Of a stretch of 64,000 nt of DNA, positions 1 through 64,000 are shown in pieces. The DNA is taken from positions 1-64,000 of the forward strand of contig CANLHK010000010.1 of assembly GCA_947490615.1 (NCBI GenBank). Reading direction: 5' to 3'. The notes beneath the pieces are model-generated. The model saw only the letters and a list, made by a program, of their open reading frames with translations. It was not told the DNA's origin and did no database searches. A program made the position numbers and the translations under genes. This DNA is from Planctomycetaceae bacterium (GTDB lineage: Bacteria; Planctomycetota; Phycisphaerae; Phycisphaerales; SM1A02). The stretch's first letter is position 1, and each line of letters opens with the position of its first letter.

Positions 1-2163
1 CGCATTGAGGTTCCACTGGGTCGCGGAGAAACACCAACCGCTGGTTGGATTGTTCGTCGTGTCGCAGCGACTGAAGACATCGGCATCGCGCGCGAGAAGA
101 TCAAACCGATCCTTGGGCAAGATCCTTCCTTGGCCGTGCTCCCCAACGAACTCATGCAGTTTGCGCGCTGGATCAGCGCCTACTACGCCTGCCCGATTGG
201 AATGACGCTCGCGACGATTCTGCCTGCGGCGGTACGCAAGTCCATCGGTCGCACCGAACGCACGCTGGTCGATCTGCCGACGGAACCTCTCGACACGGCC
301 AAGCTCACCAAGCGACAGCAACATGCACTCACGGTGATTGCCACACTGCCCCGCCCCATCGAGCTCGCCGACCTCGCAGAAGCCGCGGGCTACAGCTCGA
401 CGGAGCCGCTCAAGAAGCTCGTCGCAGCGGGACATCTTGTCGCGAGCAAGAAGACTTCCGTGGAAGCAGGGTTCATCGCGCGCTCGGGCAACATCGCGCC
501 CGCTCCAACGCCGACGGCCGAGCAAGCCGCTGCGATTGCGGGCATTTCCAAGGACTTTGGGCGATTCGCCCAACACCTCGTGTTTGGCGTGACGGGCTCG
601 GGCAAGACGGAGATCTACATTCGACTGCTCGAAGAATGTGTGCGACGCGGCAAGCGCGCGATCCTTCTCGTGCCTGAGATATCGCTCACGCCACAAACGG
701 TCGGTCGCATCGCGGCGCGGTTGACCACAGCGAAAGTCGCGGTGCTCCATTCGGGTCTCACTGACGCCCAGCGCAACCAACAGTGGTCACTCTTGTGTGA
801 GGGCAAGGCCGATGTCGTCGTCGGCGCACGCAGCGCGATCTTTGCGCCGATCCCTGATGGATCGCTCGGGCTCGTCATCGTCGATGAAGAACACGAGCCC
901 GGCTACAAACAGGATTCCGCGCCGCGCTACCACGGTCGCGATGCGGCGATTCGTCGCGCGCAGCTGGCCAAGTGCCCGATCGTCCTCGGCTCGGCGACAC
1001 CAAGCCTTGAGAGTTGGATGAACGCCACCGAGCGTCGCATCTCCACGCTTCATCGACTCACCAAACGCGCGCCAGGCCTCAACACGCCGAAGGTCAGCGT
1101 GGTGGATTTTGCCACAGAACGCAAAGAAAACCGCGATCGGCGCGCGGGGCTCATTGGTCCCACGCTTCGTGAAGCGATGGCAAAGACCTTCGACGCGGGC
1201 GGCCAAGTGTTGCTGCTGCTCAACCGTCGCGGCTACGCGAACTACATCGCCTGCTCCGATCCGCGTTGCGAATGGAAACTCACCTGCACCGAGTGTGACG
1301 CAAGCATGACCTGTCATGTCGACGACGCGGGCGCTGCGCGCCGCAGCTATGTGCGCTGCCACTACTGCCTCGCTGAGCAATTGCTGCCGCGCGCTTGTCC
1401 CGACTGCGGCAAGACCGTCACCGTCTTTGGACTCGGCACCCAACGCGTCGAGGAAGAACTCTCGCGGCTGTTTCCCTCACTCATCGAAGGCTCCACGATG
1501 TTGCGCGTCGATGGCGACACCATGCACACCGCGGCCCACTTCCACGATGCACTCGAACGCTTTGGTCGCGGCGAGATTCGCGTGCTCATGGGAACGCAGA
1601 TGATTGCCAAGGGCTTGGACTTTCCCAATGTCCAACTGGTCGGCGTCATCAGTGCCGACACCGCGCTGGCGCTCCCTGACTTTCGCGCTGGCGAGCGGAC
1701 CTTTCAGCTCGTCTCGCAAGTGTCGGGCCGTGCGGGACGCGGCGAGAAGCCAGGCCGCGCCATCATCCAGAGCTTCGAGCCAGAGACTCCCGCGATTCGC
1801 CTTGCTGCGAGCCACGATTTCGAGCGGTTCGCGACCGCGGAACTCGACGATCGCAGGCAGTTTGGCCTGCCGCCCTACCGCCGCATGGCGCGACTGATCG
1901 TGCGCCACGCAGGCGAAGTCGAGTGCGCGACCCGTTCGGTCACGCTGGCCGATGCGATTCGGACCTTCGCAGGCACGGTCGAAGTCCGCGGGCCCTCGGC
2001 CTGCCCGATCGCGCGCATCGCGGGCAAGTACCGTCGGCAGATCGAGCTGATCGCCGACCAGCCCTCCGAACTCAGCGCGGTTCTCGCGGAAGCCCGCACC
2101 CGCGGCCTCCTCCACCTCGGCGAGGAACTGGCGGTCGATGTCGATCCGATCAACACGCTCTAA
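1..2163 (+). CDS. priA: Primosomal protein N' (replication restart helicase PriA), 5' end outside window
   Basis: PriA is a superfamily 2 DNA helicase that recognises stalled forks and reloads the replisome. The reading frame is open from base 1, and the first residues (VPLGRGETPTAGWIVRRV) match the N-terminal 3'-DNA-binding domain, so the true start lies upstream; the first in-window start codon (TTG at 130) is internal. Walker A GVTGSGKT is at bases 586-609 and the Walker B/DEEH box (IVDEEHEPGY) follows near 874. Eight cysteines in paired CxxC-like groups between about 1255 and 1412 form the two zinc sites typical of PriA. Helicase motifs continue to the QVSGRAGRG box near 1710. A C-terminal domain ends at the TAA at 2161-2163. 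All expected motifs are intact. It is followed after 137 bases by sucA, probably a separate transcription unit. Confidence 0.96.
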   Translation, partial: RIEVPLGRGETPTAGWIVRRVAATEDIGIAREKIKPILGQDPSLAVLPNELMQFARWISAYYACPIGMTLATILPAAVRKSIGRTERTLVDLPTEPLDTAKLTKRQQHALTVIATLPRPIELADLAEAAGYSSTEPLKKLVAAGHLVASKKTSVEAGFIARSGNIAPAPTPTAEQAAAIAGISKDFGRFAQHLVFGVTGSGKTEIYIRLLEECVRRGKRAILLVPEISLTPQTVGRIAARLTTAKVAVLHSGLTDAQRNQQWSLLCEGKADVVVGARSAIFAPIPDGSLGLVIVDEEHEPGYKQDSAPRYHGRDAAIRRAQLAKCPIVLGSATPSLESWMNATERRISTLHRLTKRAPGLNTPKVSVVDFATERKENRDRRAGLIGPTLREAMAKTFDAGGQVLLLLNRRGYANYIACSDPRCEWKLTCTECDASMTCHVDDAGAARRSYVRCHYCLAEQLLPRACPDCGKTVTVFGLGTQRVEEELSRLFPSLIEGSTMLRVDGDTMHTAAHFHDALERFGRGEIRVLMGTQMIAKGLDFPNVQLVGVISADTALALPDFRAGERTFQLVSQVSGRAGRGEKPGRAIIQSFEPETPAIRLAASHDFERFATAELDDRRQFGLPPYRRMARLIVRHAGEVECATRSVTLADAIRTFAGTVEVRGPSACPIARIAGKYRRQIELIADQPSELSAVLAEARTRGLLHLGEELAVDVDPINTL

Positions 2164-2214
2164 GCAGTTCCCGCGAAGCCCAATCATCGGGCTGTAAGGC
2201 CGCGCAATCTCCTC

Positions 2215-2220
2215 TACAAT
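2215..2220 (+). promoter_or_regulatory. Possible -10 element for the sucA-sucB operon
   Basis: TACAAT lies in the priA-sucA gap, about 80 bases before the sucA start. It matches the bacterial -10 consensus, but no convincing -35 hexamer is seen at the usual distance. This is inference from a short motif only. Confidence 0.3.
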
Positions 2221-2300
2221 CGCTCCGCTTCGCGCCCAACGATGCCTCACGGTCACGGCAATTGGGCGCGTCTTGATGATTGGAATGGGAGTTCAAGCAG

Positions 2301-5279
2301 ATGGCCCAGCTGGGTCCCAATTCGGGCGGTTCTCAACCTCGTGCACCCCAGTCGGTCAACGGCTGGCAGAGTGGTTACATCGAGTCGCTGTACGCGCAAT
2401 TCCTCAGCGACCCCGCGTCGCTCGATGGCGACTGGCTGAACTTCTTCCGCGGGTTTGAGCTTGGTCTCACGCGTGAGGCCGATGCGCCCGCGCAGGCGCC
2501 CACCGCCGTGGTCGCCAAGGCCAGCGCAACTCCAACGCCGCTCGTGGTGCATGAGGCTCCGAGCCAGCCCGCGACCAGCGTCGCGATCGATCCCGATCAG
2601 CGCAAGGTCGATGAGCTCATTCATCGCTACCGCACCGACGGACACCTTGGTGCCCAACTTGATCCGCTTGGAACGTCGCGCGCATTCCCCGAACGACTCA
2701 CGCTTGAAGCCGTCGGCCTCGATGACGGCAGCCTCGGTCGCGCCTTCGATCCTGGATCGTTGCCACTTGCGAATCCTTCGCCGCTTGGCGAGATCATCTC
2801 CTGCCTCGAGGAAACCTACTGCGGCACGATGGGCATCGAGTACGCGCATGTCGGCGACGCCGACCGCCGCGCGTGGCTCGAGCAGCGACTCGAGAAGGCG
2901 CGCAATCGACCTGACTTCAGCGTCGAGATCAAGAAGCGCATCTTCGCCAAGCTTCTCGAAGCCGACAGCTTCGAAAATTTCCTCGCCAATCGATTCGTCG
3001 GCAAGAAGCGCTTCGGGCTCGAAGGCGGCGAGACGCTCATTCCGATCCTCGACCAGATGCTTGAGGCTGGTCCCGCGATGGGCGTGCAGGAGTTCACGAT
3101 CGGCATGGCGCACCGCGGACGACTCAATGTCCTCGCGCACATCGTCGGAAAGAACCTGCAGCAGATCTTTACCGAGTTCGATGAGGCATGGACGGCGGCG
3201 TTTGCGACGGGTGGCGGCGATGTGAAGTACCACATGGGGTACTCCAACGAGACCAAGACTTCGCATGGCGATGGATTGCGCATCGTGCTCGCGGCAAATC
3301 CTTCGCACCTCGAGTTCGTGAACTCCGTCGTGCTCGGACGCTGCCGCGGCAAGCAACGGCTTGTTGGCGACAGCGAGCGCAGGACGATCGTGCCGATTCT
3401 CGTGCACGGCGACAGCTCGTTCCCAGGACAAGGCAGCGTCGCTGAGTGCTTCAACATGATGCACCTCGACGGCTACACCGTTGGCGGCGCGATTCATATC
3501 GTGGTGAACAACCAAGTCGGCTTCACCACGAATCCGCGCGACACCTTCGGCAGCAACTACTGCACCGACATCGCCAAGGCCTACGACTGCCCGATTCTTC
3601 ATGTCAATGGTGATGACGCAGAGTCCTGCGCGTGGGCCTCGCGCATCGCCATGGATTGGCGGCACACCTTTGGTCACGACATCGTGATTGAGATGTGGTG
3701 CTATCGCAAGAACGGCCACAACGAAACCGATGAACCGATGTTCACGCAGCCGTTGCTCTACCGCCGCGTGAAGAAGGCACGACCTGCCTTTGCGACCTAC
3801 CGCGCGCGGCTCGTCGAAGAAGGCGTCTACACCGAGATCGAAGTCGAGTCGATGCTCGCGGCCCGCGTCGGCGTGATGGATGTCGCGCAGACTGCCGCCA
3901 AGAAACAGCCGCTGGATCCCGTGGTCGATCCGTTCCGCAGTGTGTGGAGCGGACTGAGCGGGCAATACACGCACGAGCCCGTGGTCACCAAGGTTCCCTT
4001 GGAGACGCTTGAGAAGCTCGCACGCAAACTCGGTGAGACTCCCGCGCACACGATCTTGCACAAGACCGTTGCGCGCATTCTTGAGTCCCGCGCCAACGGC
4101 GTGCAGTCAGGCTCGATCGACTGGGCGCTCGCCGAGTTGCTCGCCTATGCGACGCTGCTTGCCGAAGGTCATCCGATTCGACTCTCAGGTCAGGATGTCG
4201 AGCGCGGAACCTTTAGCCATCGTCACGCGGTGGTGAATTGCCAGGAAACCAACGAGGGTTACTGCCAACTCAACAACTTGAGTGACGGCTCTTCGTCGAC
4301 GGAGCAGGCGCGCTTCTGCGTGCACAACTCGCCGCTGACCGAGAGCGCGATTCTTGGCTTTGAGTACGGCTACTCGCTCGGCGATCCGCGCATGCTCGTG
4401 ATCTGGGAGGCGCAGTTTGGCGACTTCGCCAACGGCGCGCAGGTCATCGTCGATCAGTTCCTCGCTTCGGGCGAAGCAAAGTGGAAGCGCTCGAGCGGCC
4501 TCACGCTCATGTTGCCGCACGGCTACGAGGGCCAAGGTCCTGAGCACTCGAGCTCGCGCCTTGAGCGGTTCCTCCAACTCTGCGCCGACGACAACATGCA
4601 GGTGGTCTATCCCACCACGACTGCGCAGATCTTCCATCTGCTGCGTCGACAGGTGAAGCAGCCGTTCCGCAAGCCGCTCGTCGTGCTCACACCGAAGTCG
4701 ATGCTTCGACTTTCTGCCGCGATGAGCCGCGTCGAAGGGTTCACCGACGGCTACTTCCGCACTGTGCTCACCGATCCAGGCATCGCGCGCGATGCCGCGG
4801 AGTCGGCGCGCGATATGGCGCACAAGATGGTGAACAAGATCATCTTCTGCTCGGGCAAGATCTATCACGAGCTCGCGGCGCAACGCGATCGCAGCGGGCA
4901 GTCCACGACGGCGATCATCCGCCTCGAGCAGCTCTATCCCTTCCCCGATGCAGCGGTGAACAAGGCCACGGCCATCTATCCCAACGCCAAGAAGTTCGTC
5001 TGGGTGCAGGAAGAGCCGCGCAACATCGGCGCCTACCGATTCGCGCAGGCGCAATTGCGCGAGCTCTGCGGCATCGAGGTTGGCTACATCGGTCGACCCG
5101 ACTCCGCGAGCCCCGCGGTTGGAAGCGCCAAGCAGCACGCCATCGAACAGGACAAGATCCTCACCGAAGCCATCGGCGCAGCGAAAGCGGGCGATGGTCC
5201 TGCTGGTGGTCCGAGCAACAAGGACGGGGCAAAGGACGTGGCGAAAGATCCGGGCAAAGAGAAGTCCGCACACAAGTAA
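2301..5279 (+). CDS. sucA: 2-oxoglutarate dehydrogenase E1 component
   Basis: This is the thiamine-diphosphate-dependent E1 subunit of the 2-oxoglutarate dehydrogenase complex of the TCA cycle. At about 992 aa it has full family length. Its N-terminal E2-binding segment (YIESLYAQFLSDPASLDGDW) is followed by an Ala/Pro-rich linker. The core carries the conserved GMAHRGRLNVL (about residues 266-276), GDSSFPGQGSVAE (about 370) and NQVGFTTNPRD motifs, and the transketolase-like C-terminal half includes LPHGYEGQGPEHSSSR. The ATG at 2301 is preferred over the upstream TTG at 2280 because a GGGAG Shine-Dalgarno lies about 9 bases before it. The last 30 residues form a Lys/Ala/Gly/Asp-rich tail that is probably disordered. 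sucB follows after 89 bases; the E3 subunit (lpd) is not in the window. Confidence 0.97.
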   Translation: MAQLGPNSGGSQPRAPQSVNGWQSGYIESLYAQFLSDPASLDGDWLNFFRGFELGLTREADAPAQAPTAVVAKASATPTPLVVHEAPSQPATSVAIDPDQRKVDELIHRYRTDGHLGAQLDPLGTSRAFPERLTLEAVGLDDGSLGRAFDPGSLPLANPSPLGEIISCLEETYCGTMGIEYAHVGDADRRAWLEQRLEKARNRPDFSVEIKKRIFAKLLEADSFENFLANRFVGKKRFGLEGGETLIPILDQMLEAGPAMGVQEFTIGMAHRGRLNVLAHIVGKNLQQIFTEFDEAWTAAFATGGGDVKYHMGYSNETKTSHGDGLRIVLAANPSHLEFVNSVVLGRCRGKQRLVGDSERRTIVPILVHGDSSFPGQGSVAECFNMMHLDGYTVGGAIHIVVNNQVGFTTNPRDTFGSNYCTDIAKAYDCPILHVNGDDAESCAWASRIAMDWRHTFGHDIVIEMWCYRKNGHNETDEPMFTQPLLYRRVKKARPAFATYRARLVEEGVYTEIEVESMLAARVGVMDVAQTAAKKQPLDPVVDPFRSVWSGLSGQYTHEPVVTKVPLETLEKLARKLGETPAHTILHKTVARILESRANGVQSGSIDWALAELLAYATLLAEGHPIRLSGQDVERGTFSHRHAVVNCQETNEGYCQLNNLSDGSSSTEQARFCVHNSPLTESAILGFEYGYSLGDPRMLVIWEAQFGDFANGAQVIVDQFLASGEAKWKRSSGLTLMLPHGYEGQGPEHSSSRLERFLQLCADDNMQVVYPTTTAQIFHLLRRQVKQPFRKPLVVLTPKSMLRLSAAMSRVEGFTDGYFRTVLTDPGIARDAAESARDMAHKMVNKIIFCSGKIYHELAAQRDRSGQSTTAIIRLEQLYPFPDAAVNKATAIYPNAKKFVWVQEEPRNIGAYRFAQAQLRELCGIEVGYIGRPDSASPAVGSAKQHAIEQDKILTEAIGAAKAGDGPAGGPSNKDGAKDVAKDPGKEKSAHK

Positions 5280-5368
5280 CGCGCCGTCGTGGAGACGGTG
5301 CGACTGCACGCAGACAACAGTTGGTGTGGAACAACGCGTGACCACGCGCACGCAACACGGAAGAATTC

Positions 5369-6637
5369 ATGGCTGTCGACATCACGATCCCATCTCCTGG
5401 CGAGTCCATCACTGAAGTCTCACTGAGCGGTTGGCTCTGCGCCGACGGGTCCTTCGTGGAGAAGGACGACTTGCTCGCGGAGATCGAGACCGACAAGGCC
5501 ACGCTTGAACTGCGCGCGCCCGCGTCTGGTCAACTCAAGATCAGCACCGCCAAGGGTGACGCCATCAAAGTTGGCGCGGTGGTCGCGTCCATCGACACGA
5601 CTGTGGCGCGTCCTGCGGTTGCGCCCACATCCACACAGGGCGGAAGCGGAGCCGAGCAAGTGCGCGCCTCGAGTGTCGCCAAGAAGGTCGCTGCTGAGAA
5701 GGGTGTCGACCTCACGCATCTCTCTGGATCAGGTCCCTCGAAGCGCGTCATGAAGGACGATGTCCTGGCCGCGAGTTCGAAGACTTCCGTCGCCACCGAG
5801 ACGAAGCCCACGATGACACCGAGCCCTGTCAGTGCCGTCGCACCAACCGCCACCGCGATGCCTGCGACCACCGCTGCCTCCATGAGTGGCACGATGAGTG
5901 GCACGATGCGCGGCACACGCCGCGAGAAGCTCACGAAGTTGCGGCAGAAGATCGCCGAGCGTCTCGTGCATGCGCAGCACACCGCTGCGATGCTGACGAC
6001 CTTCAACGAGTGCGACATGACCGAGGTCATGCGCCTGCGCTCGGAGCACAAGGAGAGTTTCGAGAAGAACCACGGCGTCGGACTCGGCTTCATGGGCTTC
6101 TTCGTGAAGGCCGCGACCAGCGCGCTGCGGAAGTACCCGCGCGTGAATGCCTACATCGTGGGTGGCGCGGGTGTCGCGGGCATGACCGAACTTGAGATCG
6201 AGTACCACGACTACTGCGACATCGCCGTCGCGGTCGGTACCGACAAGGGTCTCGTTGTTCCTGTGCTGCGCAACACCGAAGCACTTTCGTTTGCAGGCAT
6301 CGAAGGAACCATCAAGGACTTCGCCGTTCGCGCCAAGGGTGGCAAGCTCACCGTGGATGAGATGACGGGCGGCACCTTCACGATTTCCAACGGCGGTGTC
6401 TACGGCTCACTCCAGTCAACGCCAATTCTGAATCCACCGCAGTCGGCGATTCTTGGGATGCACGCGATCAAGAAGCGCCCTGTCGAAGACCCCAAGAACC
6501 CAGGGCAGATTGCGCTGCGCCCGATGATGTACCTCGCGCTGAGCTACGACCATCGCATCATCGATGGCGCCGAAGCCGTCGGGTTCCTCGTCCACATCAA
6601 GGACATGATTGAGAAGCCTGAGCGCCTGCTCTTCTGA
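5369..6637 (+). CDS. sucB: Dihydrolipoyllysine succinyltransferase, E2 of the 2-oxoglutarate dehydrogenase complex
   Basis: E2 passes the succinyl group from the E1-bound intermediate to coenzyme A and forms the core of the complex. The protein (422 aa) has one N-terminal lipoyl domain with the lipoylated lysine in [10 protein letters not shown] (Lys43). A peripheral subunit-binding domain follows at about 110-150 ([16 protein letters not shown]). A Ala/Thr/Met-rich linker leads to the CoA-acyltransferase domain, which carries the catalytic HRIIDG motif (His about 395). The start has a GGAAG Shine-Dalgarno a few bases upstream. It lies directly behind sucA in the same direction. Its position and the single lipoyl domain favour the 2-oxoglutarate complex over the pyruvate complex. 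It converges on ftsI with a 51-base gap, in which no strong terminator hairpin is seen. Confidence 0.96.
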
Positions 6638-6688
6638 GCGGGGCGCGTTGGTGCACTCAAGGACAGTCGTCGGCCGAGACACAGCGAC

Positions 6689-9139
6689 TCAGCGCGCCGC
6701 GAGTTCTTTCGCGCTTGACTTCTTGGTCGCGTAGACGAGCTCGCCGTCGCTTGGCACACCCAGGTAGCCAAGCACATCGTTGATGATGTGACCAACCACA
6801 GGACCCGCGAGCGCACCGCCACCCGTGGCGCCGCCCGTCGCCTTGGACTTCTTGTCGGGATCTTCGATGGTGACAAGGACGACGATCTCAGGGTTGTCGT
6901 AGGGCGCGCCCGCGATGAAGCTCGACATGTACCGATCGGCGAAATATCCGCCCGTCGGCTTGGTGAGCTGCGCGGTGCCTGACTTTCCAAACGCGCTGTA
7001 GACAAGAATGTCCTTCAGTCGCTTGCCCGTGCCTTCGGTGATGACCTTCTGCATGACCTCGCGCGCTTCGTGCATCGCTGCCGTGCCGAGCACGGGCATC
7101 GAACCAGTCAGCGAGTCGTGCGCGAGCGGCTGCAAGGAGAGCGGCACCATGTCACCGTTGCGGCAGAACGCGCTGAAGGCGCGCACGAGTTGCAGCGGTG
7201 TCACTGCGATGCCTTGGCCAAACGACACGGAGGCCAGCGCGCGCGTCTTGGCGCTCCACTCGTCCTTGCGCGGCATGAGGCCAGCGTTCTCACTCTCGAC
7301 ACCAACCTGCGTGCTCTCGCCGAACTTCCACGCCTTGAGGCAGCGACGCATCTCGTCGTTGCCCATGCGCAGGGCGACGGTCGCCATGCCCGCGTTGACT
7401 GACTTCACCAGGACTTGTTCCCAACTCTTGGTGCCGTAGCTTGAGGTGTGTGCTTCTCGAATCGTGCGCTTCGCGCGGCCGTCGACGAGCGTGAGCGGAC
7501 CATCGGGAAGCCGAATGATCTCGCTGCGCTTCGCGAAGCCGTGATCGTTCGCCCACGCCCACACGAAGGGCTTGAAGATCGAGCCAGGCTCAAACGGATC
7601 CGTCGCCCAACGCATGCGCGCGAGAGCGGGATCGCCTTGACCAAAGTCGGTGGTGATCGCGTCGCGGCCCGTGTTGGTGCGAATGCGGGAGTACGCAGCA
7701 AGGAGTTCTCCTGTGCGCGTGTTGACTACGAGCGCACGGCCACCTGAGGCGTTCGCCGCGTCGATGGCTTCATTCACGCGCGCCTCAACCATCTCCTGAA
7801 TCACGATGTCGATGGAGAGTCGGACCGAGTCACCGATGTCCCCCGCGCGGTAGCCACCAGGCGGAATGGAAATCACCGAGCCAAGCCGCGAGGCGTAGTA
7901 GGTCGTGAACCCTGGCTTCGAACTCAACTGAGTGTTGGCAAGTCGCTCATAGCCGCTGCGTCCGACCGTGGCTTCGCTTCCAGGCAGCAGTGACGCGTAG
8001 GCAAGGACGGGCGACGGCGTCTCAGACTTCTGCGCCTTCTCAAACGCATCGCGATCACTCGCGGAGGTCGCCGCTTTGACGACAGTCGTGGTCGGGAGCG
8101 CCTCGATCTCGTCCTCGCTCAGACCTTCCTCACGCTGCATGACAAGGGACCAAGCCTTGAGGCGCGCATCGAACTGTCCGTCGACCTCGCCAAGCATCGC
8201 CGTCGCCACCGCGTCAGGCGTCATGCCGACGAGAGGACCGACCGCCGCCGCGAACTCACCAACGGGATCATCGATAAGCCGCAGTTCTTCTTCGGGTTGA
8301 CCGCGGTGCTTGAGCGTCTCTGCGTTGTACGCCGAGGCGTGCTCATAGAGCGCGCGCAGATCGACCACGAGCGGAATGTCCGACACCACATCGATGCCCG
8401 TCTTTCCCACGATGGCCGCGCCAACCGCGTCATAGGGAGTGATGCGCTGCTGCTTGGGTTCAAAGTGCGCAGCGCGCACGATGCTGTTCGGTCCGCCCGC
8501 TTCTTTCGCGCTGCGTAGAAGGCGAATCTGGTCGCCGTCGAGAGTCTTCTCAATGATCGCGTAGCGCGGAAGGAGCGCCCACTCCGCGTCGGACAACGAT
8601 CCGCTTGACGGAATCCGACGCACCGACGCTGGCACGCGACGATGGTCGCCCGCCTTTGGATCAAGGTCGACGATGCGGTGGATCACTTCGTCCTGCGCCA
8701 CACCGAGCATCGGACCAAGTTGTGCCGCGAGTTCCGTGATCGGATCGAGCACGATGCGATCGTTCACGCGCGCCTTGCCTGCCGCGGCGCGCTTGCTGAC
8801 CGACTCGTTCTGCAGCAACGTGTCGCGGTAGAGATCGCGGACATCGATGTAGAGCGAGCCACTCAGTGTGTCGAGTGCGAGGGTGCGGCCGTAGCGATCG
8901 AGAATCTCGCCGCGTGGAAGTGGATCCGAGACTGAGCGCTGCTGCGCGAGCTTGCCGTTCTCATCCTGCATCGAGGAGAGCAGCTGCGCGCTCGGATTGG
9001 TCTTGAGCTGCACGACGCGAAAAGTGATCGCCGCGATGCCGACAGCGGTGCCTGAGACAAGCACACACGCCCATCGAGAGATCGATTGGGCGCGCGTCGT
9101 CGGCACTGTGGTTGGACTCGTTGAACTTGGCTCTTTCAT
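6689..9139 (-). CDS. ftsI: Division-specific peptidoglycan transpeptidase (class B penicillin-binding protein, FtsI/PBP3-like)
   Basis: This is a periplasmic, membrane-anchored transpeptidase that cross-links septal peptidoglycan. The N-terminal TM segment is at about residues 22-45. A large pedestal region follows, and then the penicillin-binding domain with the three active-site motifs: S-I-F-K within EPGSIFKPF (about 518), S-V-N within VKSVNAGM (about 580) and K-S-G-T within GKSGTAQL (about 717). At 816 aa it is longer than most FtsI proteins (about 550-650 aa); the extra length is in the region before the transpeptidase domain. No PASTA repeats are seen. Its ATG overlaps the stop of the upstream FtsL-like gene (ATGA at 9136-9139), which together with rsmH upstream supports the division role. 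Confidence 0.93.
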   Translation of the reverse strand: MKEPSSTSPTTVPTTRAQSISRWACVLVSGTAVGIAAITFRVVQLKTNPSAQLLSSMQDENGKLAQQRSVSDPLPRGEILDRYGRTLALDTLSGSLYIDVRDLYRDTLLQNESVSKRAAAGKARVNDRIVLDPITELAAQLGPMLGVAQDEVIHRIVDLDPKAGDHRRVPASVRRIPSSGSLSDAEWALLPRYAIIEKTLDGDQIRLLRSAKEAGGPNSIVRAAHFEPKQQRITPYDAVGAAIVGKTGIDVVSDIPLVVDLRALYEHASAYNAETLKHRGQPEEELRLIDDPVGEFAAAVGPLVGMTPDAVATAMLGEVDGQFDARLKAWSLVMQREEGLSEDEIEALPTTTVVKAATSASDRDAFEKAQKSETPSPVLAYASLLPGSEATVGRSGYERLANTQLSSKPGFTTYYASRLGSVISIPPGGYRAGDIGDSVRLSIDIVIQEMVEARVNEAIDAANASGGRALVVNTRTGELLAAYSRIRTNTGRDAITTDFGQGDPALARMRWATDPFEPGSIFKPFVWAWANDHGFAKRSEIIRLPDGPLTLVDGRAKRTIREAHTSSYGTKSWEQVLVKSVNAGMATVALRMGNDEMRRCLKAWKFGESTQVGVESENAGLMPRKDEWSAKTRALASVSFGQGIAVTPLQLVRAFSAFCRNGDMVPLSLQPLAHDSLTGSMPVLGTAAMHEAREVMQKVITEGTGKRLKDILVYSAFGKSGTAQLTKPTGGYFADRYMSSFIAGAPYDNPEIVVLVTIEDPDKKSKATGGATGGGALAGPVVGHIINDVLGYLGVPSDGELVYATKKSSAKELAAR

Positions 9140-9489
9140 CCGCGACTTCCTCCCTGCTTCGCGCGTGCGCGCGCTGGCTGTGCCACCGTCTTGGAGTCTT
9201 CGGCAAGCGCACCCACCGCGCCTTCAGTTGCCTGCGATGGGTCGTAGCGGAACGGCACCGCGCGGTACGAAGCAAACTTCTCTTCGCCGATGCGTTGTTT
9301 GATGGCGGTGGCGGTCGTCGCGCGCGCGACGCGCACCTGCAGCCGAACGCGTTCGCGATCCGACTCCTGAATACGGAAGTGGATGCGGCTGATCTGCGCG
9401 GCGTTGTCGATGCGCTTCTGGCGATTCACCAGGAGCGCGCCATACATGGCGCCAAGCACGATGATGACAGTGGCGATCTTGGCAAACAT
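9136..9489 (-). CDS. FtsL-like bitopic division protein
   Basis: This is a small protein (117 aa) with the layout of FtsL/DivIC: a very short cytoplasmic end, one TM helix (about residues 4-20), and a heptad-like coiled-coil segment rich in Arg, Gln and Glu (about 22-75). A low-complexity Ala/Arg tail follows. FtsL bridges FtsQB and the FtsWI synthase at the septum. Sequence identity in this family is too low for a confident motif match, so the assignment rests on topology, size and the position between rsmH and ftsI with a 4-base overlap with ftsI. Confidence 0.65.
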   Translation of the reverse strand: MFAKIATVIIVLGAMYGALLVNRQKRIDNAAQISRIHFRIQESDRERVRLQVRVARATTATAIKQRIGEEKFASYRAVPFRYDPSQATEGAVGALAEDSKTVAQPARARAKQGGSRG

Positions 9490-9542
9490 GCGGCCTCCAT
9501 GCCTCGCGCCCTTCGTTGGAGCGCGCGTTTACCCAACGCAAA

Positions 9543-10259
9543 TCAGTTGGCGAGCGCGATGCGAAGTTGCTGACCAGGCTTCAGCGCCCGAGGCTTGAGA
9601 CCAGGATTGAGTTCCTCGATCTGCTTGGCGTACTTCCCACCACCAAGTTCGCGCGCGGCGATGCGATAGATGTTGTCGCCCTGCTTCACTGTGACCATCC
9701 GATACGACTTGGCCGCTGGCGGCGCAATCTCATTGCCTGGTACGACTGGAGGCGGGGCGACTCCAGCCACGCGATCACCTGCAGCGGGCGCCGACGATGG
9801 ATCGAGCACCGCGATGTCGGGGATCTTCAGCGCCTGACCGATCTTGAGTTTCGATGGATCGATGCCGTTGTACTTGGCCAGCGCGACGGCGAGCGAACGC
9901 TTGCCGTAGTACTTCTGCGCGAGCTTCTCGGGGTTGTCGCCCTTGGCGATGGTGTGCATGCGCTCCGCGGGCGCGGCTGGCGGAAGCGGGTCCGCAATGA
10001 TCGTTGGTGGCGGAGTCGGAACGAGCTTCACGCCGTCGATGGTGACGGCGCCGTCCTGTCCACGATCAGCCCGACCAAACGGCTCGACGACTTCGGCGTC
10101 ATTGCTTCCAGGGAGCGGCTTGTCGGGACGGAGGCTCACGAGCGTCTCGGGTGTACCGATCTGCGAGCCGCGTGCAGAGAGATGGTCCGACACCAAGATG
10201 CCCACGAAGAGCAAGAGGCCGAAACCAATGACCATGACCAGTTTGTTTTCGCGCGTCAT
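9543..10259 (-). CDS. Membrane-anchored protein with two LysM domains in the division cluster
   Basis: The protein (238 aa) has an N-terminal TM segment (about residues 7-25), a Pro-rich linker and two LysM domains. The first is at about 118-165 (begins MHTIAKGDNPEKLAQKYYG) and the second is at the extreme C-terminus (YRMVTVKQGDNIYRIAA). LysM domains bind the glycan chains of peptidoglycan, so the protein probably tethers the membrane to the wall. The ATG at 10259 is chosen because AGGAAG lies 7-8 bases upstream; an upstream in-frame start at 10313 lacks this. It lies between rsmH and the ftsL-like gene on the same strand. A role in septal wall binding is inference from position; no catalytic domain is present. 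Confidence 0.85.
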   Translation of the reverse strand: MTRENKLVMVIGFGLLLFVGILVSDHLSARGSQIGTPETLVSLRPDKPLPGSNDAEVVEPFGRADRGQDGAVTIDGVKLVPTPPPTIIADPLPPAAPAERMHTIAKGDNPEKLAQKYYGKRSLAVALAKYNGIDPSKLKIGQALKIPDIAVLDPSSAPAAGDRVAGVAPPPVVPGNEIAPPAAKSYRMVTVKQGDNIYRIAARELGGGKYAKQIEELNPGLKPRALKPGQQLRIALAN

Positions 10260-10421
10260 GACTGAGCTTCCTTGCTTCAGCCTTGCTGCTCGACGCCGTC
10301 CGTTGTGCATCATGCACTGCCATCCGGACTGGCGACTCTCGCACCAAGATGTGTTGACTGTTCCATTCGCTGCCGTCCCTGCTGCTGCATCGCGATGCGG
10401 TGCACCAACAAAGACACTGAC

Positions 10422-11405
10422 TCACGCACCGACACTCGGGCCGTCGACCATGACAACCCGAAGTTTCGCGGAACGCGCGCGCGGGTTGGCCGCGCACTCG
10501 CCTTCCGAAGTCTCGACTGCGCCGCGTGTGACCTCGCGAACGAGTCCACTGCGACGCATGTCAGCGAAACCTTGCTTGACCAGACGATCCTCGAGGCTGT
10601 GAAACCCGATGATCGCGATGCGTGCGTGCGGTGCGAGCCAACTCGGACGACCTTCGATCGTGCGTTGCGCGGCACGGCGAATCGAGTCCAGCAACGCCTG
10701 AAGCGCGCCCATCTCGTCATTCACCGCGATGCGAAGCGCCTGGAAGGTCTTCGTTGCTGGATGCATCCGCGAAGCATGGGCGCGAGAGCCGTAAGACTCC
10801 CGAACCAGATCCGCAAGTTGCGCCGTCGTGGTGATCGGCGTTTGCACACGCTGCGCCGCAATATTTGCAGCGATCCGCCGCGCCAATGGCTCCTCGCCAA
10901 AGCGGGTCAGGAACTCACCGAGGTCTCGCTCACTGCTCGTGGCGATGAGCTCTGCGGCGGTGATTCCAGACGACGCGTCGAGGCGCATGTCGAGCGGACC
11001 ATCGCGCATGAAACTCAGGCCTCTCGATGGGTCATCAACTTGCGTCGACGCGAAGCCGAGGTCGGCGAGCAAGAGGTTCGCAGCCTGTGGTCCACAGAGT
11101 CCCTTCGCCTCCAACTCACGCGACACCGAGACGAAGCTCGCGTGGATCGAGACGGGGGTGATGCCTGTGGCGGTTCGAAGCCGCTCAGAGGCGAACTGGA
11201 GGTTGCCTCGATCGAGGTCGAACAGCGCGACGCGCCCCGTGGGGCCGAGCTGTTGCGCGACTGCGCAGGCGTGTCCACCTCTTCCAACAGTCAGATCGAC
11301 ATATGTCTCGCCCAGTTTGGGAGCCAGAAGCTCCAGCACTTCCGCCAACAGCACGGGTGCGTGACCGTGGGTGCCACCCAGAATCGGTTCTGGCGACTCA
11401 TTCAC
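10422..11405 (-). CDS. rsmH: 16S rRNA (cytosine-1402-N4)-methyltransferase
   Basis: RsmH (MraW) methylates C1402 of 16S rRNA using S-adenosylmethionine. The protein (327 aa) has normal length. It begins with the family signature HAPVLLAEVLELLAP, followed by the SAM-binding motif YVDLTVGRGGHA. LLADLGFASTQVDDPSRG and the C-terminal NPRARSAKLRV box are also present. The start is a GTG, overlapping the stop of the upstream WecA-like gene (11402-11405), so translation is probably coupled. In most bacteria rsmH follows mraZ at the head of the dcw cluster; here mraZ is absent and a polysaccharide gene takes its place. The downstream neighbours are a LysM gene, the ftsL-like gene and ftsI. Confidence 0.95.
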   Translation of the reverse strand: MNESPEPILGGTHGHAPVLLAEVLELLAPKLGETYVDLTVGRGGHACAVAQQLGPTGRVALFDLDRGNLQFASERLRTATGITPVSIHASFVSVSRELEAKGLCGPQAANLLLADLGFASTQVDDPSRGLSFMRDGPLDMRLDASSGITAAELIATSSERDLGEFLTRFGEEPLARRIAANIAAQRVQTPITTTAQLADLVRESYGSRAHASRMHPATKTFQALRIAVNDEMGALQALLDSIRRAAQRTIEGRPSWLAPHARIAIIGFHSLEDRLVKQGFADMRRSGLVREVTRGAVETSEGECAANPRARSAKLRVVMVDGPSVGA

Positions 11406-12775
11406 GGTGATTGGTGGCTAGGAGCCGCAGCCCGTGGTGGCGCGGGTGTGGCCTGAGCGATGGGTGTCGGCACTGTGGACTCGGCCTCAAGATGGGATTG
11501 CCAGCGGTTGCGCAGCGCGATCTTCAACCCGACGGCGCCGATGGCTCCAAAGAGCACGATCGACACGGCGTAGAGGATGCGCAGTCGCACGATCTGTTGG
11601 ATCGCCAACGCGCCAAGCAAGACACCGAGGATGCCAAAGGAGAAGGAGAGCGCGTAGAGCGCAATGACCGCGCGCTTCACGCCACCGAGAGCACGCTTGG
11701 CCAGATGGTGGATGTGGTTGGCATCCGCGGTCGACATCGAGACGCCCGCAATCTTGCGTCGCACGATCGCGAGCGAGGTGTCCATGATCGGCAAGGCAAA
11801 GATGATGAGTCCCGCTAAGACCAGATGGGTGTCGCCACTCTCACCAAGCATCAAGATCGAGACCACCACGAGGTACCCGATCAGGAGGCTGCCGCAGTCG
11901 CCAAGAAAAATAACCGCAGGGTTGAAGTTCCACGGGAGGAACCCAAGCACACTGCCGAGGAGTGCCAGACAAAGCACGATCCGCACGCCCGCGAGCGACT
12001 CGAACGGATCGGCGAGGTCGGTACCCGCCGCCATCATCAGACTGATCGCCAGCAGTCCCGTCGCCATGATCGCCGCCGTGCCTGAGCACAGGCCATCGAG
12101 CCCGTCGATCAAGTTCATCGCGTTACAACCGCCGAGCACAAACATGGCGATGAGCGCGGTGCCGATCCAGTAGTAGATGTCGCCCGAGTGGAGCGCGACA
12201 GGGCCGACGGTGTAGAGGAGCGTCGTCGCGTCACCGAACATCGGTGCGAGGAGCCCTTCCGCGACGCGTGTCCCGATGTCCTGCACCGCGAGGGCCGCAG
12301 CAGCCACCAGCTGTCCCGCGATCTTGAGTCGCGGGTCCCAACCCCAAACATCGTCGGCAAGCCCCGTGAAAGTGATCGCCACGATGCCGATGACGATGGA
12401 CGCTGGAACAGGACCAAGCGAACCGCCTGGTCCGTCGACAATCGCATAGCTGTAGGCGATCGCCGCCATCACGCCAATGAAGACCGCGAACCCGCCGAGA
12501 TACGCGATAGGAAACTTATGTTGCTTCCGCGGATCGTTGGGCTTGTCGATGATGTCCATCTCAATCGCGAGCTTGCGGACAAACGGCGTGACCAACAGCG
12601 TCACGAGAAATGCGACGATGAAGACACCTGCGTAGCCATTGAGGAACTCCAACGCGCCAAAGCGGGCCGCGCCAATGAGCGAGCCTTCTTCGATGGGCTT
12701 CAGCGCGTCAGGCCCGATGGAAACCGTCGGCATCGGAATCTGCACCGCGGAATTGATGAGGGGAGGCGTCAACAT
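11402..12775 (-). CDS. Undecaprenyl-phosphate sugar-1-phosphate transferase (WecA/TagO/MraY superfamily)
   Basis: This polytopic membrane protein (457 aa) of glycosyltransferase family 4 probably loads the first sugar phosphate onto undecaprenyl phosphate for polysaccharide synthesis. The hallmarks are DKPNDPRKQHKFPIAYLGG at the first cytoplasmic loop (about residue 77), NAMNLIDGLDGLCSG (about 215), FLGDCGSLLIGY (about 295) and HIHHLAKRALGG (about 355). The His-x-His-His motif is typical of WecA/TagO-type enzymes rather than MraY. About 10-11 hydrophobic helices are visible. It overlaps the epimerase upstream by 7 bases and rsmH downstream by 4 bases. Its place in the exopolysaccharide block supports a priming role there, though use in another glycan cannot be excluded. 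Confidence 0.88.
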   Translation of the reverse strand: MLTPPLINSAVQIPMPTVSIGPDALKPIEEGSLIGAARFGALEFLNGYAGVFIVAFLVTLLVTPFVRKLAIEMDIIDKPNDPRKQHKFPIAYLGGFAVFIGVMAAIAYSYAIVDGPGGSLGPVPASIVIGIVAITFTGLADDVWGWDPRLKIAGQLVAAAALAVQDIGTRVAEGLLAPMFGDATTLLYTVGPVALHSGDIYYWIGTALIAMFVLGGCNAMNLIDGLDGLCSGTAAIMATGLLAISLMMAAGTDLADPFESLAGVRIVLCLALLGSVLGFLPWNFNPAVIFLGDCGSLLIGYLVVVSILMLGESGDTHLVLAGLIIFALPIMDTSLAIVRRKIAGVSMSTADANHIHHLAKRALGGVKRAVIALYALSFSFGILGVLLGALAIQQIVRLRILYAVSIVLFGAIGAVGLKIALRNRWQSHLEAESTVPTPIAQATPAPPRAAAPSHQSP

Positions 12776-13824
12776 CGTGCGCCTCCAATCGATTGCACGC
12801 TCTCCACTGGGCGCGTCTTGAGTTCGTCGGCCAAGTCTCGAATCGTCTGCGCCAGCGGCACGCGCGGAGCAAACTCAATCGCCGAGCGCACCCGCGTGAG
12901 ATCGGGCTGGCGGACCGCGAGGTCGTCGAACCCCGCGGCAAACGCCTGCGCGTAGGGCACCATGCGAATCCCGCTGCGTGAGCCGAGTGTGGAGATGACC
13001 AGCTTTGCGAGGTCGTGAATCGAGATCACCTCATCGCGCCCGAGATTGAAGACACGCCCCGCACACTCGGGCGAACCAAGCAAGCGCGGCAGCGCCTCGA
13101 CAACATCGCGCACATCACAGAAGCAGCGCGATTGTCGGCCGTCGCCATGCACTTCGAGATCAGCTCCCGCAAGCGCCGCGGCAACGAAGCGCGGGAGCAC
13201 CATGCCGTACTCACCAATCTGCCTCGGACCAACCGTGTTGAAGAAGCGCACGATGACCGCTGGCAGACTTGACTCGCGGTGGTAGGCGAGCGCGAGATAC
13301 TCGTCGATCGCCTTCGAACACGCGTAGCACCAGCGGCTGTAACCCGTCGAGCCATAGACGACATCGTCTTCTTCGCGCATCGGGACACGAACGCCCTTGC
13401 CGTAGACCTCGCTCGTGGAGGCGATCAGAATGGGAATCGCGCGCTCCGAAGCAAAGCGGAGCACGACACTCGTCTCATGGATGTTGGTCTCGATCGTGTG
13501 GATCGGGCGCTCCACGACCAGACGCACTCCCACAGCGGCCGCGAGGTGGTAGATGCAATCGAAGTCGGCTGCGCGAAGCGTCGGCACGACCTCCGAGACA
13601 TCGCCCTCGATCACCTCGTAACGCGCGCGGCGTTCGGGCACCGCACGCACGAGCTCAAGGTTGGCGCGACGACCCGTCGAGAAGTTGTCGACGACGGTCA
13701 CGGAGTGACCGCGATCGAGCAGGAGTTCCGAGAGATGTGAACCAATGAACCCCGCGCCACCCGTGACAAGCACGCGCTGCGGCCGCTGATCGGATTGGTT
13801 GATCGGCTGCGTCTTCAAGGTCAA
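12769..13824 (-). CDS. NAD-dependent nucleotide-sugar epimerase/dehydratase
   Basis: This extended short-chain dehydrogenase (351 aa) probably makes an activated sugar for the surface polysaccharide. The Rossmann motif GGAGFIGSH is at about residues 22-30. The catalytic pair is STSEVYG (Ser/Thr, about 135) and YACSK (Tyr-x-x-x-Lys, about 165), followed by FFNTVGPRQ, which is common in UDP-glucuronate decarboxylases and GalE-like epimerases. The exact substrate cannot be read from the sequence. The start is a TTG at 13824, with GAAG upstream; a second TTG lies two codons further in. It is followed by the WecA-like gene with a 7-base overlap and preceded by the BY-kinase gene with a 26-base gap. 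Confidence 0.88.
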   Translation of the reverse strand: MTLKTQPINQSDQRPQRVLVTGGAGFIGSHLSELLLDRGHSVTVVDNFSTGRRANLELVRAVPERRARYEVIEGDVSEVVPTLRAADFDCIYHLAAAVGVRLVVERPIHTIETNIHETSVVLRFASERAIPILIASTSEVYGKGVRVPMREEDDVVYGSTGYSRWCYACSKAIDEYLALAYHRESSLPAVIVRFFNTVGPRQIGEYGMVLPRFVAAALAGADLEVHGDGRQSRCFCDVRDVVEALPRLLGSPECAGRVFNLGRDEVISIHDLAKLVISTLGSRSGIRMVPYAQAFAAGFDDLAVRQPDLTRVRSAIEFAPRVPLAQTIRDLADELKTRPVESVQSIGGARC

Positions 13825-13850
13825 GTCTTCGGATGAGCACTCGTTCGGGC

Positions 13851-16040
13851 TTACTTCTCTGCGTAGGCCGATATCGCCTCGTAGTTCTTGCGAAGGTAGC
13901 CGCCCGCGGTGTTCGTGGGTCGATTCAGCACAGCACCAAGGAGAAGCCCGCGCACATCGGAGAGTTGTCCGACAAGTCGTGCCACAAGACCTCGTTGCTC
14001 CTGGAACGCGCGCACGACCAAGATCGTGCCGTCCACCTTGTTCGCCACCGCAAGGGCATCGCCTGCGACGACCACTGGTGGCACATCGAGCAGCACGATG
14101 TCGTACTTCGCCGCGACCTCTTGCAGGAACGCATCGATCTTGGGCGTGTTGAGCAGTTCGAACACGCGATGCTCGGGGGTGCCCGCGGGAATGATGTCGA
14201 TGCCGCTGCCAGCGCTCGCCGTCACATCCGCCACACTCGCAGCGCCACGCAAGACATCGCCAAGTCCGCGCGCGTCTGGATCGGTTCCCATCGACGCTGC
14301 GAGATGGCTGCGTCGGAAGTTGGCATCGACGACGAGCACCTTGCGTCCACTTGCGGCCATCGACTCAGCGAGATTCGTGATCAAGCTCGTCGTACCCGCT
14401 TCGGGAAGGCCGCTGAGGCACGCGATGGTCTTGACCGAATTTTGCGTGCACGACTTCAGCACCTGTCCCGTGATCTGTCGCGAGAGCTCTGCGGCGATCG
14501 ACTTGGGCGCGTCACGCACCACACGCTCGATCTGCTTGGTTCCCAGTGGGTCGTCGGCGAGATCAGGGATCGAACCAAGCAAGCGGAGTCCTGAGATGCC
14601 CGTCAAGTCTGTCGCGTAGCGGACGCGGGTATCGAGGAACTCGCGCAGGAAGATGAAGCCCACGAAGAAGCCGAGGGTCAACACACCGCCCGCGGGCAAC
14701 ATGTAGCGCCAACGCGGGAAGCTCAGCTCGCGCGGAGTACGCGCGCGCTGGGCGATGCTGACCGCACGCGCGTCGTCGCGCGACTTGAACTGGTCGAGTT
14801 CGCCAAGAACCTTGAGCTGCTCCGCGCGTGCCTCAAGGAGACGCATGCGTCGTTCCTTGAGCTCGTCGACGGTCGCGAGGTTTGCCGTGAAGTCCTTGAG
14901 GCGCAGGGTCTGCGCCGCGAGGTCCTTCTCGAATTGCTGCAGCAGGCCTGTGTAACTCTCCACTTGGTCAGCGAAGGTTTTGAAGTCGGCGTTGAGGTTG
15001 CGACGCAGGATCTGGTTCATGACCACATCGCGCTCGGTCTCTGCGGCCGTGGTCTGGCTCTCAAGGGCGCGCATGGCCGAATGCTCTGCGCCGAACCGCT
15101 TGCGATACGACTCCACCGAGACGCGCATCTCATTCAAGGTCGAGTTGGAACGCTGCACCAACGGATCTTCTTCCGCGGTGCGGATGTCGTCGGGCGAGGG
15201 CTCGAGGCGACCTTCCATCTTCGCTTCGGTCTGCGCCTTGCGGCTTGCAGAAAGGGTGAGGAGCGACTTGGTTTCACCGAGTCGTCGCGCCACATCTTCG
15301 ACCGCCACGAGCATCTCGTTGCGCTCTTCGTTGGTCGAAGTCATCGACTTCTCCGTCACGAACTTGGAGATCTCTTTGCCAAGGCTGGTGATCTGGCTAT
15401 CGATGTCCTTGAGCTGCTTGTCGAAGGTCTGACGGTTCGCCTCGTACTTCTGATCGTCTGCCGCCTTCTTGACGGCCACATAGGTGTCGGCGATGCGATT
15501 GAGCACGACTGGGACATCGGCGGGCACATGGGTCGACCAGCTCAGCGCCACAAAGTTGGTGCGACGACGGTGACCGACTCCCAACTCATCTTCCAGATCG
15601 TCGATCGCATCTTCAGCCACGAACCGATCCGAGTCGTCGCGGTAGCCACGACTCCACTGCGTCTCTTCGATATCGCGGTGGTTCAGCGCCTTGAGCAAGA
15701 GCTCGCGCGACACCATGCGGCCTGCTTCGGTCTGTCCTGCGCGCTCGACGGTCTCCTCGGTGCGCTCATCGCGCGAGGTGACATCGGTCGCCTGCTCAGG
15801 AGCCGACTGCAATTCGAACAGCACTGTCTCGGAGTAGAGCGGATAGACCAACTCGCACACCACTTGTGCCACGCCACCAATGCCGACGCCGATGACCGCC
15901 GAAGCTGCGATCTTCCACGCGTGCTGGCGAAGCACGCGGAGCGGATCGATCTGCGGAGCCGCCGGTGCAGGCGTACCGCTGCGAGTCCGCGTTGCGGCAG
16001 CGCGTGGGTCGGTAGAAGTCTTGGATGATGCGATACTCAT
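13851..16040 (-). CDS. Polysaccharide chain-length determinant fused to a BY-kinase-like domain (Wzz/GumC-CpsD type)
   Basis: The protein (729 aa) joins two domains. The N-terminal part is a Wzz domain: TM helix at about 40-65, a long periplasmic coiled-coil region, and a second TM at about 442-470 followed by FLREFLD. The C-terminal part is a cytoplasmic P-loop domain of the bacterial tyrosine kinase type. Walker A' (VLVVDANFRRSH) and Walker B (YDIVLLDVPPVV) are clear, and three tyrosines lie in the last 20 residues as a possible autophosphorylation tail. The Walker A region reads CLSGLPEAGTTSL (about 541-553); where the family has G-x-G-K-T/S it has A-G-T-T, so the P-loop lysine is missing. 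Kinase activity is therefore doubtful. It controls export chain length with the SLBB protein encoded at 22921-24552. Confidence 0.9.
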   Translation of the reverse strand: MSIASSKTSTDPRAAATRTRSGTPAPAAPQIDPLRVLRQHAWKIAASAVIGVGIGGVAQVVCELVYPLYSETVLFELQSAPEQATDVTSRDERTEETVERAGQTEAGRMVSRELLLKALNHRDIEETQWSRGYRDDSDRFVAEDAIDDLEDELGVGHRRRTNFVALSWSTHVPADVPVVLNRIADTYVAVKKAADDQKYEANRQTFDKQLKDIDSQITSLGKEISKFVTEKSMTSTNEERNEMLVAVEDVARRLGETKSLLTLSASRKAQTEAKMEGRLEPSPDDIRTAEEDPLVQRSNSTLNEMRVSVESYRKRFGAEHSAMRALESQTTAAETERDVVMNQILRRNLNADFKTFADQVESYTGLLQQFEKDLAAQTLRLKDFTANLATVDELKERRMRLLEARAEQLKVLGELDQFKSRDDARAVSIAQRARTPRELSFPRWRYMLPAGGVLTLGFFVGFIFLREFLDTRVRYATDLTGISGLRLLGSIPDLADDPLGTKQIERVVRDAPKSIAAELSRQITGQVLKSCTQNSVKTIACLSGLPEAGTTSLITNLAESMAASGRKVLVVDANFRRSHLAASMGTDPDARGLGDVLRGAASVADVTASAGSGIDIIPAGTPEHRVFELLNTPKIDAFLQEVAAKYDIVLLDVPPVVVAGDALAVANKVDGTILVVRAFQEQRGLVARLVGQLSDVRGLLLGAVLNRPTNTAGGYLRKNYEAISAYAEK

Positions 16041-16090
16041 GGCTGTTCTCGGAATCGGTCTATCGGGGGTTCAGGCACCCCACTTGAGGG

Positions 16091-19000
16091 TCACTTCAGG
16101 GTTGCGCGGAGCTGCTCGATGGCAGCTTTGGTCGGCGGATCGGGATTCAACTCCGACGCGTGGGTCAAGGCGTCCTTGGCAAGGGCATCACGACCGAGTG
16201 CCTTGAGCGCCTGGGCGCGGTGCAATTGCACCGCAGCGCCGTCCGCGATCTTGGCGGCGCGGTCTGCATAATTCAGCCCCTCCTGAGCCTGCCCATCACT
16301 GATCAGCGCGAACGCGAGCGTGTCGAGGTACTCACCACGCGTGGGCTGCAACTGCACCGCAAGCCGCGCTGGGGGGAGCGCTTTCTTGGAGTCCTTGAGG
16401 CACTCGATACAGAGATACGCATAGTTGTTGAGCACCGAGGAATTGCTCGGCATCCACTTCAACGCAAGCTCAAAGGTCTTCACTGCGTTCGGGCAGTCAC
16501 CACTGAGGTAATAGCTCGTGCCAAGGCGATCGCACAAGAGCGCTCCGAACTCACCCATCGTCGAGTAGTCGCGACCTGCATGCGGAGCCAGGTACTCAAT
16601 GACCTTGGCTGGTCCAGCGGAGTCGTTGCCGAGCGCGAGGAACGAGAGGTACTCCCAACCAACGGGCGTTGGGTCGCCTCCACTGACCTCCTTCACCAAC
16701 TGCTCCGCTTCGTTGAGCAAGCCAGGCGCGAAGATCAAGCGCAAGGCCGCATACCACTGTTGCATCGGAAGCGCGTTGCCTGCGTCGAACTCCTTCTTGA
16801 CGACTGCAAACGACTCGCGCAGCGCAGCGACGCCGTCACCCTTCTCACCAATTGCCACCATGGCGGTGCCCAGATAGGCGCGCGCCACGGCGTTCTCCCC
16901 GATCAGTGATCCGCGGCCACGACAGGCGTCGATGGCGGCACGGAAGTTTCGATCGCGAATGTGCGCATCAAGCTGACGGAAGAAGGTGTCGGTATCAGGC
17001 TGCAACGCGTCCGCGCGGGCGTAGCTTGCAGCAGCCTCCTTCAGTCGACCACGCTTGGACAGCAGGTCACCGAGCGTGAAGTGCCATCCAGGCTCTCCAG
17101 GTGAGTAGCCGATGGCTGTGTGCAGTGTCTCTTCGGCCTTCTCATACGCCGCGTTGGCGAAGAGCAAATCGATGAGCCGACGCCGTGCGTCCACGCCCGT
17201 AGGAACGATGCGGAGGTACCGCTCCAACTCGGCTACGGCGGCATTGACATCGCCGAGGGCGACGAGCACTTCCGCGCGCGCCGCACTTGCGGGGAAGAAT
17301 GTCGCACCGAGTGCGGCACCACGATCAGCGGCGGCGAGCGCTTCTTCGCCACGGACTCGATCGCCCGTGAGCTCGAAGAGCTTGCGCTTGAGCATGGCAT
17401 CCTGAATGAACGGCTGCGGAATCGCCGGTCCAAGCACCTTGGCGCGCTGATAAGGCGCGATCGCCAGTTCATACGCCTTCATGGCGCCCGCGACATCGCC
17501 CGTGAGGCGCAGAGCGTCGCCGACGGCCACACTGATCGCACCATCAAGAAGTTCCGTGCCAATCTCGCGCGGTCCAGTGCTCAGCGCAGCGTCGAAGGTC
17601 TTGCGGGCATCCGCTGGACGATTCAGCCGCAGCAGGCACTCGGCGAGACGCATGCGCAAGCCAGGTGTCGTGTCCACTCGCGTCAGCGGTTCGAGGTACG
17701 CCAAGGCGATGCCGTAGCGGTCAATCGTCATGAGTGTGTCGATGACCGACCGCGTCGCGTCGCGCGTCGCAGGATTCTCGCGCTTGACCGCGGCATCAAA
17801 CGACACGCGCGCACGATCCTCTGCGTCGAGGATGCACTGCAATTGCCCGAGGAGCACCAACCCGCGCCAGCCCTTCTCTTCGCCGCCAGCCTGGACCACC
17901 GCAGTCAAGAGAGCCTCGGACTCTTTCAACCGACCGACAAGTCGAAGCATGCTCGCGTACGAGGTGCCTGCATCGATATTCGACGGCTCACGCTTGAGAA
18001 TCTCGTTGTAGATCTCTTCCGCACGCTTGCGCCACTCGACGCGGGTTCGATCGACCTCACCGAGGCGTGCCGCGGCATCGAGCGAACTCCACTGGTTCTC
18101 TGAGTAGACGGGCTTGCCCGCTTCGTTCAGCACATCTTCGCGCTCGGGTGCCGATGCGGCGAGCATCGCTGCCAAGGCCACAGCGTTGGCGACATCCGCG
18201 GGCGCGACGCGATAGCGGTTGCCACGAAGTCGCTGCGCCAACCTTCGATCGCCAACCTGCTGTTCGAGCAGGAGCCAAGTGTCACCGACATCATCCTCAA
18301 AGCCCGCCAGCGCGCGAGCCTGACGAAGGACCTCGAGTCCTCGCGTTGGATTGCCCGATCGCACCAGCACGCCCACAAGGAGTCGCACCGTCGCCATGTC
18401 AGCGGGTCGACGCTTGTACGCCTCTTCGTAGGTCTTGAGCGCTGCTTCGATGTTGCCAAGACGCTCCTGGGCCGCACCGAGCGTGCGGTAAATCGTCGAA
18501 GCGTCCACACCCGATTCGATCGCGCGCTCGAGCACTTGCGCTGCTTCCTGCATCTTGTCCTGCTCGAGCAATGCCCGCGCGCGGAAGATCGGCGCCTGGG
18601 TGCGATCGCGTTGCGCTTGCTCCGAAAGCTTGGCGATGAGCTCTGCCGCGGGATAGTCCTTGGCTGCGAGCGCCGCGTTGAAGTCGATCTCAAGGAACGC
18701 CGGGTGCGTTGGGTCAGCTGCCTCTGCTTTGACGCGCCACTCCTTGGCAGCGGCCGTGAGCCGTTCGCCGTTCTCCGCAGTGGTTGCGGCGGTGGCGAGA
18801 CCAAGGCGACGCTCGCGCGCGGCTTGATCGCGAACGGTGTCACCAGTTTGCAAGAGACGCAGGTAGGTCAGGACTACGCGCTCCTTCGCATCCACCGCTG
18901 CACCATCCGAAAGCGCGATGACACGCGCGACGATGTCGTCACTCGCGAGCACGGCATTGAAGCGCACCAGCGCGGTGTCGGTTGGAAACTTGAGGAGCGC

Positions 19001-20821
19001 CGCCGCCGTGCATCGCCGCGCGGCCTCCAAATCTCCAGCCTGCACCTCGACCGCGACTTCGATGCGCAGCACGCGCACATCGTCGGCGCCGAATTTTTGC
19101 TTTGCCTCGGTGAGCAAACGGCGCGCGCCGTCAAAGTCCTTGGCCTCGGACAGCGCCTGAATACGCGCCGCTGCGTCGACGAACGCGTCGGCAGCACCCG
19201 CCGTGCGCGGATCGGTCGCAACGCTCGTGGTGGCGACGGCGAGGAGTTGCTTCGCTTCAGCGTCCTCGGGGAACGCGTCCACGATCGCCTGCAGCGTGTT
19301 CACCGCGTCGGCGGTTCGTGCCGAGGCGAGTTCGAGCTGTGCGCGCAGCTTTAACAGCGCGAGGTTTCCTGGCGAGAGGTTCAAACCGCCGTTGACGAGC
19401 TCAAGTGCGCGGCCGACTTCTTGCACGCGCATGTTGGCCAACGCCGTGAGCACATAGAGATCGAGGTCGATCTGGCTGCCCTTCTTGAAGACCTCGTTGA
19501 ACTTCATGATGGCACCCATGGCGTCGCCCTTGAGCAACGCCGTCTTGCCGTCGACACGCAAGATCGCCGAGTTGTCCGCAACGCCCTCGAGGAGCTTCGC
19601 CACTGCATCGCGTGCCACGACCGCCTCGGCGAGACGCGCAGCCTTGTCCGCCGCATCGGCGCGCTCGGCCATGTCAAACGCGATGTCAAAGAGCGCGATC
19701 GACGCAGTCACGCGGTTGGACTCATAGAGCGCCGCAAGAAGTCCAGTGGTGGGACGAGGCGCGTCGAGCACTGCCTGCAATTCACGCTTGGCGCTGTTGC
19801 GGTCGCTCAGGCGCAGCGTCGTTCCGTAAGCGCGACGGTGCAGCGTTTCGGAGGGATTCTTGGCGACATAGTCGCCAAGCACCGACTGTGCTTCTTCAAG
19901 TCCCGACACACCGCCGCGACTCAAGACCTGCGCGATTTCGATAATCGCCATGGAGTCCGTTGTTCTCCCCGCTGCGGCGCTGAGCGCCTCCGCTGCGTCG
20001 ACGACGGCTGGGTCCTTGGCCTTTCCTTGCGCATTCAGCAACGCGAGCTCAAAGCGCGCAATCGCCGAACGAAGCCCATCTGGAGTTTCTGCCGTGATGC
20101 GCGCGAGCGCCGCATCGAGCGTCGCTTGGGCAGTCTCGATGCGATCGGTTCGTCCCGCGCCGCCAGCGATGGCGCGCTCACGCACGGCCACGCGCGCGAG
20201 CGAGCCAACTCCGAGGTCGCGTTCAATCGGCGTGAGCTCTTTCGATTGCAGCCCCGCCACCAAATCCGCGACGACGGTCGCGCGCTCGGTGTCGTTCAAC
20301 GAATCCATTCTCTTGAATCCTGAGTAACCGCGGTAGAGCCGCGCGATCGCGACGCCCGAGCTTCCTTCGGCGACCATGCGCTCCATGTCGTCGCACCGCT
20401 CTCCGAATCCCTTCCACGACGCGTTGTTCTCAAAGGCTTCCGACTGCGTACGGAGCGCCTCAAGACAGGCACGCCAACGCACGAGATCATCGCGCGCGAT
20501 GCGCGCTTCGCTCGCAAGAACGCTCAACCACTGCGAGTAACGCTCACGCGCTTCGTTGTCAGTCTCAGGAGTGACATGCAGGATCGCCTCGCGGAATTTG
20601 GCGAGGTATTCGAGGTTGGTGGCCTTCTTGGCGACGGCGCGGCCGTAGGCATCCGCGGCCTTGCGGTAGTCGCCCGCCTTCACCGCCGTGTCACCGGCGA
20701 CGATGTGGCGCTCGGAATCAAACCGATAGCGCAGCACCAGCGTCACCGCTCCGCCCAGCACGAGCAGGATCACCAGCGAACCGACGACGAATACGAGCTT
20801 CTTGTTGAGTTTCTGGGCCAT
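16091..20821 (-). CDS. Giant membrane-anchored TPR protein of the exosortase/polysaccharide locus
   Basis: The protein is 1576 aa, with an N-terminal TM segment (about residues 9-30) and then almost only helix-turn-helix TPR-like units to the C-terminus. Many units show the A/G-x-x-x-x-A pattern with Y/F and P at repeat ends (for example IYRTLGAAQERLGNIEAALK and LNNYAYLCIECLKDSKKALP). No catalytic domain is visible. Large TPR proteins of this kind (PrsT in PEP-CTERM loci) accompany exosortase/polysaccharide clusters, so a scaffold for the polysaccharide secretion machinery is likely. It lies between epsI and the Wzz-kinase gene on the same strand. A GAAGAA stretch lies just before the ATG. 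Confidence 0.85.
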   Translation of the reverse strand: MAQKLNKKLVFVVGSLVILLVLGGAVTLVLRYRFDSERHIVAGDTAVKAGDYRKAADAYGRAVAKKATNLEYLAKFREAILHVTPETDNEARERYSQWLSVLASEARIARDDLVRWRACLEALRTQSEAFENNASWKGFGERCDDMERMVAEGSSGVAIARLYRGYSGFKRMDSLNDTERATVVADLVAGLQSKELTPIERDLGVGSLARVAVRERAIAGGAGRTDRIETAQATLDAALARITAETPDGLRSAIARFELALLNAQGKAKDPAVVDAAEALSAAAGRTTDSMAIIEIAQVLSRGGVSGLEEAQSVLGDYVAKNPSETLHRRAYGTTLRLSDRNSAKRELQAVLDAPRPTTGLLAALYESNRVTASIALFDIAFDMAERADAADKAARLAEAVVARDAVAKLLEGVADNSAILRVDGKTALLKGDAMGAIMKFNEVFKKGSQIDLDLYVLTALANMRVQEVGRALELVNGGLNLSPGNLALLKLRAQLELASARTADAVNTLQAIVDAFPEDAEAKQLLAVATTSVATDPRTAGAADAFVDAAARIQALSEAKDFDGARRLLTEAKQKFGADDVRVLRIEVAVEVQAGDLEAARRCTAAALLKFPTDTALVRFNAVLASDDIVARVIALSDGAAVDAKERVVLTYLRLLQTGDTVRDQAARERRLGLATAATTAENGERLTAAAKEWRVKAEAADPTHPAFLEIDFNAALAAKDYPAAELIAKLSEQAQRDRTQAPIFRARALLEQDKMQEAAQVLERAIESGVDASTIYRTLGAAQERLGNIEAALKTYEEAYKRRPADMATVRLLVGVLVRSGNPTRGLEVLRQARALAGFEDDVGDTWLLLEQQVGDRRLAQRLRGNRYRVAPADVANAVALAAMLAASAPEREDVLNEAGKPVYSENQWSSLDAAARLGEVDRTRVEWRKRAEEIYNEILKREPSNIDAGTSYASMLRLVGRLKESEALLTAVVQAGGEEKGWRGLVLLGQLQCILDAEDRARVSFDAAVKRENPATRDATRSVIDTLMTIDRYGIALAYLEPLTRVDTTPGLRMRLAECLLRLNRPADARKTFDAALSTGPREIGTELLDGAISVAVGDALRLTGDVAGAMKAYELAIAPYQRAKVLGPAIPQPFIQDAMLKRKLFELTGDRVRGEEALAAADRGAALGATFFPASAARAEVLVALGDVNAAVAELERYLRIVPTGVDARRRLIDLLFANAAYEKAEETLHTAIGYSPGEPGWHFTLGDLLSKRGRLKEAAASYARADALQPDTDTFFRQLDAHIRDRNFRAAIDACRGRGSLIGENAVARAYLGTAMVAIGEKGDGVAALRESFAVVKKEFDAGNALPMQQWYAALRLIFAPGLLNEAEQLVKEVSGGDPTPVGWEYLSFLALGNDSAGPAKVIEYLAPHAGRDYSTMGEFGALLCDRLGTSYYLSGDCPNAVKTFELALKWMPSNSSVLNNYAYLCIECLKDSKKALPPARLAVQLQPTRGEYLDTLAFALISDGQAQEGLNYADRAAKIADGAAVQLHRAQALKALGRDALAKDALTHASELNPDPPTKAAIEQLRATLK

Positions 20822-20901
20822 GGTTCTTCGCTTTCAGCCGATCAAGTCGGCCGTTGTGTCTTGGCGGTCTCTCGGCGCGCTGGGTCGTGGCGCGCCTGCT
20901 C

Positions 20902-21744
20902 TCAATGCGCTGCGGCCACAGGGGAGCGGTTCTCCCAGCTTGGCCAATCGGGCATGCATTTCATGACTTGAGGGACGAGCGCGCTGAGCAACTCCGTCGC
21001 GTCGCGGCGGAACGGTTCGAGCAGCGAGTCGTCGGCACCTTTCACGGTGCCAGCGGTCGACAGTTGGATCTTGCAGTAGTAGGCGTAGCGATCAGTCAGA
21101 TTGAAGGCGAGCGAGCGCACGTCGTAACTTGTGCGCGCCATCGAGCCATTGGCAATGAAGCAGTAGCCACCGACCTGTCGGTACTGAGGTCTCTTGGGAT
21201 CTTGAAACTCAATCGTGGTGAGTGCCACATCGCCGAGCGGCATCGTGACCACTTCGACATCAGCCGTCACAGGATCGGTCAACGAGGTCACCAGGTACCG
21301 CGACGAGGCATCGACGGGCTTGCGCCACGCCGAGCGGTCGATCTCCATCACGAGGCCTTCGGAGTTTCGTGTGAGCTCGAGCCCACTCACCGCCCAGCAC
21401 CGTTCGGGGATGTGCGGGACCGCGTCGATGGTTCCCGTGTAGTACGCGACATGCACATGCACGAAGCCCTTGTTGGCGTCGCCGTCGACCGCGTAGGCCC
21501 GTTCGAGGTAGCTGCGCGTGCCGAGTTCCTCGATGAGTGCATCAGAGAATACCGCGTCTGATCCGACCCGCTCCCAACGACCGAGTTTGGTTGGAATCGA
21601 ATCAAGCGGGCGACGCAGATCCACAGGCTCTTTGAGCAGATGAATCTTGAGTTGCGCGATGAGCATGCGGAATCCGACAGCGCCCGCGATCAAGATCGCC
21701 AGCGCGACGAAGTACGCCTTGAGAGAGGAACGCTCAAGAAGCAT
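20902..21744 (-). CDS. EpsI-domain protein (exosortase-associated)
   Basis: The protein (280 aa) has an N-terminal TM segment (about residues 8-28) and an EpsI-type periplasmic domain. The motif AYYTGTIDAVPHIPERCW (about 105-122) matches the H-x-P-x-x-C core seen in EpsI proteins that are fused to, or encoded next to, exosortases. The ATG at 21744 is preferred to the GTG at 21750 because AGGGAGG lies about 6 bases before it. It overlaps the end of the exosortase gene by 11 bases, so the two are translationally coupled. EpsI function is not biochemically settled; the conserved His and Cys suggest a peptidase-like or sorting-partner role, which is inference. Confidence 0.88.
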   Translation of the reverse strand: MLLERSSLKAYFVALAILIAGAVGFRMLIAQLKIHLLKEPVDLRRPLDSIPTKLGRWERVGSDAVFSDALIEELGTRSYLERAYAVDGDANKGFVHVHVAYYTGTIDAVPHIPERCWAVSGLELTRNSEGLVMEIDRSAWRKPVDASSRYLVTSLTDPVTADVEVVTMPLGDVALTTIEFQDPKRPQYRQVGGYCFIANGSMARTSYDVRSLAFNLTDRYAYYCKIQLSTAGTVKGADDSLLEPFRRDATELLSALVPQVMKCMPDWPSWENRSPVAAAH

Positions 21745-22720
21745 GCGCACCTCCCTGCACCTTGCCCGCGCCGCGCTTGGCCGAGACGGACTCGTCGACG
21801 AAGAGGTTGCGGAGGAACCACATGATGCCGAGGTAGAGCAAGAGCGCGGGCACCAGCCAGATCAGACCGACGAAGCTGTGGAAGTCGCCCGCTGCGAAGT
21901 TCGAGTTGAACAGCGAGAGAATGCCCAGTGTGTAGACGCGCAGCACATTCACACCGATGGCCACAGGGATTCCCGACGCGACGAGCGCCACGCGTTGCCA
22001 CAACTTAGGAAGTCCCGTGTAGGCAATGGCGACACCGAGCGCCAAGAACGCCACGAGCATGCGCATGCCCGAGCAGGCTTCCGCAACATTGAGTTGGTGG
22101 GGAGCGCCGCCTGAGAAGACGGTCAGCACATTTCCGCTGCGCTCGACATCCACGCCCGAGATCGCCAGGAGTCCGTGCGCACCGACGGCCGACCAATCCT
22201 GCAGACTCTCGGTGACGCGCTGCAGCAAACGCTCACTGACCGACTGCCCAAAGGCGATCCAATAGAGCAGCGGAAAGAGCAGAATCTTCGTCGCCCGCGA
22301 GCCAAGGATCAGCAGCACGAGTCCGATGAGCGCGATGCCTACCGACAGCCCTCGCGCGTTGTGGTGCAGCACAAACCACCCTGGTCCGAAGGTCGTGGCC
22401 ACATAGGCCGCGAGACCCACCACAAGAACGGGCGCGCCGAACCAGCAGGCTTTGGCGGGCGAGGCGAGCAGCTCGTCCTTCCGCAGATAGGCGAAGTAGC
22501 AACTGATCGCTGGGATGAAGAGCGTGTGTCCCCAGTCCGCTGGCTCGCTGAGCGCCCAAGAGAACTGGGTCGAGAAGAACACCCAGAAGACCGACACGAA
22601 CGCGATGACGAGAACGACGAGCGCGATGGCAATCTGCGGGCTCGGGTACGCGACAACAGAAGCCCGCGGAATCGCGGTGCCCGGTGGGATCCTGGGCTCT
22701 GCATCGTTGATGGCGCTCAT
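21734..22720 (-). CDS. Exosortase (polytopic transpeptidase-like sorting enzyme)
   Basis: Exosortases are membrane enzymes thought to cleave PEP-CTERM-type sorting tails and link proteins to surface polysaccharide, in analogy with sortases and archaeosortases. The protein (328 aa) has about eight TM helices and the proposed catalytic triad: Cys216 in EACSGMRML, Arg261 in VNVLRVYTLGIL and His281 in DFHSFVGL. The ATG at 22720 (MSAINDAEP) is chosen because the upstream extension to 22774 is Arg-rich and unlike a membrane protein start; only a weak ACAGG precedes it. epsI overlaps its 3' end. No protein with a convincing PEP-CTERM tail is encoded in this window, so its substrates lie elsewhere. 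The subfamily was not assigned. Confidence 0.92.
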   Translation of the reverse strand: MSAINDAEPRIPPGTAIPRASVVAYPSPQIAIALVVLVIAFVSVFWVFFSTQFSWALSEPADWGHTLFIPAISCYFAYLRKDELLASPAKACWFGAPVLVVGLAAYVATTFGPGWFVLHHNARGLSVGIALIGLVLLILGSRATKILLFPLLYWIAFGQSVSERLLQRVTESLQDWSAVGAHGLLAISGVDVERSGNVLTVFSGGAPHQLNVAEACSGMRMLVAFLALGVAIAYTGLPKLWQRVALVASGIPVAIGVNVLRVYTLGILSLFNSNFAAGDFHSFVGLIWLVPALLLYLGIMWFLRNLFVDESVSAKRGAGKVQGGAHAS

Positions 22721-22920
22721 GCAAACCTGTCCGACCAACTCAGACCATCGCGCGCCATCCATGCGCACACGCAAACTTCCCGCCTCGCCGCGCCAACCGA
22801 ACGGGGGCGGGCTGCGAGGGGGGAGGCTACGCAGCGCTCCGCGGAGAAGTTCGCGATTTCACCTGATCGAAGGATCATCTCGTGACTCTGTGTCCACTGC
22901 TCCGCCGCCGACGACGACGA

Positions 22921-24552
22921 TCAGTTGAACGGATTGCTCTCTGGCGGCGGTCCAAACACATCGTTTCCGAAGTTCCTGTCGAGCAGGAATCCGAAGCCGT
23001 AGGTCATGCGGAATCCATTGCGAATGACCGCCAACGGCGTGGCGAAAAAGTTGGTCCCGATGATGACATGGTCGTTGGCCTGCATGTAGATGTCAGGCTC
23101 GGAACGGTTCCGAATCGCGGCCAGATCAATGCGAATGGTCGCTTCTCGGTCGTTTCCGAGCATGCGCACGAGGTCCACGCGGTCGGGAATCGCCGTCGGC
23201 CCGAGTCCGCCCGCCGCGGACACAAACCGGCTGAGGGTCAAGCGCCCGTTGGTGTTCTCGAGGTTGTAGACGCCGATGCGGTTGATCTCGCCGTCGATGT
23301 AGAGGAACCCCGTTTCCGGCGGCTCGACATAGACGATGTCACCAGGACGGATGATGACATTGAGGTTGGGGTCGCCACCGACGAGCCGCTGGTAGTCGAC
23401 CTCGATGATGCGCGTGGCGTACATCGACGCTTCTGGAGTCACCGTCGCGCGGCCAGGACGGCCCTGCGTCGCACGCGTTGCCGAACCACGCTGCCATCGG
23501 CCCGTCGTTTCATCGAAGTAGTAACCCGCTGACGGCGCTGGCTTGGAGGCTCCGTCGCCCGTTGCAGGTTTCGTCTCGTTGAGATCATCCACATCGACCA
23601 CTGGCTTGTCGGTGTCCTGCTTCACGCGAGTTCGCGCGCCCACCATGCCTGGGGCAGCCTTCGGTGCTTCAGGAGCAGCGGGTGCAGCGGCAGGAGTTGC
23701 GGGATCGGCAGGCGCGGGTGTCGCGCCGCTCTCGGGTTTCGCGTCGGGTGTCGCGTCGGGTTTCGTTGCTGGCTTCGTACCCGACTCGAGTTGATTGATC
23801 AGATCATCGATGTTCGCGCCGTCGGGCTTGGTCGTGTTCGAAGGCTTGTCCGTTGTGGCGTCGTCGCCAGCTTCGGGCTCAGGGTAAATCGGCTTCAGCG
23901 AATCATCGAGCGGAGCAGCGCGAATGATCTTCACGCGCTGCGTCGTCGGCAGTGTGCCGCCCGCGAGGGCGATTGCTTCGGAGAGGCGGAAATCAGGGCG
24001 CTCGAGCGTAAACACGCCCGTTTCACCGACGGAACCTGAGATCGAGAACTGGAAGCTCTGGCCCTTCAGCAACGAGACCTGCACCACGGGGTTGTTGATG
24101 AGTCGTCCAGCTTTCGATTCGATCTCGCGTTGGAACTCCGCGATCGTCAGGCCCGCCGCGACAATCTCACCGACTTCCTTGAGTCGCACATTGCCCGTCT
24201 GGTCCACCATGAGCTGCTCGCTCTCCTGTTGCCCAGGCGAGACGAGTTCCCACACATCGACGCGCACGATGTCGCCAGGCGCGATGCGGTACTTCAGTTC
24301 TGATGGAACGAGATCTTCGGGCGATGGTGGAGAGAAGCGCGCGCCTGAAACGCCTTGCCGCTCGATCACATCGAGACGCGACAGAATCGGCATGGTGGTG
24401 GGCGTTGTCTCGAAGTAACCCGTTCGACTTGGGTCCATCCACGAATCGACTTCACATCCGAGGAGCGAGGTGAGCAGCATCGTCGCCGCCGCTGCGCGTC
24501 CGAGCGAGGAAACAAATCGCCGCTTCGTTGGAGCGTCACAGGCGATGGACAT
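22921..24552 (-). CDS. Polysaccharide export lipoprotein (Wza/SLBB family) with low-complexity insertion
   Basis: This is an outer-membrane export protein of about 543 aa. From the ATG at 24552 a lipoprotein signal is visible: charged n-region (TKRR), hydrophobic core and lipobox SLLGC. The polysaccharide export domain (YRIAPGDIVRVDVWELVSPG) is followed by a first SLBB domain (ISGSVGETGVFTL). A Pro/Ala/Lys/Asp-rich stretch of about 150 residues comes next. Then a second export/SLBB part follows (IIRPGDIVYVEPPETGFLYI, then GEINRIGVYNLENTNG). An open frame continues upstream into pyrB and a GTG at 24585 with GGAG before it is an alternative start; 24552 gives the more usual signal peptide. A 200-base gap without recognisable signal separates it from the exosortase gene. 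Confidence 0.9.
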   Translation of the reverse strand: MSIACDAPTKRRFVSSLGRAAAATMLLTSLLGCEVDSWMDPSRTGYFETTPTTMPILSRLDVIERQGVSGARFSPPSPEDLVPSELKYRIAPGDIVRVDVWELVSPGQQESEQLMVDQTGNVRLKEVGEIVAAGLTIAEFQREIESKAGRLINNPVVQVSLLKGQSFQFSISGSVGETGVFTLERPDFRLSEAIALAGGTLPTTQRVKIIRAAPLDDSLKPIYPEPEAGDDATTDKPSNTTKPDGANIDDLINQLESGTKPATKPDATPDAKPESGATPAPADPATPAAAPAAPEAPKAAPGMVGARTRVKQDTDKPVVDVDDLNETKPATGDGASKPAPSAGYYFDETTGRWQRGSATRATQGRPGRATVTPEASMYATRIIEVDYQRLVGGDPNLNVIIRPGDIVYVEPPETGFLYIDGEINRIGVYNLENTNGRLTLSRFVSAAGGLGPTAIPDRVDLVRMLGNDREATIRIDLAAIRNRSEPDIYMQANDHVIIGTNFFATPLAVIRNGFRMTYGFGFLLDRNFGNDVFGPPPESNPFN

Positions 24553-24703
24553 CGTGAGTTGGGTTGCTTCAGAGAGTGGCAGCACGATCAGGGCTCCGGC
24601 GTTACCGAGGGCGCGAACCAAGCCATCCACCTGGAGAGACTTAGGTCGCGTCTCGCCCTTATCGGCTTGCTTGGAGTTCCAATCTGAGGAATAGCCAAAG
24701 CGA

Positions 24704-25666
24704 TTAGCGATCGAGCGCTCGAAGCAGCACAGACATGCGCGCGGCCACGCCGCAGGAAACTTGCGCAAGGATGAGGCTATCAAGGCCATCGTCGGCAACC
24801 GCCCCATCAATCTCGACGCCACGATTCACGGGTCCTGGATGGAGAATGGCTGCACCCTTGCGTAGCCGCTGCCGGCGCGCCGCGGTCAAGCCAAAGCTTG
24901 AACGGTAGTCGGGAGCGATGCCGATCCCAGCCGCGCGTTCGGTCTGCACACGAAGCATCATGATGGCGTCCATTTCCCCGATGATCGAGTCGAGATCGTG
25001 GCTGACCGTGATCGATCCCGCGCCGCGTGCGAGCTGATCGAAACCCGCTGGAAGCAGCGAGGGCGGCCCGACCGCCACGACATGCGCACCGAGCGCGACC
25101 AGCGCGTGGGTCGAACTTCGCGCGACGCGACTGTTGGCAATGTCGCCAACGATCGCCACGCGCTTACCCGCGAGATCGCCGAGGCGGAGCTTCAAGGCGA
25201 GCATGTCGAGAATGGCCTGCGTCGGATGTTCGTGGCGGCCGTCACCCGCGTTGATGACTGGGCACGCCACCGACTGCGCGACCAACGCTGCTCCGCCTGA
25301 AATCGAAGTCCTCACCACGATCGCGTCCACACCCATGGCCTCAATGTTGCGCGCGCTGTCGATGAGCGTCTCGCCCTTGGACGCGCTCGAACCGCTGGCA
25401 CCAAGGTAAATCACCGCAGCACCAAGCCGTTTGGCCGCGACCTCGAAGCTCACGCGCGTCCGCGTCGAGTCCTCGAAGAAGATGTTGGCAATGACGCGCC
25501 CACGCAGACGCTCCTCTGCGGCTGCTTCGCCCACCGCCGCAGGAAGCAAGCGTTCGGCGCGATCGATGATCGCGCGCAGTTCGGCGAGAGGAAGCCCCTC
25601 AATGGCGAGGAAATCGCGCGAGGTGCTCGAGAGTTCCGATCCTTGGGTTCGTTGAATAAGCCGCAC
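24704..25666 (-). CDS. pyrB: Aspartate carbamoyltransferase catalytic subunit
   Basis: PyrB joins carbamoyl phosphate and aspartate in the first committed step of pyrimidine synthesis. The protein (320 aa) has the carbamoyl-phosphate loop FFEDSTRTRVSFEVAAKRL (about 60-78), the second site HEHPTQAILDMLAL (about 145) and HPGPVNRGVEID near the C-terminus. No regulatory pyrI is nearby. The start is a GTG at 25666; it is the only conventional start codon ahead of the conserved region, because an in-frame TGA lies six codons upstream. There is no Shine-Dalgarno. Instead TATGCT lies 6 bases before the GTG, suggesting a leaderless transcript. Downstream (152 bases to the SLBB gene start) is the polysaccharide operon, so pyrB may be its first gene or a separate unit. 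Confidence 0.95.
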   Translation of the reverse strand: MRLIQRTQGSELSSTSRDFLAIEGLPLAELRAIIDRAERLLPAAVGEAAAEERLRGRVIANIFFEDSTRTRVSFEVAAKRLGAAVIYLGASGSSASKGETLIDSARNIEAMGVDAIVVRTSISGGAALVAQSVACPVINAGDGRHEHPTQAILDMLALKLRLGDLAGKRVAIVGDIANSRVARSSTHALVALGAHVVAVGPPSLLPAGFDQLARGAGSITVSHDLDSIIGEMDAIMMLRVQTERAAGIGIAPDYRSSFGLTAARRQRLRKGAAILHPGPVNRGVEIDGAVADDGLDSLILAQVSCGVAARMSVLLRALDR

Positions 25667-25698
25667 GATCCGAGCATATCAGGGCTCGGATCGTGCGG
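25661..25698 (-). promoter_or_regulatory. Perfect 15-bp inverted repeat enclosing the pyrB -10 element and start codon
   Basis: Arms at 25661-25675 and 25684-25698 are perfect reverse complements (CCGCACGATCCGAGC and GCTCGGATCGTGCGG), separated by 8 bases. On the minus strand the candidate -10 hexamer TATGCT occupies 25673-25678, partly in the downstream arm. The GTG start codon of pyrB (25664-25666) lies in the same arm. If transcription starts at the GTG, the repeat is a DNA operator rather than an RNA hairpin. If it starts further upstream, the transcript would fold the start codon into a stem. Either reading implies control of pyrB. Confidence 0.7.
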
Positions 25699-25703
25699 CG
25701 TAA

Positions 25704-25781
25704 GGTCGAAACACTGGGTCGAAACGCCGGGTCGAAACACCGGGTCGAAACACCGGGTCGAAACCGTCGGTCGAGACTGTC
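25704..25781. repeat. Six 13-bp tandem direct repeats upstream of pyrB
   Basis: The core GGTCGAAAC begins at 25704, 25717, 25730, 25743 and 25756, and in slightly changed form (GGTCGAGAC) at 25769; the spacing is exactly 13 bp. The full unit is close to GGTCGAAACACCG, and the last two copies diverge in their final four bases. The array fills the region between the pyrB inverted repeat and the stop of the next gene. It is not CRISPR: the units are contiguous with no spacers. It may be a row of protein-binding sites or a variable-number repeat. Confidence 0.9.
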
Positions 25782-25819
25782 GTGGGCCGGGTGGCCTGCG
25801 ACTGTCCGCGAACGGTGGT

Positions 25820-27325
25820 TCAGTCGGCGGCGAGGTCCTTCTCAGCCAGCGCGAAGGCTGCAGGCGTGAGTACCTCGATCGGGAGGTACGACATGGTGGT
25901 CGCACCCGACGCGAGATCCTTGACCTCAACCTTCACCTTGTAGTTGCCAGCAACCAAAGTGTTGGCAATCGGGATGATCTCGCCAAGGAAGAACTCGCAG
26001 CGTGGTTCATCCGAGCTGTCGGTGACATCAGTCCACTCAGGCGTGCGGCTCCACGCGACATAGTTCCCCGCGGTGGTGTCCGAGGGGACGATCGAAACGC
26101 GCGTGGCCAACTTGGTGGTCCACTTGCCGTTCTCGTAGTTGCTCTTGAAGCCGTCGAGTTCGCTGTACACGATCACGCGGCTGTTGCCGCCGACGACAAA
26201 GCGACGGTGGCGCATCGGTGCGTAGTCGCCGAAGCCGACGACCTTGGTGCAGAGATCCATCCGCGGAATCGCCAGCGCTGGCTCACCAGTCAGGGCGGCC
26301 ACGAGTGCCTGGCGAATCGGTGCGTCGACCTTGGTCGCGCCATCACGGAACGCGCGTCCGAGTGCAGAGAAACCAGCGTGCGCAGCCATAATGCGCTCGC
26401 GCTCAGCTGGAAGCAGATCGTTGCCGAAGCCTTCTGGAAGGTTGATGTCGGGATTCGACACCGCGAGCGACGAGTAGATGAACCACACGCGCATCGGGTC
26501 CATCGACGCCGAACTGGTGCTGGCAAACGCCTGCGCGAGCAGGTTCGACAGTTGCATCGGATCACTGGTCATCTCGCGGTTTCCCGCGTTGGCGACAGTC
26601 GTCGTGTTGGCGCTGTTGCCGTGACTCCAGTTGGAGTTCGACATCCGCATCGCGGCGTGGTTGTTGGTGAATCCGCCGTTGGTGCGGCCGTTCCAGCCTG
26701 CGCCCGCCCACATCGAGGGCGTCGGCATCGTGCCCGTCGCTCCACCCGCAGGGCTACTCCAACTCATCATGGTCGGCGTGCCATCTGGGAGATAGGTCTT
26801 GACCTTGGGCTCTACCGAAGCCATGCGGAACCCGTTCCACTGCGGTGGAAGTTCACCCGCAGTCGTGTCGGTCATGGTGGTCGAGGCGGTCGAGGCGGTC
26901 AGCGCGTTGCTGGTCCCCGCATAGGTCGTCTTGGACTCCTTGGCCATGCGCGCGAGCATCGCGCGATCGGTGTCCACGGTCGACACGAGGTCAGCCATCA
27001 GGCCTTGACCTTCGTGCGCCGGCTCGGAACTTTCGGGTCCACGGACCGAGAGACCAGCCTTGCCCATCGCGTCGTTCTTCGCGGTGTTCTTCGGGGTCAT
27101 CGTCGGGGCGGTGCTGTCGGTGCGGCGCTGCGCGGTGCGCTGTTCATTGGTCTTCGCGCCCGTGCTGCAGCCGGTCATTGTCCAGCTGCTGAGCACAAAG
27201 AGCGAGCCGCAGGTCGCCAACGAGAACACGAGGTCGCGCGTGCATGGATGCACGGGGCGCTCGTCCCTCTGGCGGCGGGTGCGGGCAAGTTCCTTGGTTC
27301 CGTTGGTATCCGTGCACATGTCCAT
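25820..27325 (-). CDS. Predicted lipoprotein of unknown function
   Basis: The function of this 501-aa protein is not recognised. A hydrophobic stretch ending in TMTGC (about residue 53) looks like a lipobox, but about 30 hydrophilic residues precede it, which is long for a signal peptide n-region. A GTG inside (FSLATCG) is an alternative start, though it would remove all positive charge. GAGGAG lies about 8 bases before the ATG at 27325, which supports the longer form. The middle (about 70-260) is rich in Thr, Ser, Asn, Gly and Met and is probably disordered. The C-terminal 200 residues look folded, with alternating beta-strand-like patterns (FVVGGNSRVIVYSELDGFKS). No known catalytic motif is seen. 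Confidence 0.72.
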   Translation of the reverse strand: MDMCTDTNGTKELARTRRQRDERPVHPCTRDLVFSLATCGSLFVLSSWTMTGCSTGAKTNEQRTAQRRTDSTAPTMTPKNTAKNDAMGKAGLSVRGPESSEPAHEGQGLMADLVSTVDTDRAMLARMAKESKTTYAGTSNALTASTASTTMTDTTAGELPPQWNGFRMASVEPKVKTYLPDGTPTMMSWSSPAGGATGTMPTPSMWAGAGWNGRTNGGFTNNHAAMRMSNSNWSHGNSANTTTVANAGNREMTSDPMQLSNLLAQAFASTSSASMDPMRVWFIYSSLAVSNPDINLPEGFGNDLLPAERERIMAAHAGFSALGRAFRDGATKVDAPIRQALVAALTGEPALAIPRMDLCTKVVGFGDYAPMRHRRFVVGGNSRVIVYSELDGFKSNYENGKWTTKLATRVSIVPSDTTAGNYVAWSRTPEWTDVTDSSDEPRCEFFLGEIIPIANTLVAGNYKVKVEVKDLASGATTMSYLPIEVLTPAAFALAEKDLAAD

Positions 27326-27556
27326 GCGTGGCTCCTCGATCGGTGAAGTCGGTCATCCTGACCAGTGGCGTTCGCGCGGTTCATCGGTGAAACGAGCGAA
27401 TGAGCGCCATGGCGCCTATGCCGTGACAAGCCACTTCTGCTGTGACGGCTTTCGAATCCGAAGCGTCATCGGACCAAGACCCCACGGTTCGGCAAAAATG
27501 GAGCGCTCTCTTTCCTCGCTCCAAAAGCACTCGGATGCGATCTGAAGCGACCGCGC

Positions 27557-28573
27557 TCAGCGCACGGAAGGTCGCGCGGCGAGAGTCTCGGTCATCGCCA
27601 GCGCGAAAGCCTCGAGGGTCCGCGGCAATTCGCCTGCAAGTCCTGACTTACTCCGACGATCGAGATCAATCGCCTCGCGAAGCAACCGTGCTGCGCGCAA
27701 CGGCCCGAGCCCACGCGCTGCGCGCAGAGTCGGTCCCTGTGAAGGACCCCACAGTTTCACTTGCTTGGCCACCACTCCCTCGGATTCGCCTTCGGCCAGG
27801 AGTCGCGCGGCATCATGGATCTTTCGGGAGAGATCCACGATGGACCAGATCAGGAGTTGTTCAGGAGCCTGAGAAATCTCGATGAGCTCGCGCACTTTGC
27901 GCACCGCGCCGCCAGGATTCCCGCCAAGAAGCGCCTGTTGCACCTCCCACGCCGCCTCCTCGCGGGTCTGCCCTGTGAGCAGCGTGACGAGCGCCTTGGT
28001 CACGCGCCGCGCCGCTTCCGCGTCACTAGCGAGATACGCGTCAAACTTCGCCAGCTCACTGTCAAGTCGCGCGAGGTCGTTCCCCACCCGCTCAACGAGG
28101 GCATCGGCCGCGTCCGCGTCGATCGACAGTTTGTAGGCCTTTTGGGCGCGCGCGCTGCACCACGCCTTGGCATCGCCCGTGCTCGGAGGATCGCACTTCA
28201 ACACCGCGCCGATCTTGGCGACCGCCTTGTCGAGATTGCCGGGCCGCCAGGATTCCGCGCGCAAGACCAGGGTGGCCTCTTGCATCGGCGACTCTGCGTA
28301 ACGCTCCAGCGCGCGGCGCGTTTCCTCGTTGGCAACGAACTGGTCGGCCTTGTCCACCACGACGAACTTGTGCGCGGCAAGCAGGCCGAAGGTGCGCAGT
28401 TCGTCAAGCACATCGACGATGCGGGCCGACGCGCCGTCCAAGTCAAAGCGCGACACCTCGCCGAATTGCTCGCCGAGCGCGGCCTGAAACCGCCGCAACC
28501 GTTCCACGATCACAAACGAGTCCTTCCCGTGGAGGATCACAAATCGCATCGAGGGTGTGAGTGGCTCGGCCAT
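27557..28573 (-). CDS. holA: DNA polymerase III subunit delta
   Basis: HolA is the clamp-loader subunit that opens the sliding clamp. The protein (338 aa) shows the family layout: an N-terminal AAA-like domain without a usable P-loop (begins MRFVILHGKDSFV after a short lead), the conserved FGLLAAHKFVVVDKAD (about 61-76), a middle lid domain, and the C-terminal collar domain with LLIWSIVDLSRKIHDA. The start could be GTG 28585, ATG 28573 or ATG 28549. 28573 is given as the first ATG. The gene is divergent from the FHA-kinase gene, with only about 60 bases between starts. TACCAT (complement of 28604-28609) may be its -10 element. Confidence 0.88.
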   Translation of the reverse strand: MAEPLTPSMRFVILHGKDSFVIVERLRRFQAALGEQFGEVSRFDLDGASARIVDVLDELRTFGLLAAHKFVVVDKADQFVANEETRRALERYAESPMQEATLVLRAESWRPGNLDKAVAKIGAVLKCDPPSTGDAKAWCSARAQKAYKLSIDADAADALVERVGNDLARLDSELAKFDAYLASDAEAARRVTKALVTLLTGQTREEAAWEVQQALLGGNPGGAVRKVRELIEISQAPEQLLIWSIVDLSRKIHDAARLLAEGESEGVVAKQVKLWGPSQGPTLRAARGLGPLRAARLLREAIDLDRRSKSGLAGELPRTLEAFALAMTETLAARPSVR

Positions 28574-28622
28574 GGGAGTTCGCACGCGCTTCTTTCGCGC
28601 GGCATGGTAAACGGCCGTGCCT

Positions 28623-28628
28623 TACGAT
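28623..28628 (+). promoter_or_regulatory. Candidate leaderless -10 element for the FHA-histidine kinase gene
   Basis: TACGAT lies exactly 6 bases before the ATG at 28635, with no Shine-Dalgarno between. The spacing is the one expected if transcription starts at the A of the ATG. This also helps choose 28635 over the GTG at 28617. Confidence 0.45.
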
Positions 28629-28634
28629 GCGCCG

Positions 28635-30185
28635 ATGCTGTCGCTCGTTGTCGTGAGAGGACCCGACCGAGGCCGCGTGTTCGCGCTGCCCACAGGCGAG
28701 CCCCAGCTCGTGGGCCGCTCCACCGAAGCATTCGATCTCACCGACCCCTCGATCAGTCGACGGCACGCCGAGCTCACGCCCGATCAGGAGTTCTGGACGC
28801 TGCGCGACCTTGGCAGCCGTCACGGCTCGTTTGTGAATGGTGTCCGCATTTCGGGTGCCGTGCGCGTGCAGATGGGTGATCGACTTCGCTGCGGCGACAG
28901 CGAGTTCCTGCTGGTGCAAGAGGGCGTCGCGCCGACTTTGGCCGCGGATGTTGGCAACGCGCAAGCGCGCCGCATTCGTGAGGCAGGAAGCGGCGCGCAC
29001 CGCGAGGACGAGTCGGCCATCGCCATGCTTCTCTTGTCGCACGCTGCGGAACCCACCGATGGCGACACGCTTCTCAGCGAGTGCTCGCGCGCGATGGCGG
29101 CGCGACTTGGTTGCAGTTGCGTGGCCTTGCGGGCGACCGACGGAACCCTGACCGCGTTCGTCGCCCCGACTCATCTTGGAATGCCTGCGCCCGCAGCGCC
29201 GCTTTCGTTGGTACGACAGAGCATCATCGATGGAGAGATCCTCGCCGCGAGTGATGGCGCGCTCTCACTCATTGTTCCGTTTGGCGCGGCAGGCGGCACG
29301 CGCGGGGCTTTCGTCCTGCAACGCACCGACCTCGCGGTGCCGAGCGAACGCGATGTCGCTACGGCGGCACGCGCAGCCGAAGTGGTCACGCTCGCGTTGG
29401 CCGCGCGCGGTCACCGCGAAACGCAGTCGTCCCATGAGCGACTCGCCCTGATCGGTGAGACCGTGGCAAGCCTGAGCCACTCGATCAAGAACATCTTGCA
29501 AGGCCTCCGCTTTGGCGCCGACGCGGTCGATCTCTCGCTTTCCCGCGGCGAATTGGCCAAGGCGCAAGAGGGCTGGCCGGTTCTGCAGCGCAACCTCGAT
29601 CGCATTCACTCCCTCGTGCTCAACATGCTCGCCTGGACCAAGGCTCGTCCGCTTGAGATCGAGGAATGCGACCTGAACGAGTTGATCCGTGAGGTCACGG
29701 AACTGCTCGCCCCTGCTGCAAGCAGGCGACGCGTCGACATCGTGCTCGCCCTTGATGAGGCGCTTCCGTTGGCGTGGATCGACGCGCCCGCGGTCCACCA
29801 AGCCATGACCAACCTCGTCCTCAACGCCGTCGAGGCGTCACCCGAGCGTGCTGGGGTCGTGACACTTTCGACACGATCCGACACAAAAGAGGGCGAGCTG
29901 ACCGTGAGCGTTCGAGATAACGGAACCGGCATCCCCGATGCCATTCGCGCGCGGTTGTTTGAACCGTTCGTCTCATCCAAGGGCCAACGCGGTACGGGAC
30001 TCGGGCTGGCCGTCGCCAAGAAAATCGCGGAAAGACACGGTGGGAGGATTGCGGTCGTCGCGAGTTCGAGCGCAGGAACCGAGATCGCGCTCCACTTTCC
30101 GTTGCACCGTGAGCACGACGATCCAGGAGAGACCCGAGCTCCCCGCGGCGTGGCTCCGTCGGACTTCGGATGGCGCTTCGAGTAA
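28635..30185 (+). CDS. Histidine kinase with N-terminal FHA domain and GAF-like sensor
   Basis: The protein is about 516 aa. The FHA domain (residues 1-85) has the phosphothreonine-binding pattern LVGRSTEAF, SISRRHAEL and DLGSRHGSFVNG. A GAF-like segment follows at about 115-265. The phosphoacceptor region carries SLSHSIKNILQGL (His about 282), close to the NtrB-type H-x-I-K-N box. The ATPase domain has LVLNAVEASP (N box), RDNGTGIPDAI (G1), FEPFVSSKGQRGTGLGLAVA (F and G2) and ends near residue 490. No TM helix is seen, so it is cytoplasmic. No response regulator is adjacent, so the partner is unknown. The FHA domain suggests input from a Ser/Thr kinase, as is common in Planctomycetes. Confidence 0.9.
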   Translation: MLSLVVVRGPDRGRVFALPTGEPQLVGRSTEAFDLTDPSISRRHAELTPDQEFWTLRDLGSRHGSFVNGVRISGAVRVQMGDRLRCGDSEFLLVQEGVAPTLAADVGNAQARRIREAGSGAHREDESAIAMLLLSHAAEPTDGDTLLSECSRAMAARLGCSCVALRATDGTLTAFVAPTHLGMPAPAAPLSLVRQSIIDGEILAASDGALSLIVPFGAAGGTRGAFVLQRTDLAVPSERDVATAARAAEVVTLALAARGHRETQSSHERLALIGETVASLSHSIKNILQGLRFGADAVDLSLSRGELAKAQEGWPVLQRNLDRIHSLVLNMLAWTKARPLEIEECDLNELIREVTELLAPAASRRRVDIVLALDEALPLAWIDAPAVHQAMTNLVLNAVEASPERAGVVTLSTRSDTKEGELTVSVRDNGTGIPDAIRARLFEPFVSSKGQRGTGLGLAVAKKIAERHGGRIAVVASSSAGTEIALHFPLHREHDDPGETRAPRGVAPSDFGWRFE

Positions 30186-30418
30186 CGGCGACTCCCCCTT
30201 CGGTGACGGGGCGCAAGGAAGAAACTTCGGAAAGGATTGCGAAGTACTGCGCCCTGCTTGCCGATCAAGGCACGACCGATACGATCCCGCCGCTGTGCGG
30301 AGGACGACCGAGCCCGCTCACCAGTCTTCCGTACCAGCAGAGCAACCGATACCACGAGTTCAACGGTTGCAGACCATTCCCGAGCCTCGAACGCTCAAGA
30401 CCTGAAGGCCATACGCGC

Positions 30419-31069
30419 ATGCATTCCTCCCTCGAAGCGCACCTGCCCCACATCCTCTCGAGCCTTCCGCCTGAACGACGCTACGAGGTTCAGAACTCGA
30501 TCAACTACCAGCGCACGCGCGAGATGACCATCGATGAGCTCTTGCTCGAGAATCGCGTGGTCTTCCTGATCGGTGAGATCAGCTACTCCTCCGCCGCGCG
30601 CGTGATGATGCAGATGCTCTACCTCGAGAACCAGAAGAAGGGGCAGGACATCAACTTCTACATCAACTCGCCAGGCGGATCGGTGGATGACACCCTGGCC
30701 GTCTACGACACGATGCAGTTCATCTCCTCCGATGTGGCGACCTTCTGCGTTGGCCGCGCCTACTCCGGCGGCGCCGTGCTGCTCGCTGCGGGACATCCTG
30801 GTAAGCGCACCATTCTGCCGCACGCCAAAGTCATGATCCACCAGCCGCTCGGCGGCGTGACGGGTCAGACCACCGACATTCAGATTCAGGCCGAGCACAT
30901 CACCAAGATGAAGCGCACCCTGAACGAGATCCTCGCGCGCCATTGCAGCCAGCCCTTCGAGCGCATCGCCAAGGATGTCGAGCGCGACAAGTTCTTCAGC
31001 GCCGAAGAAGCGAAGGCCTATGGCCTCGTCGATGAAGTTGCTGCGTTCCCCGTCAAGACCAAGAAGTGA
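30419..31069 (+). CDS. clpP: ATP-dependent Clp protease proteolytic subunit, copy 1
   Basis: ClpP forms the barrel-shaped protease chamber used with ClpX or ClpA/C unfoldases. The copy (216 aa from the ATG at 30419) has a full catalytic triad by alignment with the E. coli enzyme: Ser116 in [11 protein letters not shown], His141 in [10 protein letters not shown] and Asp190 in [12 protein letters not shown]. The residue before the serine is Tyr where most ClpPs have Ala. The frame is open upstream to 30170, but that extension is compositionally unlike ClpP and is rejected. AAGG lies 11 bases before the ATG. The second copy follows after 40 bases. The 233-base gap after the kinase gene shows no clear promoter motif. 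Confidence 0.95.
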
Positions 31070-31109
31070 CCACCGTCCCCGCACGGTGTTTGAAACGAGA
31101 CACGCTCCC

Positions 31110-31733
31110 ATGACCCTTGTTCCCATCGTCATCGAGAAAACTGGCCGCGGCGAGCGCGCCTACGACATCTACTCGCGGTTGCTCAACGACCGCATCATCT
31201 TTCTGGGCGGGCCCGTGAGCGACCAGATGGCGAACCTCGTCGTCGCGCAGTTGCTCTTCCTCGCCAACGAAGATCCGCGCGCGGAGATCTCGCTCTACAT
31301 CAACAGTCCTGGCGGAAGCGTCACGGCTGGACTCGGCATCGTCGACACCATGAACTTCATCCCCTGCGAGATCGCGACCTATGTCATCGGACAGGCCGCG
31401 AGCATGGGTTCGGTCATCGCCTGTTCAGGAGCCAAGGGCAAGCGGTACGCGCTGCCCAACTCAGAGAACCTCATGCACCAGCCGCTTCTTGGCGGCGTGC
31501 TCGAAGGCCAAGCGACCGACCTTGAGATTGAGGCGCGTCACATCCTGCGCATGCGCGACCAGCTCTACGCGATCTACTCGAAGGCCACGGGCCAAACCGT
31601 CGCCAAGATCGGTGAGGACTGCGAGCGCAATCTCTGGCTGACCGCCAGCGAGATGCTCAGCTACGGGCTGATCGACAAGGTGCTCGAGAAGCTCACCGTG
31701 AAGCCCACGATTGCCAAGCACGGCGCCGAGTGA
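31110..31733 (+). CDS. clpP: ATP-dependent Clp protease proteolytic subunit, copy 2, with Asp-to-Asn change in the triad
   Basis: This second ClpP (207 aa) lies directly behind copy 1. Ser98 ([14 protein letters not shown]) and His123 ([10 protein letters not shown]) are intact. At the catalytic aspartate the sequence is [11 protein letters not shown], with Asn174 (codon AAT at 31629-31631) where copy 1 and E. coli have Asp. A Ser-His-Asn triad is known in ClpP1 of Listeria, where that subunit depends on a partner ClpP for full activity. A mixed two-ring or co-assembled protease is therefore likely here. An upstream open frame to 30975 overlaps copy 1 in another frame and is not used. A strong terminator follows the stop. 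Confidence 0.95.
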
Positions 31734-31773
31734 CGCGCGACGCGTCGTCACACGAGAACCACGACCAACCAAC

Positions 31774-31812
31774 AACAAGCCACCCGCCTCGAAGCGGGTG
31801 GCTTGTTCATTT
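31774..31812 (+). terminator. Intrinsic terminator after the clpP pair
   Basis: A perfect 14-bp stem (31774-31787 with 31794-31807; core AAGCCACCCGC / GCGGGTGGCTT) with a 6-base loop CTCGAA is followed by a short T-rich run. It lies 40 bases after the second clpP stop and before the convergent gene at 31847, so it may serve both directions. Confidence 0.85.
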
Positions 31813-31846
31813 GGGATGCTTCACGCGAGCGCCGTTGGACGCGGCC

Positions 31847-33064
31847 TCAGCTGCCAGCGAGTTCCCACCACATCTGCAAGGTGCAGGGAACTGGTGGGTG
31901 CGGCACAACGATGCGCTGCACTTCGAAATCGGCTCGGTCGAAGCCGAACCGATCGGCGCTGCGACGGCAGAGTTCCGCGTACGCCGCGCTGGTGCCGGCG
32001 GACACCTCAGGAATATGGAGCGAGGTCGGCGTGCGCACCAACGCTTCAAGACCAAGGCGAAGGCTGTCGCGCGCGGGTCGCGACTGCCGCGACACCACAC
32101 CCGACGCAAACATTTCTGCGTTGACAGGGCCCGTGCGCTTGATGCTGCGGTGGATCAAGAGGTCGAAGATCGCCACCGAAGTGGGCACCGTGACTGGCAT
32201 CGAGAGTTCGCACTGCGTCTCGTTGCCGCGCTTGGTCAGAGGACCAACGGCCGTCGCGTGCTCGGCAAACGAGACCGTCAGCGCTTCGGTGCGCGTCGCC
32301 GAGCGACCGACGAAATCAAACGCGCCTGCGCGATCCTCGCGTGATCCAATCTCCGTCTCCAACACTTTGGGTGAGGAGAGATCGTCCACGATCGGCTCCC
32401 GCGCGCCGCGTCCGATTCCACTCGTGGCGTGGGCAAGCCCGGCGCCCTTGGCGTCGTAGGAATGAATGGGGTCATAGAGCGGCCACGGCGGCCCTGGTCG
32501 GCGACGCTCGAGGCCTTCGACAATGGTGAGCGCCGCAAGGTCAGCCATGCCGCTGGTCTTGGACGGCATCACGAGGAAGCCGCCGACTCTCGCCGCGCAA
32601 TGCACGCCGTGAATGACCGCCATCGCGTCGCTGGCCTGCTTGCGAAGCCGAAGCATCTGCCGACGGCTCTCGTCGGTGTCGACGACGGCCGCGGCCATGC
32701 CCGAAAGCATGCTGCGATCGATGCGACGATCGGCCAACTGCTTCTCAAAGACGCTGAGCGCCCACTGCGCTTCAGCCACCTTGGGAGCTGGAACGCCTGC
32801 GGCCTCGAACTTCGCGAAGGCGATTTCCCATCCGCGCGCTCCGGGCATGGCCGAGAGCGCGGTGATGAAATCGGTCGCGTAGCCGATCTGGAAGAGCTTC
32901 CAGCCAATCGACTTGTCGAAGCCAAACTCACGCGCACAGGCGCGCGCACCTGCGACGGCCTTCGGGCGGGAGTCAAGGATGAGTTTCACGGACGCTCGCA
33001 GCCGACCAAAGGTGGGTGCAAGATCAGCAAAGACGGACGAGGTTTCGGGCGTCTGGGTAGTCAC
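31847..33064 (-). CDS. Conserved-looking protein of unknown function
   Basis: The function of this 405-aa protein is not recognised. The N-terminal 100 residues are helical; the segment ACAREFGFDKSIGWKLFQIG (about 43-62) resembles a helix-turn-helix and might bind DNA, but this is weak. The middle contains an Arg/Gly/Pro-rich stretch (about 190-215), and the rest alternates predicted strands and helices. There is no signal peptide, TM helix or catalytic motif. The start is a GTG at 33064; no Shine-Dalgarno or TANNNT box is obvious. It converges on the clpP terminator and is divergent from the DUF72 gene. Confidence 0.75.
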   Translation of the reverse strand: MTTQTPETSSVFADLAPTFGRLRASVKLILDSRPKAVAGARACAREFGFDKSIGWKLFQIGYATDFITALSAMPGARGWEIAFAKFEAAGVPAPKVAEAQWALSVFEKQLADRRIDRSMLSGMAAAVVDTDESRRQMLRLRKQASDAMAVIHGVHCAARVGGFLVMPSKTSGMADLAALTIVEGLERRRPGPPWPLYDPIHSYDAKGAGLAHATSGIGRGAREPIVDDLSSPKVLETEIGSREDRAGAFDFVGRSATRTEALTVSFAEHATAVGPLTKRGNETQCELSMPVTVPTSVAIFDLLIHRSIKRTGPVNAEMFASGVVSRQSRPARDSLRLGLEALVRTPTSLHIPEVSAGTSAAYAELCRRSADRFGFDRADFEVQRIVVPHPPVPCTLQMWWELAGS

Positions 33065-33269
33065 GGCCGGTTTTTCGAGTTGAGGGAGGAGGGGCTTGGG
33101 CTGCTGACAGCCCGCAGACGACCTGCAGGGAAGTTGTGATTACGAAGCAATGCACAACATGTTGCAGAGACCGCTCAATGGATTCGAGGATCTCCACAGA
33201 GCGGAATGGCCTGCGACGAATGGACTTATTCTCGGCGGACTCGCAAGGCGGGCCGAATCGCATTCCCGC

Positions 33270-33275
33270 TACCCT
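33270..33275 (+). promoter_or_regulatory. Candidate leaderless -10 element for the DUF72 gene
   Basis: TACCCT lies exactly 6 bases before the GTG at 33282, and no Shine-Dalgarno is present. The position supports the GTG as translation start and a leaderless mRNA. Confidence 0.42.
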
Positions 33276-33281
33276 CGCGTC

Positions 33282-34337
33282 GTGCCCCCCGACGACGAGC
33301 TCACCCCCTCCCTCTTTGGTGAAGACCCAACGCAGCCAGAGCCCGCGCCGCGGAAGCCCCGCGAACCACTTCGTGCTGCATTGGCGAGTGAGGAACTCCG
33401 CGCGCTTGGCGCCCGAGTGCCGTCCAACCTCTGGCTCGGGACCTCGAGCTGGAGTTTCCCAGGCTGGCGATCGTTGGTCTACGAGGGCGACTCGCGCGAA
33501 GTGACCCTCGCCAAGGAGGGCCTGAGCTTCTACGCCGAGCATCCGCTGTTTCGATCCGTCGGCGTCGACAAGAGCTTCTACCGACCTCTTCCGCGCGCGG
33601 AATTTGAGCGCCTTGCCGCGCAAGTACCCAGTGCGTTTCGCTTCCTCGTCAAGATGTGGCGCGGGACGGTCGAGCGCGGAGTGCTCGGACCTGGCGCGAT
33701 GGCGGGCAGCGCACCCGATGCGTTTCTTGATCCACGCGTGGCGGAAGTCGAATGCGTGCGGCCCGCGATCGAAGGTCTTGGCGAAAAAGCGGGCCCGCTG
33801 CTCTTTCAGTTTCCGCCGATGCGCCTCGCGGGTGGTCGCGCCCATCGCACCTTCCTCGGGCAACTCGGTTCGTTTCTCTCGGCGCTCCCGAAGGGTCCGC
33901 TCTACGCCGTGGAGTTGCGCAATCGCACCCTCCTCAATCCCGACTGCGCGCCGCGATTGGCTGGGCTTCTCGCGGAGTCAGGAGCGGTCCCCTGCCTCAC
34001 CGTGCATCCCACGATGCCAAGCCTCGCGGTGCAGGCGCGCGAACTTCGACTTGATCTGACCAAGCCTCTTGTGATGCGCTGGATGCTGCGCGGCAATCAT
34101 CAGTACGCGGAGGCGAAAGACCTCTATGCACCGTTCGACAAGTTGGCCGAACCGGACGACACCAGCCGCGATGCCTTGGCTCGATTCGCGCGCGCGGCGC
34201 TGGCGGCTGGACTCGGCGCGTGGGTCATCGTGAACAACAAGGCGGAAGGCTCAAGCCCGCTCTCGGTCGAACGACTCGCGCGCAAGATCGTCGATGGAAG
34301 CGACGCACCCGAAGTTCCCGCGACCGACGCTCCGTAA
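33282..34337 (+). CDS. DUF72 (YecE-like) TIM-barrel protein
   Basis: The protein is 351 aa. It matches the DUF72/YecE family through LWLGTSSWSFPGW (about 48-60), the FRFLVKMWRGT segment (about 121), PLLFQFPPMRL (about 168) and LYAVELRNRT (about 206). The family has a TIM-barrel fold and unknown biochemical role. The start is taken as GTG 33282 (PPDDELTPSLFGED), because conserved sequence begins there and a TANNNT box lies 6 bases upstream. An open frame back to 33150 exists, but the extension is low quality. The Pro-rich leader before the barrel is probably disordered. It converges on the alpha/beta hydrolase gene with a 17-base gap. Confidence 0.88.
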   Translation: MPPDDELTPSLFGEDPTQPEPAPRKPREPLRAALASEELRALGARVPSNLWLGTSSWSFPGWRSLVYEGDSREVTLAKEGLSFYAEHPLFRSVGVDKSFYRPLPRAEFERLAAQVPSAFRFLVKMWRGTVERGVLGPGAMAGSAPDAFLDPRVAEVECVRPAIEGLGEKAGPLLFQFPPMRLAGGRAHRTFLGQLGSFLSALPKGPLYAVELRNRTLLNPDCAPRLAGLLAESGAVPCLTVHPTMPSLAVQARELRLDLTKPLVMRWMLRGNHQYAEAKDLYAPFDKLAEPDDTSRDALARFARAALAAGLGAWVIVNNKAEGSSPLSVERLARKIVDGSDAPEVPATDAP

Positions 34338-34354
34338 GCCTGCGTGACCCTCGC

Positions 34355-35341
34355 TCAGCGAAGAAACCCGCGCATCCGCGCCGCGACTTCCTTGGGTTTG
34401 TCGTAGAGCAAGACATGCCCCGCGCCATCGATCACTTCGCCGCGAAAGTCGGGGAGTCCGCTGCGCCACACTTCGAGCATCGATGGATCGGTGAGTTGAT
34501 CGAGCGATCCATAGAGCACGAGGACGGGCGCCTTGATCCGTCGCAGCATCGGCTCGACGCCATCGGTCAGGAGCGGCCGCACATCCTCGATGATCCGTTC
34601 GAGCGCATCGCGGCGTTCCACCGCGCGATCAATAAACGCTTGCCGAATCGGCGCGGGCATCTCAGGCGGATTGGGAAAGTTCAGCCGCATGACCTCTTCG
34701 AAAGTCGCCTCGTCATAGACGACCAACGGGATCTCCCCTGCGTCCACCCGCTTCATGAACGCGTTCTGCTTCGGCGCGCGAACCCCTGCAGGTGACAGCA
34801 ACACCACACGACGCACCGACGCTGGATAGGCCGCTGCGTAGGCGGCGGCAAACGCGCCACCCATCGAAGTCCCGACGACATCGACGACGCCGAGATTTTC
34901 GTGCACGCGAAAGCGCTCAATGGCGTCGATGTAGAACTTGCAATCGTGCGCCACGGTGCCGTGCATCGCGTGCTCGCCAAATCCTGGCAAGTCAGGAATC
35001 ACCACGCGGTGGCTGGCGCGCAAGATCGGCGCGCAGGCCATCATCGCTTCGCCGCTGGTTCCGAGTCCGTGCAGCACGAGTGCCGTTCGAGCAGGAGCAT
35101 CGGTGCTCTGCGGGTCAGGGGGCTCACTCTCCAAGAGCCGCCATGGGTGTCCGTCGATCGAGGTGACGCGCTCCGTCACGCCCGCGTTGGCGTGTCCCGC
35201 GGACATCGCCAGCGAAAACGCGCGTGCGGGATCGTTCCACAGCCAGACCCCCGCCGCGACGGTGGTCGCGAGAAGGACGGCGGAGGTCACGAGGAGTGCT
35301 CGAATCACGCGCTTCATGGGGCGGATCATGGGGCGGATCAT
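34355..35341 (-). CDS. Membrane-anchored alpha/beta hydrolase
   Basis: The protein is 328 aa if started at the ATG at 35341. It has an N-terminal signal anchor (about residues 13-35) and an alpha/beta hydrolase fold. The oxyanion region is VLHGLGTSGE (about 88), the nucleophile elbow is VGTSMGG (Ser about 156), the late acid is in VLYGSLDQLTD (Asp about 278), and the catalytic His is in DGAGHVLLYDKP. The specific substrate is unknown. Three in-frame ATGs at 35341, 35329 and 35317 come from a 12-bp tandem repeat that encodes Met-Ile-Arg-Pro units. TACGAT lies 7 bases before the ATG at 35341, which favours it as a leaderless start. The gene is divergent from moxR, with 61 bases between start codons. 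Confidence 0.88.
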   Translation of the reverse strand: MIRPMIRPMKRVIRALLVTSAVLLATTVAAGVWLWNDPARAFSLAMSAGHANAGVTERVTSIDGHPWRLLESEPPDPQSTDAPARTALVLHGLGTSGEAMMACAPILRASHRVVIPDLPGFGEHAMHGTVAHDCKFYIDAIERFRVHENLGVVDVVGTSMGGAFAAAYAAAYPASVRRVVLLSPAGVRAPKQNAFMKRVDAGEIPLVVYDEATFEEVMRLNFPNPPEMPAPIRQAFIDRAVERRDALERIIEDVRPLLTDGVEPMLRRIKAPVLVLYGSLDQLTDPSMLEVWRSGLPDFRGEVIDGAGHVLLYDKPKEVAARMRGFLR

Positions 35342-35351
35342 GGGGCGGATC
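35316..35351. repeat. Three 12-bp tandem repeats at the hydrolase start
   Basis: The unit ATGGGGCGGATC occurs three times without change (35316-35327, 35328-35339, 35340-35351). On the minus strand each copy contributes an ATG and the codons for Ile-Arg-Pro, so unit number sets the length of the N-terminus and the number of start codons. Confidence 0.95.
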
Positions 35352-35354
35352 GTA
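35349..35354 (-). promoter_or_regulatory. Candidate leaderless -10 element for the hydrolase gene
   Basis: On the minus strand this reads TACGAT, 7 bases before the ATG at 35341. It overlaps the last three bases of the 12-bp repeat array. Confidence 0.4.
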
Positions 35355-35402
35355 CGCTTCAAGCTTCGCCGAAAGCCTCCGCCCCGTACCATGCGCGCCC
35401 AT

Positions 35403-36416
35403 ATGGTCTCACCAACTGCCACCGACAGCGGATCGATCGAACACCAAGCCACGGAGTTCCGCGCAGCGTTCGAACGAACCCGCGCCGAGATCGCCAAGGC
35501 CGTCGTCGGTCACGAAGAGATTGTTGAAGGCGTCCTCGTCTGCCTCTTTGCGGGCGGACACTGCCTCTTGGAGGGCGTGCCTGGGCTGGGAAAGACCCTG
35601 CTCATTCGCTCGCTCTCGCAGGCGCTCCATCTCAAGTTCAACCGCGTGCAATTCACGCCTGACCTCATGCCCGCAGATGTCACGGGCACGACGATCGTCG
35701 TGGAGACCGAGCACGGCCGCGACTTTCAGTTTCGCAAGGGTCCGATCTTCGCGCAGATCGTCCTAGCCGACGAAATCAACCGCGCCACGCCGAAGACGCA
35801 GTCCTCGATGCTCGAAGCGATGCAAGAGCGCAGCGTGACCGTCGGTGGTGTCTCCCACGAACTCGAGCGGCCCTTCTTCGTGATGGCGACGCAGAATCCC
35901 ATCGAGCAAGAAGGCACCTACCCGCTGCCCGAAGCGCAGCTCGATCGTTTCTTCTTCAAGCTCGTCGTCGGCTACTCGTCGCGCGCGGAACTCTCGACGA
36001 TTCTCGATCGCACCACGACGGGTGAAGCGGCGCGCATCGAACGCGTGCTCGACGCCGCTGGAATCCTCGCGGCGCAGAAACTCGTGCGCAGCGTGGCCGT
36101 TGCACCGCATGTGCAGGATTACGCCGTGCGCATGGTGCTCGCGACCCATCCAGGCGGACAGTTCGCCACGCCGATGGCCAATCAGTTCTTGCGTTTCGGC
36201 GCAAGCCCACGCGCAGCGCAATCACTCATCCTCGGCGCCAAGGTCAAGGCGCTCTTGGCGGGCCGCACTGCGGTGGCCTTCGACGACATCAAGTCCGTCG
36301 CGCTCCCCGCGTTGCGCCACCGCATCCTGATGAACTTCGAGGCCGAAGCCGAGGGACGCACCTCGGATGAGGTCGTGCAGAACATCGTTGACACGCTCGT
36401 ACTTGATGCGCGCTGA
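35403..36416 (+). CDS. MoxR-type AAA+ ATPase
   Basis: MoxR ATPases act as chaperone-like factors in the maturation of membrane or periplasmic complexes. The protein (337 aa) has Walker A EGVPGLGKTLLIRSL (about 58), the ADVTGTT segment, Walker B VLADEINRATPKTQSSMLEA (about 117) and the sensor region MATQNPIEQEGTYPLPEAQL (about 160). The start may be ATG 35403 or 35391; TACCAT lies 9 bases before 35403. MoxR genes usually stand beside DUF58 and von Willebrand A genes; here they are absent, and an outer-membrane barrel gene follows after 7 bases. It is first in a tight four-gene unit ending with aroDE. Confidence 0.93.
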   Translation: MVSPTATDSGSIEHQATEFRAAFERTRAEIAKAVVGHEEIVEGVLVCLFAGGHCLLEGVPGLGKTLLIRSLSQALHLKFNRVQFTPDLMPADVTGTTIVVETEHGRDFQFRKGPIFAQIVLADEINRATPKTQSSMLEAMQERSVTVGGVSHELERPFFVMATQNPIEQEGTYPLPEAQLDRFFFKLVVGYSSRAELSTILDRTTTGEAARIERVLDAAGILAAQKLVRSVAVAPHVQDYAVRMVLATHPGGQFATPMANQFLRFGASPRAAQSLILGAKVKALLAGRTAVAFDDIKSVALPALRHRILMNFEAEAEGRTSDEVVQNIVDTLVLDAR

Positions 36417-36423
36417 GAAACCC

Positions 36424-37425
36424 ATGAAGATCGTCACGCACCTCGCCCTTGTGGCCACGATGCTCTCGCTGCACTCGCAGGTGCACGCAAGGCCGCAGAC
36501 CGAAAGCACGAACACGCCGACGACGCCGCCAGCTGATTCTGTCGAGAGCGCCGTGTCGGCGAAGTCGGACATTGACTTCGTGGTCGCAGGCGGATACGCG
36601 AACTTCTTCTCAACCGACTTCGACAGCGGCGAGGGCGATGTGGGAGTCGCGCGAGGGTTTCTCTCCGCGTCGGCTTCTGGCATGAGCGGAGACGACTTGA
36701 GTTGGAGCCTCGACTACCAAGCTGAGAGTTCGTCGTACTCGTTTGGCCCGAGCGGAACACTCGTGAGCGCCGCGGGCGGAACCCCCTGGGGCGATGTGAC
36801 CTCGCAGCTCCTCGTGCCAGGAGTGACCTTCGTCCTCGATCCGCGTTGGCGATTGACGACGCGTCTTTTGCTGCAATTCGCCCAAGAAAGCGGCGCCTCG
36901 TTTGGTGACAGCATCACCTATGGCGGCATCGTCGCGGCGTCGTACTCCTTCTCCGAGACGCTCACCCTCGGGCTTGGCGCGTTGGCGATGACTCGTCTCG
37001 AAGATGATCTCCTTGTGGTGCCGCAGTTCATCATCGATTGGCAACCGAGCTCCGATTTCCGCGTCTCGAACTTCGCGGGTCCTGAAGCGTTTCCTGGCGG
37101 TGCGGGTCTCGAGGGAATCTGGAATCTCGGCTCCATCGACGATCACGCATTCGAGCTCGCCCTTGGTGGACGCTACTCCTACCGTCGCTTTCTCCTCGAT
37201 GAAAGCGGATCGTCTGCGCGCGCCAACGGCATCGCCACCGACGAAGGTCTCCCGATTTGGATCCGCGCCACGGTGCGCGGCAAGTGCGGTGGGCGACTCG
37301 ATCTTGTCGCAGGCATGCAGATCATGGGCCAGATGGAACTCGACGACGCGGCGGGCAACGAGCTGGCGAGTGTCGATGTCGAGCCCGCGCCGTTTGTCGG
37401 CATCTTCATGGCCTTTCGGTTCTGA
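36424..37425 (+). CDS. Predicted outer-membrane beta-barrel protein
   Basis: The protein is 333 aa. A signal peptide (about residues 1-21, ending HSQVHA) is followed by a Thr/Pro-rich spacer. The rest alternates polar and aromatic or hydrophobic residues as in amphipathic beta strands (for example TLGLGALAMTRLEDDLLVV). The C-terminus ends in Phe (MAFRF), a common outer-membrane insertion signal. No enzyme motif is seen. Phycisphaera-like bacteria have a Gram-negative envelope, so this fits. It follows moxR by 7 bases and is followed by an SDR gene after 2 bases, so all are probably co-transcribed. Confidence 0.78.
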   Translation: MKIVTHLALVATMLSLHSQVHARPQTESTNTPTTPPADSVESAVSAKSDIDFVVAGGYANFFSTDFDSGEGDVGVARGFLSASASGMSGDDLSWSLDYQAESSSYSFGPSGTLVSAAGGTPWGDVTSQLLVPGVTFVLDPRWRLTTRLLLQFAQESGASFGDSITYGGIVAASYSFSETLTLGLGALAMTRLEDDLLVVPQFIIDWQPSSDFRVSNFAGPEAFPGGAGLEGIWNLGSIDDHAFELALGGRYSYRRFLLDESGSSARANGIATDEGLPIWIRATVRGKCGGRLDLVAGMQIMGQMELDDAAGNELASVDVEPAPFVGIFMAFRF

Positions 37426-37427
37426 CT

Positions 37428-38282
37428 ATGGCGCCCTCGACACGACGCGTGGACTCCAAACCCAAGCCTGGGCAAGGCGTGCGTGACGCGTCGGATCGTC
37501 CGCGTCCGCTCGCGCTCGTGACGGGAGCGAGCGCTGGACTCGGCCGCGAGCTTTCGCTGCTTCTTGCGCAACGCGGCTACGACCTCGTGGTGGTGGCGCG
37601 ACGCGAAGATCGACTCACGGCGCTCAAACAGGAAGTCGCCACGAAGTTTGGCGCGCGCACCAAGGTCGTCGTCGAGGACCTCTCCCACGCCGCGGCGCCG
37701 CGACGCATCCTTGAAGAGTTGCGTTCGGCAAAACTCGAGGTTGAGTATCTCGTGAACAACGCGGGCTACGGACTCGATGGACGCTTTCTCACCCATCAAT
37801 GGTCGGAGCACGCGCAGTTCCTCCAAGTCATGGTTGGCTCGTGGCTGCAACTCACCCACGGCTTGCTCCCGACCATGGTGCGCAAGGGCCACGGACGCGT
37901 CCTCAATGTGTCGAGCCTCGCCTCGCTCTGCCCTGAACCGCCCGGCAGTCTCTACTCGCCTGTGAAGTGTCTAATGACCGCCACGAGTCGCGCGCTTCGC
38001 ATGGATCTCCTGCACACGGGTGTCCATTGCACGGCGCTTTGCCCGGGCTTCACCTACACCGAGTTCCACGATGTGCTGGGCAATCGCAAAGCGATGAATG
38101 CGCTGCCGCGTTTCATGTGGCAGGAGGCGCGGCCCGTGTGTCTTGCTGGACTTGACGGCGCCGAGCGCAATAAGGCGGTCGTCGTGCCTGGCGCGTTCAA
38201 CAAGACCGCCTCGTTCCTCTGCCGCGTCCTTCCCTATTCCTTGACGAGCAAGCTCATTCCCAAGAGCGTGATGGAGCGTTGA
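37428..38282 (+). CDS. Short-chain dehydrogenase/reductase
   Basis: This classical SDR (284 aa) has the NAD(P) motif TGASAGLGRE (about 33-42), NNAGYG (about 109), catalytic Ser in NVSSLASL (about 161) and Y-S-P-V-K (about 178). The pattern LVTGASAGLGRELSLLLAQR and VVVARREDRL suggest NADP preference and resemble the DltE/YqjQ group of SDRs. The substrate is unknown. A 25-residue basic leader precedes the Rossmann fold. The stop codon overlaps the aroDE start (TGATG at 38280-38284). Confidence 0.9.
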   Translation: MAPSTRRVDSKPKPGQGVRDASDRPRPLALVTGASAGLGRELSLLLAQRGYDLVVVARREDRLTALKQEVATKFGARTKVVVEDLSHAAAPRRILEELRSAKLEVEYLVNNAGYGLDGRFLTHQWSEHAQFLQVMVGSWLQLTHGLLPTMVRKGHGRVLNVSSLASLCPEPPGSLYSPVKCLMTATSRALRMDLLHTGVHCTALCPGFTYTEFHDVLGNRKAMNALPRFMWQEARPVCLAGLDGAERNKAVVVPGAFNKTASFLCRVLPYSLTSKLIPKSVMER

Positions 38283-39883
38283 TGTCGTTGATCTGTGTTC
38301 CGATCGTGGTCGAGGCCAGTGCAGAGATTCCGCTGGCGCTTGAGCGTGCAACGCGCGCGCGCGTCCTTGGTGCGCGCATGGTCGAGTTTCGTTGCGATGG
38401 GCTCGCGTCGGAACCCGATGCAGCGGAAGCAATCGGACGGCTGGTGAAGGAGAGTCCGCTCCCCGCGCTGGTGACGATTCGCAGCGGCGATGAAGGTGGA
38501 ACCTGCGCGCTCGAAGAAAACGCGCGGCTCGCGCTCCTGGCCAAAGTCGCACGCGGCGAACACGCGCCACGACTGCTTGACATTGAGTTCGCGTCCTTGG
38601 CTCCTGATCTGGTCCGCGGACTCCTGAGCGCTGCGCTCACGCCGAAAAACGCAGACGACGCGCCGACGCGTCTGGTCGCAAGCGTGCATGACTTTCAGCA
38701 GCGCCCGAGTGATCTCATGCGACGCGTCGCTGCGATGCAAGACGAACCGCTGATCTCGGTGGTGAAACTCGCGTGGCTCGCGCGCAGCGTGCGCGACAAC
38801 CTCGAGGCCTTCGACATTCTCGCGACGCGCACCAAGCCCACCATCGCGCTCTGTATGGGCCCCTACGGATTGATGAGCCGCGTGCTTGCGCCGAAGTTTG
38901 GCGGATTCCTCACCTTCGCCAGCGACGCTGAGGGGACGGGCACCGCGCCAGGACAACCCACCGCGCGCGAACTCCGCGATCTCTACCGCTTCGACTCGGT
39001 GGGACCCGCGACGCGCGTCTTTGGTGTGATCGGTTGGCCGATCGAGCACTCACGCTCACCAGCGTTTCATAACGCGCGCTTTGCAGAGGCCCACTACGAC
39101 GGCGTCTATTTGCCGCTGCCGGTGCCCGCTGCGTGGGAACACTTCAAGGCAACGCTCGGCGCGCTGGTCGATCATGAGCGACTCGACTTCTCTGGCGCGA
39201 GCGTGACGATTCCGCACAAGGAACACCTCTTGCGTTTCGTGCAGGAGCGCGGCGGAACCATCGACGACGACACCGCGTGGCTTGGCGCTGCGAACACGCT
39301 CGTGGTGCATCCCCACGGAACTCCTGATGGCCAGCGACTCTTCGCGACCAACACGGACATGCCTGCTGCCGTCGAGATCTTGCGCGCTGCACTTGACACG
39401 CGTGGCGTCAAACTCGAAGGCGCGCGCGTCGCCGTGATCGGCGCGGGCGGAGTCGCGCGCGCTGTGGCAGGCGGCTTGGCACTCGCGGGTGCCACGGTGG
39501 GTGTCCTCAATCGCACGCAAGAACGCGCTGAGCAACTTGCCACGGCGCTCAACGGCCGCACGCGCGCCGATGGATCCAAGACGCGCGTCGTCGCAGGCAC
39601 ACTTGATGATCTTCGCGCGCGGCCAACGCAACGCGAGTTCTTCCACGCCATCGTGCAATGCACACCGCTTGGAATGGAAGGCGGGCCCGACCCCTCGGCC
39701 TCGCCACTTCCTTTGGACGCGCAGTTGAGCGATGCCACCGTCGTCATGGACACCGTCTACACGCCGCGCGAAACCCCATTTCTCCGCGCTGCGCGAGCCA
39801 AAGGCGCTCTCTGCATCGGCGGTCAAGCGATGTTCCTGCGACAGGCGGAGCTGCAGTCAGCGCTCTTCATGAAGCGTTGGTAA
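38282..39883 (+). CDS. aroDE: Bifunctional 3-dehydroquinate dehydratase / shikimate dehydrogenase
   Basis: This fusion of 533 aa carries out steps three and four of the shikimate pathway. The N-terminal type I dehydroquinase has EFRCDG (about 35), the active-site His in VASVHDF (about 138) and the Schiff-base lysine in SVVKLAW (Lys162). The C-terminal shikimate dehydrogenase begins at about 240 with FGVIGWPIEHSRSPAFHN and continues with GASVTIPHKEHLL, AANTLV, ATNTDM and the NADP motif VIGAGGVARAV. The same order occurs in plants and Chlamydia. Translation is probably coupled to the SDR gene by a 1-base overlap. Confidence 0.95.
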   Translation: MSLICVPIVVEASAEIPLALERATRARVLGARMVEFRCDGLASEPDAAEAIGRLVKESPLPALVTIRSGDEGGTCALEENARLALLAKVARGEHAPRLLDIEFASLAPDLVRGLLSAALTPKNADDAPTRLVASVHDFQQRPSDLMRRVAAMQDEPLISVVKLAWLARSVRDNLEAFDILATRTKPTIALCMGPYGLMSRVLAPKFGGFLTFASDAEGTGTAPGQPTARELRDLYRFDSVGPATRVFGVIGWPIEHSRSPAFHNARFAEAHYDGVYLPLPVPAAWEHFKATLGALVDHERLDFSGASVTIPHKEHLLRFVQERGGTIDDDTAWLGAANTLVVHPHGTPDGQRLFATNTDMPAAVEILRAALDTRGVKLEGARVAVIGAGGVARAVAGGLALAGATVGVLNRTQERAEQLATALNGRTRADGSKTRVVAGTLDDLRARPTQREFFHAIVQCTPLGMEGGPDPSASPLPLDAQLSDATVVMDTVYTPRETPFLRAARAKGALCIGGQAMFLRQAELQSALFMKRW

Positions 39884-39961
39884 TCGCGCTCGCGTCGAGT
39901 CACGCGAGCGCCGCGCACACTCGTGGTAGGCTTCGCGAGCCGAAGTCCGCTGGAGCGACGC

Positions 39962-41050
39962 ATGTGGAACGAGCTCATCTTCGCATGGCAGTCGTCGGGC
40001 CTGAGCCTCTTGCTCAACACCGTTGTGCTCTGGGTCAATGTGGTGGGCGCGCTGGCGCTCTTACTCTGGATGATCCTGCTCAAGCGCAAGCCCTCGGGCC
40101 TTCGCACCGCCGCGGGCATGCTCGGACTCGGACTCTTGCCAGGCGCGCTCCTGGCAGGCATCTCTGCATCTCCGCTGCGTTCGTTGCATCCGGTGTGGAT
40201 GACGCTCTTGCTCGCAGTGCCGATCGGGTCGCTTCTGCTGGCGCTGGGCACGATCGGGTGGACAGCGCTATTCCGAGCCGCGTTCGGCCAAGAAGAGTGC
40301 GGACGCTGCCGCCAGCGATTGCTTTCAAATCAATCGACCTGCTCCGAATGCGGTTGGTCGCGCGGCGCACCGCGCGGTGTGCGACAGGCGCGCGTGTTCT
40401 CTCTCGCGGCGCTCGGCGGAATCTCCGCAGCGGTCTCGCTGGCCGCGCTCAACATGGCGATGGGCGTGCCGCTTTCGTGGACGGCGCAGTTCGAGGTCTG
40501 GCTCCATGAGGCACCTCCAGCGTTGGTCGGCGCGAGCGCCATCAACGGCCTCGTCACCCCAACCTTGGCACCAGGAGGCTCGACCTATCGCATGGCCGGT
40601 CGATCGTCGCAAGTCATGTCGGTGTTCAAGAGTTCCTGGGAACCGATCGGCTTCTCCCATCTCGAGTTCAGTTGTGAGTCGACTCCAAACGCTTGGACGA
40701 CCTACCTCGTGCTTCCCGAGGACGATCGACAGTACACGCCACCGTTCCTCGAAGTGCTGACGAACCGACTCGAGCAAGCGATGACTTCCGCGTATCCGAC
40801 GCTGTCCCCCGATCGGATCAAGCGCACCGCCGCACTCCAGGCCGCCTTCGTGCGAGCGATGAAGGAGCGCGCCGACTCCGTGCCGCAACCCGCGAAGTGG
40901 GTACAGATCATGATCACGGAGCTCGAGCCGCCGTTGGTGCTCGTCGTGGTGCCGATGGTTTCGGGTCCGCTGGCTGCGGTCGCGCTGGCGCGGTTTGTTC
41001 GCCGTCGCCGTCATGGCGGGGACAACCCGAAGATTTGCGCGAACTCCTGA
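39962..41050 (+). CDS. Multipass membrane protein with zinc ribbon
   Basis: The function of this 362-aa protein is not recognised. The N-terminal third has three hydrophobic helices. A zinc ribbon follows at about 108-126 (CGRCRQRLLSNQSTCSECGW), then another TM helix, an extracytoplasmic domain and a last TM helix close to the C-terminus, followed by RRRR. GGAG lies about 6 bases before the ATG. A similar layout (TM segments plus a two-CxxC ribbon) is seen in the gene at 49929-51029, so both may belong to a common planctomycete family type. The C-terminal helix plus arginine run superficially resembles a sorting tail but is better read as an ordinary anchor. Confidence 0.75.
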   Translation: MWNELIFAWQSSGLSLLLNTVVLWVNVVGALALLLWMILLKRKPSGLRTAAGMLGLGLLPGALLAGISASPLRSLHPVWMTLLLAVPIGSLLLALGTIGWTALFRAAFGQEECGRCRQRLLSNQSTCSECGWSRGAPRGVRQARVFSLAALGGISAAVSLAALNMAMGVPLSWTAQFEVWLHEAPPALVGASAINGLVTPTLAPGGSTYRMAGRSSQVMSVFKSSWEPIGFSHLEFSCESTPNAWTTYLVLPEDDRQYTPPFLEVLTNRLEQAMTSAYPTLSPDRIKRTAALQAAFVRAMKERADSVPQPAKWVQIMITELEPPLVLVVVPMVSGPLAAVALARFVRRRRHGGDNPKICANS

Positions 41051-41188
41051 ACGATCTCCAACACGATTCGCGCGCGGAGGATCGACCCGCTTGGCTCGCC
41101 GCAATCGGCGCACTTCATGAGTCGCTGGTCGTGGCGCGATTTCGATGTCCGACGCAGATCATGCTGGACTCGCACATCGACCCGCGGC

Positions 41189-42421
41189 ATGATGCGTCAG
41201 ATGCCGACGAAACCGTTCACTTCAGACGCCACCGACGATCTCGAGCTCGCGTGCGCGATCGAACGGGACGCCGCGTTGCTCGGGTCGGATGTCACGCTTG
41301 AGCGCTACCTTCCAGCCATCACCCAACCAGCGGCAACGCCCATGGCGATGGACGCCGCAGTCGAAGTCGCCCTTCGAGCGGCCTGCTCGCGCGACGGCGT
41401 GTCCGTCCTTGAGGCTGCGAGATCGCTCACCCTTGCACATCCGATCCACGGCGACGCGATCCTCGCGGTCGCGTTCGCATTCGGCCTAGAAGAGGATGGA
41501 AGCGGGGGCGAACAACTCGCGGTCGGAAACACCATCTTCGGCCGCTGGCGCGTACTCGAACTGCTCGGCGAAGGGGCGACGGCGCAAGTGGTGCGCGCCC
41601 GCGATGAGTTGCTTTCGAGGCCGAACACGCCAGTCGAGGTCGTCATCAAGCGGTTCGACGACGAGATCGGCGGTGATGCACGATTGCACGCGCTGCGCGA
41701 GATGCGGGCGCTTCTCGCTGTTCCCGCGGGGATTGCTCCGCGCCCGATCGCACTCCACGCACCACCAGGCGAGGCTGCGCACCTCATCGTGCAGTTCGAG
41801 GCTTCGCGACCACCCAACAGCATCGATGACTTTGTGTCGGCGCTTGAAGCTCTCAGACTGCTCCACAAGTCGGGATTCGCGCACGGGGATCTCAAGCGCG
41901 ATCACATTCGCATTCGCGGCGATCGCACGGCGTTCTTCATCGACTTCGGCTGCGCCACGCCCAGCGATCCCCTGGCGAAGGCCGAGGATCGACAACGGAT
42001 CTCGATGATCGCTCGAACGGCGATCGGCGGTCTGCCTCGGGTGGTTCCAGTAGGTTTCATGCTGTCACTTCGGTCGAGCCGCCCGATCCGAGGCGTGCTG
42101 CGACACAGGGCCTCGGCACTCACCACGGCACTCCTCGGTGCTGGGCTTGGCGTCCTGAGCGTCATGCTCACCGACCAATCGACTCCACTCGGCCCGCAGC
42201 TCTCCGAGAGCGGAAGGATGATCGATGCGCTCCGCCTGACGGGTCGGTTTCTCGGCGCCGAGCTCGATGCCAATGGTCGGATCGACAGCTTGCTGCTGCA
42301 GCTGCCCGAACTCGACGAGCTTGGGCTCGGTCAGAGCGCAGCAGCCGAATCAATCGTGTTCGATGCCAACGGAGCGGTCCTGTTTCTCAACGCAAAATCG
42401 CTCGATTCCCCGTCACAGTAA
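41189..42421 (+). CDS. Protein kinase-like membrane protein with shortened C-lobe
   Basis: The protein is about 410 aa. A helical N-terminal region (1-105) precedes a kinase-like domain: glycine loop LLGEGATAQVVRARD (about 129), lysine in VVIKRFDD (about 152), catalytic loop HGDLKRDHIRI (about 235) and DFG box FFIDFGCA (about 250). The usual Asn of the catalytic loop is His. After DFG there is no activation segment, APE motif or full C-lobe. Instead a TM helix (about 310-330) leads to an extracytoplasmic tail of about 80 residues. This resembles small RIO/Bud32/Kdo-kinase folds. The start could be 41189, 41192 or 41201. An ECF-like gene and a secreted protein follow on the same strand. Confidence 0.78.
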   Translation: MMRQMPTKPFTSDATDDLELACAIERDAALLGSDVTLERYLPAITQPAATPMAMDAAVEVALRAACSRDGVSVLEAARSLTLAHPIHGDAILAVAFAFGLEEDGSGGEQLAVGNTIFGRWRVLELLGEGATAQVVRARDELLSRPNTPVEVVIKRFDDEIGGDARLHALREMRALLAVPAGIAPRPIALHAPPGEAAHLIVQFEASRPPNSIDDFVSALEALRLLHKSGFAHGDLKRDHIRIRGDRTAFFIDFGCATPSDPLAKAEDRQRISMIARTAIGGLPRVVPVGFMLSLRSSRPIRGVLRHRASALTTALLGAGLGVLSVMLTDQSTPLGPQLSESGRMIDALRLTGRFLGAELDANGRIDSLLLQLPELDELGLGQSAAAESIVFDANGAVLFLNAKSLDSPSQ

Positions 42422-42476
42422 TCCGCCTTCGGTCAGTTCCCTCCGCCGCGAGACACCCCGTGCAAGGAAACCGATC

Positions 42477-43046
42477 GTGACGGACCACAAGAAGACTGAA
42501 GAGGAATCGCCCCGTCTCCAACGGGAGCAACTGGCGGATTGGATGCTGACGCAGCGGGAAGTCCTGGTCTCGCGCATCCGTCGACAACTGGGCCAGCGCG
42601 GACTCGCTCCCGCACTGGCTGACGACATCTTCTCCACCACGATTCGTCGGACCGACGCACTGCTCGCGGCGGGTCGCTTGGTTGGCGAAATCTCCGACAC
42701 ACGTTTGATCGCGTTAGCGACCGCCGTCGCACGCAATGCCGTGCGCGAGAATTGCCGCGCCGCGCGCCGACAGCGATTGCAACAGGACACAGCGACCGAG
42801 CACGCGCGCTCGCGAGGCGCCATGCCGTCTTCGCCGCAGGGATCGGCCGTGGGATTCAAGGCCGAAGTCGAGGCCGAGGTCGAGGCCGCCCTCGCGCGCA
42901 TCGATGAACGCGCACTCGCCCTGCTCGGACTTCGACTGCGCGGTGCCGAGTGGCCCGCCATCGCAGAGGAGCTCGGCATGAGCACCGTCGCCGCACAGCG
43001 CCTCTACTACCGCGCGCTCAAAAGTCTGGCGGCCCCTTCGGCCTGA
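42477..43046 (+). CDS. ECF sigma factor-like protein
   Basis: The protein is 189 aa. The C-terminal part carries a sigma region 4 type helix-turn-helix (RGAEWPAIAEELGMSTVAAQ, about 157-176) followed by RLYYRALKSL, as in ECF sigma factors. The N-terminal half is helical and Arg-rich and could be a divergent region 2, but a clear core-binding motif is not seen. The GTG at 42477 is supported by AAGGAAA about 7 bases upstream. It lies 55 bases after the kinase-like gene and 89 bases before a small membrane-anchored protein. ECF factors regulated by a neighbouring kinase are known in Planctomycetes, and this pair fits that pattern. Confidence 0.72.
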   Translation: MTDHKKTEEESPRLQREQLADWMLTQREVLVSRIRRQLGQRGLAPALADDIFSTTIRRTDALLAAGRLVGEISDTRLIALATAVARNAVRENCRAARRQRLQQDTATEHARSRGAMPSSPQGSAVGFKAEVEAEVEAALARIDERALALLGLRLRGAEWPAIAEELGMSTVAAQRLYYRALKSLAAPSA

Positions 43047-43135
43047 AGTTGCGCTGCTGATCGCGCGGTGATTCGAACAATTCTTGTCGCAAGACCACCG
43101 CGACCGTCACCTAGAGGGAAAGGGAGGATCAATTC

Positions 43136-43714
43136 ATGATCCACACGAAGCATGACGGGGCATCGAACAGCCAGCATGTCAGACCCACCGCGGGGCGATG
43201 GCGTCGATCGACGGTGATGGGGATGGCGGGCGTGGGCCTGCTCGCGGCGGGACTGTCGGCCGCCGGCACCTGGGCACTGCGAAAGCAAATGCTGGCGCCG
43301 GACCAGTCGATCACCTTTGAGTCTGGGACCGAGGCACACATCAAGGTCGTTCCGCAGGGACTGACCGAAGTCACGCAGTGGCTGAGCGAACGGCGCCTGC
43401 TCTACGGTTTCTCGTTCGACGCCGAGCTGCAAATCGATGGGCTCATGCTCTCCATCACTCCCGCTGACGGAGTCGTCATACCCACGGGCGAGGTCACCCT
43501 GAGCGGCCTGGTGTTCAACGATGCGGGCGAGGTCATCGAGTTCTCGCCGCCCACACAGGGCGCGTGCTTCGTGATCATGACGGAAGATTCCACGCGTCCC
43601 GATGGCCGCCGCGTCCGATGCGTCGGCCCGTGCGACGATGGCACGAATAGCCTGTTCCGACTTTCCAACACGGAAGGACCAACGGCGCTGATCTGCGACT
43701 GCAATGGCCAGTGA
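43136..43714 (+). CDS. Small membrane-anchored secreted protein of unknown function
   Basis: The protein is 192 aa. A basic N-terminus (GRWRRSTVMG) and a hydrophobic helix (about residues 27-48) form a signal anchor. The remainder is extracytoplasmic, with beta-strand-like segments and four cysteines, three of them near the C-terminus (RCVGPC, then CDC). No known domain is recognised. A strong Shine-Dalgarno (GGGAGGATC) lies about 7 bases before the ATG. A hairpin terminator follows the stop. It may be the output or sensor partner of the kinase-like and ECF-like genes upstream, by position only. Confidence 0.72.
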   Translation: MIHTKHDGASNSQHVRPTAGRWRRSTVMGMAGVGLLAAGLSAAGTWALRKQMLAPDQSITFESGTEAHIKVVPQGLTEVTQWLSERRLLYGFSFDAELQIDGLMLSITPADGVVIPTGEVTLSGLVFNDAGEVIEFSPPTQGACFVIMTEDSTRPDGRRVRCVGPCDDGTNSLFRLSNTEGPTALICDCNGQ

Positions 43715-43736
43715 AGTCCAAGCACAGGCCGCTCCG

Positions 43737-43781
43737 CCAACCCCTCCAGTGCGCTCGCGCGAGCGACGGAGGGGTTGGTTT
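43737..43781 (+). terminator. Hairpin terminator after the kinase/ECF module
   Basis: An 11-bp perfect outer stem (CCAACCCCTCC at 43737-43747 with GGAGGGGTTGG at 43768-43778) encloses a second small hairpin (CGCTCG / CGAGCG) and is followed by a short T run. It lies 22 bases after the stop codon. Confidence 0.75.
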
Positions 43782-43808
43782 GCTGAATCGCGATCGACGC
43801 CGCCGCGT

Positions 43809-43814
43809 TAGCAT
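43809..43814 (+). promoter_or_regulatory. Candidate leaderless -10 element
   Basis: TAGCAT lies exactly 6 bases before the ATG at 43821, with no Shine-Dalgarno, immediately after a terminator. A separate leaderless transcript is the simplest reading. Confidence 0.45.
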
Positions 43815-43820
43815 CGCGTC

Positions 43821-44471
43821 ATGTCCGAACAGGAACACCTCACCGACGCACAGGCCTACCTGCGCGCCAATCTCTCGGGCACCATCGGCTTTGACGGTGA
43901 GTTTGTTCCGATCAAGATCGTGATCGCGCCCGATGGCACGCTGGTCGCTCCGGTCATGGTGGCGATGCTGCGCAGCTTTGATGTCGTGCTCTTTCTTCCT
44001 GCCGAAGACGACGCGGCGATGCAACTGCAGGTCACGCTCGAAGAGATCCACGATCGCGGTGACCATGCAGCGCTCTGCGACCGCTGGCGGATCTATCACG
44101 GCGAGCCTGAAGATGTGCGTTGGGCGCGACTCTCGATCGACGCTGCCAAGTTTGATGGCAGGATGTACGACGGCGTTCCGCTCATGGAGCCCAATCGCCT
44201 GGCCGAGGCAGAGCCACGCATCTGCAAACACATCAACAGCGGGATGCGCGACTTGCTGCAGAAAGCCTGCAAACTCGTGGCAGGGATGGAGCTTGAGGAC
44301 CCGCGGCTTGTCGGAGTCGACCCGCTGGGATTCGATGTCCGCGGCCGCTATGAGGTCGTCCGACTCGAAGCCGATCCCCCGATTGTTGATGAGCACGACG
44401 CCTTCGCCTCGATCGAAGAGCTCGCGGGCATGACCGAATCGGAATTGCCAACCGATCCCTCCGCCGAGTAG
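43821..44471 (+). CDS. Protein of unknown function, possible DUF2470-like C-terminus
   Basis: The protein (216 aa) is acidic and cytoplasmic, with no signal or TM helix. The N-terminal half alternates strands and helices (VPIKIVIAPDGTLVAPVMVA). The C-terminal half contains LVGVDPLGFDVRGRYEVVRL (about 168-187), which recalls the haem-related DUF2470 domain (a G-x-D-x-x-G-F-D core). That match is weak and the function is not claimed. The gene stands between two unrelated units and has its own TANNNT box. Confidence 0.72.
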   Translation: MSEQEHLTDAQAYLRANLSGTIGFDGEFVPIKIVIAPDGTLVAPVMVAMLRSFDVVLFLPAEDDAAMQLQVTLEEIHDRGDHAALCDRWRIYHGEPEDVRWARLSIDAAKFDGRMYDGVPLMEPNRLAEAEPRICKHINSGMRDLLQKACKLVAGMELEDPRLVGVDPLGFDVRGRYEVVRLEADPPIVDEHDAFASIEELAGMTESELPTDPSAE

Positions 44472-44562
44472 ACGCGCGCGAAACGCGGGTCTGCCCTTGT
44501 GTATCCTCCACACAGCGCCAAACGCGCTCAAGCAAGGATCCTGAAGCGAGGAAGCTATGGCG

Positions 44563-45438
44563 ATGACCGAAGGCGACAAGAAATACGCAGGCAGCCTGAA
44601 CCACGCGATGATCGCAGGCCCCGAGGGTCGCGCGGCGCAGGAATACGCCAATCGCTTCGGCGAGCCTGGCTACGACGACATCACCAAGGTCTACATCGAG
44701 CAGCTCTACGAGGGGTACACGCAAGAGAACCAACAGAGCTGGCGCACGCTCTATGACACGCAGATGGCGTACCTCACGACGCACGCGTCGGAGGTCTACC
44801 TGTCGGGCGCGCGCTCGATCAACCTCGTGCGCGATCACATCCCCTACTTGCAGGGGCCTCAGAGCGTCAACCACTTTCTCGCCAAGCTCACGGGTTGGAA
44901 GAGTCGCGCCGTTCCTGGCTATCTGCCCGCGAAGGCGTTCTTTGCCTGCCTCGCGCGCCGCGAGTTTCCCACGACCGTGGTCATTCGCCCGCAGGAGTCG
45001 TTGCACTATCTGCCTGAGCCCGACATCTTCCACGACATCTTCGGCCATGTGCCTCTGCACGCGGATCCCGTGTTCGCTGACTTCCTGCAGACCTATGGCA
45101 AGGCCGCGCTGCTGACCAACGATCCCTACCACACCGAGCGCCTCGCGCGACTGTTCTGGTTCACCGTCGAGTTCGGACTCATCCGTGAAGCAGGCGAGAT
45201 CAAGCTCTACGGAAGCGGTCTGATCTCGAGCCCCGGCGAATCCAAGAACGCGCTGCTGAGTCAGGAAGTCGACCGTCGACCCTTCGACCTCGACACCGTC
45301 TGCAACACCGCGTTCGAGATCGACCACTACCAACCGATTCTCTATGTCCTCGAGAGCTTCGAGCAGTTGCGCGACGCGATGAACAACTACGCGACGCGGT
45401 TGATTGAGGCGGCCGGAAAAGTGCCGGCGCACGCGTGA
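44563..45438 (+). CDS. phhA: Phenylalanine 4-monooxygenase (biopterin-dependent)
   Basis: The enzyme hydroxylates phenylalanine to tyrosine using tetrahydropterin, O2 and ferrous iron. The protein is 291 aa, bacterial single-domain length. The iron site is visible: PDIFHDIFGHVPL (two His ligands, about 156-161) and the third ligand Glu in FWFTVEFGLI (about 201). Other family segments are GYLPAKAFFACLARREFP and IRPQESLHYLPEPD. The ATG at 44563 has GAGGAAG 8 bases before it; the ATG two codons upstream (44557) would be only 2 bases from it. A TATCCT at 44502-44507 may be the promoter. No pterin recycling gene (phhB) is adjacent. Confidence 0.93.
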   Translation: MTEGDKKYAGSLNHAMIAGPEGRAAQEYANRFGEPGYDDITKVYIEQLYEGYTQENQQSWRTLYDTQMAYLTTHASEVYLSGARSINLVRDHIPYLQGPQSVNHFLAKLTGWKSRAVPGYLPAKAFFACLARREFPTTVVIRPQESLHYLPEPDIFHDIFGHVPLHADPVFADFLQTYGKAALLTNDPYHTERLARLFWFTVEFGLIREAGEIKLYGSGLISSPGESKNALLSQEVDRRPFDLDTVCNTAFEIDHYQPILYVLESFEQLRDAMNNYATRLIEAAGKVPAHA

Positions 45439-45464
45439 GGGCGCGTGGCAAGTCCGAAATAACT

Positions 45465-45501
45465 TTAGGATAATCCACGATGCGATCGTGATTTGTCCTA
45501 A
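45465..45501. promoter_or_regulatory. Inverted-repeat element upstream of the AAA ATPase gene
   Basis: Two nested dyads share one centre: TTAGGA (45465-45470) with TCCTAA (45496-45501), and CACGAT (45476-45481) with ATCGTG (45485-45490). The 37-bp element lies just before the candidate -10 hexamer and 21 bases before the ATG. Its base composition is more AT-rich than the surroundings. It probably binds a regulator, perhaps the gene's own product; this is inference. Confidence 0.6.
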
Positions 45502-45509
45502 GCCGCGGG

Positions 45510-45515
45510 TATCCT
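45510..45515 (+). promoter_or_regulatory. Candidate leaderless -10 element for the AAA ATPase gene
   Basis: TATCCT lies exactly 6 bases before the ATG at 45522 and directly downstream of the dyad element. No Shine-Dalgarno is present. Confidence 0.45.
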
Positions 45516-45521
45516 CCCGGC

Positions 45522-46901
45522 ATGCTCCCCCTGGTGCCCCGATCCATCGGTCCGCTGGTCCTGCGCTCCGCGGCGACCTTTCCCGCGGTTGGAATCGTGG
45601 GGCCGCGGCAGAGCGGCAAGTCGTCGCTGGTACGGAGCCTGTTTCCTGGGCATAAGTTGGCCGTGATGGAATCGCCCGATGTGCTGCGCATGGCACTGCA
45701 GGATCCGCGCGGCTTTCTCGATTCGTTCGAAGCTGGTGACGGGGCCGTGCTCGACGAAATCCAGCGCGCGCCCGAGATCATGTCGTACCTGCTTGAGTAC
45801 ATCGACCGCGATTTGCGCGCTGGGCGTCGCATGGGGCGGTGGATCCTGACAGGATCGGAGAGCCTTCTGCTCTCGCAGCGCATCACGCAGTCGCTGGCGG
45901 GGCGCATCGCGATGCACGAGGTGCTGCCAATGGACGCGCTCGAACTTGCGGGGTTTCCCGTGCGCCGCGGTGACCCGCGGCACTCGCTTGCGCGCGCCGT
46001 CGTTCAGGGCGGATATCCCGCGCTCAAGGCGGAGCGCCCCGACCGCTCGACCTGGTTCGACGGGTATGTCACCACTTACATCGAGCGCGATGTGCGGAAC
46101 ATGCTGCGCGTGGGGGATCTCTCGAGCTTCCAGCGGTTTCTCGCGCTCTGCGCCGGACGCACTGGGCAGCTGATGAATCTCGCGCAACTCGGCGCCGACA
46201 CAGGAATCGCGCAGGGCACCGCGCGCGCCTGGATGTCGGTGCTCGAGGCCACCTACATCGTCAAGCTCATTCCCGGTTGGTACGGCAACATCAACAAGCG
46301 GCTGGTGAAAGCGCCAAAGCTGCACTTCGTCGACACGGGGCTCGCGTGCGCGCTGCTCGGGATCACCGACGAGCGGATGCTTGAGACGCACCCACTGCGC
46401 GGCGCGCTCGTCGAGTCGTGGGTGGCCGGCGAACTGCTCAAGGCCCAGGCGGTGCGAGGGCTGCGTTCGCGACTTTTCCACTGGCGCGACCAGAACGCTG
46501 CGGAGGCGGACCTTGTCGTCGATCACGGCGGAAAGCTCACGGTCATCGAGGTCAAGAGCGCCATGACCGTGCACCCGGACTGGGCGCGCGCGCTTGAGCG
46601 CATGACAAACGCGCTGCCCGCGGGCACACCCGTCGAGCGCGTCATCGTGCACGGCGGCGGCGACGACATGCCGCCGCTGAAGGGCACGACGCTTGTGCCG
46701 TGGTCGCGCGTGACGGAGTTCGCGCGCGGCGTGTTCGGGGGCAAGGCTGATGCAACTGCGCCGAAGTCTCCCGCCAAGCGGACCGTCACCAAGAAGGTGC
46801 GGAAAGCCCAGAAGAAAAGCGCCCCGCCGAAGTCGACGGGGCGCGGGATCATGCGAAAGACCGCAAAGGGCGCAACGCAGGCCAGCCGCGCGAAGCGGTG
46901 A
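45522..46901 (+). CDS. AAA ATPase with DUF4143 domain and basic C-terminal tail
   Basis: The protein is 459 aa. The N-terminal P-loop domain has Walker A VGPRQSGKSSLV (about 26-37), Walker B VLDEIQRAPE (about 75) and the sensor ILTGSESLLLSQ (about 108). The C-terminal DUF4143 half has YVTTYIERDVRN, the HFVDTGLACALLGI segment and a nuclease-like ending AEADLVVDHGGKLTVIEVKS. Proteins of this type are scattered among bacteria and their role is unclear. After about residue 405 comes a Lys/Arg/Ala/Pro-rich tail (43 or more residues) that the family usually lacks; it may bind nucleic acid. Its stop codon abuts the stop of the convergent DUF642 gene with no spacer. It looks like a mobile single-gene cassette between phhA and a secreted protein. 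Confidence 0.9.
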   Translation: MLPLVPRSIGPLVLRSAATFPAVGIVGPRQSGKSSLVRSLFPGHKLAVMESPDVLRMALQDPRGFLDSFEAGDGAVLDEIQRAPEIMSYLLEYIDRDLRAGRRMGRWILTGSESLLLSQRITQSLAGRIAMHEVLPMDALELAGFPVRRGDPRHSLARAVVQGGYPALKAERPDRSTWFDGYVTTYIERDVRNMLRVGDLSSFQRFLALCAGRTGQLMNLAQLGADTGIAQGTARAWMSVLEATYIVKLIPGWYGNINKRLVKAPKLHFVDTGLACALLGITDERMLETHPLRGALVESWVAGELLKAQAVRGLRSRLFHWRDQNAAEADLVVDHGGKLTVIEVKSAMTVHPDWARALERMTNALPAGTPVERVIVHGGGDDMPPLKGTTLVPWSRVTEFARGVFGGKADATAPKSPAKRTVTKKVRKAQKKSAPPKSTGRGIMRKTAKGATQASRAKR

Positions 46902-47663
46902 TCAGGGACAGGGGCCCCAATGGGAAAGCACCAGTGTGAGATCTGCTGCGCCCACATTGCCATCGCCGTCGATGTCTGCCTGCGGATACTCAGGACTAAC
47001 AAGCCCCCAGTGTTGGAGCACGAGCGCGAGATCGAGCGCATCGACCGTGGCCGATTGATCAATGTCCATTGCACACTCGATCACCGAAAGAGTCGCTGCG
47101 TCGACGAAGATGCCTCCAGCATTGTCTGGAAACATTGACCGCAGTTCGATGGTGGTCTTCGGTCCAAGTGCGGTGAAGCACACCACGATCTCTTCCCACA
47201 GCGGACTCGGACAGTCGGCGGTGTTCGAAACGATCAGCAACGCGAATTCGGTGATGGATTGGTCGACCGAAACTCGCAGCGTCTTGAACTCGCCGACCGT
47301 TGAGTAGACGGAGTTGCACATTGCAAACACGGAGAATCGATAGCGCAAACCCGTGACAGTACCCACGGTCTGTGCGATTGCGCTCGCGGGTGCCGTCACG
47401 ATGAGCGAGCCGTTCAGATCGACATATCGACTCCCATCCCTCGGACAGATCTGGGCGCATGGAGCCGCGTAGTACACCCAGTCGACATTCCAGGGACCCG
47501 ACACCGTCCAGCCAGGGATCATGGTCGAACCAGTGCTCGGATTGTCCCAAGTGCAGGCGGCGGCACCTGATCGCCCTTCGAGTGACCCATTCACGAGCAA
47601 CTCTTGTGCGTGGAGTGCACTGGCCGTTCCAAGCACGATCGCCATCGACATCATGCGCTTCAT
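46902..47663 (-). CDS. Secreted DUF642-like protein with C-terminal dockerin-type repeats
   Basis: The protein is 253 aa. A signal peptide (MKRMMSMAIVLG to ALHAQ) is followed by a DUF642-like galactose-binding domain (begins ELLVNGSLEG, then IPGWTVSG). The C-terminus carries two dockerin-like calcium-binding repeats: DIDQSATVDALDLALVLQHW and DIDGDGNVGAADLTLVLSHW. Such repeats are common at the ends of planctomycete secreted proteins. The ATG at 47663 has GAGGAG before it; the frame is open further upstream to 47948 but that extension is rejected. DUF642 proteins often carry PEP-CTERM tails; here the dockerin repeats take that position. Confidence 0.88.
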   Translation of the reverse strand: MKRMMSMAIVLGTASALHAQELLVNGSLEGRSGAAACTWDNPSTGSTMIPGWTVSGPWNVDWVYYAAPCAQICPRDGSRYVDLNGSLIVTAPASAIAQTVGTVTGLRYRFSVFAMCNSVYSTVGEFKTLRVSVDQSITEFALLIVSNTADCPSPLWEEIVVCFTALGPKTTIELRSMFPDNAGGIFVDAATLSVIECAMDIDQSATVDALDLALVLQHWGLVSPEYPQADIDGDGNVGAADLTLVLSHWGPCP

Positions 47664-47857
47664 CTCAATCTCCTCAGGGTTCGACGCCGCAGAGCTGGAA
47701 CTTCCAAGCTCCTGCGGGCCGAGGAGAAAGGCCGCTGCGATCGTCAGCGGCATGAGCGCCATGCGGATTGCGACGAAGTCACCGTGGACACTTGGAGGCG
47801 AAGCGATGGCTACTCCGAGCCTCAGCCACTGCTGGCCGTTGTACTTACGCCAGGAGC

Positions 47858-48589
47858 TCACTCCCCCACCAACCTCTGCACATCCGCGATCGCTTCTTCC
47901 ATTTCGCGTTCGCTGACTCCCTCGAGCGCGAGCAGCCACTTCATCCATTCGCGCACCTTGGCTTGGGCGAGCCGTGCGGCGGGGCGCGCGCTCTCTTCGC
48001 GCAAGCCGAGTTCGCGCGCGGCGTCTTCGTAGGTCACGCCTTCAAGGAAGTGCCGCTCGAAGACCCGCCAGGCGTGACCGCGCCCCGCGGCTTCGAGTTC
48101 GGCCTGTGCGCGTTCGCAGGCTTCGCCAAGGACACTGCGGGCCCACGCGCGCTCAAGTTCGCGAAACGCCCGCGCGTCCTCGGGCGCCGTGAGCGCGTCG
48201 GCACCCTGCTCAAACATCGCATCAAGCGATGCACCGTTGCGTCGCTCACGACGAAGGTGCGCGCGGCGTTCTTCGCGCAGATAGAGCAGCATGCCGTTGG
48301 CCAGAAAGCGCCGCAACGGCATCGCACTCTCAAACCACTTGAGCAGATAGCCATCGCGCGCGAGACGACTGGCAAAGAATCCATTGACGAGCGCCTCGGC
48401 GTCATCGAGCCAACCAAGACTCGAACCCTTGGCGTAGATACGCAGCGGTTGGGCGTAGCGCTCCATCACTCGCGTGCGAAGTTCGGCGGCGATGCGCGCG
48501 TCGCGCGGCGCTTCCATCACGCGTGTAGCCAACCATGTCCACTCGGTGGAAGGAAAATGGTCATACGGCTGGGCTGTGCGCTCCGTCAT
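47858..48589 (-). CDS. ECF-type RNA polymerase sigma factor (planctomycete type)
   Basis: The protein is 243 aa. The N-terminal half has the start TEWTWLATRVME and a region 2-like segment (LGWLDDAEALVNGFFASRLA). Sigma region 4 is clear near the C-terminus (FLEGVTYEDAARELGLREES followed by ARLAQAKVREWMKWLL). The length exceeds ordinary ECF factors by about 50 residues, as in planctomycete groups. The ATG at 48589 is preferred over a TTG 24 bases upstream. No anti-sigma gene is adjacent. The gene is divergent from pepP with 52 bases between starts. Confidence 0.8.
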   Translation of the reverse strand: MTERTAQPYDHFPSTEWTWLATRVMEAPRDARIAAELRTRVMERYAQPLRIYAKGSSLGWLDDAEALVNGFFASRLARDGYLLKWFESAMPLRRFLANGMLLYLREERRAHLRRERRNGASLDAMFEQGADALTAPEDARAFRELERAWARSVLGEACERAQAELEAAGRGHAWRVFERHFLEGVTYEDAARELGLREESARPAARLAQAKVREWMKWLLALEGVSEREMEEAIADVQRLVGE

Positions 48590-48641
48590 CCGATCTGTGG
48601 CGCACCGTAACACGCAGGGACACCGTTACACTCCGCGTCCC

Positions 48642-49910
48642 ATGGCCACGAAGTCAAAGTCCCCTGCGCCCGCCGCCGCCGTTTCCGCCTCCATGCTGCT
48701 TGGAATCCCGCTCGCTGGATACGCCAACCGCCGCGCGCAACTCCTGTCGACGCTGAAGGATTCGGTCGGCCTCGTGATGGCAGGCGACGCCGACGCCAGC
48801 CTCCACGGCGAGTTTCGCGCCCATCCGCATTTCCAATACCTCACCGGCATCATCGATGAGCCAGGCGCGGTGCTCCTGCTTGATCCACTGAATCCCGTCG
48901 AAGCGCGCCGGGTGATTCTCTTCCTCAAGCCGCTCAATCCTGAGCTTGAGAAATGGGACGGTTTCCGCGAGGAGATCTCGTCGTCCCTCAAGAGCACCTA
49001 CGGCGTCTCGACGATCATGCGCACGACGGCGTTCGCGCGCTTCCTGCTTGACGCAACCAAGCGCGCCAAAAGGTTCGCGCTCTTGCATCCTTTGTCCGCG
49101 CACACCGCACCCGTGTCGCCTGACCTTGAAGTCTTCCGCCGCAGCGCCGAGCGCATTCCTGGTTCATCGATCATCGATCACACCCAACTGCTCGCCGTCA
49201 TGCGCGCCGCCAAGTGCCCTGCGGAGCGCACGCTCATGCAGCGCGCTGCGGACATCACCGCCAAGGGATACGCGAGCGTGCTGGCGAATCTCAAGCCTGG
49301 CCTCACTGAGTTTGATGTGCAGGAACTCGTCGAGCATGGCTATCGCACCAATGGCGCGCGAAAGTCTGCCTACACCACCATCGCTGGTGGCGCGTTCAAC
49401 GCCACGGTTCTGCACTACCACGGCAATCACGCGCCGCTGCGCAGTGGCGAAGTCATCCTCATCGACTCAGGCGCCGAGTACATGGGCTATGCCTGCGACG
49501 TGACCCGCACCTTCCCCGTGAACGGCACCTTCACCAAGCGACAGCGCGAGATCTACGAGATCGTGCTCGAAGCGCAGTTGGCTGCGATTGCCGCAACGAA
49601 AGCGGGAACGACTTTCGCCGCGATCGACAAGGCTGCGCGCGATGTCATCACCAAGGCGGGGTACGGCGATGCCTTCTTCCACGGTTGCGGCCATCACCTC
49701 GGCCTTGAGGTGCACGACATCACGCCCGAAGGTCCGATCCCTGAGAACGCCGTCATCACCATCGAGCCGGGCATCTATCTCCCAAGCGAGAATCTCGGCG
49801 TGCGCATCGAAGACGACATCCTCGTCACCAAGAAAGCGGGCGGCGTGAACCTCACCGAGGCGATTCCGAAGTCGATCGAGGCGATCGAGCGGGCGATGAA
49901 GAAGCGATAA
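48642..49910 (+). CDS. pepP: Xaa-Pro aminopeptidase
   Basis: This metallopeptidase removes N-terminal residues ahead of proline. The protein (422 aa) has the AMP_N domain (HFQYLTGIIDEPGAVLLLDP, about 61-80). The M24 catalytic domain follows with the five dinuclear metal ligands: two Asp in LIDSGAEYMGYACDVTRTF, His in FFHGCGHHLGLEVHD, and Glu in ITIEPGIYLP and GVRIEDDILVT. A short Ala/Pro-rich leader precedes the fold. The frame is open back to 48474 but sequence before 48642 is not protein-like; TACACT lies 9 bases before the ATG. Confidence 0.94.
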   Translation: MATKSKSPAPAAAVSASMLLGIPLAGYANRRAQLLSTLKDSVGLVMAGDADASLHGEFRAHPHFQYLTGIIDEPGAVLLLDPLNPVEARRVILFLKPLNPELEKWDGFREEISSSLKSTYGVSTIMRTTAFARFLLDATKRAKRFALLHPLSAHTAPVSPDLEVFRRSAERIPGSSIIDHTQLLAVMRAAKCPAERTLMQRAADITAKGYASVLANLKPGLTEFDVQELVEHGYRTNGARKSAYTTIAGGAFNATVLHYHGNHAPLRSGEVILIDSGAEYMGYACDVTRTFPVNGTFTKRQREIYEIVLEAQLAAIAATKAGTTFAAIDKAARDVITKAGYGDAFFHGCGHHLGLEVHDITPEGPIPENAVITIEPGIYLPSENLGVRIEDDILVTKKAGGVNLTEAIPKSIEAIERAMKKR

Positions 49911-49928
49911 GGACGCGACGGTCACCCG

Positions 49929-51029
49929 TCACTCGAGCATCGCAGGGAAAAACTCGCGCGCGGTGAGAAGCGCCAAGGACCACAACACGGGCGACGCGCT
50001 CACGATGATCGCGGTGTAGGCGAGGAACTTGCCCGCGCTGCGCCGCAACCTCGCCAAGATCTCGCACACCACGATGACCCACATCATGAGTGCGAACTTG
50101 AACGCCACCGCGCCCTGCATGCCCCAGGCATCGATGACCGACGCCGCGAGCGGATTCACTTCGATGCCGCCGTGATCGAGGATCTTCCAGGTCAGCATGA
50201 TGTCGAGGCTCGAGATGAAGATGATCCAGACATACGCGGTCTGAAAGTGCATCTCGGGCGTGTGCGCGAAACCAAGTGGATCACGGACAAACGACGCGCC
50301 GCACTCGGGGCAGATGCCAGGGCGCTTGACCTCGTGCTTGCCGACCTCGTAGCCGCACTTCGGACAGCGACCGTACTTGGCTCTGCGATGACTTCGAATC
50401 GCGCGTGGACCAGCAATCGCACACCAAGAGACCGTCGCCCAGAAACAGATGTTCAGCAGAATGCCCAGCGGCAGCGGTCGCAGCGGAACGAGAATGTGTT
50501 GACCGAGCACGAGCCCGAGGTGTGCGTTGCCGCGAAACTCAGGAAGTGGTTGGTAGGTCTCCTCTCTGCCGCGCGGATACCACGCCTCGCTGGCAAACGC
50601 GCGAAACGGCCAGCCCGCGAGACCCGTATCGATGCGTCCCCACGACGCGGATTGCTCCGTCGGCGGCGCGATGACGACCGAACGCGGCGCGCTGCGCGCA
50701 CGACCATTCGCATCTTCAAGATCGACATCAGGCCAATGGGTGCGGCCGTCGACGGCAGTCCTAACTGGCTCTGCGATGTACCAATCGGAGAATGCGCTGC
50801 GGCGAACCGAAAGCGACGGCGCGCGACCGTCCCACAACTCCGAAGCTGGTCCGCGATGCCACAAAGACATCGGCGAGTCCGCGGGACCGATGCCGCGCGC
50901 AGCGAGCAAGAGCGGAAGTCCCCACGCCACGAAGAGCGTCAGTGCCACGCCGCTGAGTGCGAATCGCCAGGATTTCGCGCTCCACCGCGTGAGCCTCGAC
51001 TGCCATCGCTCGCCACTTTGCGTCGACAT
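49929..51029 (-). CDS. Membrane protein with zinc ribbon and DUF5658-like C-terminus
   Basis: The protein is 366 aa. A TM helix (about 24-45) is followed by an extracytoplasmic domain (about 50-180), a second TM region, a cytoplasmic zinc ribbon (CPKCGYEVGKHEVKRPGICP, about 226-245, then ECG) and three further TM helices. The last part (ISSLDIMLTWKILDHGGIEV, NPLA) matches the DUF5658 pattern. Function is unknown. GATAGT lies 6 bases before the ATG at 51029. Compare the gene at 39962-41050, which has the same kind of ribbon between TM segments. Confidence 0.78.
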   Translation of the reverse strand: MSTQSGERWQSRLTRWSAKSWRFALSGVALTLFVAWGLPLLLAARGIGPADSPMSLWHRGPASELWDGRAPSLSVRRSAFSDWYIAEPVRTAVDGRTHWPDVDLEDANGRARSAPRSVVIAPPTEQSASWGRIDTGLAGWPFRAFASEAWYPRGREETYQPLPEFRGNAHLGLVLGQHILVPLRPLPLGILLNICFWATVSWCAIAGPRAIRSHRRAKYGRCPKCGYEVGKHEVKRPGICPECGASFVRDPLGFAHTPEMHFQTAYVWIIFISSLDIMLTWKILDHGGIEVNPLAASVIDAWGMQGAVAFKFALMMWVIVVCEILARLRRSAGKFLAYTAIIVSASPVLWSLALLTAREFFPAMLE

Positions 51030-51035
51030 GCCCGC

Positions 51036-51041
51036 ACTATC
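51036..51041 (-). promoter_or_regulatory. Candidate leaderless -10 element
   Basis: On the minus strand this reads GATAGT, exactly 6 bases before the ATG at 51029. The first base differs from TANNNT but the other consensus positions fit. Confidence 0.3.
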
Positions 51042-51088
51042 GCAGGAGCAGCGACAAGCGCAACTCTTCGACGGTGTGCGGCCTTACC

Positions 51089-52993
51089 TCACACCACCCG
51101 ATCCTCCGACGCGATGTTGAACGCGGGGGCGAGGTTCACTTGGACGAGTTTGGCCGCCTCAGGGTCGACGAAGTCCGAGTGGCAAGAGGCCTTCTCGCCA
51201 TCGGTGGCGCCGACGGCCTTCTTGGTCTTGGACGCGAGCTTGTGAATCTCGTCGGGCGAGAGCACGCCGCGCTTGGCGAGAATCTCCTGTTGTTCCGCGG
51301 TGAGCGCTGCGCTCTTGACGGGCTTGCCTCGCTGGTACTCCTCGTCCTTGCCTGACGCAAACTCCTGGATCTCCTTCGAGATCCGCACGCTGCACCAGTC
51401 GTGTCCGCACATCGCGCAGAAGTCGGTGTCGACATCGAGGTCTTCGTCGTGGTAGGCGCGCGCAGTGTCGGGATCGAACGAAAGTTCGAAGTGCTTCTCC
51501 CAGTTCAGGGCGGCGCGCGCCTTGGTGAGCTCGTCGTCTCGATCGCGCGAACCAGGAATGCCCAGCGCAACATCCGCAGCGTGGGCAGCGATCTTGTAGG
51601 CGATGCAACCCTGCTTCACATCGTCCTTCTTTGGCAGACCGAGATGCTCCTTCGGGGTGACATAGCAGAGCATGCTCGCACCGTGGTAGCCCGCGGCCGT
51701 CGCACCAATGCAGCTCGTGATGTGGTCGTAACCAGGAAAGATGTCGGTGACGAGCGGACCAAGCACATAGAACGGCGCGCCGTGGCAGAGCGTGCGCTGC
51801 AACTTCATGTTGAACTCGATCTGGTCAAAGGGCACATGGCCGGGGCCTTCGACCATGACTTGCACGCCCATGCGCCACGCGCGCTCGGTGAGCTCCGCGA
51901 TCGTCGAGAGCTCTGCGAGTTGCGCGCGATCGGTCGCGTCGGCGAGCCCACCAGGACGCAGGCCGTCACCGATCGAGAAGGTCACATCGTGTCGGCGCAT
52001 GACCTCGCAGATTTTTTCCCAGCCCGTGTACATGAGGTTCTGCTTGTTGTGGACCAGCATCCACTTGGCCAACAGCGAACCGCCGCGCGAGACGATGCCG
52101 ATCAAACGCTTCTTGATGAACGGAAGGTGCTCCTTGAGGACGCCCGCGTGGATCGTGAAGTAGTCGACACCCTGCCGCGCTTGATGCTCAAGCGTCGCGA
52201 GCACCATCTCTTCGTTGAGGTCTTCGATCTTGCGACCGATGATCATCGAGTAGATCGGCACCGTGCCGATCGGCACTGTCGAGTGGCGACAAAGCGCCGA
52301 GCGACACTCGTCGAGATTGCCGCCCGTCGAGAGATCCATGACCGTGTCGGCGCCCCACTTCTCCGCAAAACGAAGCTTCTCGACCTCTTCATCAGTGCCC
52401 GAACTCACGGGCGACGCGCCCATGTTCGCATTGATCTTGGTCTTGGACGCGCGACCGATGGCCATGGGATCGAGCTTGAACCCGAGATGCGCGCGATTGG
52501 CGGGAATGACCATGCGCCCCGCAGCGATCTCGTCGCGAACCTCGACCGCCGAGAGGTGCCCCTCGCGCTCGGCCACGCGCAGCATCTCAGGCGTGATGAT
52601 CCCAAGGCGTGCATATTCGAGTTGCGTGATCGGCGTGAAGGACTTTGGGTAGAGCACGCGACGCCACGAGCCACGCGCACTGACGAACTCGACGCTGGTG
52701 AGTGCATCCCCGCAGCAGTTCGTGCAAGTCGTGTGCGAAGGTTCGACGATCTCCACGGTGGACCAACCACTCGGCAGGAAGTCCCACGCGGTCTTGTCGC
52801 TTGGCGCGGGCATGCCTGGCGTGTCCGGCGACGAGAAGGCGAGTGCGCCGCCGATGTCCGCGCGCCGTGCGAAGGAACCAGGAGTTGTTCCTTGTGCAGA
52901 AGACGATGGGTTGTGCGCACCGTGCAACGGAAGTTGGACTTCGTCGTCGTGGCGTGCGGAAGTTCTCTCGATGGTGGTGGTCGGCGTGATCAT
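51089..52993 (-). CDS. thiC: Phosphomethylpyrimidine synthase (thiamine biosynthesis)
   Basis: ThiC is a radical-SAM enzyme that converts aminoimidazole ribotide to hydroxymethylpyrimidine phosphate. The protein is 634 aa. Recognised segments are [76 protein letters not shown] and the 4Fe-4S motif CAMCGHDWC (about 524-532). The N-terminal 60 residues are variable and probably disordered. A TPP riboswitch lies upstream in the leader. The next minus-strand gene starts 59 bases after its stop. Other thi genes are not in the window. Confidence 0.97.
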
Positions 52994-53047
52994 CGTGGCT
53001 CTCTCAACAGTCCGTCGAGAAGTGAGCCGCGCGCACCAACGCGCATG

Positions 53048-53136
53048 AACCCGCTTCCCTACGCCGGTGCAAACCGGATCAGGTTCGACGGGTGCTTCTC
53101 AGCTCTTCGCAGTTGCGAAGGGCGCCCCGAGCGTTC
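53048..53136 (-). promoter_or_regulatory. TPP riboswitch (THI element) upstream of thiC
   Basis: On the minus strand the sequence reads, in order, CTCGGGGCGCC, GCTGAGAAG, ACCCGTCGAACCTGATCCGG, TTTGCACCGGCGTAGGGAAG. These are the conserved parts of the thiamine pyrophosphate aptamer, including CTGAGA and ACCTGAT/GTAGGGAAG. The aptamer ends about 55 bases before the thiC start. No stem followed by a T run lies in that interval, so control is more likely by translation than by termination. Confidence 0.94.
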
Positions 53137-53155
53137 AGAGAGTGTAGTGGCGACG

Positions 53156-53923
53156 CTACGCCCGCGGCGTCGCATGAAAACGGGCGAGAACCGATGCGGC
53201 AGCTACCGCAGGAAAACGCTCTCCACGGACGCACTCGTCGACGAGAAGTTGCGGATGCGTCGACGCAAGCGCTGCAGCCACAGGACGATTGGGCGCGAAG
53301 CGATCGACCCGCGCGATTGCGAACTCCTCGAGCGCGTAGAGCCGACGCAGGCAGTCGGCGTGCATCGACGCAAGCAGCCGCGACTCATTTCCACCGTGCG
53401 CGCGCAACTCTTGCTCGCGCTCAGAAACAGGAATGACCCGAGTGCAGAAGGCGAACCGCGACTCGATCCACTCGGCGAGTTCAGCGATCTCTTGCGCGGC
53501 ACAGGTCTTCGAATCGCGCAGGCCGCGCGCAATCGCGTCCTCTTCGAACTCCATCGGAAGCGCCACTGCTGCGACCGCCATCGCGCGATCGCTCTCACTC
53601 TTGCCCGCTTCGTCGCTTCCAGCCACGAGCGTCACGCGCAGCGGCGCCTCGCCGCCATCAGGAATGTCGTGATCGGATGGAAGGGCGAGTCGATGCCGAC
53701 GATCAAACTCGTCGGCGTCGAACTCCTCCTCGGCTTCCACGAGAAGTGACGATGCGCAGAGCAGGACGCGCGTGCGTCGATCGTCACAGAACTCCCACTG
53801 CGCCATCGCATCAGGAGGTGACACGGGATGGAAGTCATGACGCACAAGCAGTTCGCGCAACGGACCGAAGCGCGTCGAAGCGCGTCGATAGATCCGAATG
53901 GCAGGCGAACGCTCGGTGCCCAT
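53156..53923 (-). CDS. rnhC: Ribonuclease HIII-like protein
   Basis: The protein (255 aa) resembles RNase HIII/HII, which cut RNA in RNA-DNA hybrids. An N-terminal domain of about 95 residues is followed by the catalytic fold: VAGSDEAGKSESDRAMAVAA (Asp104, Glu105), LRDSKTCAAQEI (Asp137), SRLLASMHADCLRRL (Asp190) and LVDECVRGERFPAVAAASVL (Asp229, Glu230). These match the DE-x-G-K start, the DSK box and the AAASxLAR helix of the family. The usual G-K-G-D-x-x-G-P stretch is altered to G-K-S-E-S-D-R-A. The N-terminal domain length favours HIII. Activity is probable but should be treated with care. Its ATG is 17 bases from that of the divergent dehydratase gene. Confidence 0.78.
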   Translation of the reverse strand: MGTERSPAIRIYRRASTRFGPLRELLVRHDFHPVSPPDAMAQWEFCDDRRTRVLLCASSLLVEAEEEFDADEFDRRHRLALPSDHDIPDGGEAPLRVTLVAGSDEAGKSESDRAMAVAAVALPMEFEEDAIARGLRDSKTCAAQEIAELAEWIESRFAFCTRVIPVSEREQELRAHGGNESRLLASMHADCLRRLYALEEFAIARVDRFAPNRPVAAALASTHPQLLVDECVRGERFPAVAAASVLARFHATPRA

Positions 53924-53928
53924 GCGGG

Positions 53929-53935
53929 TAGGCTA
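53929..53935. promoter_or_regulatory. Overlapping opposed -10 elements of a divergent leaderless pair
   Basis: On the plus strand TAGGCT (53929-53934) lies 6 bases before the ATG at 53941. On the minus strand TAGCCT (complement of 53930-53935) lies 6 bases before the ATG at 53923. Only 17 bases separate the start codons, too few for a leader with a ribosome-binding site on either side. Confidence 0.6.
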
Positions 53936-53940
53936 ACCAC

Positions 53941-54948
53941 ATGAACACCGCTGCGAGTTCGCCGATTGCTGACCGATCAAGCACCGTGCCCTATGCCGCA
54001 AGCCTTGACTCGATCCGCGCAGCGGCGCGGCGCATCGACCCGTTCATTCGCCGAACGCCGGTCCTTACGAGCACAACGCTCAATGAATTGAGCGGCCGCT
54101 CGCTCTGGTTCAAGTGTGAGATCTTCCAGAAGACGGGCTCCTTCAAGTTCCGCGGCGCGACCAATGCGGTGCGCATGCTCGACGACGCGACGGCCGCGCG
54201 CGGAGTCGTGACCCACTCGTCAGGAAATCACGCGCAGGCGTTGGCGTTGGCTGCACGCATGCGCGGCATTCCCGCGCATGTCGTCATGCCCTCCAATTCG
54301 GCTGAGATCAAGAAGACGGCGGTGCGCGGCTATGGCGCGTTCATCATTGAGTGTGAGCCAACACTTGAAGCGCGCGAGTCGACCGCCGCAGCCGTCCTTG
54401 CGCGCACGGGAGGCACGATGATCCCTCCGTTCAACCATCCGAATGTCATCGCGGGCCAAGGAACGCTCGCGCTTGAACTTCTCGACGAGTGCCCGCATCT
54501 GGATGCGATCGTGGTCCCTCTTGGTGGCGGCGGACTCATCTCAGGTGTCGCCATCGCAGCCAAGGCGATCAAGCCGTCGATTCGCATCATCGGCGCCGAG
54601 CCCGCTCTTGCTGGTGACGCGGCTGCTTCCAAGCGACTCGGCTCCATCCAACCCGCGATGGCGCCCGTCACCATCGCTGATGGACTGCGCACCTCGCTCG
54701 GGCCGCTGACCTTTCCCGTCGTGCGCGATCTTGTTGATGAGATCGTGCTCGTCGAGGAGGCGGAGATCGCGGCGCACATGCGTCTCGTGTGGGAACGCAT
54801 GAAGATCACCATCGAGACCAGTGCGGCCGTGGGCGTCGCGGTCGCCTGTACTGCGTGGGCCAAAACGCGCAAGGACCACGCGGATGTGCGAGACATCGGC
54901 GTGGTCCTGTGCGGCGGCAATGTCGACCTCGCTGCGCTGCCCTTCTAA
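53941..54948 (+). CDS. Threonine/serine dehydratase-like PLP enzyme
   Basis: This fold-type II PLP enzyme (335 aa) matches single-domain threonine ammonia-lyase or serine racemase. The PLP lysine is in QKTGSFKFRGA (about 62), the Asn loop is SSGNHAQALALAAR (about 90), and the phosphate-binding glycine loop is PLGGGGLISG (about 184). The C-terminal VVLCGGNVDL is also typical. No ACT regulatory domain is present, so it is not the feedback-controlled biosynthetic IlvA; which of the two activities dominates cannot be decided here. It is divergent from the RNase HIII-like gene with overlapping -10 boxes. Confidence 0.9.
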   Translation: MNTAASSPIADRSSTVPYAASLDSIRAAARRIDPFIRRTPVLTSTTLNELSGRSLWFKCEIFQKTGSFKFRGATNAVRMLDDATAARGVVTHSSGNHAQALALAARMRGIPAHVVMPSNSAEIKKTAVRGYGAFIIECEPTLEARESTAAAVLARTGGTMIPPFNHPNVIAGQGTLALELLDECPHLDAIVVPLGGGGLISGVAIAAKAIKPSIRIIGAEPALAGDAAASKRLGSIQPAMAPVTIADGLRTSLGPLTFPVVRDLVDEIVLVEEAEIAAHMRLVWERMKITIETSAAVGVAVACTAWAKTRKDHADVRDIGVVLCGGNVDLAALPF

Positions 54949-54972
54949 GGAGCGCGCGCGGTCAAGGGACGC

Positions 54973-56217
54973 TCAGATTTCCTTCTGCTTGCGCGCAGCG
55001 CGATCGTGCTCGAGTTCGCGCATCAGTTGATCAAGACGCTCTTCGAGTCGACGCAGCCGCTCGTCGCCGTGCGACTGCTGCGCCGAGTGCTGCGCGCCCG
55101 ATTGCTCGTGGAGTTGCTGCAACGCGCGCTCAAGTTGCTCGATGCGAGCGCGCGAGGGATCGGGGCCTCGTCCATCCATGTTGCGACCATCGCGCTGCTG
55201 CATTGGCGGAATGCGAATCTCGCGACGCTTTCCATCGGGACCGACGAAGAACATCGCGTTGCCATCGCCGGCTTCAAGCTGGCGGATCATCTCCTCGTGG
55301 AGTCGACGCGCGTGGTTGCCGCCGTCGCCCTCGCCACCCTGCTCATTCCAGTCGAACTCGCCGTCGAAGTCGCCATCGACCTCCATCTCCACTTCCATCT
55401 CCTGACCAGGAACGGTGAAGGCGAAGGCGCCATGCTGCGGGAGTTCGAACCCTTCGACTTCGAGCGCAGCGCCGACGAAGGGAACGGGCGTGAGTTCCAC
55501 GGTGTTGGTTTCACCACCGCGGCGAATCTCGAGTTTGATCTTCTCGCCATCCTTCGCTTCGCGCAGGACTCGTCGGAGATTCTCCGGCGACGCATTGCGA
55601 TCGCCGTTGATGGCCACGATGACATCGAACTTCTCGATGCCTGCCTTTGCGGCGGGCAGGTCCTTCATCGCGGCGGTCACGAGCGTCGCCTTGGAAGCAT
55701 CGATCTTGAGATGATGGGTCAGTGACTCATCAGGAGTGCCGAGGCCCGCGCCGATCATCCACTTCGGTGGCGCGATGGGTTCACCAATGCGCACCACGAC
55801 GTTGCGTTCACCGCCATCAGGCACGACGGCTCCGTGCGGATTGACGCGCACGCGCTTGCGCATGACGGGCTCGCCGCCTGCGGCGATACCGCGCTGACGC
55901 TCCACACCAGCACCCTGCACGATCGGGATATGGCGAAGCACTTCACCGTTGGGAGCAAGGACATCAAATCCACCTTCCACCTTGCGAACTTGCGAAGGGG
56001 GGATTTCTTTGCCGTCCACCTTGGCCTTCACGACGCGACCGTTTTCGACGCGCAGATCAACGCCTTGCTGATCTCCGTCGGAACTGCTGTACGCAAAAGT
56101 CTGCTCGGACTCAACGGTCCGACCTTGCGCACTCTCCTGTCGCGCCATGGCGCAGGACGAGAGAAGTGCGGCGGTCAACGCCACGGGAGTGATGGTGGTG
56201 AGCAATGGATGTCGCAT
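54973..56217 (-). CDS. PDZ-domain lipoprotein with C-terminal coiled coil
   Basis: The protein is 414 aa. A lipoprotein signal ends in the lipobox LLSSC (Cys22). A PDZ domain spans about 157-240 (GAGLGTPDE, AAMKDLPAAKAGIEKFDVIV, AINGD). An acidic stretch rich in Glu and Asp (about 265-290) is followed by a Gln/Glu/Arg-rich coiled coil to the end. No protease catalytic residues are seen, so it is a binding or scaffold protein rather than a DegP-type protease. GAGG lies about 6 bases before the ATG. It is third in the sigma / anti-sigma unit, 78 bases after the anti-sigma gene. Confidence 0.85.
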   Translation of the reverse strand: MRHPLLTTITPVALTAALLSSCAMARQESAQGRTVESEQTFAYSSSDGDQQGVDLRVENGRVVKAKVDGKEIPPSQVRKVEGGFDVLAPNGEVLRHIPIVQGAGVERQRGIAAGGEPVMRKRVRVNPHGAVVPDGGERNVVVRIGEPIAPPKWMIGAGLGTPDESLTHHLKIDASKATLVTAAMKDLPAAKAGIEKFDVIVAINGDRNASPENLRRVLREAKDGEKIKLEIRRGGETNTVELTPVPFVGAALEVEGFELPQHGAFAFTVPGQEMEVEMEVDGDFDGEFDWNEQGGEGDGGNHARRLHEEMIRQLEAGDGNAMFFVGPDGKRREIRIPPMQQRDGRNMDGRGPDPSRARIEQLERALQQLHEQSGAQHSAQQSHGDERLRRLEERLDQLMRELEHDRAARKQKEI

Positions 56218-56295
56218 GAAGACCTCGCGGAAGAGTGGAGAGAATCGTGGTTGGCGCGCCGATGAATCAGCGCGTTTCAGAATGTGGAAGATGCG

Positions 56296-56967
56296 TCACT
56301 GAACCAGATCCGTCCGCGACCGAATCACAATGGGGCGCATGCGGCCTGTCTCACCGACGGGCTGGAGACGATACATCTCAGGAGCGACGCGGGTCTCGAG
56401 CACCTGTCGCAGGATGACGACTTCAAAGCCACGACCATCGCTGAGTTCGCGCGAACCGACGAGGGTTGGAGGCGAAACCTCTCCGCGCACCACACCTTCG
56501 GCGCGGGCCTTGGCGAGATACGCCTCAAAGGCGTCGTCCGCGCTGCCGTCACCACCGAAGCCCGCGACCATGGCGCGCGGCTCAATGGTGCGTGAGGCGC
56601 CGTTCCCTTTGGAGATGAACTTGCCGATCGTGTCGGTGCCGATCCACGCGAGCGCCACGATGGCCGCAGCTGCCCAGCCAAGACCAACGCGACGGGCATC
56701 AAGCGAACGATCGCGGCGAACTTCCACGCGTTCCGCAGTCGCATCGAGTTCGCGCGCGGCACGAGAGAGTCGAAGCTCGTCCGCCTGCCACATCGAAAGT
56801 TCTTCGAGCACGGATGCATCGCGCGCGCCCATCGCCAAGACCTGCGCCAGTGCCGCTTGATCACCCGCGACAGCACGGGCGAGCATGAGATCGAGATCGC
56901 GTGTTGGCGACGCGTCGTCTAGACCGTCGTGTTGAGGCGAACTGTGGCTTGAATTCCATGAACTCAT
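56296..56967 (-). CDS. Anti-sigma factor-like membrane protein
   Basis: The protein is 223 aa. A cytoplasmic helical part (1-90), one TM helix (about 95-115, GLGWAAAAIVALAWIGT) and an extracytoplasmic domain give the layout of a transmembrane anti-sigma factor. The zinc-binding HxxxCxxC motif of ZAS proteins is absent. The start overlaps the sigma factor stop (ATGA at 56964-56967), which is the main reason for this call. It would hold the upstream sigma factor inactive until a signal in the periplasm is sensed. Confidence 0.72.
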   Translation of the reverse strand: MSSWNSSHSSPQHDGLDDASPTRDLDLMLARAVAGDQAALAQVLAMGARDASVLEELSMWQADELRLSRAARELDATAERVEVRRDRSLDARRVGLGWAAAAIVALAWIGTDTIGKFISKGNGASRTIEPRAMVAGFGGDGSADDAFEAYLAKARAEGVVRGEVSPPTLVGSRELSDGRGFEVVILRQVLETRVAPEMYRLQPVGETGRMRPIVIRSRTDLVQ

Positions 56968-57686
56968 AGTGTGACCATCCTCTCTGAATCCGCGCGAACG
57001 CCAGTCTGTTGTTGCACGACAAGCACGCGCAGCATGCGGCGTGCGCGCGCCAGTCGCGTCTCGACGGTGGTTTCGGGAACATCCAACAACTCAGCGATCT
57101 GACGCTGCGAAAGACCCTGCGCACTCTGGAGCAGCAAGATCTCGGCGTAGATCGCGGGAAGCTCGGCAAGGAGCGCCAGCGTCTCTCGGGTCTCGTCGTG
57201 GCGAGGCTCGGGCGCGCCATGCACGCCGCCGCTGCGCGTTGCAACCTGTCGCAGCGTTCGCCGCTCGATCGTCGTGTCGCGAAGCGCCATGCGCGCCGTG
57301 TTGATCGCGACGACACGCAGCCAACCCCGCAAGCTCGCCGTGTCTCGAAGATGGTGACACCGCGACACCAAAGTCGCTGCGACCTCCTGCAGCAGATCCT
57401 CGATGTCTGCTTGGCGCGGAGCGTGCGCCACCAGCACCGCAGCGATCCAACGGCGGTTGTCCCGCCAGACCTGCGCGATCGCGGCGCGATCTCCCCCAGC
57501 TGCCGCAGCAAAGAGCCGCGCTTGTTCGAGCGAGAGTGGCGCCGTGCGATCGTCGGCTGCAACAGGACGCTTCGTACTCGGCGTGAAGGGTGGCGCGGCG
57601 GGGATATCGACAGCGATCTCGGCAGAAACGCCGAGGTCGATACCCGAGCAAAGCCCAGGATTCAGGTTGATCGTGCTGCCATCCAT
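56964..57686 (-). CDS. ECF RNA polymerase sigma factor
   Basis: The protein is 240 aa. Region 2 is typical (ADIEDLLQEVAATLVSRCHH, about 93-112, and LRGWLRVVAINTARMALRD). Region 4 has the helix-turn-helix ILLLQSAQGLSQRQIAELLD followed by VPETTVETRLARARRML. About 55 extra residues lie at the N-terminus. It is the first gene of a unit with the anti-sigma-like and PDZ lipoprotein genes. No Shine-Dalgarno or clear TANNNT box is seen before the ATG. Confidence 0.9.
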   Translation of the reverse strand: MDGSTINLNPGLCSGIDLGVSAEIAVDIPAAPPFTPSTKRPVAADDRTAPLSLEQARLFAAAAGGDRAAIAQVWRDNRRWIAAVLVAHAPRQADIEDLLQEVAATLVSRCHHLRDTASLRGWLRVVAINTARMALRDTTIERRTLRQVATRSGGVHGAPEPRHDETRETLALLAELPAIYAEILLLQSAQGLSQRQIAELLDVPETTVETRLARARRMLRVLVVQQQTGVRADSERMVTL

Positions 57687-57756
57687 CGCGCGCGCGAATG
57701 ATGCACGAGCCGACGCGTTCCGTCGGGCAACGCCTCAACAATCTGCTGAGTATTGC

Positions 57757-58815
57757 TCACCACGAATCAAGCAGGATCGCGATATCGGGCGCGGAGATGA
57801 CTCCGTTGCCGTCGAGATCGGCGTCCTGCAGTCGTGGATCAAACGCGCCTTCGGGCGGGAGCGTGCCCCAGGCATTGAGCAGGATGGCGAGATCCTGCGG
57901 GCCTACGACGCCGTTGCCATCGATGTCGCCGATGGCCAGACACTCAAGGCGCGCAGACCAGTGTGGACCAAAGAGCATCAACGGTGGCGGATCGTCAGGG
58001 AGTGGCGGATTGTCCGGGTCAATCTCGTCGCAGTCCAAGCCGTTGCGCATCGAAGCATCTCCGTTCCCGACGCCGAGCAACAGACTCGAGACCCCTTGAT
58101 CGGCCATGAAGTTGAGCATGAGCGTCCCGCTGCAGAGTGCAGGCCCGATGAGCCACTTCACATCGTTGGGTCCCTCGCTGTCACCGCGAAGGTATTGAAG
58201 TTCAACAGGAAACTCGGCATCGAGCGTGACACGAAGGCGTCGCCGCGAAGGAGCGTCGAGCGCGAACCACTCGAGGTCGCGCGGTCCGCCCGCTACGACG
58301 CGTCCCTTCATGTGCATGCCGCAACTCACCGCGATGCGTCCGCTCGGGTAGCCGATGCCCCAACCATCATTGAGTCGGTCGTAGCAGGGCTCGCCCTCGT
58401 CGATGGCGCCCGTCACTTCGATGGGACACGCGCCTGTGCCGCAAACTTCGCTCGCGAGCCGCGCGCAAATCTCATCCCATGACGCATAGCTGCACCAGCC
58501 ATCGATCGTGGAGACCAGATCGCAACATTGGTACTCGCTGCAGCCTGGAGTCGCGTGCGCTTCAATGCAGGAGCCAGTCTCGGGACAGGCGATTCCTTCG
58601 CAGGCATCGATCGCTTGATCGGCGCAGGCTTGATCCCAAGTGAGTTCGCAGCAGAGCGGATTGGCATCGCAGACGATTCTGCAACAATCGGGCATGTCAC
58701 AGCCTGGTGCAGCGTGCGGCTTGCGGCAGTCGCCCTCGCTTGGGCATTGCGCAGCGACCGACGCGCCCATCGCAAGCACCCACACGCAGGAAGCGAAAGT
58801 CGCGCGACGGTTCAT
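57757..58815 (-). CDS. Secreted cysteine-rich protein with dockerin-type repeats
   Basis: The protein is 352 aa. A signal peptide (MNRRATFASCVWVL to SVAAQ) is followed by two cysteine-rich units of about 45 residues (for example CCRIVCDANPLCCELTWDQA) with the C-C, C-C, W-D-x-x-C-A spacing found in planctomycete secreted proteins. A beta-rich middle domain comes next. Two dockerin-like repeats end the protein: DIDGNGVVGPQDLAILLNAW and DADLDGNGVISAPDIAILLD. The protein stops right after the last Trp. The ATG at 58815 overlaps the stop of the FG-GAP gene (58812-58815), so the two are coupled. Confidence 0.88.
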   Translation of the reverse strand: MNRRATFASCVWVLAMGASVAAQCPSEGDCRKPHAAPGCDMPDCCRIVCDANPLCCELTWDQACADQAIDACEGIACPETGSCIEAHATPGCSEYQCCDLVSTIDGWCSYASWDEICARLASEVCGTGACPIEVTGAIDEGEPCYDRLNDGWGIGYPSGRIAVSCGMHMKGRVVAGGPRDLEWFALDAPSRRRLRVTLDAEFPVELQYLRGDSEGPNDVKWLIGPALCSGTLMLNFMADQGVSSLLLGVGNGDASMRNGLDCDEIDPDNPPLPDDPPPLMLFGPHWSARLECLAIGDIDGNGVVGPQDLAILLNAWGTLPPEGAFDPRLQDADLDGNGVISAPDIAILLDSW

Positions 58816-60188
58816 CGCCCCGCTCCTTCGGCAAGCCACGCCGCGATGTCGGAAGCATCGAAGACGCCATCGCCATTTCGATCCGATCGCGGCACGATTT
58901 CACGAATCGGCTTCACGCGCACAGTGCCCGACCGCGACGGCGTCGGCGCATCCGCCGCCGCGACGCCACCACCGCATCCTGCTTGCGGCGTCGTGTTGCG
59001 ACGGGTGAAGAGCGTGCGACCAGGGCCATCGATGCCGACGAGGTCAAGGTCGCAATCGCCATCGACATCGACCGCATCAAGGTGACGGATCAGCTGCCCA
59101 AACTGCAGCGCGATGTCGATCTCGAAGTTGAAGTCCCCCGCTGCCGTGCAACGGCCGACCGCGATCGTTCCTGGCAGTGCAGCGCCTGAGAGCGCGTCGA
59201 GATCGCCGTCGTCATCGAGATCCGCAAGGTGCACCGAGAAGACATAGCCCGACGGGGAACCTTCACCGACGATGCGCTCGGAGAGTCCGCCCGTTCCGTC
59301 GTTCACGAACCAGATGATCTTCTGGGTGATCTCGAGGAGCAGCGCGGGACAAACCACATCAAGGTCGCCGTCACCGTCCACATCCACGAGCTGCATGCCA
59401 GCGATTCCTGGGCGTTCGGTGCCGATCTGCGGCGCACGGTATTCGCGCGGATTTGAAAAGCGACCACCAGCATTGCGCAGCACCGCCACGCGTCCGCCGC
59501 CGATCTCGTTGACGATGAGATCCAGATCGCCGTCGCCATCGATGTCACCAGGCGCGACGATGCGCGGAAACGCCACGCCGCCGAGGAAAGTCGCGAGCCG
59601 CACGCGGGCCACGCGTTCGAAGCTCAGCGCGCCACGATTGTCAAAGAGATCAATCGACTGCCCGATGTAATTGCACACGGCAATGTCGAGGTCGCCGTCT
59701 TGGTCGTAGTCACCAAGGGCCACCGACTGTGGATCGCGACCAACGCCCGCCTGCACGACATCCGCGAGGACCGTGGCCTCTTCGAACAATCCGCCGCCGA
59801 TGCCTCGATAGCAAACCAAGGTCGGTACATCGCCGCGCCAGGCAGCGACGATGTCCTCCGCGCCGTCGCCATCGACATCTTCCAGTTCAAGCCAATCGAC
59901 GAAGCCTGGTGCGATCAGCGTCTGAAACGGCTCGAAGTGCCCGTTGCCGAGCCCACGCCGCGTCATGAGTTTGTCGTCGGGGTCGCGCCCAGCGATGAGC
60001 ACATCGACAAACCCATCGTGGTCGATGTCGCGCAGCCGAAACATCGTCGGACCGAACGGAGGATCGAGTTGCTCATAGAGCATCGGGCCGAAGGTGAGCG
60101 GCGTCTCTCCTGCTCGCGCAGTTGCTGCGCCTGCCATCGCGGCAACGGTCAGCACCAACAAGGAAGTGAAGTACGAGAGTCGCGCCAT
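58812..60188 (-). CDS. Secreted FG-GAP/VCBS repeat protein with terminal dockerin-like motif
   Basis: The protein is 458 aa. A signal peptide (about 1-26) is followed by about seven FG-GAP/VCBS-type repeats of about 50 residues, each with a D-x-D-x-D-G-D-x-D-L/I core (for example DIDGDGDLDLIV, DVDGDGDLDVVC, DLDDDGDLDALS), as in integrin-like beta propellers that bind calcium. A single dockerin-like motif (DRNGDGVFDASDIAAWLAEG) closes the protein. A CxxxxxxCG-type glycine-rich linker precedes it. TAGACT lies 7 bases before the ATG. The repeats suggest extracellular binding or adhesion; the ligand is unknown. Confidence 0.9.
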   Translation of the reverse strand: MARLSYFTSLLVLTVAAMAGAATARAGETPLTFGPMLYEQLDPPFGPTMFRLRDIDHDGFVDVLIAGRDPDDKLMTRRGLGNGHFEPFQTLIAPGFVDWLELEDVDGDGAEDIVAAWRGDVPTLVCYRGIGGGLFEEATVLADVVQAGVGRDPQSVALGDYDQDGDLDIAVCNYIGQSIDLFDNRGALSFERVARVRLATFLGGVAFPRIVAPGDIDGDGDLDLIVNEIGGGRVAVLRNAGGRFSNPREYRAPQIGTERPGIAGMQLVDVDGDGDLDVVCPALLLEITQKIIWFVNDGTGGLSERIVGEGSPSGYVFSVHLADLDDDGDLDALSGAALPGTIAVGRCTAAGDFNFEIDIALQFGQLIRHLDAVDVDGDCDLDLVGIDGPGRTLFTRRNTTPQAGCGGGVAAADAPTPSRSGTVRVKPIREIVPRSDRNGDGVFDASDIAAWLAEGAGR

Positions 60189-60195
60189 CGTGGGG

Positions 60196-60201
60196 AGTCT
60201 A
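60196..60201 (-). promoter_or_regulatory. Candidate leaderless -10 element for the FG-GAP gene
   Basis: On the minus strand this reads TAGACT, 7 bases before the ATG at 60188, in a 33-base gap to the upstream gene. No Shine-Dalgarno is present. Confidence 0.4.
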
Positions 60202-60221
60202 CGGACGCAACGCCTCTCGGT

Positions 60222-61274
60222 TCAACGCCACTCGCTGAGGAGGACCGAAAGATCGCGCGAGTCCACCACACCGTTCCCGTCGAAGTCCGCAGGTCCCGTT
60301 CCACCCCACGCATCGAGCAGAATCGCGAGATCCAGACTGTTCACCAGGAAGTCGCCATTGAGATCGCCCAGAACTGGAGCGCGTACCCCGTCGATGGCGA
60401 GTGCCGCCGTGAGGTTTGAGCCCACCGTCACCGAAGTCACCGTTCCCGACATGAGCACATTGGCAGTCGATCCTGCTGGAAGCACTGTGGGGATTGCCAG
60501 CGGAAGATCCACGAATGGTGCTGCGGTAATCGGCTGCGTCGTGGTGCTCTGGTTGGCGATGGCGATCGCGGCCGTCATGGTGTTGCCCGAAACCGTGATC
60601 GTTCCTGTGAGCGGCAACACGCTCGGTGTTGGCGTGCCGTCCGCCACAGGTTGATCGAGCAGCGTCGCCACCGTCACGAGATCCACGGGAACCGCGACGG
60701 CAAAGGTGTAGCTGCCATTCTTCTGCGGAACGAGCGCGCCAAGCACCGCTGGTCCCGTCTGCGTCGCACGAAGCGTGGTCACACTTCCGTTGCCGACAGG
60801 AACAGGAATGGTGACGCCACCTGGATAGATCGCCGTGGGCTGCGTGGTGTGAAAGGTTTGGTAGTTGATGTTGAGCGTCGCAGCGAGCACGCCAGGAACT
60901 CCGCCAAGGAGATCGAGGTTGAGCGACGCAACGCGCACCTGCAGCGCCTTGGTGTCGACACCGAGAGTCAGTGCCCCGGTTGGATGCGACGCAATGTCAC
61001 CTGCGAGTGCGAAAGACGCGCTGTACGTGATCGCCGTGTTCAGACTGCCACCAAAGAGTCCCGGCAAAGTCTTGGTGCCGGTTGGATTGGTGGTTGCCTC
61101 GTAGTTTCCAATGAAAGAGCCCGAAAACGGCGAGCTGAGATCGGTGGTCTGCACAACCGTGCTGGTCGTGGGGTTCACGGTGCAATTGAAGGTCCGCTCG
61201 TTCGCGCAAGCGATTGTTGTGGCCAACAGCGAGGAGGCGAGGGCGACGAGCGAAGGATGCAGACGCGTGTTCAT
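60222..61274 (-). CDS. Secreted beta-rich protein with dockerin-type repeats
   Basis: The protein is 350 aa. A signal peptide (about 1-24, ending ACA) is followed by Thr/Val/Gly-rich sequence that is mostly beta strand, without a recognised domain. Two dockerin-like repeats end the protein: DLNGDFLVNSLDLAILLDAW and DFDGNGVVDSRDLSVLLSEW, then a final Arg. The ATG at 61274 has GGAG about 7 bases upstream. Function unknown; the terminal repeats suggest attachment to a partner at the surface. Confidence 0.86.
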   Translation of the reverse strand: MNTRLHPSLVALASSLLATTIACANERTFNCTVNPTTSTVVQTTDLSSPFSGSFIGNYEATTNPTGTKTLPGLFGGSLNTAITYSASFALAGDIASHPTGALTLGVDTKALQVRVASLNLDLLGGVPGVLAATLNINYQTFHTTQPTAIYPGGVTIPVPVGNGSVTTLRATQTGPAVLGALVPQKNGSYTFAVAVPVDLVTVATLLDQPVADGTPTPSVLPLTGTITVSGNTMTAAIAIANQSTTTQPITAAPFVDLPLAIPTVLPAGSTANVLMSGTVTSVTVGSNLTAALAIDGVRAPVLGDLNGDFLVNSLDLAILLDAWGGTGPADFDGNGVVDSRDLSVLLSEWR

Positions 61275-61358
61275 GAGGGCTCCAGCGGGCAAGGCGATTC
61301 GGTCGCGGTGAAGAGTACAGCCAGAGCCCCCAGATCCAAGCAGCGCGAGCGACGATGC

Positions 61359-64000
61359 TCAATCCTTTGGCGCGTCCGACAGCCGTGGCATCTGCTTCAG
61401 CCGCAGAAGCCGCTGCTGGTGAACTGGGCGATCAGGTTCCAGCGCAACCAACGCCTCGATATGGACCTCCGCGCGATCGAGCCGGCCTCCCTCGACGGCG
61501 ATGGCCGCTGCGAGTTCGCGGACCGACGCATCAAAGGGATTCATGCGCACCGCGCGTTCCGCGGCAACGAGCGATGCCACTAAGTCACCTGCCGCGCGAC
61601 GGTTTCGCGCGATCGCGAGTGCGTAGACATTGTCCTTGTCGGAACGGATGTCGAGTTCACGCAAGTGCTCGACCGCCTGCGCGTCCTCGGGGGACTCCAG
61701 TCCGCCGACTCCGTTCAACGCAAGCTTGGCCCAGAGGCGATGCGGCAGCGGATCGACCGTTCGTGCCTTGGCGTATCGCTCGAGGAGCGCGCGCGTGGCT
61801 GCCGTGTCGGTGTCGCCGCTCCCCCGCGCGCGGCGCAGCAGGATCTCCATGAGATCGGGTTGATCGGGAAACTCCGCGAGAAACGCGCGCACCGTGGCGT
61901 CGTCAAACTCAACGCTCGGCATCGGCGGACTCGGCCACTCGCTGCCCGACAAGGTGAACCGTTCGGAACCAGGACGACCGATCGCGTCGGACCACACGCG
62001 CGCCACCGAAGTCAGACGCGCGACCTCCGCTTCTTGCATCGCGCGCTCAGCCTTCTCGTCGCCCTCGGAGAGCCGCAGCGCGAGATCGCGCATGGATGGC
62101 GTTGGCGCTAGACCCCACGCGCGAACCTCATCGCCCGCCCACGCCTGAAAGCGACGAGAGAATTCTTCGCGCCCGACCTTGAACGCGCGGCGCATCGCCT
62201 CTTCCTCACGAATGCCCTCGGCGTAGGAGAACAACAGCGTGCGCAGCGCCTCCCATCCAAAGGTCTCTTCAATGAACTCGACCATCCAACGACCCTGCGC
62301 ATAGGCCTGCGGACGATCGGTCGGCCTGCGCGGACGGATGAACGCCCAGTTGATCGCATCGAGATCGAACAGCCCGCCGCGCTCCCATGCCGCGGCGAGC
62401 ATCTGACAATTCTCGAAGGTGCGCGGAGTCTCTTCAAGCGTGACGGCGACCGCTTCGGTGAGCCAGTGAGGAATGCGATTCTTCGTCATCGAGAGCGTGA
62501 CGGTGTGCGTGTATTCGTGGCGCAACACCGCGAGCGGATCAAAGAGGCCGAGGTGTTTGGTCTGCGGTCCATCCTTGGGGATCTCGATGGCGATGACCGG
62601 GCCTGTGCAGACCGCGATGGTGTGAATGCGCGGCAAACCCGTGATGCGCACACCAAAGCTCCGATGGTCAGGCATGACATCGATGAGCGTCTTCTGCGCG
62701 GGCTCATGACCGACGCGTCGACAGACTTCTTCATGCATGGTGTCGAGCACACCCGCGAGCAAGCGCGCCACGAGTGCCGCGTCGCCGTCAGGATGTCGAA
62801 TGATGAAATGCTTGGTTTCGAGGCGCTTCCATCCCGCAAGCTCCTCCGCGAGTTTCAGCGTGAAGACCGTGCGCTCATCGTGGGGATCAAGTGCGACCGC
62901 GGCGCGCAGATCGTCGACCGCATGCGATTCGAGACCGTCCTGCATCGAAAGCAACCCAAGTTCGCTCGGCGGAATCGACCACGCGGGCTCGCGCTCGGCG
63001 GCACGGCTGAGGATCTCACGCGCCTCTGCGTATTGACGATCGAGCGCCAACTGTCGACCGCAGATCACCAACGCCTCGGCAAGTCCTGGCTCGATCCGAT
63101 CGACGGCGCTGAGCGTCGTGCGCATCAAAGGAAAGTCGTATCGCGACGCGTCGATGGCAGCCTTCCACGCGAGCGCAACGGGCGGCGCATCGGCACGCGA
63201 GAGAAGCGGCTTGAGCGCTTCGAGTGCCGCATCAGGATCGTCCTGCACCAAGAGACTGTGCGCTTCGACACACGCGGCGTAGGGATGTTCCGCATCGAGC
63301 CGACGCAGCGCCGCGATCGCGTTGGCAGCGCCCGCAAAATCGAATCGCGCGATCGAGACCTCGCCCGCAAGTCGCCAACCGTCGGCGTTGCGTGGGCACA
63401 GCGCGAGAGCCTCGGCGAGCGCTTTCATCGCATCGACCATCGTGTGTCGATCGGCCAAGAGCTGCGCCTCACGCAGACGGATGCGCGGATCGAGCCGATC
63501 AAGTTCGTTGCGCGCGCGTGCGAGTGCCGCAAGGAGCGCGCGATACTCCCCCGCCGCCTTGGCATCGAGCCGAATGCGTAACGCACCGAGCTCGACTGCG
63601 GCGAGCACTTCCTCGACCGAACGCGACTTCGTGAGCGCCTCGCGGACCGCGTCTTGACTGGCGAGTTTCAGCGCCTCTGTCCGCTGTCCAAGCGCTGCGC
63701 ACGCGCGCGCGCGAAGACTGACAAGACGAAGATCTGTCTGCGTGGCCGTCGCAGCGAGCACGGCGGCGTAGTCACCGCGGCGCAACAACGCCTCAAGACG
63801 CCAATGGAGCGCGACCAACTCGTCCTTCAACGCAGGATCGTCAAGCCGCCCACGATCTAAGGCAACACGCGCGCGGCGCGAGGGAGTATCGAGATCAAGG
63901 TCGTCGTAGATTCCGTGAAGGACCCGAAACTCTTTGCGCTCCTCGTCCGTGAGGTATGAGGCCGTCACCGCCTCGAGCACCGCGGGAGAAGGTGGAACCG
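61359..64000 (-). CDS. TPR protein with gluzincin metallopeptidase domain, 5' end outside window
   Basis: At least 880 aa are present; the frame is open to the window edge and the first in-window start (GTG at 63980) need not be the real one. The N-terminal 350 residues are TPR-like helical repeats. The central part is a peptidase of the gluzincin (MA) clan: HEYTH motif in VLRHEYTHTVTL, with the downstream Glu in WLTEAVAVTLEE. More TPR-like helices follow to the C-terminus, including ALVALEPDRPVHQQRL. No signal peptide can be judged because the start is missing. The combination of TPRs and an HExxH peptidase is common in Planctomycetes; the substrate is unknown. Confidence 0.88.
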   Translation of the reverse strand, partial: VPPSPAVLEAVTASYLTDEERKEFRVLHGIYDDLDLDTPSRRARVALDRGRLDDPALKDELVALHWRLEALLRRGDYAAVLAATATQTDLRLVSLRARACAALGQRTEALKLASQDAVREALTKSRSVEEVLAAVELGALRIRLDAKAAGEYRALLAALARARNELDRLDPRIRLREAQLLADRHTMVDAMKALAEALALCPRNADGWRLAGEVSIARFDFAGAANAIAALRRLDAEHPYAACVEAHSLLVQDDPDAALEALKPLLSRADAPPVALAWKAAIDASRYDFPLMRTTLSAVDRIEPGLAEALVICGRQLALDRQYAEAREILSRAAEREPAWSIPPSELGLLSMQDGLESHAVDDLRAAVALDPHDERTVFTLKLAEELAGWKRLETKHFIIRHPDGDAALVARLLAGVLDTMHEEVCRRVGHEPAQKTLIDVMPDHRSFGVRITGLPRIHTIAVCTGPVIAIEIPKDGPQTKHLGLFDPLAVLRHEYTHTVTLSMTKNRIPHWLTEAVAVTLEETPRTFENCQMLAAAWERGGLFDLDAINWAFIRPRRPTDRPQAYAQGRWMVEFIEETFGWEALRTLLFSYAEGIREEEAMRRAFKVGREEFSRRFQAWAGDEVRAWGLAPTPSMRDLALRLSEGDEKAERAMQEAEVARLTSVARVWSDAIGRPGSERFTLSGSEWPSPPMPSVEFDDATVRAFLAEFPDQPDLMEILLRRARGSGDTDTAATRALLERYAKARTVDPLPHRLWAKLALNGVGGLESPEDAQAVEHLRELDIRSDKDNVYALAIARNRRAAGDLVASLVAAERAVRMNPFDASVRELAAAIAVEGGRLDRAEVHIEALVALEPDRPVHQQRLLRLKQMPRLSDAPKD

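Follow-up and report, generated by a model that had tools for sequence, protein, structure and literature searches.

A putative leaderless bidirectional promoter shared by an RNase HIII-like gene and a dehydratase gene is conserved within a planctomycete genus

A divergent pair of genes, encoding an RNase HIII-like protein and a PLP-dependent ammonia-lyase/dehydratase, very probably shares one bidirectional promoter of the 18-bp class, which would drive two leaderless mRNAs. We base this reading on the geometry of the sequence, its conservation and a leaderless signal in the same genome. The window is the whole analysed stretch of 64,000 nucleotides. In it, the start codons of the two genes (minus-strand start at 53923, with CAT at 53921-53923; plus-strand start at 53941) are separated by a gap of 17 bases (53924-53940, GCGGGTAGGCTAACCAC). 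The gap holds two opposed hexamers, which have five bases in common (53930-53934) and each end six bases ahead of their own ATG (Table 1). Neither GGAG nor AGGA was read in the 17-base gap on either strand. The first-pass annotation of this DNA had described the gap, the overlapping hexamers and the two spacings, and all are exact by coordinates. The sequence evidence also supports its view of the hexamers as two opposed, overlapping -10 elements. They probably form a near-symmetrical, seven-letter promoter core for two genes facing apart.

Table 1. Features of the RNase HIII-like/dehydratase locus and of the 23-bp sites in the same genome
Feature	Position	Strand	Remark
-10 element TAGGCT, dehydratase gene	53929..53934	+	6 bases before ATG; hexamer identical in 16/16 genomes
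-10 element TAGCCT, RNase HIII-like gene	53930..53935	-	6 bases before ATG/GTG in 16/16 genomes
Putative bidirectional core GTAGGCTA, invariant	53928..53935	.	8/8 columns identical, 16 genomes
Predicted transcription start, A of dehydratase ATG	53941	+	Inferred from spacing
Predicted transcription start, A of RNase HIII-like ATG	53923	-	Inferred from spacing
RNase HIII-like gene, 255 aa, predicted leaderless	53156..53923	-	Pfam RNase_HII 3.4e-10
PLP-dependent ammonia-lyase/dehydratase gene, 335 aa, predicted leaderless	53941..54948	+	Pfam PALP 9.5e-77
23-bp sites L182-L185	Own genome C5:170853, C5:213318, C6:11093, C24:12926		Pattern search

The RNase-like gene had an ortholog in all 16 genomes of the genus that were examined, and the proteins were 52-65% identical to the window protein in local alignments. 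The orthologous gaps were read without anchoring on the motif and were then compared column by column. The results showed that GTAGGCTA was identical in 16/16 genomes, amid 15 distinct 23-mers. The minus start codon kept its position in every genome (ATG in 7, GTG in 9), and the plus ATG kept its position in 15/16. The first-pass annotation had named a lack of conservation of the hexamers as grounds for giving up its reading. Both hexamers are conserved in all 16 genomes, and the spacing to the start is kept in 16/16 on the RNase side and in 15/16 on the dehydratase side. Two genes end at contig edges, the RNase gene of G109 and the dehydratase gene of G112, with the core and both starts visible. 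The public-contig loci L002-L006 were not counted separately, as they look like copies of genomes already counted (for example, by having the same core). In the exceptional genome, G110 (locus L017), the core and the minus start are intact, the dehydratase ATG is absent at the expected place, and the next ATG lies 35 bases past the core. The dehydratase mRNA of G110 may be leadered. In the family sample, the RNase-like gene was found in 4/101 genomes and 1/45 genera, all four genomes belonging to the window genus, so the pair is restricted to the genus at that sensitivity.

The length of the dehydratase N-terminus varies among the relatives, with 8, 11 or 13 codons up to the conserved Tyr-Ala in 13 genomes. 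In 12 of these 13, this stretch contains no other in-frame start. Because the N-terminus varies in length and the distance from ATG to hexamer is fixed, the ATG follows the hexamer and not the protein. The N-terminus of the window dehydratase is longer, and its codon 16, directly before the conserved Pro-Tyr-Ala, is an in-frame GTG. This GTG is an alternative start, so the window case is less clear than its relatives. In G101, an in-frame ATG likewise lies directly before the conserved Pro-Tyr-Ala.

The names that the first-pass annotation gave to the two genes are supported, by a fold match to RNase H3 and by membership of the PALP family. The minus gene product scored 38.9 bits against TIGR00716 (rnhC), under the curated cut-off of 161.2, and its name is therefore limited to RNase HIII-like. 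The best PDB match of its AlphaFold model (mean pLDDT 92.1) in Foldseek was RNase H3 4py5 (E 7.5e-12, 242 columns). The global superposition on 4py5 was poor (TM-score 0.55, rmsd 10.7), and the two proteins may therefore differ in how their domains are arranged. For RNase HII 1eke, the alignment spanned 167 columns with an rmsd of 2.6. Judged by the predicted model, the protein is of the RNase H2/H3-type fold with an N-terminal domain. The motifs GSDE, RDSK and VDRF were invariant or nearly so across 14 aligned orthologs. For the dehydratase, the best NCBIfam model was beta-hydroxyaspartate dehydratase (389 bits, cut-off 550), followed by threo-3-hydroxyaspartate ammonia-lyase (357.5, cut-off 452), and all 25 substrate-specific models among the matches listed scored below their own cut-offs. 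Just downstream of the RNase HIII-like gene, a TPP riboswitch (53039-53139, minus strand, 67 bits) precedes an ORF at 51089-52993, whose sequence, as we judge it, resembles thiC. This riboswitch, away from the gap, was the only Rfam match in the whole window at gathering thresholds, and no tRNA was found in the window. A hidden RNA was considered and rejected on these grounds.

TANNNT ahead of start codons was counted in a 464-kb sample, consisting of 400 kb of the window's own genome (3.26 Mb) and the window. The counted starts were ATG or GTG opening at least 100 codons, and they are start codons and not curated genes. TANNNT was found at spacing 6 in 52 cases and at spacing 7 in 22; the remaining 28 spacings between 0 and 29 averaged 6.1 (range 2-15). 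We take this peak at a fixed spacing as the genome's leaderless signal. A control for base composition at spacing 6 did not discriminate: other triples of A and T at the same three positions gave counts of 28 to 107, compared with 52 for T-A-T. Base counts in the 464-kb sample gave no strong signal in the -35 region of the sampled sites. TANNNT ahead of the start has been described as a leaderless signal in other high-GC bacteria (PMC3160421, PMC12340547), and a comparative study of one planctomycete species indicated leaderless or S1-type initiation (PMC5397173).

Two unrelated, one-sided leaderless genes were followed through the genus as controls. Spacing 6 was seen in 10/16 and 10/12 genomes, and the rest had spacings of 7 to 9; the in-frame start nearest spacing 6 was picked, which favours these controls, and one of the two genes was located in 12/16 genomes only. 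A one-sided gene at 45522, matched in 11/16 genomes, served poorly as a further control because its matches were mostly paralogues. The spacing-6 peak and the fixed spacing across the genus indicate that both mRNAs of the RNase/dehydratase pair probably begin at their own start codons and are leaderless, as had been proposed from the sequence at first sight. The accompanying argument that a leader cannot fit is correct only if transcription starts within the gap. Two further divergent start pairs of leaderless type were seen in the same genome (L027, 14051/14088; L035, 863/893). They have separate -10 elements, and their starts are 37 and 30 bp apart.

In bidirectional promoters, 18 bp was reported as the commonest distance between the two transcription starts, with 10 and 23 bp also common (PMC12825309), and reciprocal -7T/-11A and a T at -18 were given as traits (PMC10268837). 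Numbered from the predicted starts, the opposed -10 elements of the window share bases and have reciprocal -7T/-11A at 53930 and 53934. A T at -18, usual in the class and not obligatory, is present in both directions. The opposite ATG supplies this T, its A being the pairing partner: the plus-strand T at 53923 is the -18T of the plus promoter, and the opposite-strand partner of the A at 53941 is the -18T of the minus promoter. With starts at the A residues of the two ATGs, each start codon in the window would double as a promoter element of the other gene. In the 9/16 genomes with GTG as the minus start, the -18T is missing on the plus side.

We believe that RNA polymerase would bind TANNNTA in either orientation, presumably together with the housekeeping sigma factor, the -11A and -7T of one direction pairing with the -7T and -11A of the other. 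Both RNAs would begin at their start codons and would be translated without a leader. Single polymerases would use this promoter, common to the two genes, in one orientation at a time. At low output, the result would be parallel expression of both genes and not a switch. The arrangement resembles the 18-bp class of Warman, Grainger and colleagues in its overlapping symmetrical -10 elements, predicted starts 18 bp apart and reciprocal -7T/-11A. It departs from that class in having start codons at both predicted starts, in a core of TAGGCTA that is not TATAAT-like, and in being conserved between two protein genes; moreover, the published class rests on start-site mapping, whereas the window case rests on sequence only. 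Leaderless TANNNT genes likewise have TANNNT six bases before ATG or GTG, at many sites in the genome sample, but here one TANNNTA would serve two genes. In a word search, "divergent" and "bidirectional" were absent from the main texts of two papers on such genes (PMC12340547, PMC3160421).

The first-pass annotation had gone further and read the overlap as a built-in either/or switch, in which the polymerases compete for one site. One gene would then go down when the other goes up. We consider this unlikely. To our knowledge, an RNase H-like protein and a dehydratase have no functional opposition, which speaks against a switch between them. The geometry is in its favour to the extent that overlapping hexamers cannot hold two polymerases, and steric exclusion at the single site is likely; such exclusion is stated in PMC12825309, where one direction of E. 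coli promoters was also described as repressed once the other was substantially activated. However, according to the same paper, basal output was too weak for competition at 5/5 E. coli bidirectional promoters tested. Nothing in the present results points to an activation of either direction, and the switch is unsupported.

At the RNase/dehydratase pair, the inner triplet of the -10 element was of one type in 16/16 genomes when read from the RNase side and in 14/14 from the dehydratase side. The two one-sided leaderless promoters had 7 types in 16 genomes and 4 types in 12, with entropies of 2.42 and 1.78 bits. The DUF480 pair described below has a second two-sided promoter, whose inner triplet was alike in 12/15 on one side and 11/11 on the other. 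The constancy of the inner triplet at two-sided promoters appears as a trend over these four loci. An inner base that belongs to two opposed -10 elements at once has to suit both of them. Among the spacing-6 sites of the sample, C was the commonest last inner base (22/52) and G was the commonest base before TA (24/52); imposed both ways, these two preferences give GTAGNCTAC. An A directly after TANNNT was present at 2/52 spacing-6 sites, both from the RNase/dehydratase pair, as expected where a second, opposed -10 element needs this A.

The invariant inner bases could also be explained if GTAGGCTA(C) were bound in addition by a DNA-binding regulator, which we regard as improbable. GTAG-G-CTAC is a near palindrome, and the triplet is fixed in 16 genomes, unlike in the two one-sided promoters. 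However, a dimer operator would be expected to be longer than nine bases, the base after the core is C in 10/16 genomes only and A in the window, and a two-way -10 element by itself already favours the same letters, as the counts of C and G show.

A bidirectional promoter with two leaderless mRNAs is also preferred to ordinary promoters lying inside the opposite coding regions, in which case both mRNAs would be leadered and the gap merely compact. Coding sequence can contain promoters, but the fixed six-base spacings, the invariant core and the spacing-6 peak would be left unexplained, and we find this very improbable. The bare pattern is weak in numbers: CATN5TANNNTAN5ATG has 1 site in the 3.26-Mb genome and 0 in the reversed control, and when each start may be either ATG or GTG, there is still 1 site, against 4 in the reversed control. 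A chance arrangement, with which the last count would agree, is nevertheless rejected as having a negligible probability, because the pattern sits at both starts of two conserved genes and is conserved in 16/16 genomes of the genus.

Promoters of the 18-bp bidirectional class and leaderless TANNNT genes are already known separately. No report of a start-codon-to-start-codon unit that is conserved in a genus and recurrent in a family was found in our searches of the open-access literature. We call the RNase/dehydratase promoter a conserved, putatively leaderless variant of a known promoter kind. Bidirectional promoters have been regarded as arising from -10 symmetry and were found by start-site mapping. 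A broader proposal, on which we are evenly divided, is that a class of divergent pairs in the family is locked by such a start-codon-to-start-codon promoter. The starts would keep a distance of 18 or 23 bp because translation and transcription both begin at each start codon, which, where it is an ATG of the 18-bp class, also provides the -18T of the opposite gene. These promoters would then be conserved regulatory units, readable in bare genome sequence, and not by-products of -10 symmetry. Letter-for-letter conservation in 16 genomes and recurrence at several conserved pairs of the family point to selection for a shared promoter. As the genes appear leaderless, the geometry of the start sites can be read from the distance between start codons, and such promoters might be countable in uncultured bacteria without RNA data. 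The locus also lends itself to asking cleanly whether the start codon of one gene can serve the opposite gene as part of its promoter.

The family was searched for both distances, and the site totals given here (82, 51 and 160; controls 39, 43 and 42) are sums of table rows. The pattern CATN5TANNNTAN5ATG was found in 67/181 family genomes, at 82 sites, and the reversed control gave about half as many (39). From these, 45 sites were fetched, a set biased toward recurring sites. At least 60 open codons were present on both sides at 25 of them and not at the other 20, so the raw count is partly due to chance or to something else. Between homologous genes, the 18-bp layout recurred, among others, in three genera (G101 and G102, both from the window genus, G053 and G042) at a glycosyltransferase-like/aminotransferase-like pair. 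It recurred at an amidohydrolase/lipoprotein-like pair in two genera (g18 and g40), with inter-genus identities of 46-50% and 36-48%, and at an ABC-ATPase-like/hydrolase-like pair at six fetched loci of genus g19. The amidohydrolase was named by Pfam, and the other names were read from the sequences. One recurring 18-bp sequence around TACAGTA or TATTGTA, with 10 genomes listed in g35, g36 and g8 and counted within the 82 sites, disagrees with the gene-pair reading, as all six of its fetched sites (L111, L112, L113, L114, L121 and L123) lacked long open frames on at least one side.

A pattern with spacing 8, intended as a null control, gave 51 sites in 36/181 genomes (reversed control, 43). 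Two recurring sites in genus g18, with TANNNTA eight bases from both ATGs, account for 17 of these 51 and possibly belong to the 18-bp class with short leaders. In the 464-kb sample, the histogram of distances between divergent starts (at least 120 open codons) had no peak at 18, where 8 pairs were counted; the one ATG-ATG pair among them is the RNase/dehydratase pair. In the same histogram, the ATG-ATG count was 15 at 23, yet 17 at 61, and internal starts in overlapping frames dominate.

The 23-bp pattern CATN6ANNNTANNNTN6ATG was found in 96/181 family genomes, at 160 sites, compared with 42 in the reversed control. The 23-bp class is more frequent in the family than the 18-bp class, with chance matches included in the raw counts. 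The genome of the window has four such sites (Table 1), each flanked by divergent ORFs of 96 codons or more, and 0 in the control. By Pfam, the flanking ORFs of L182-L185 are PMT/Bestrophin-like, GNAT/Beta-lactamase, DUF480/none and Pterin_4a/tRNA-synt_1c. At the DUF480 pair, TANNNT was at spacing 6 before DUF480 in 15/15 orthologs found in a search of 16 genomes. Of the 13 genomes in which the partner gene could be located, 11 had the opposed TACACT, with a spacing of 6 in six genomes, 7 in four and 5 in one. Across the family, 34 of the 23-bp sites were fetched. Open frames of 80 codons or more were present on both sides at 23 of them and not at the remaining 11. In genus g43, a conserved 23-bp pair around ATCATAGACT was seen at nine fetched loci (L129, L132, L133, L135, L136, L137, L140, L142 and L143), and it presumably encodes peptidase-like and GcvT-like proteins.
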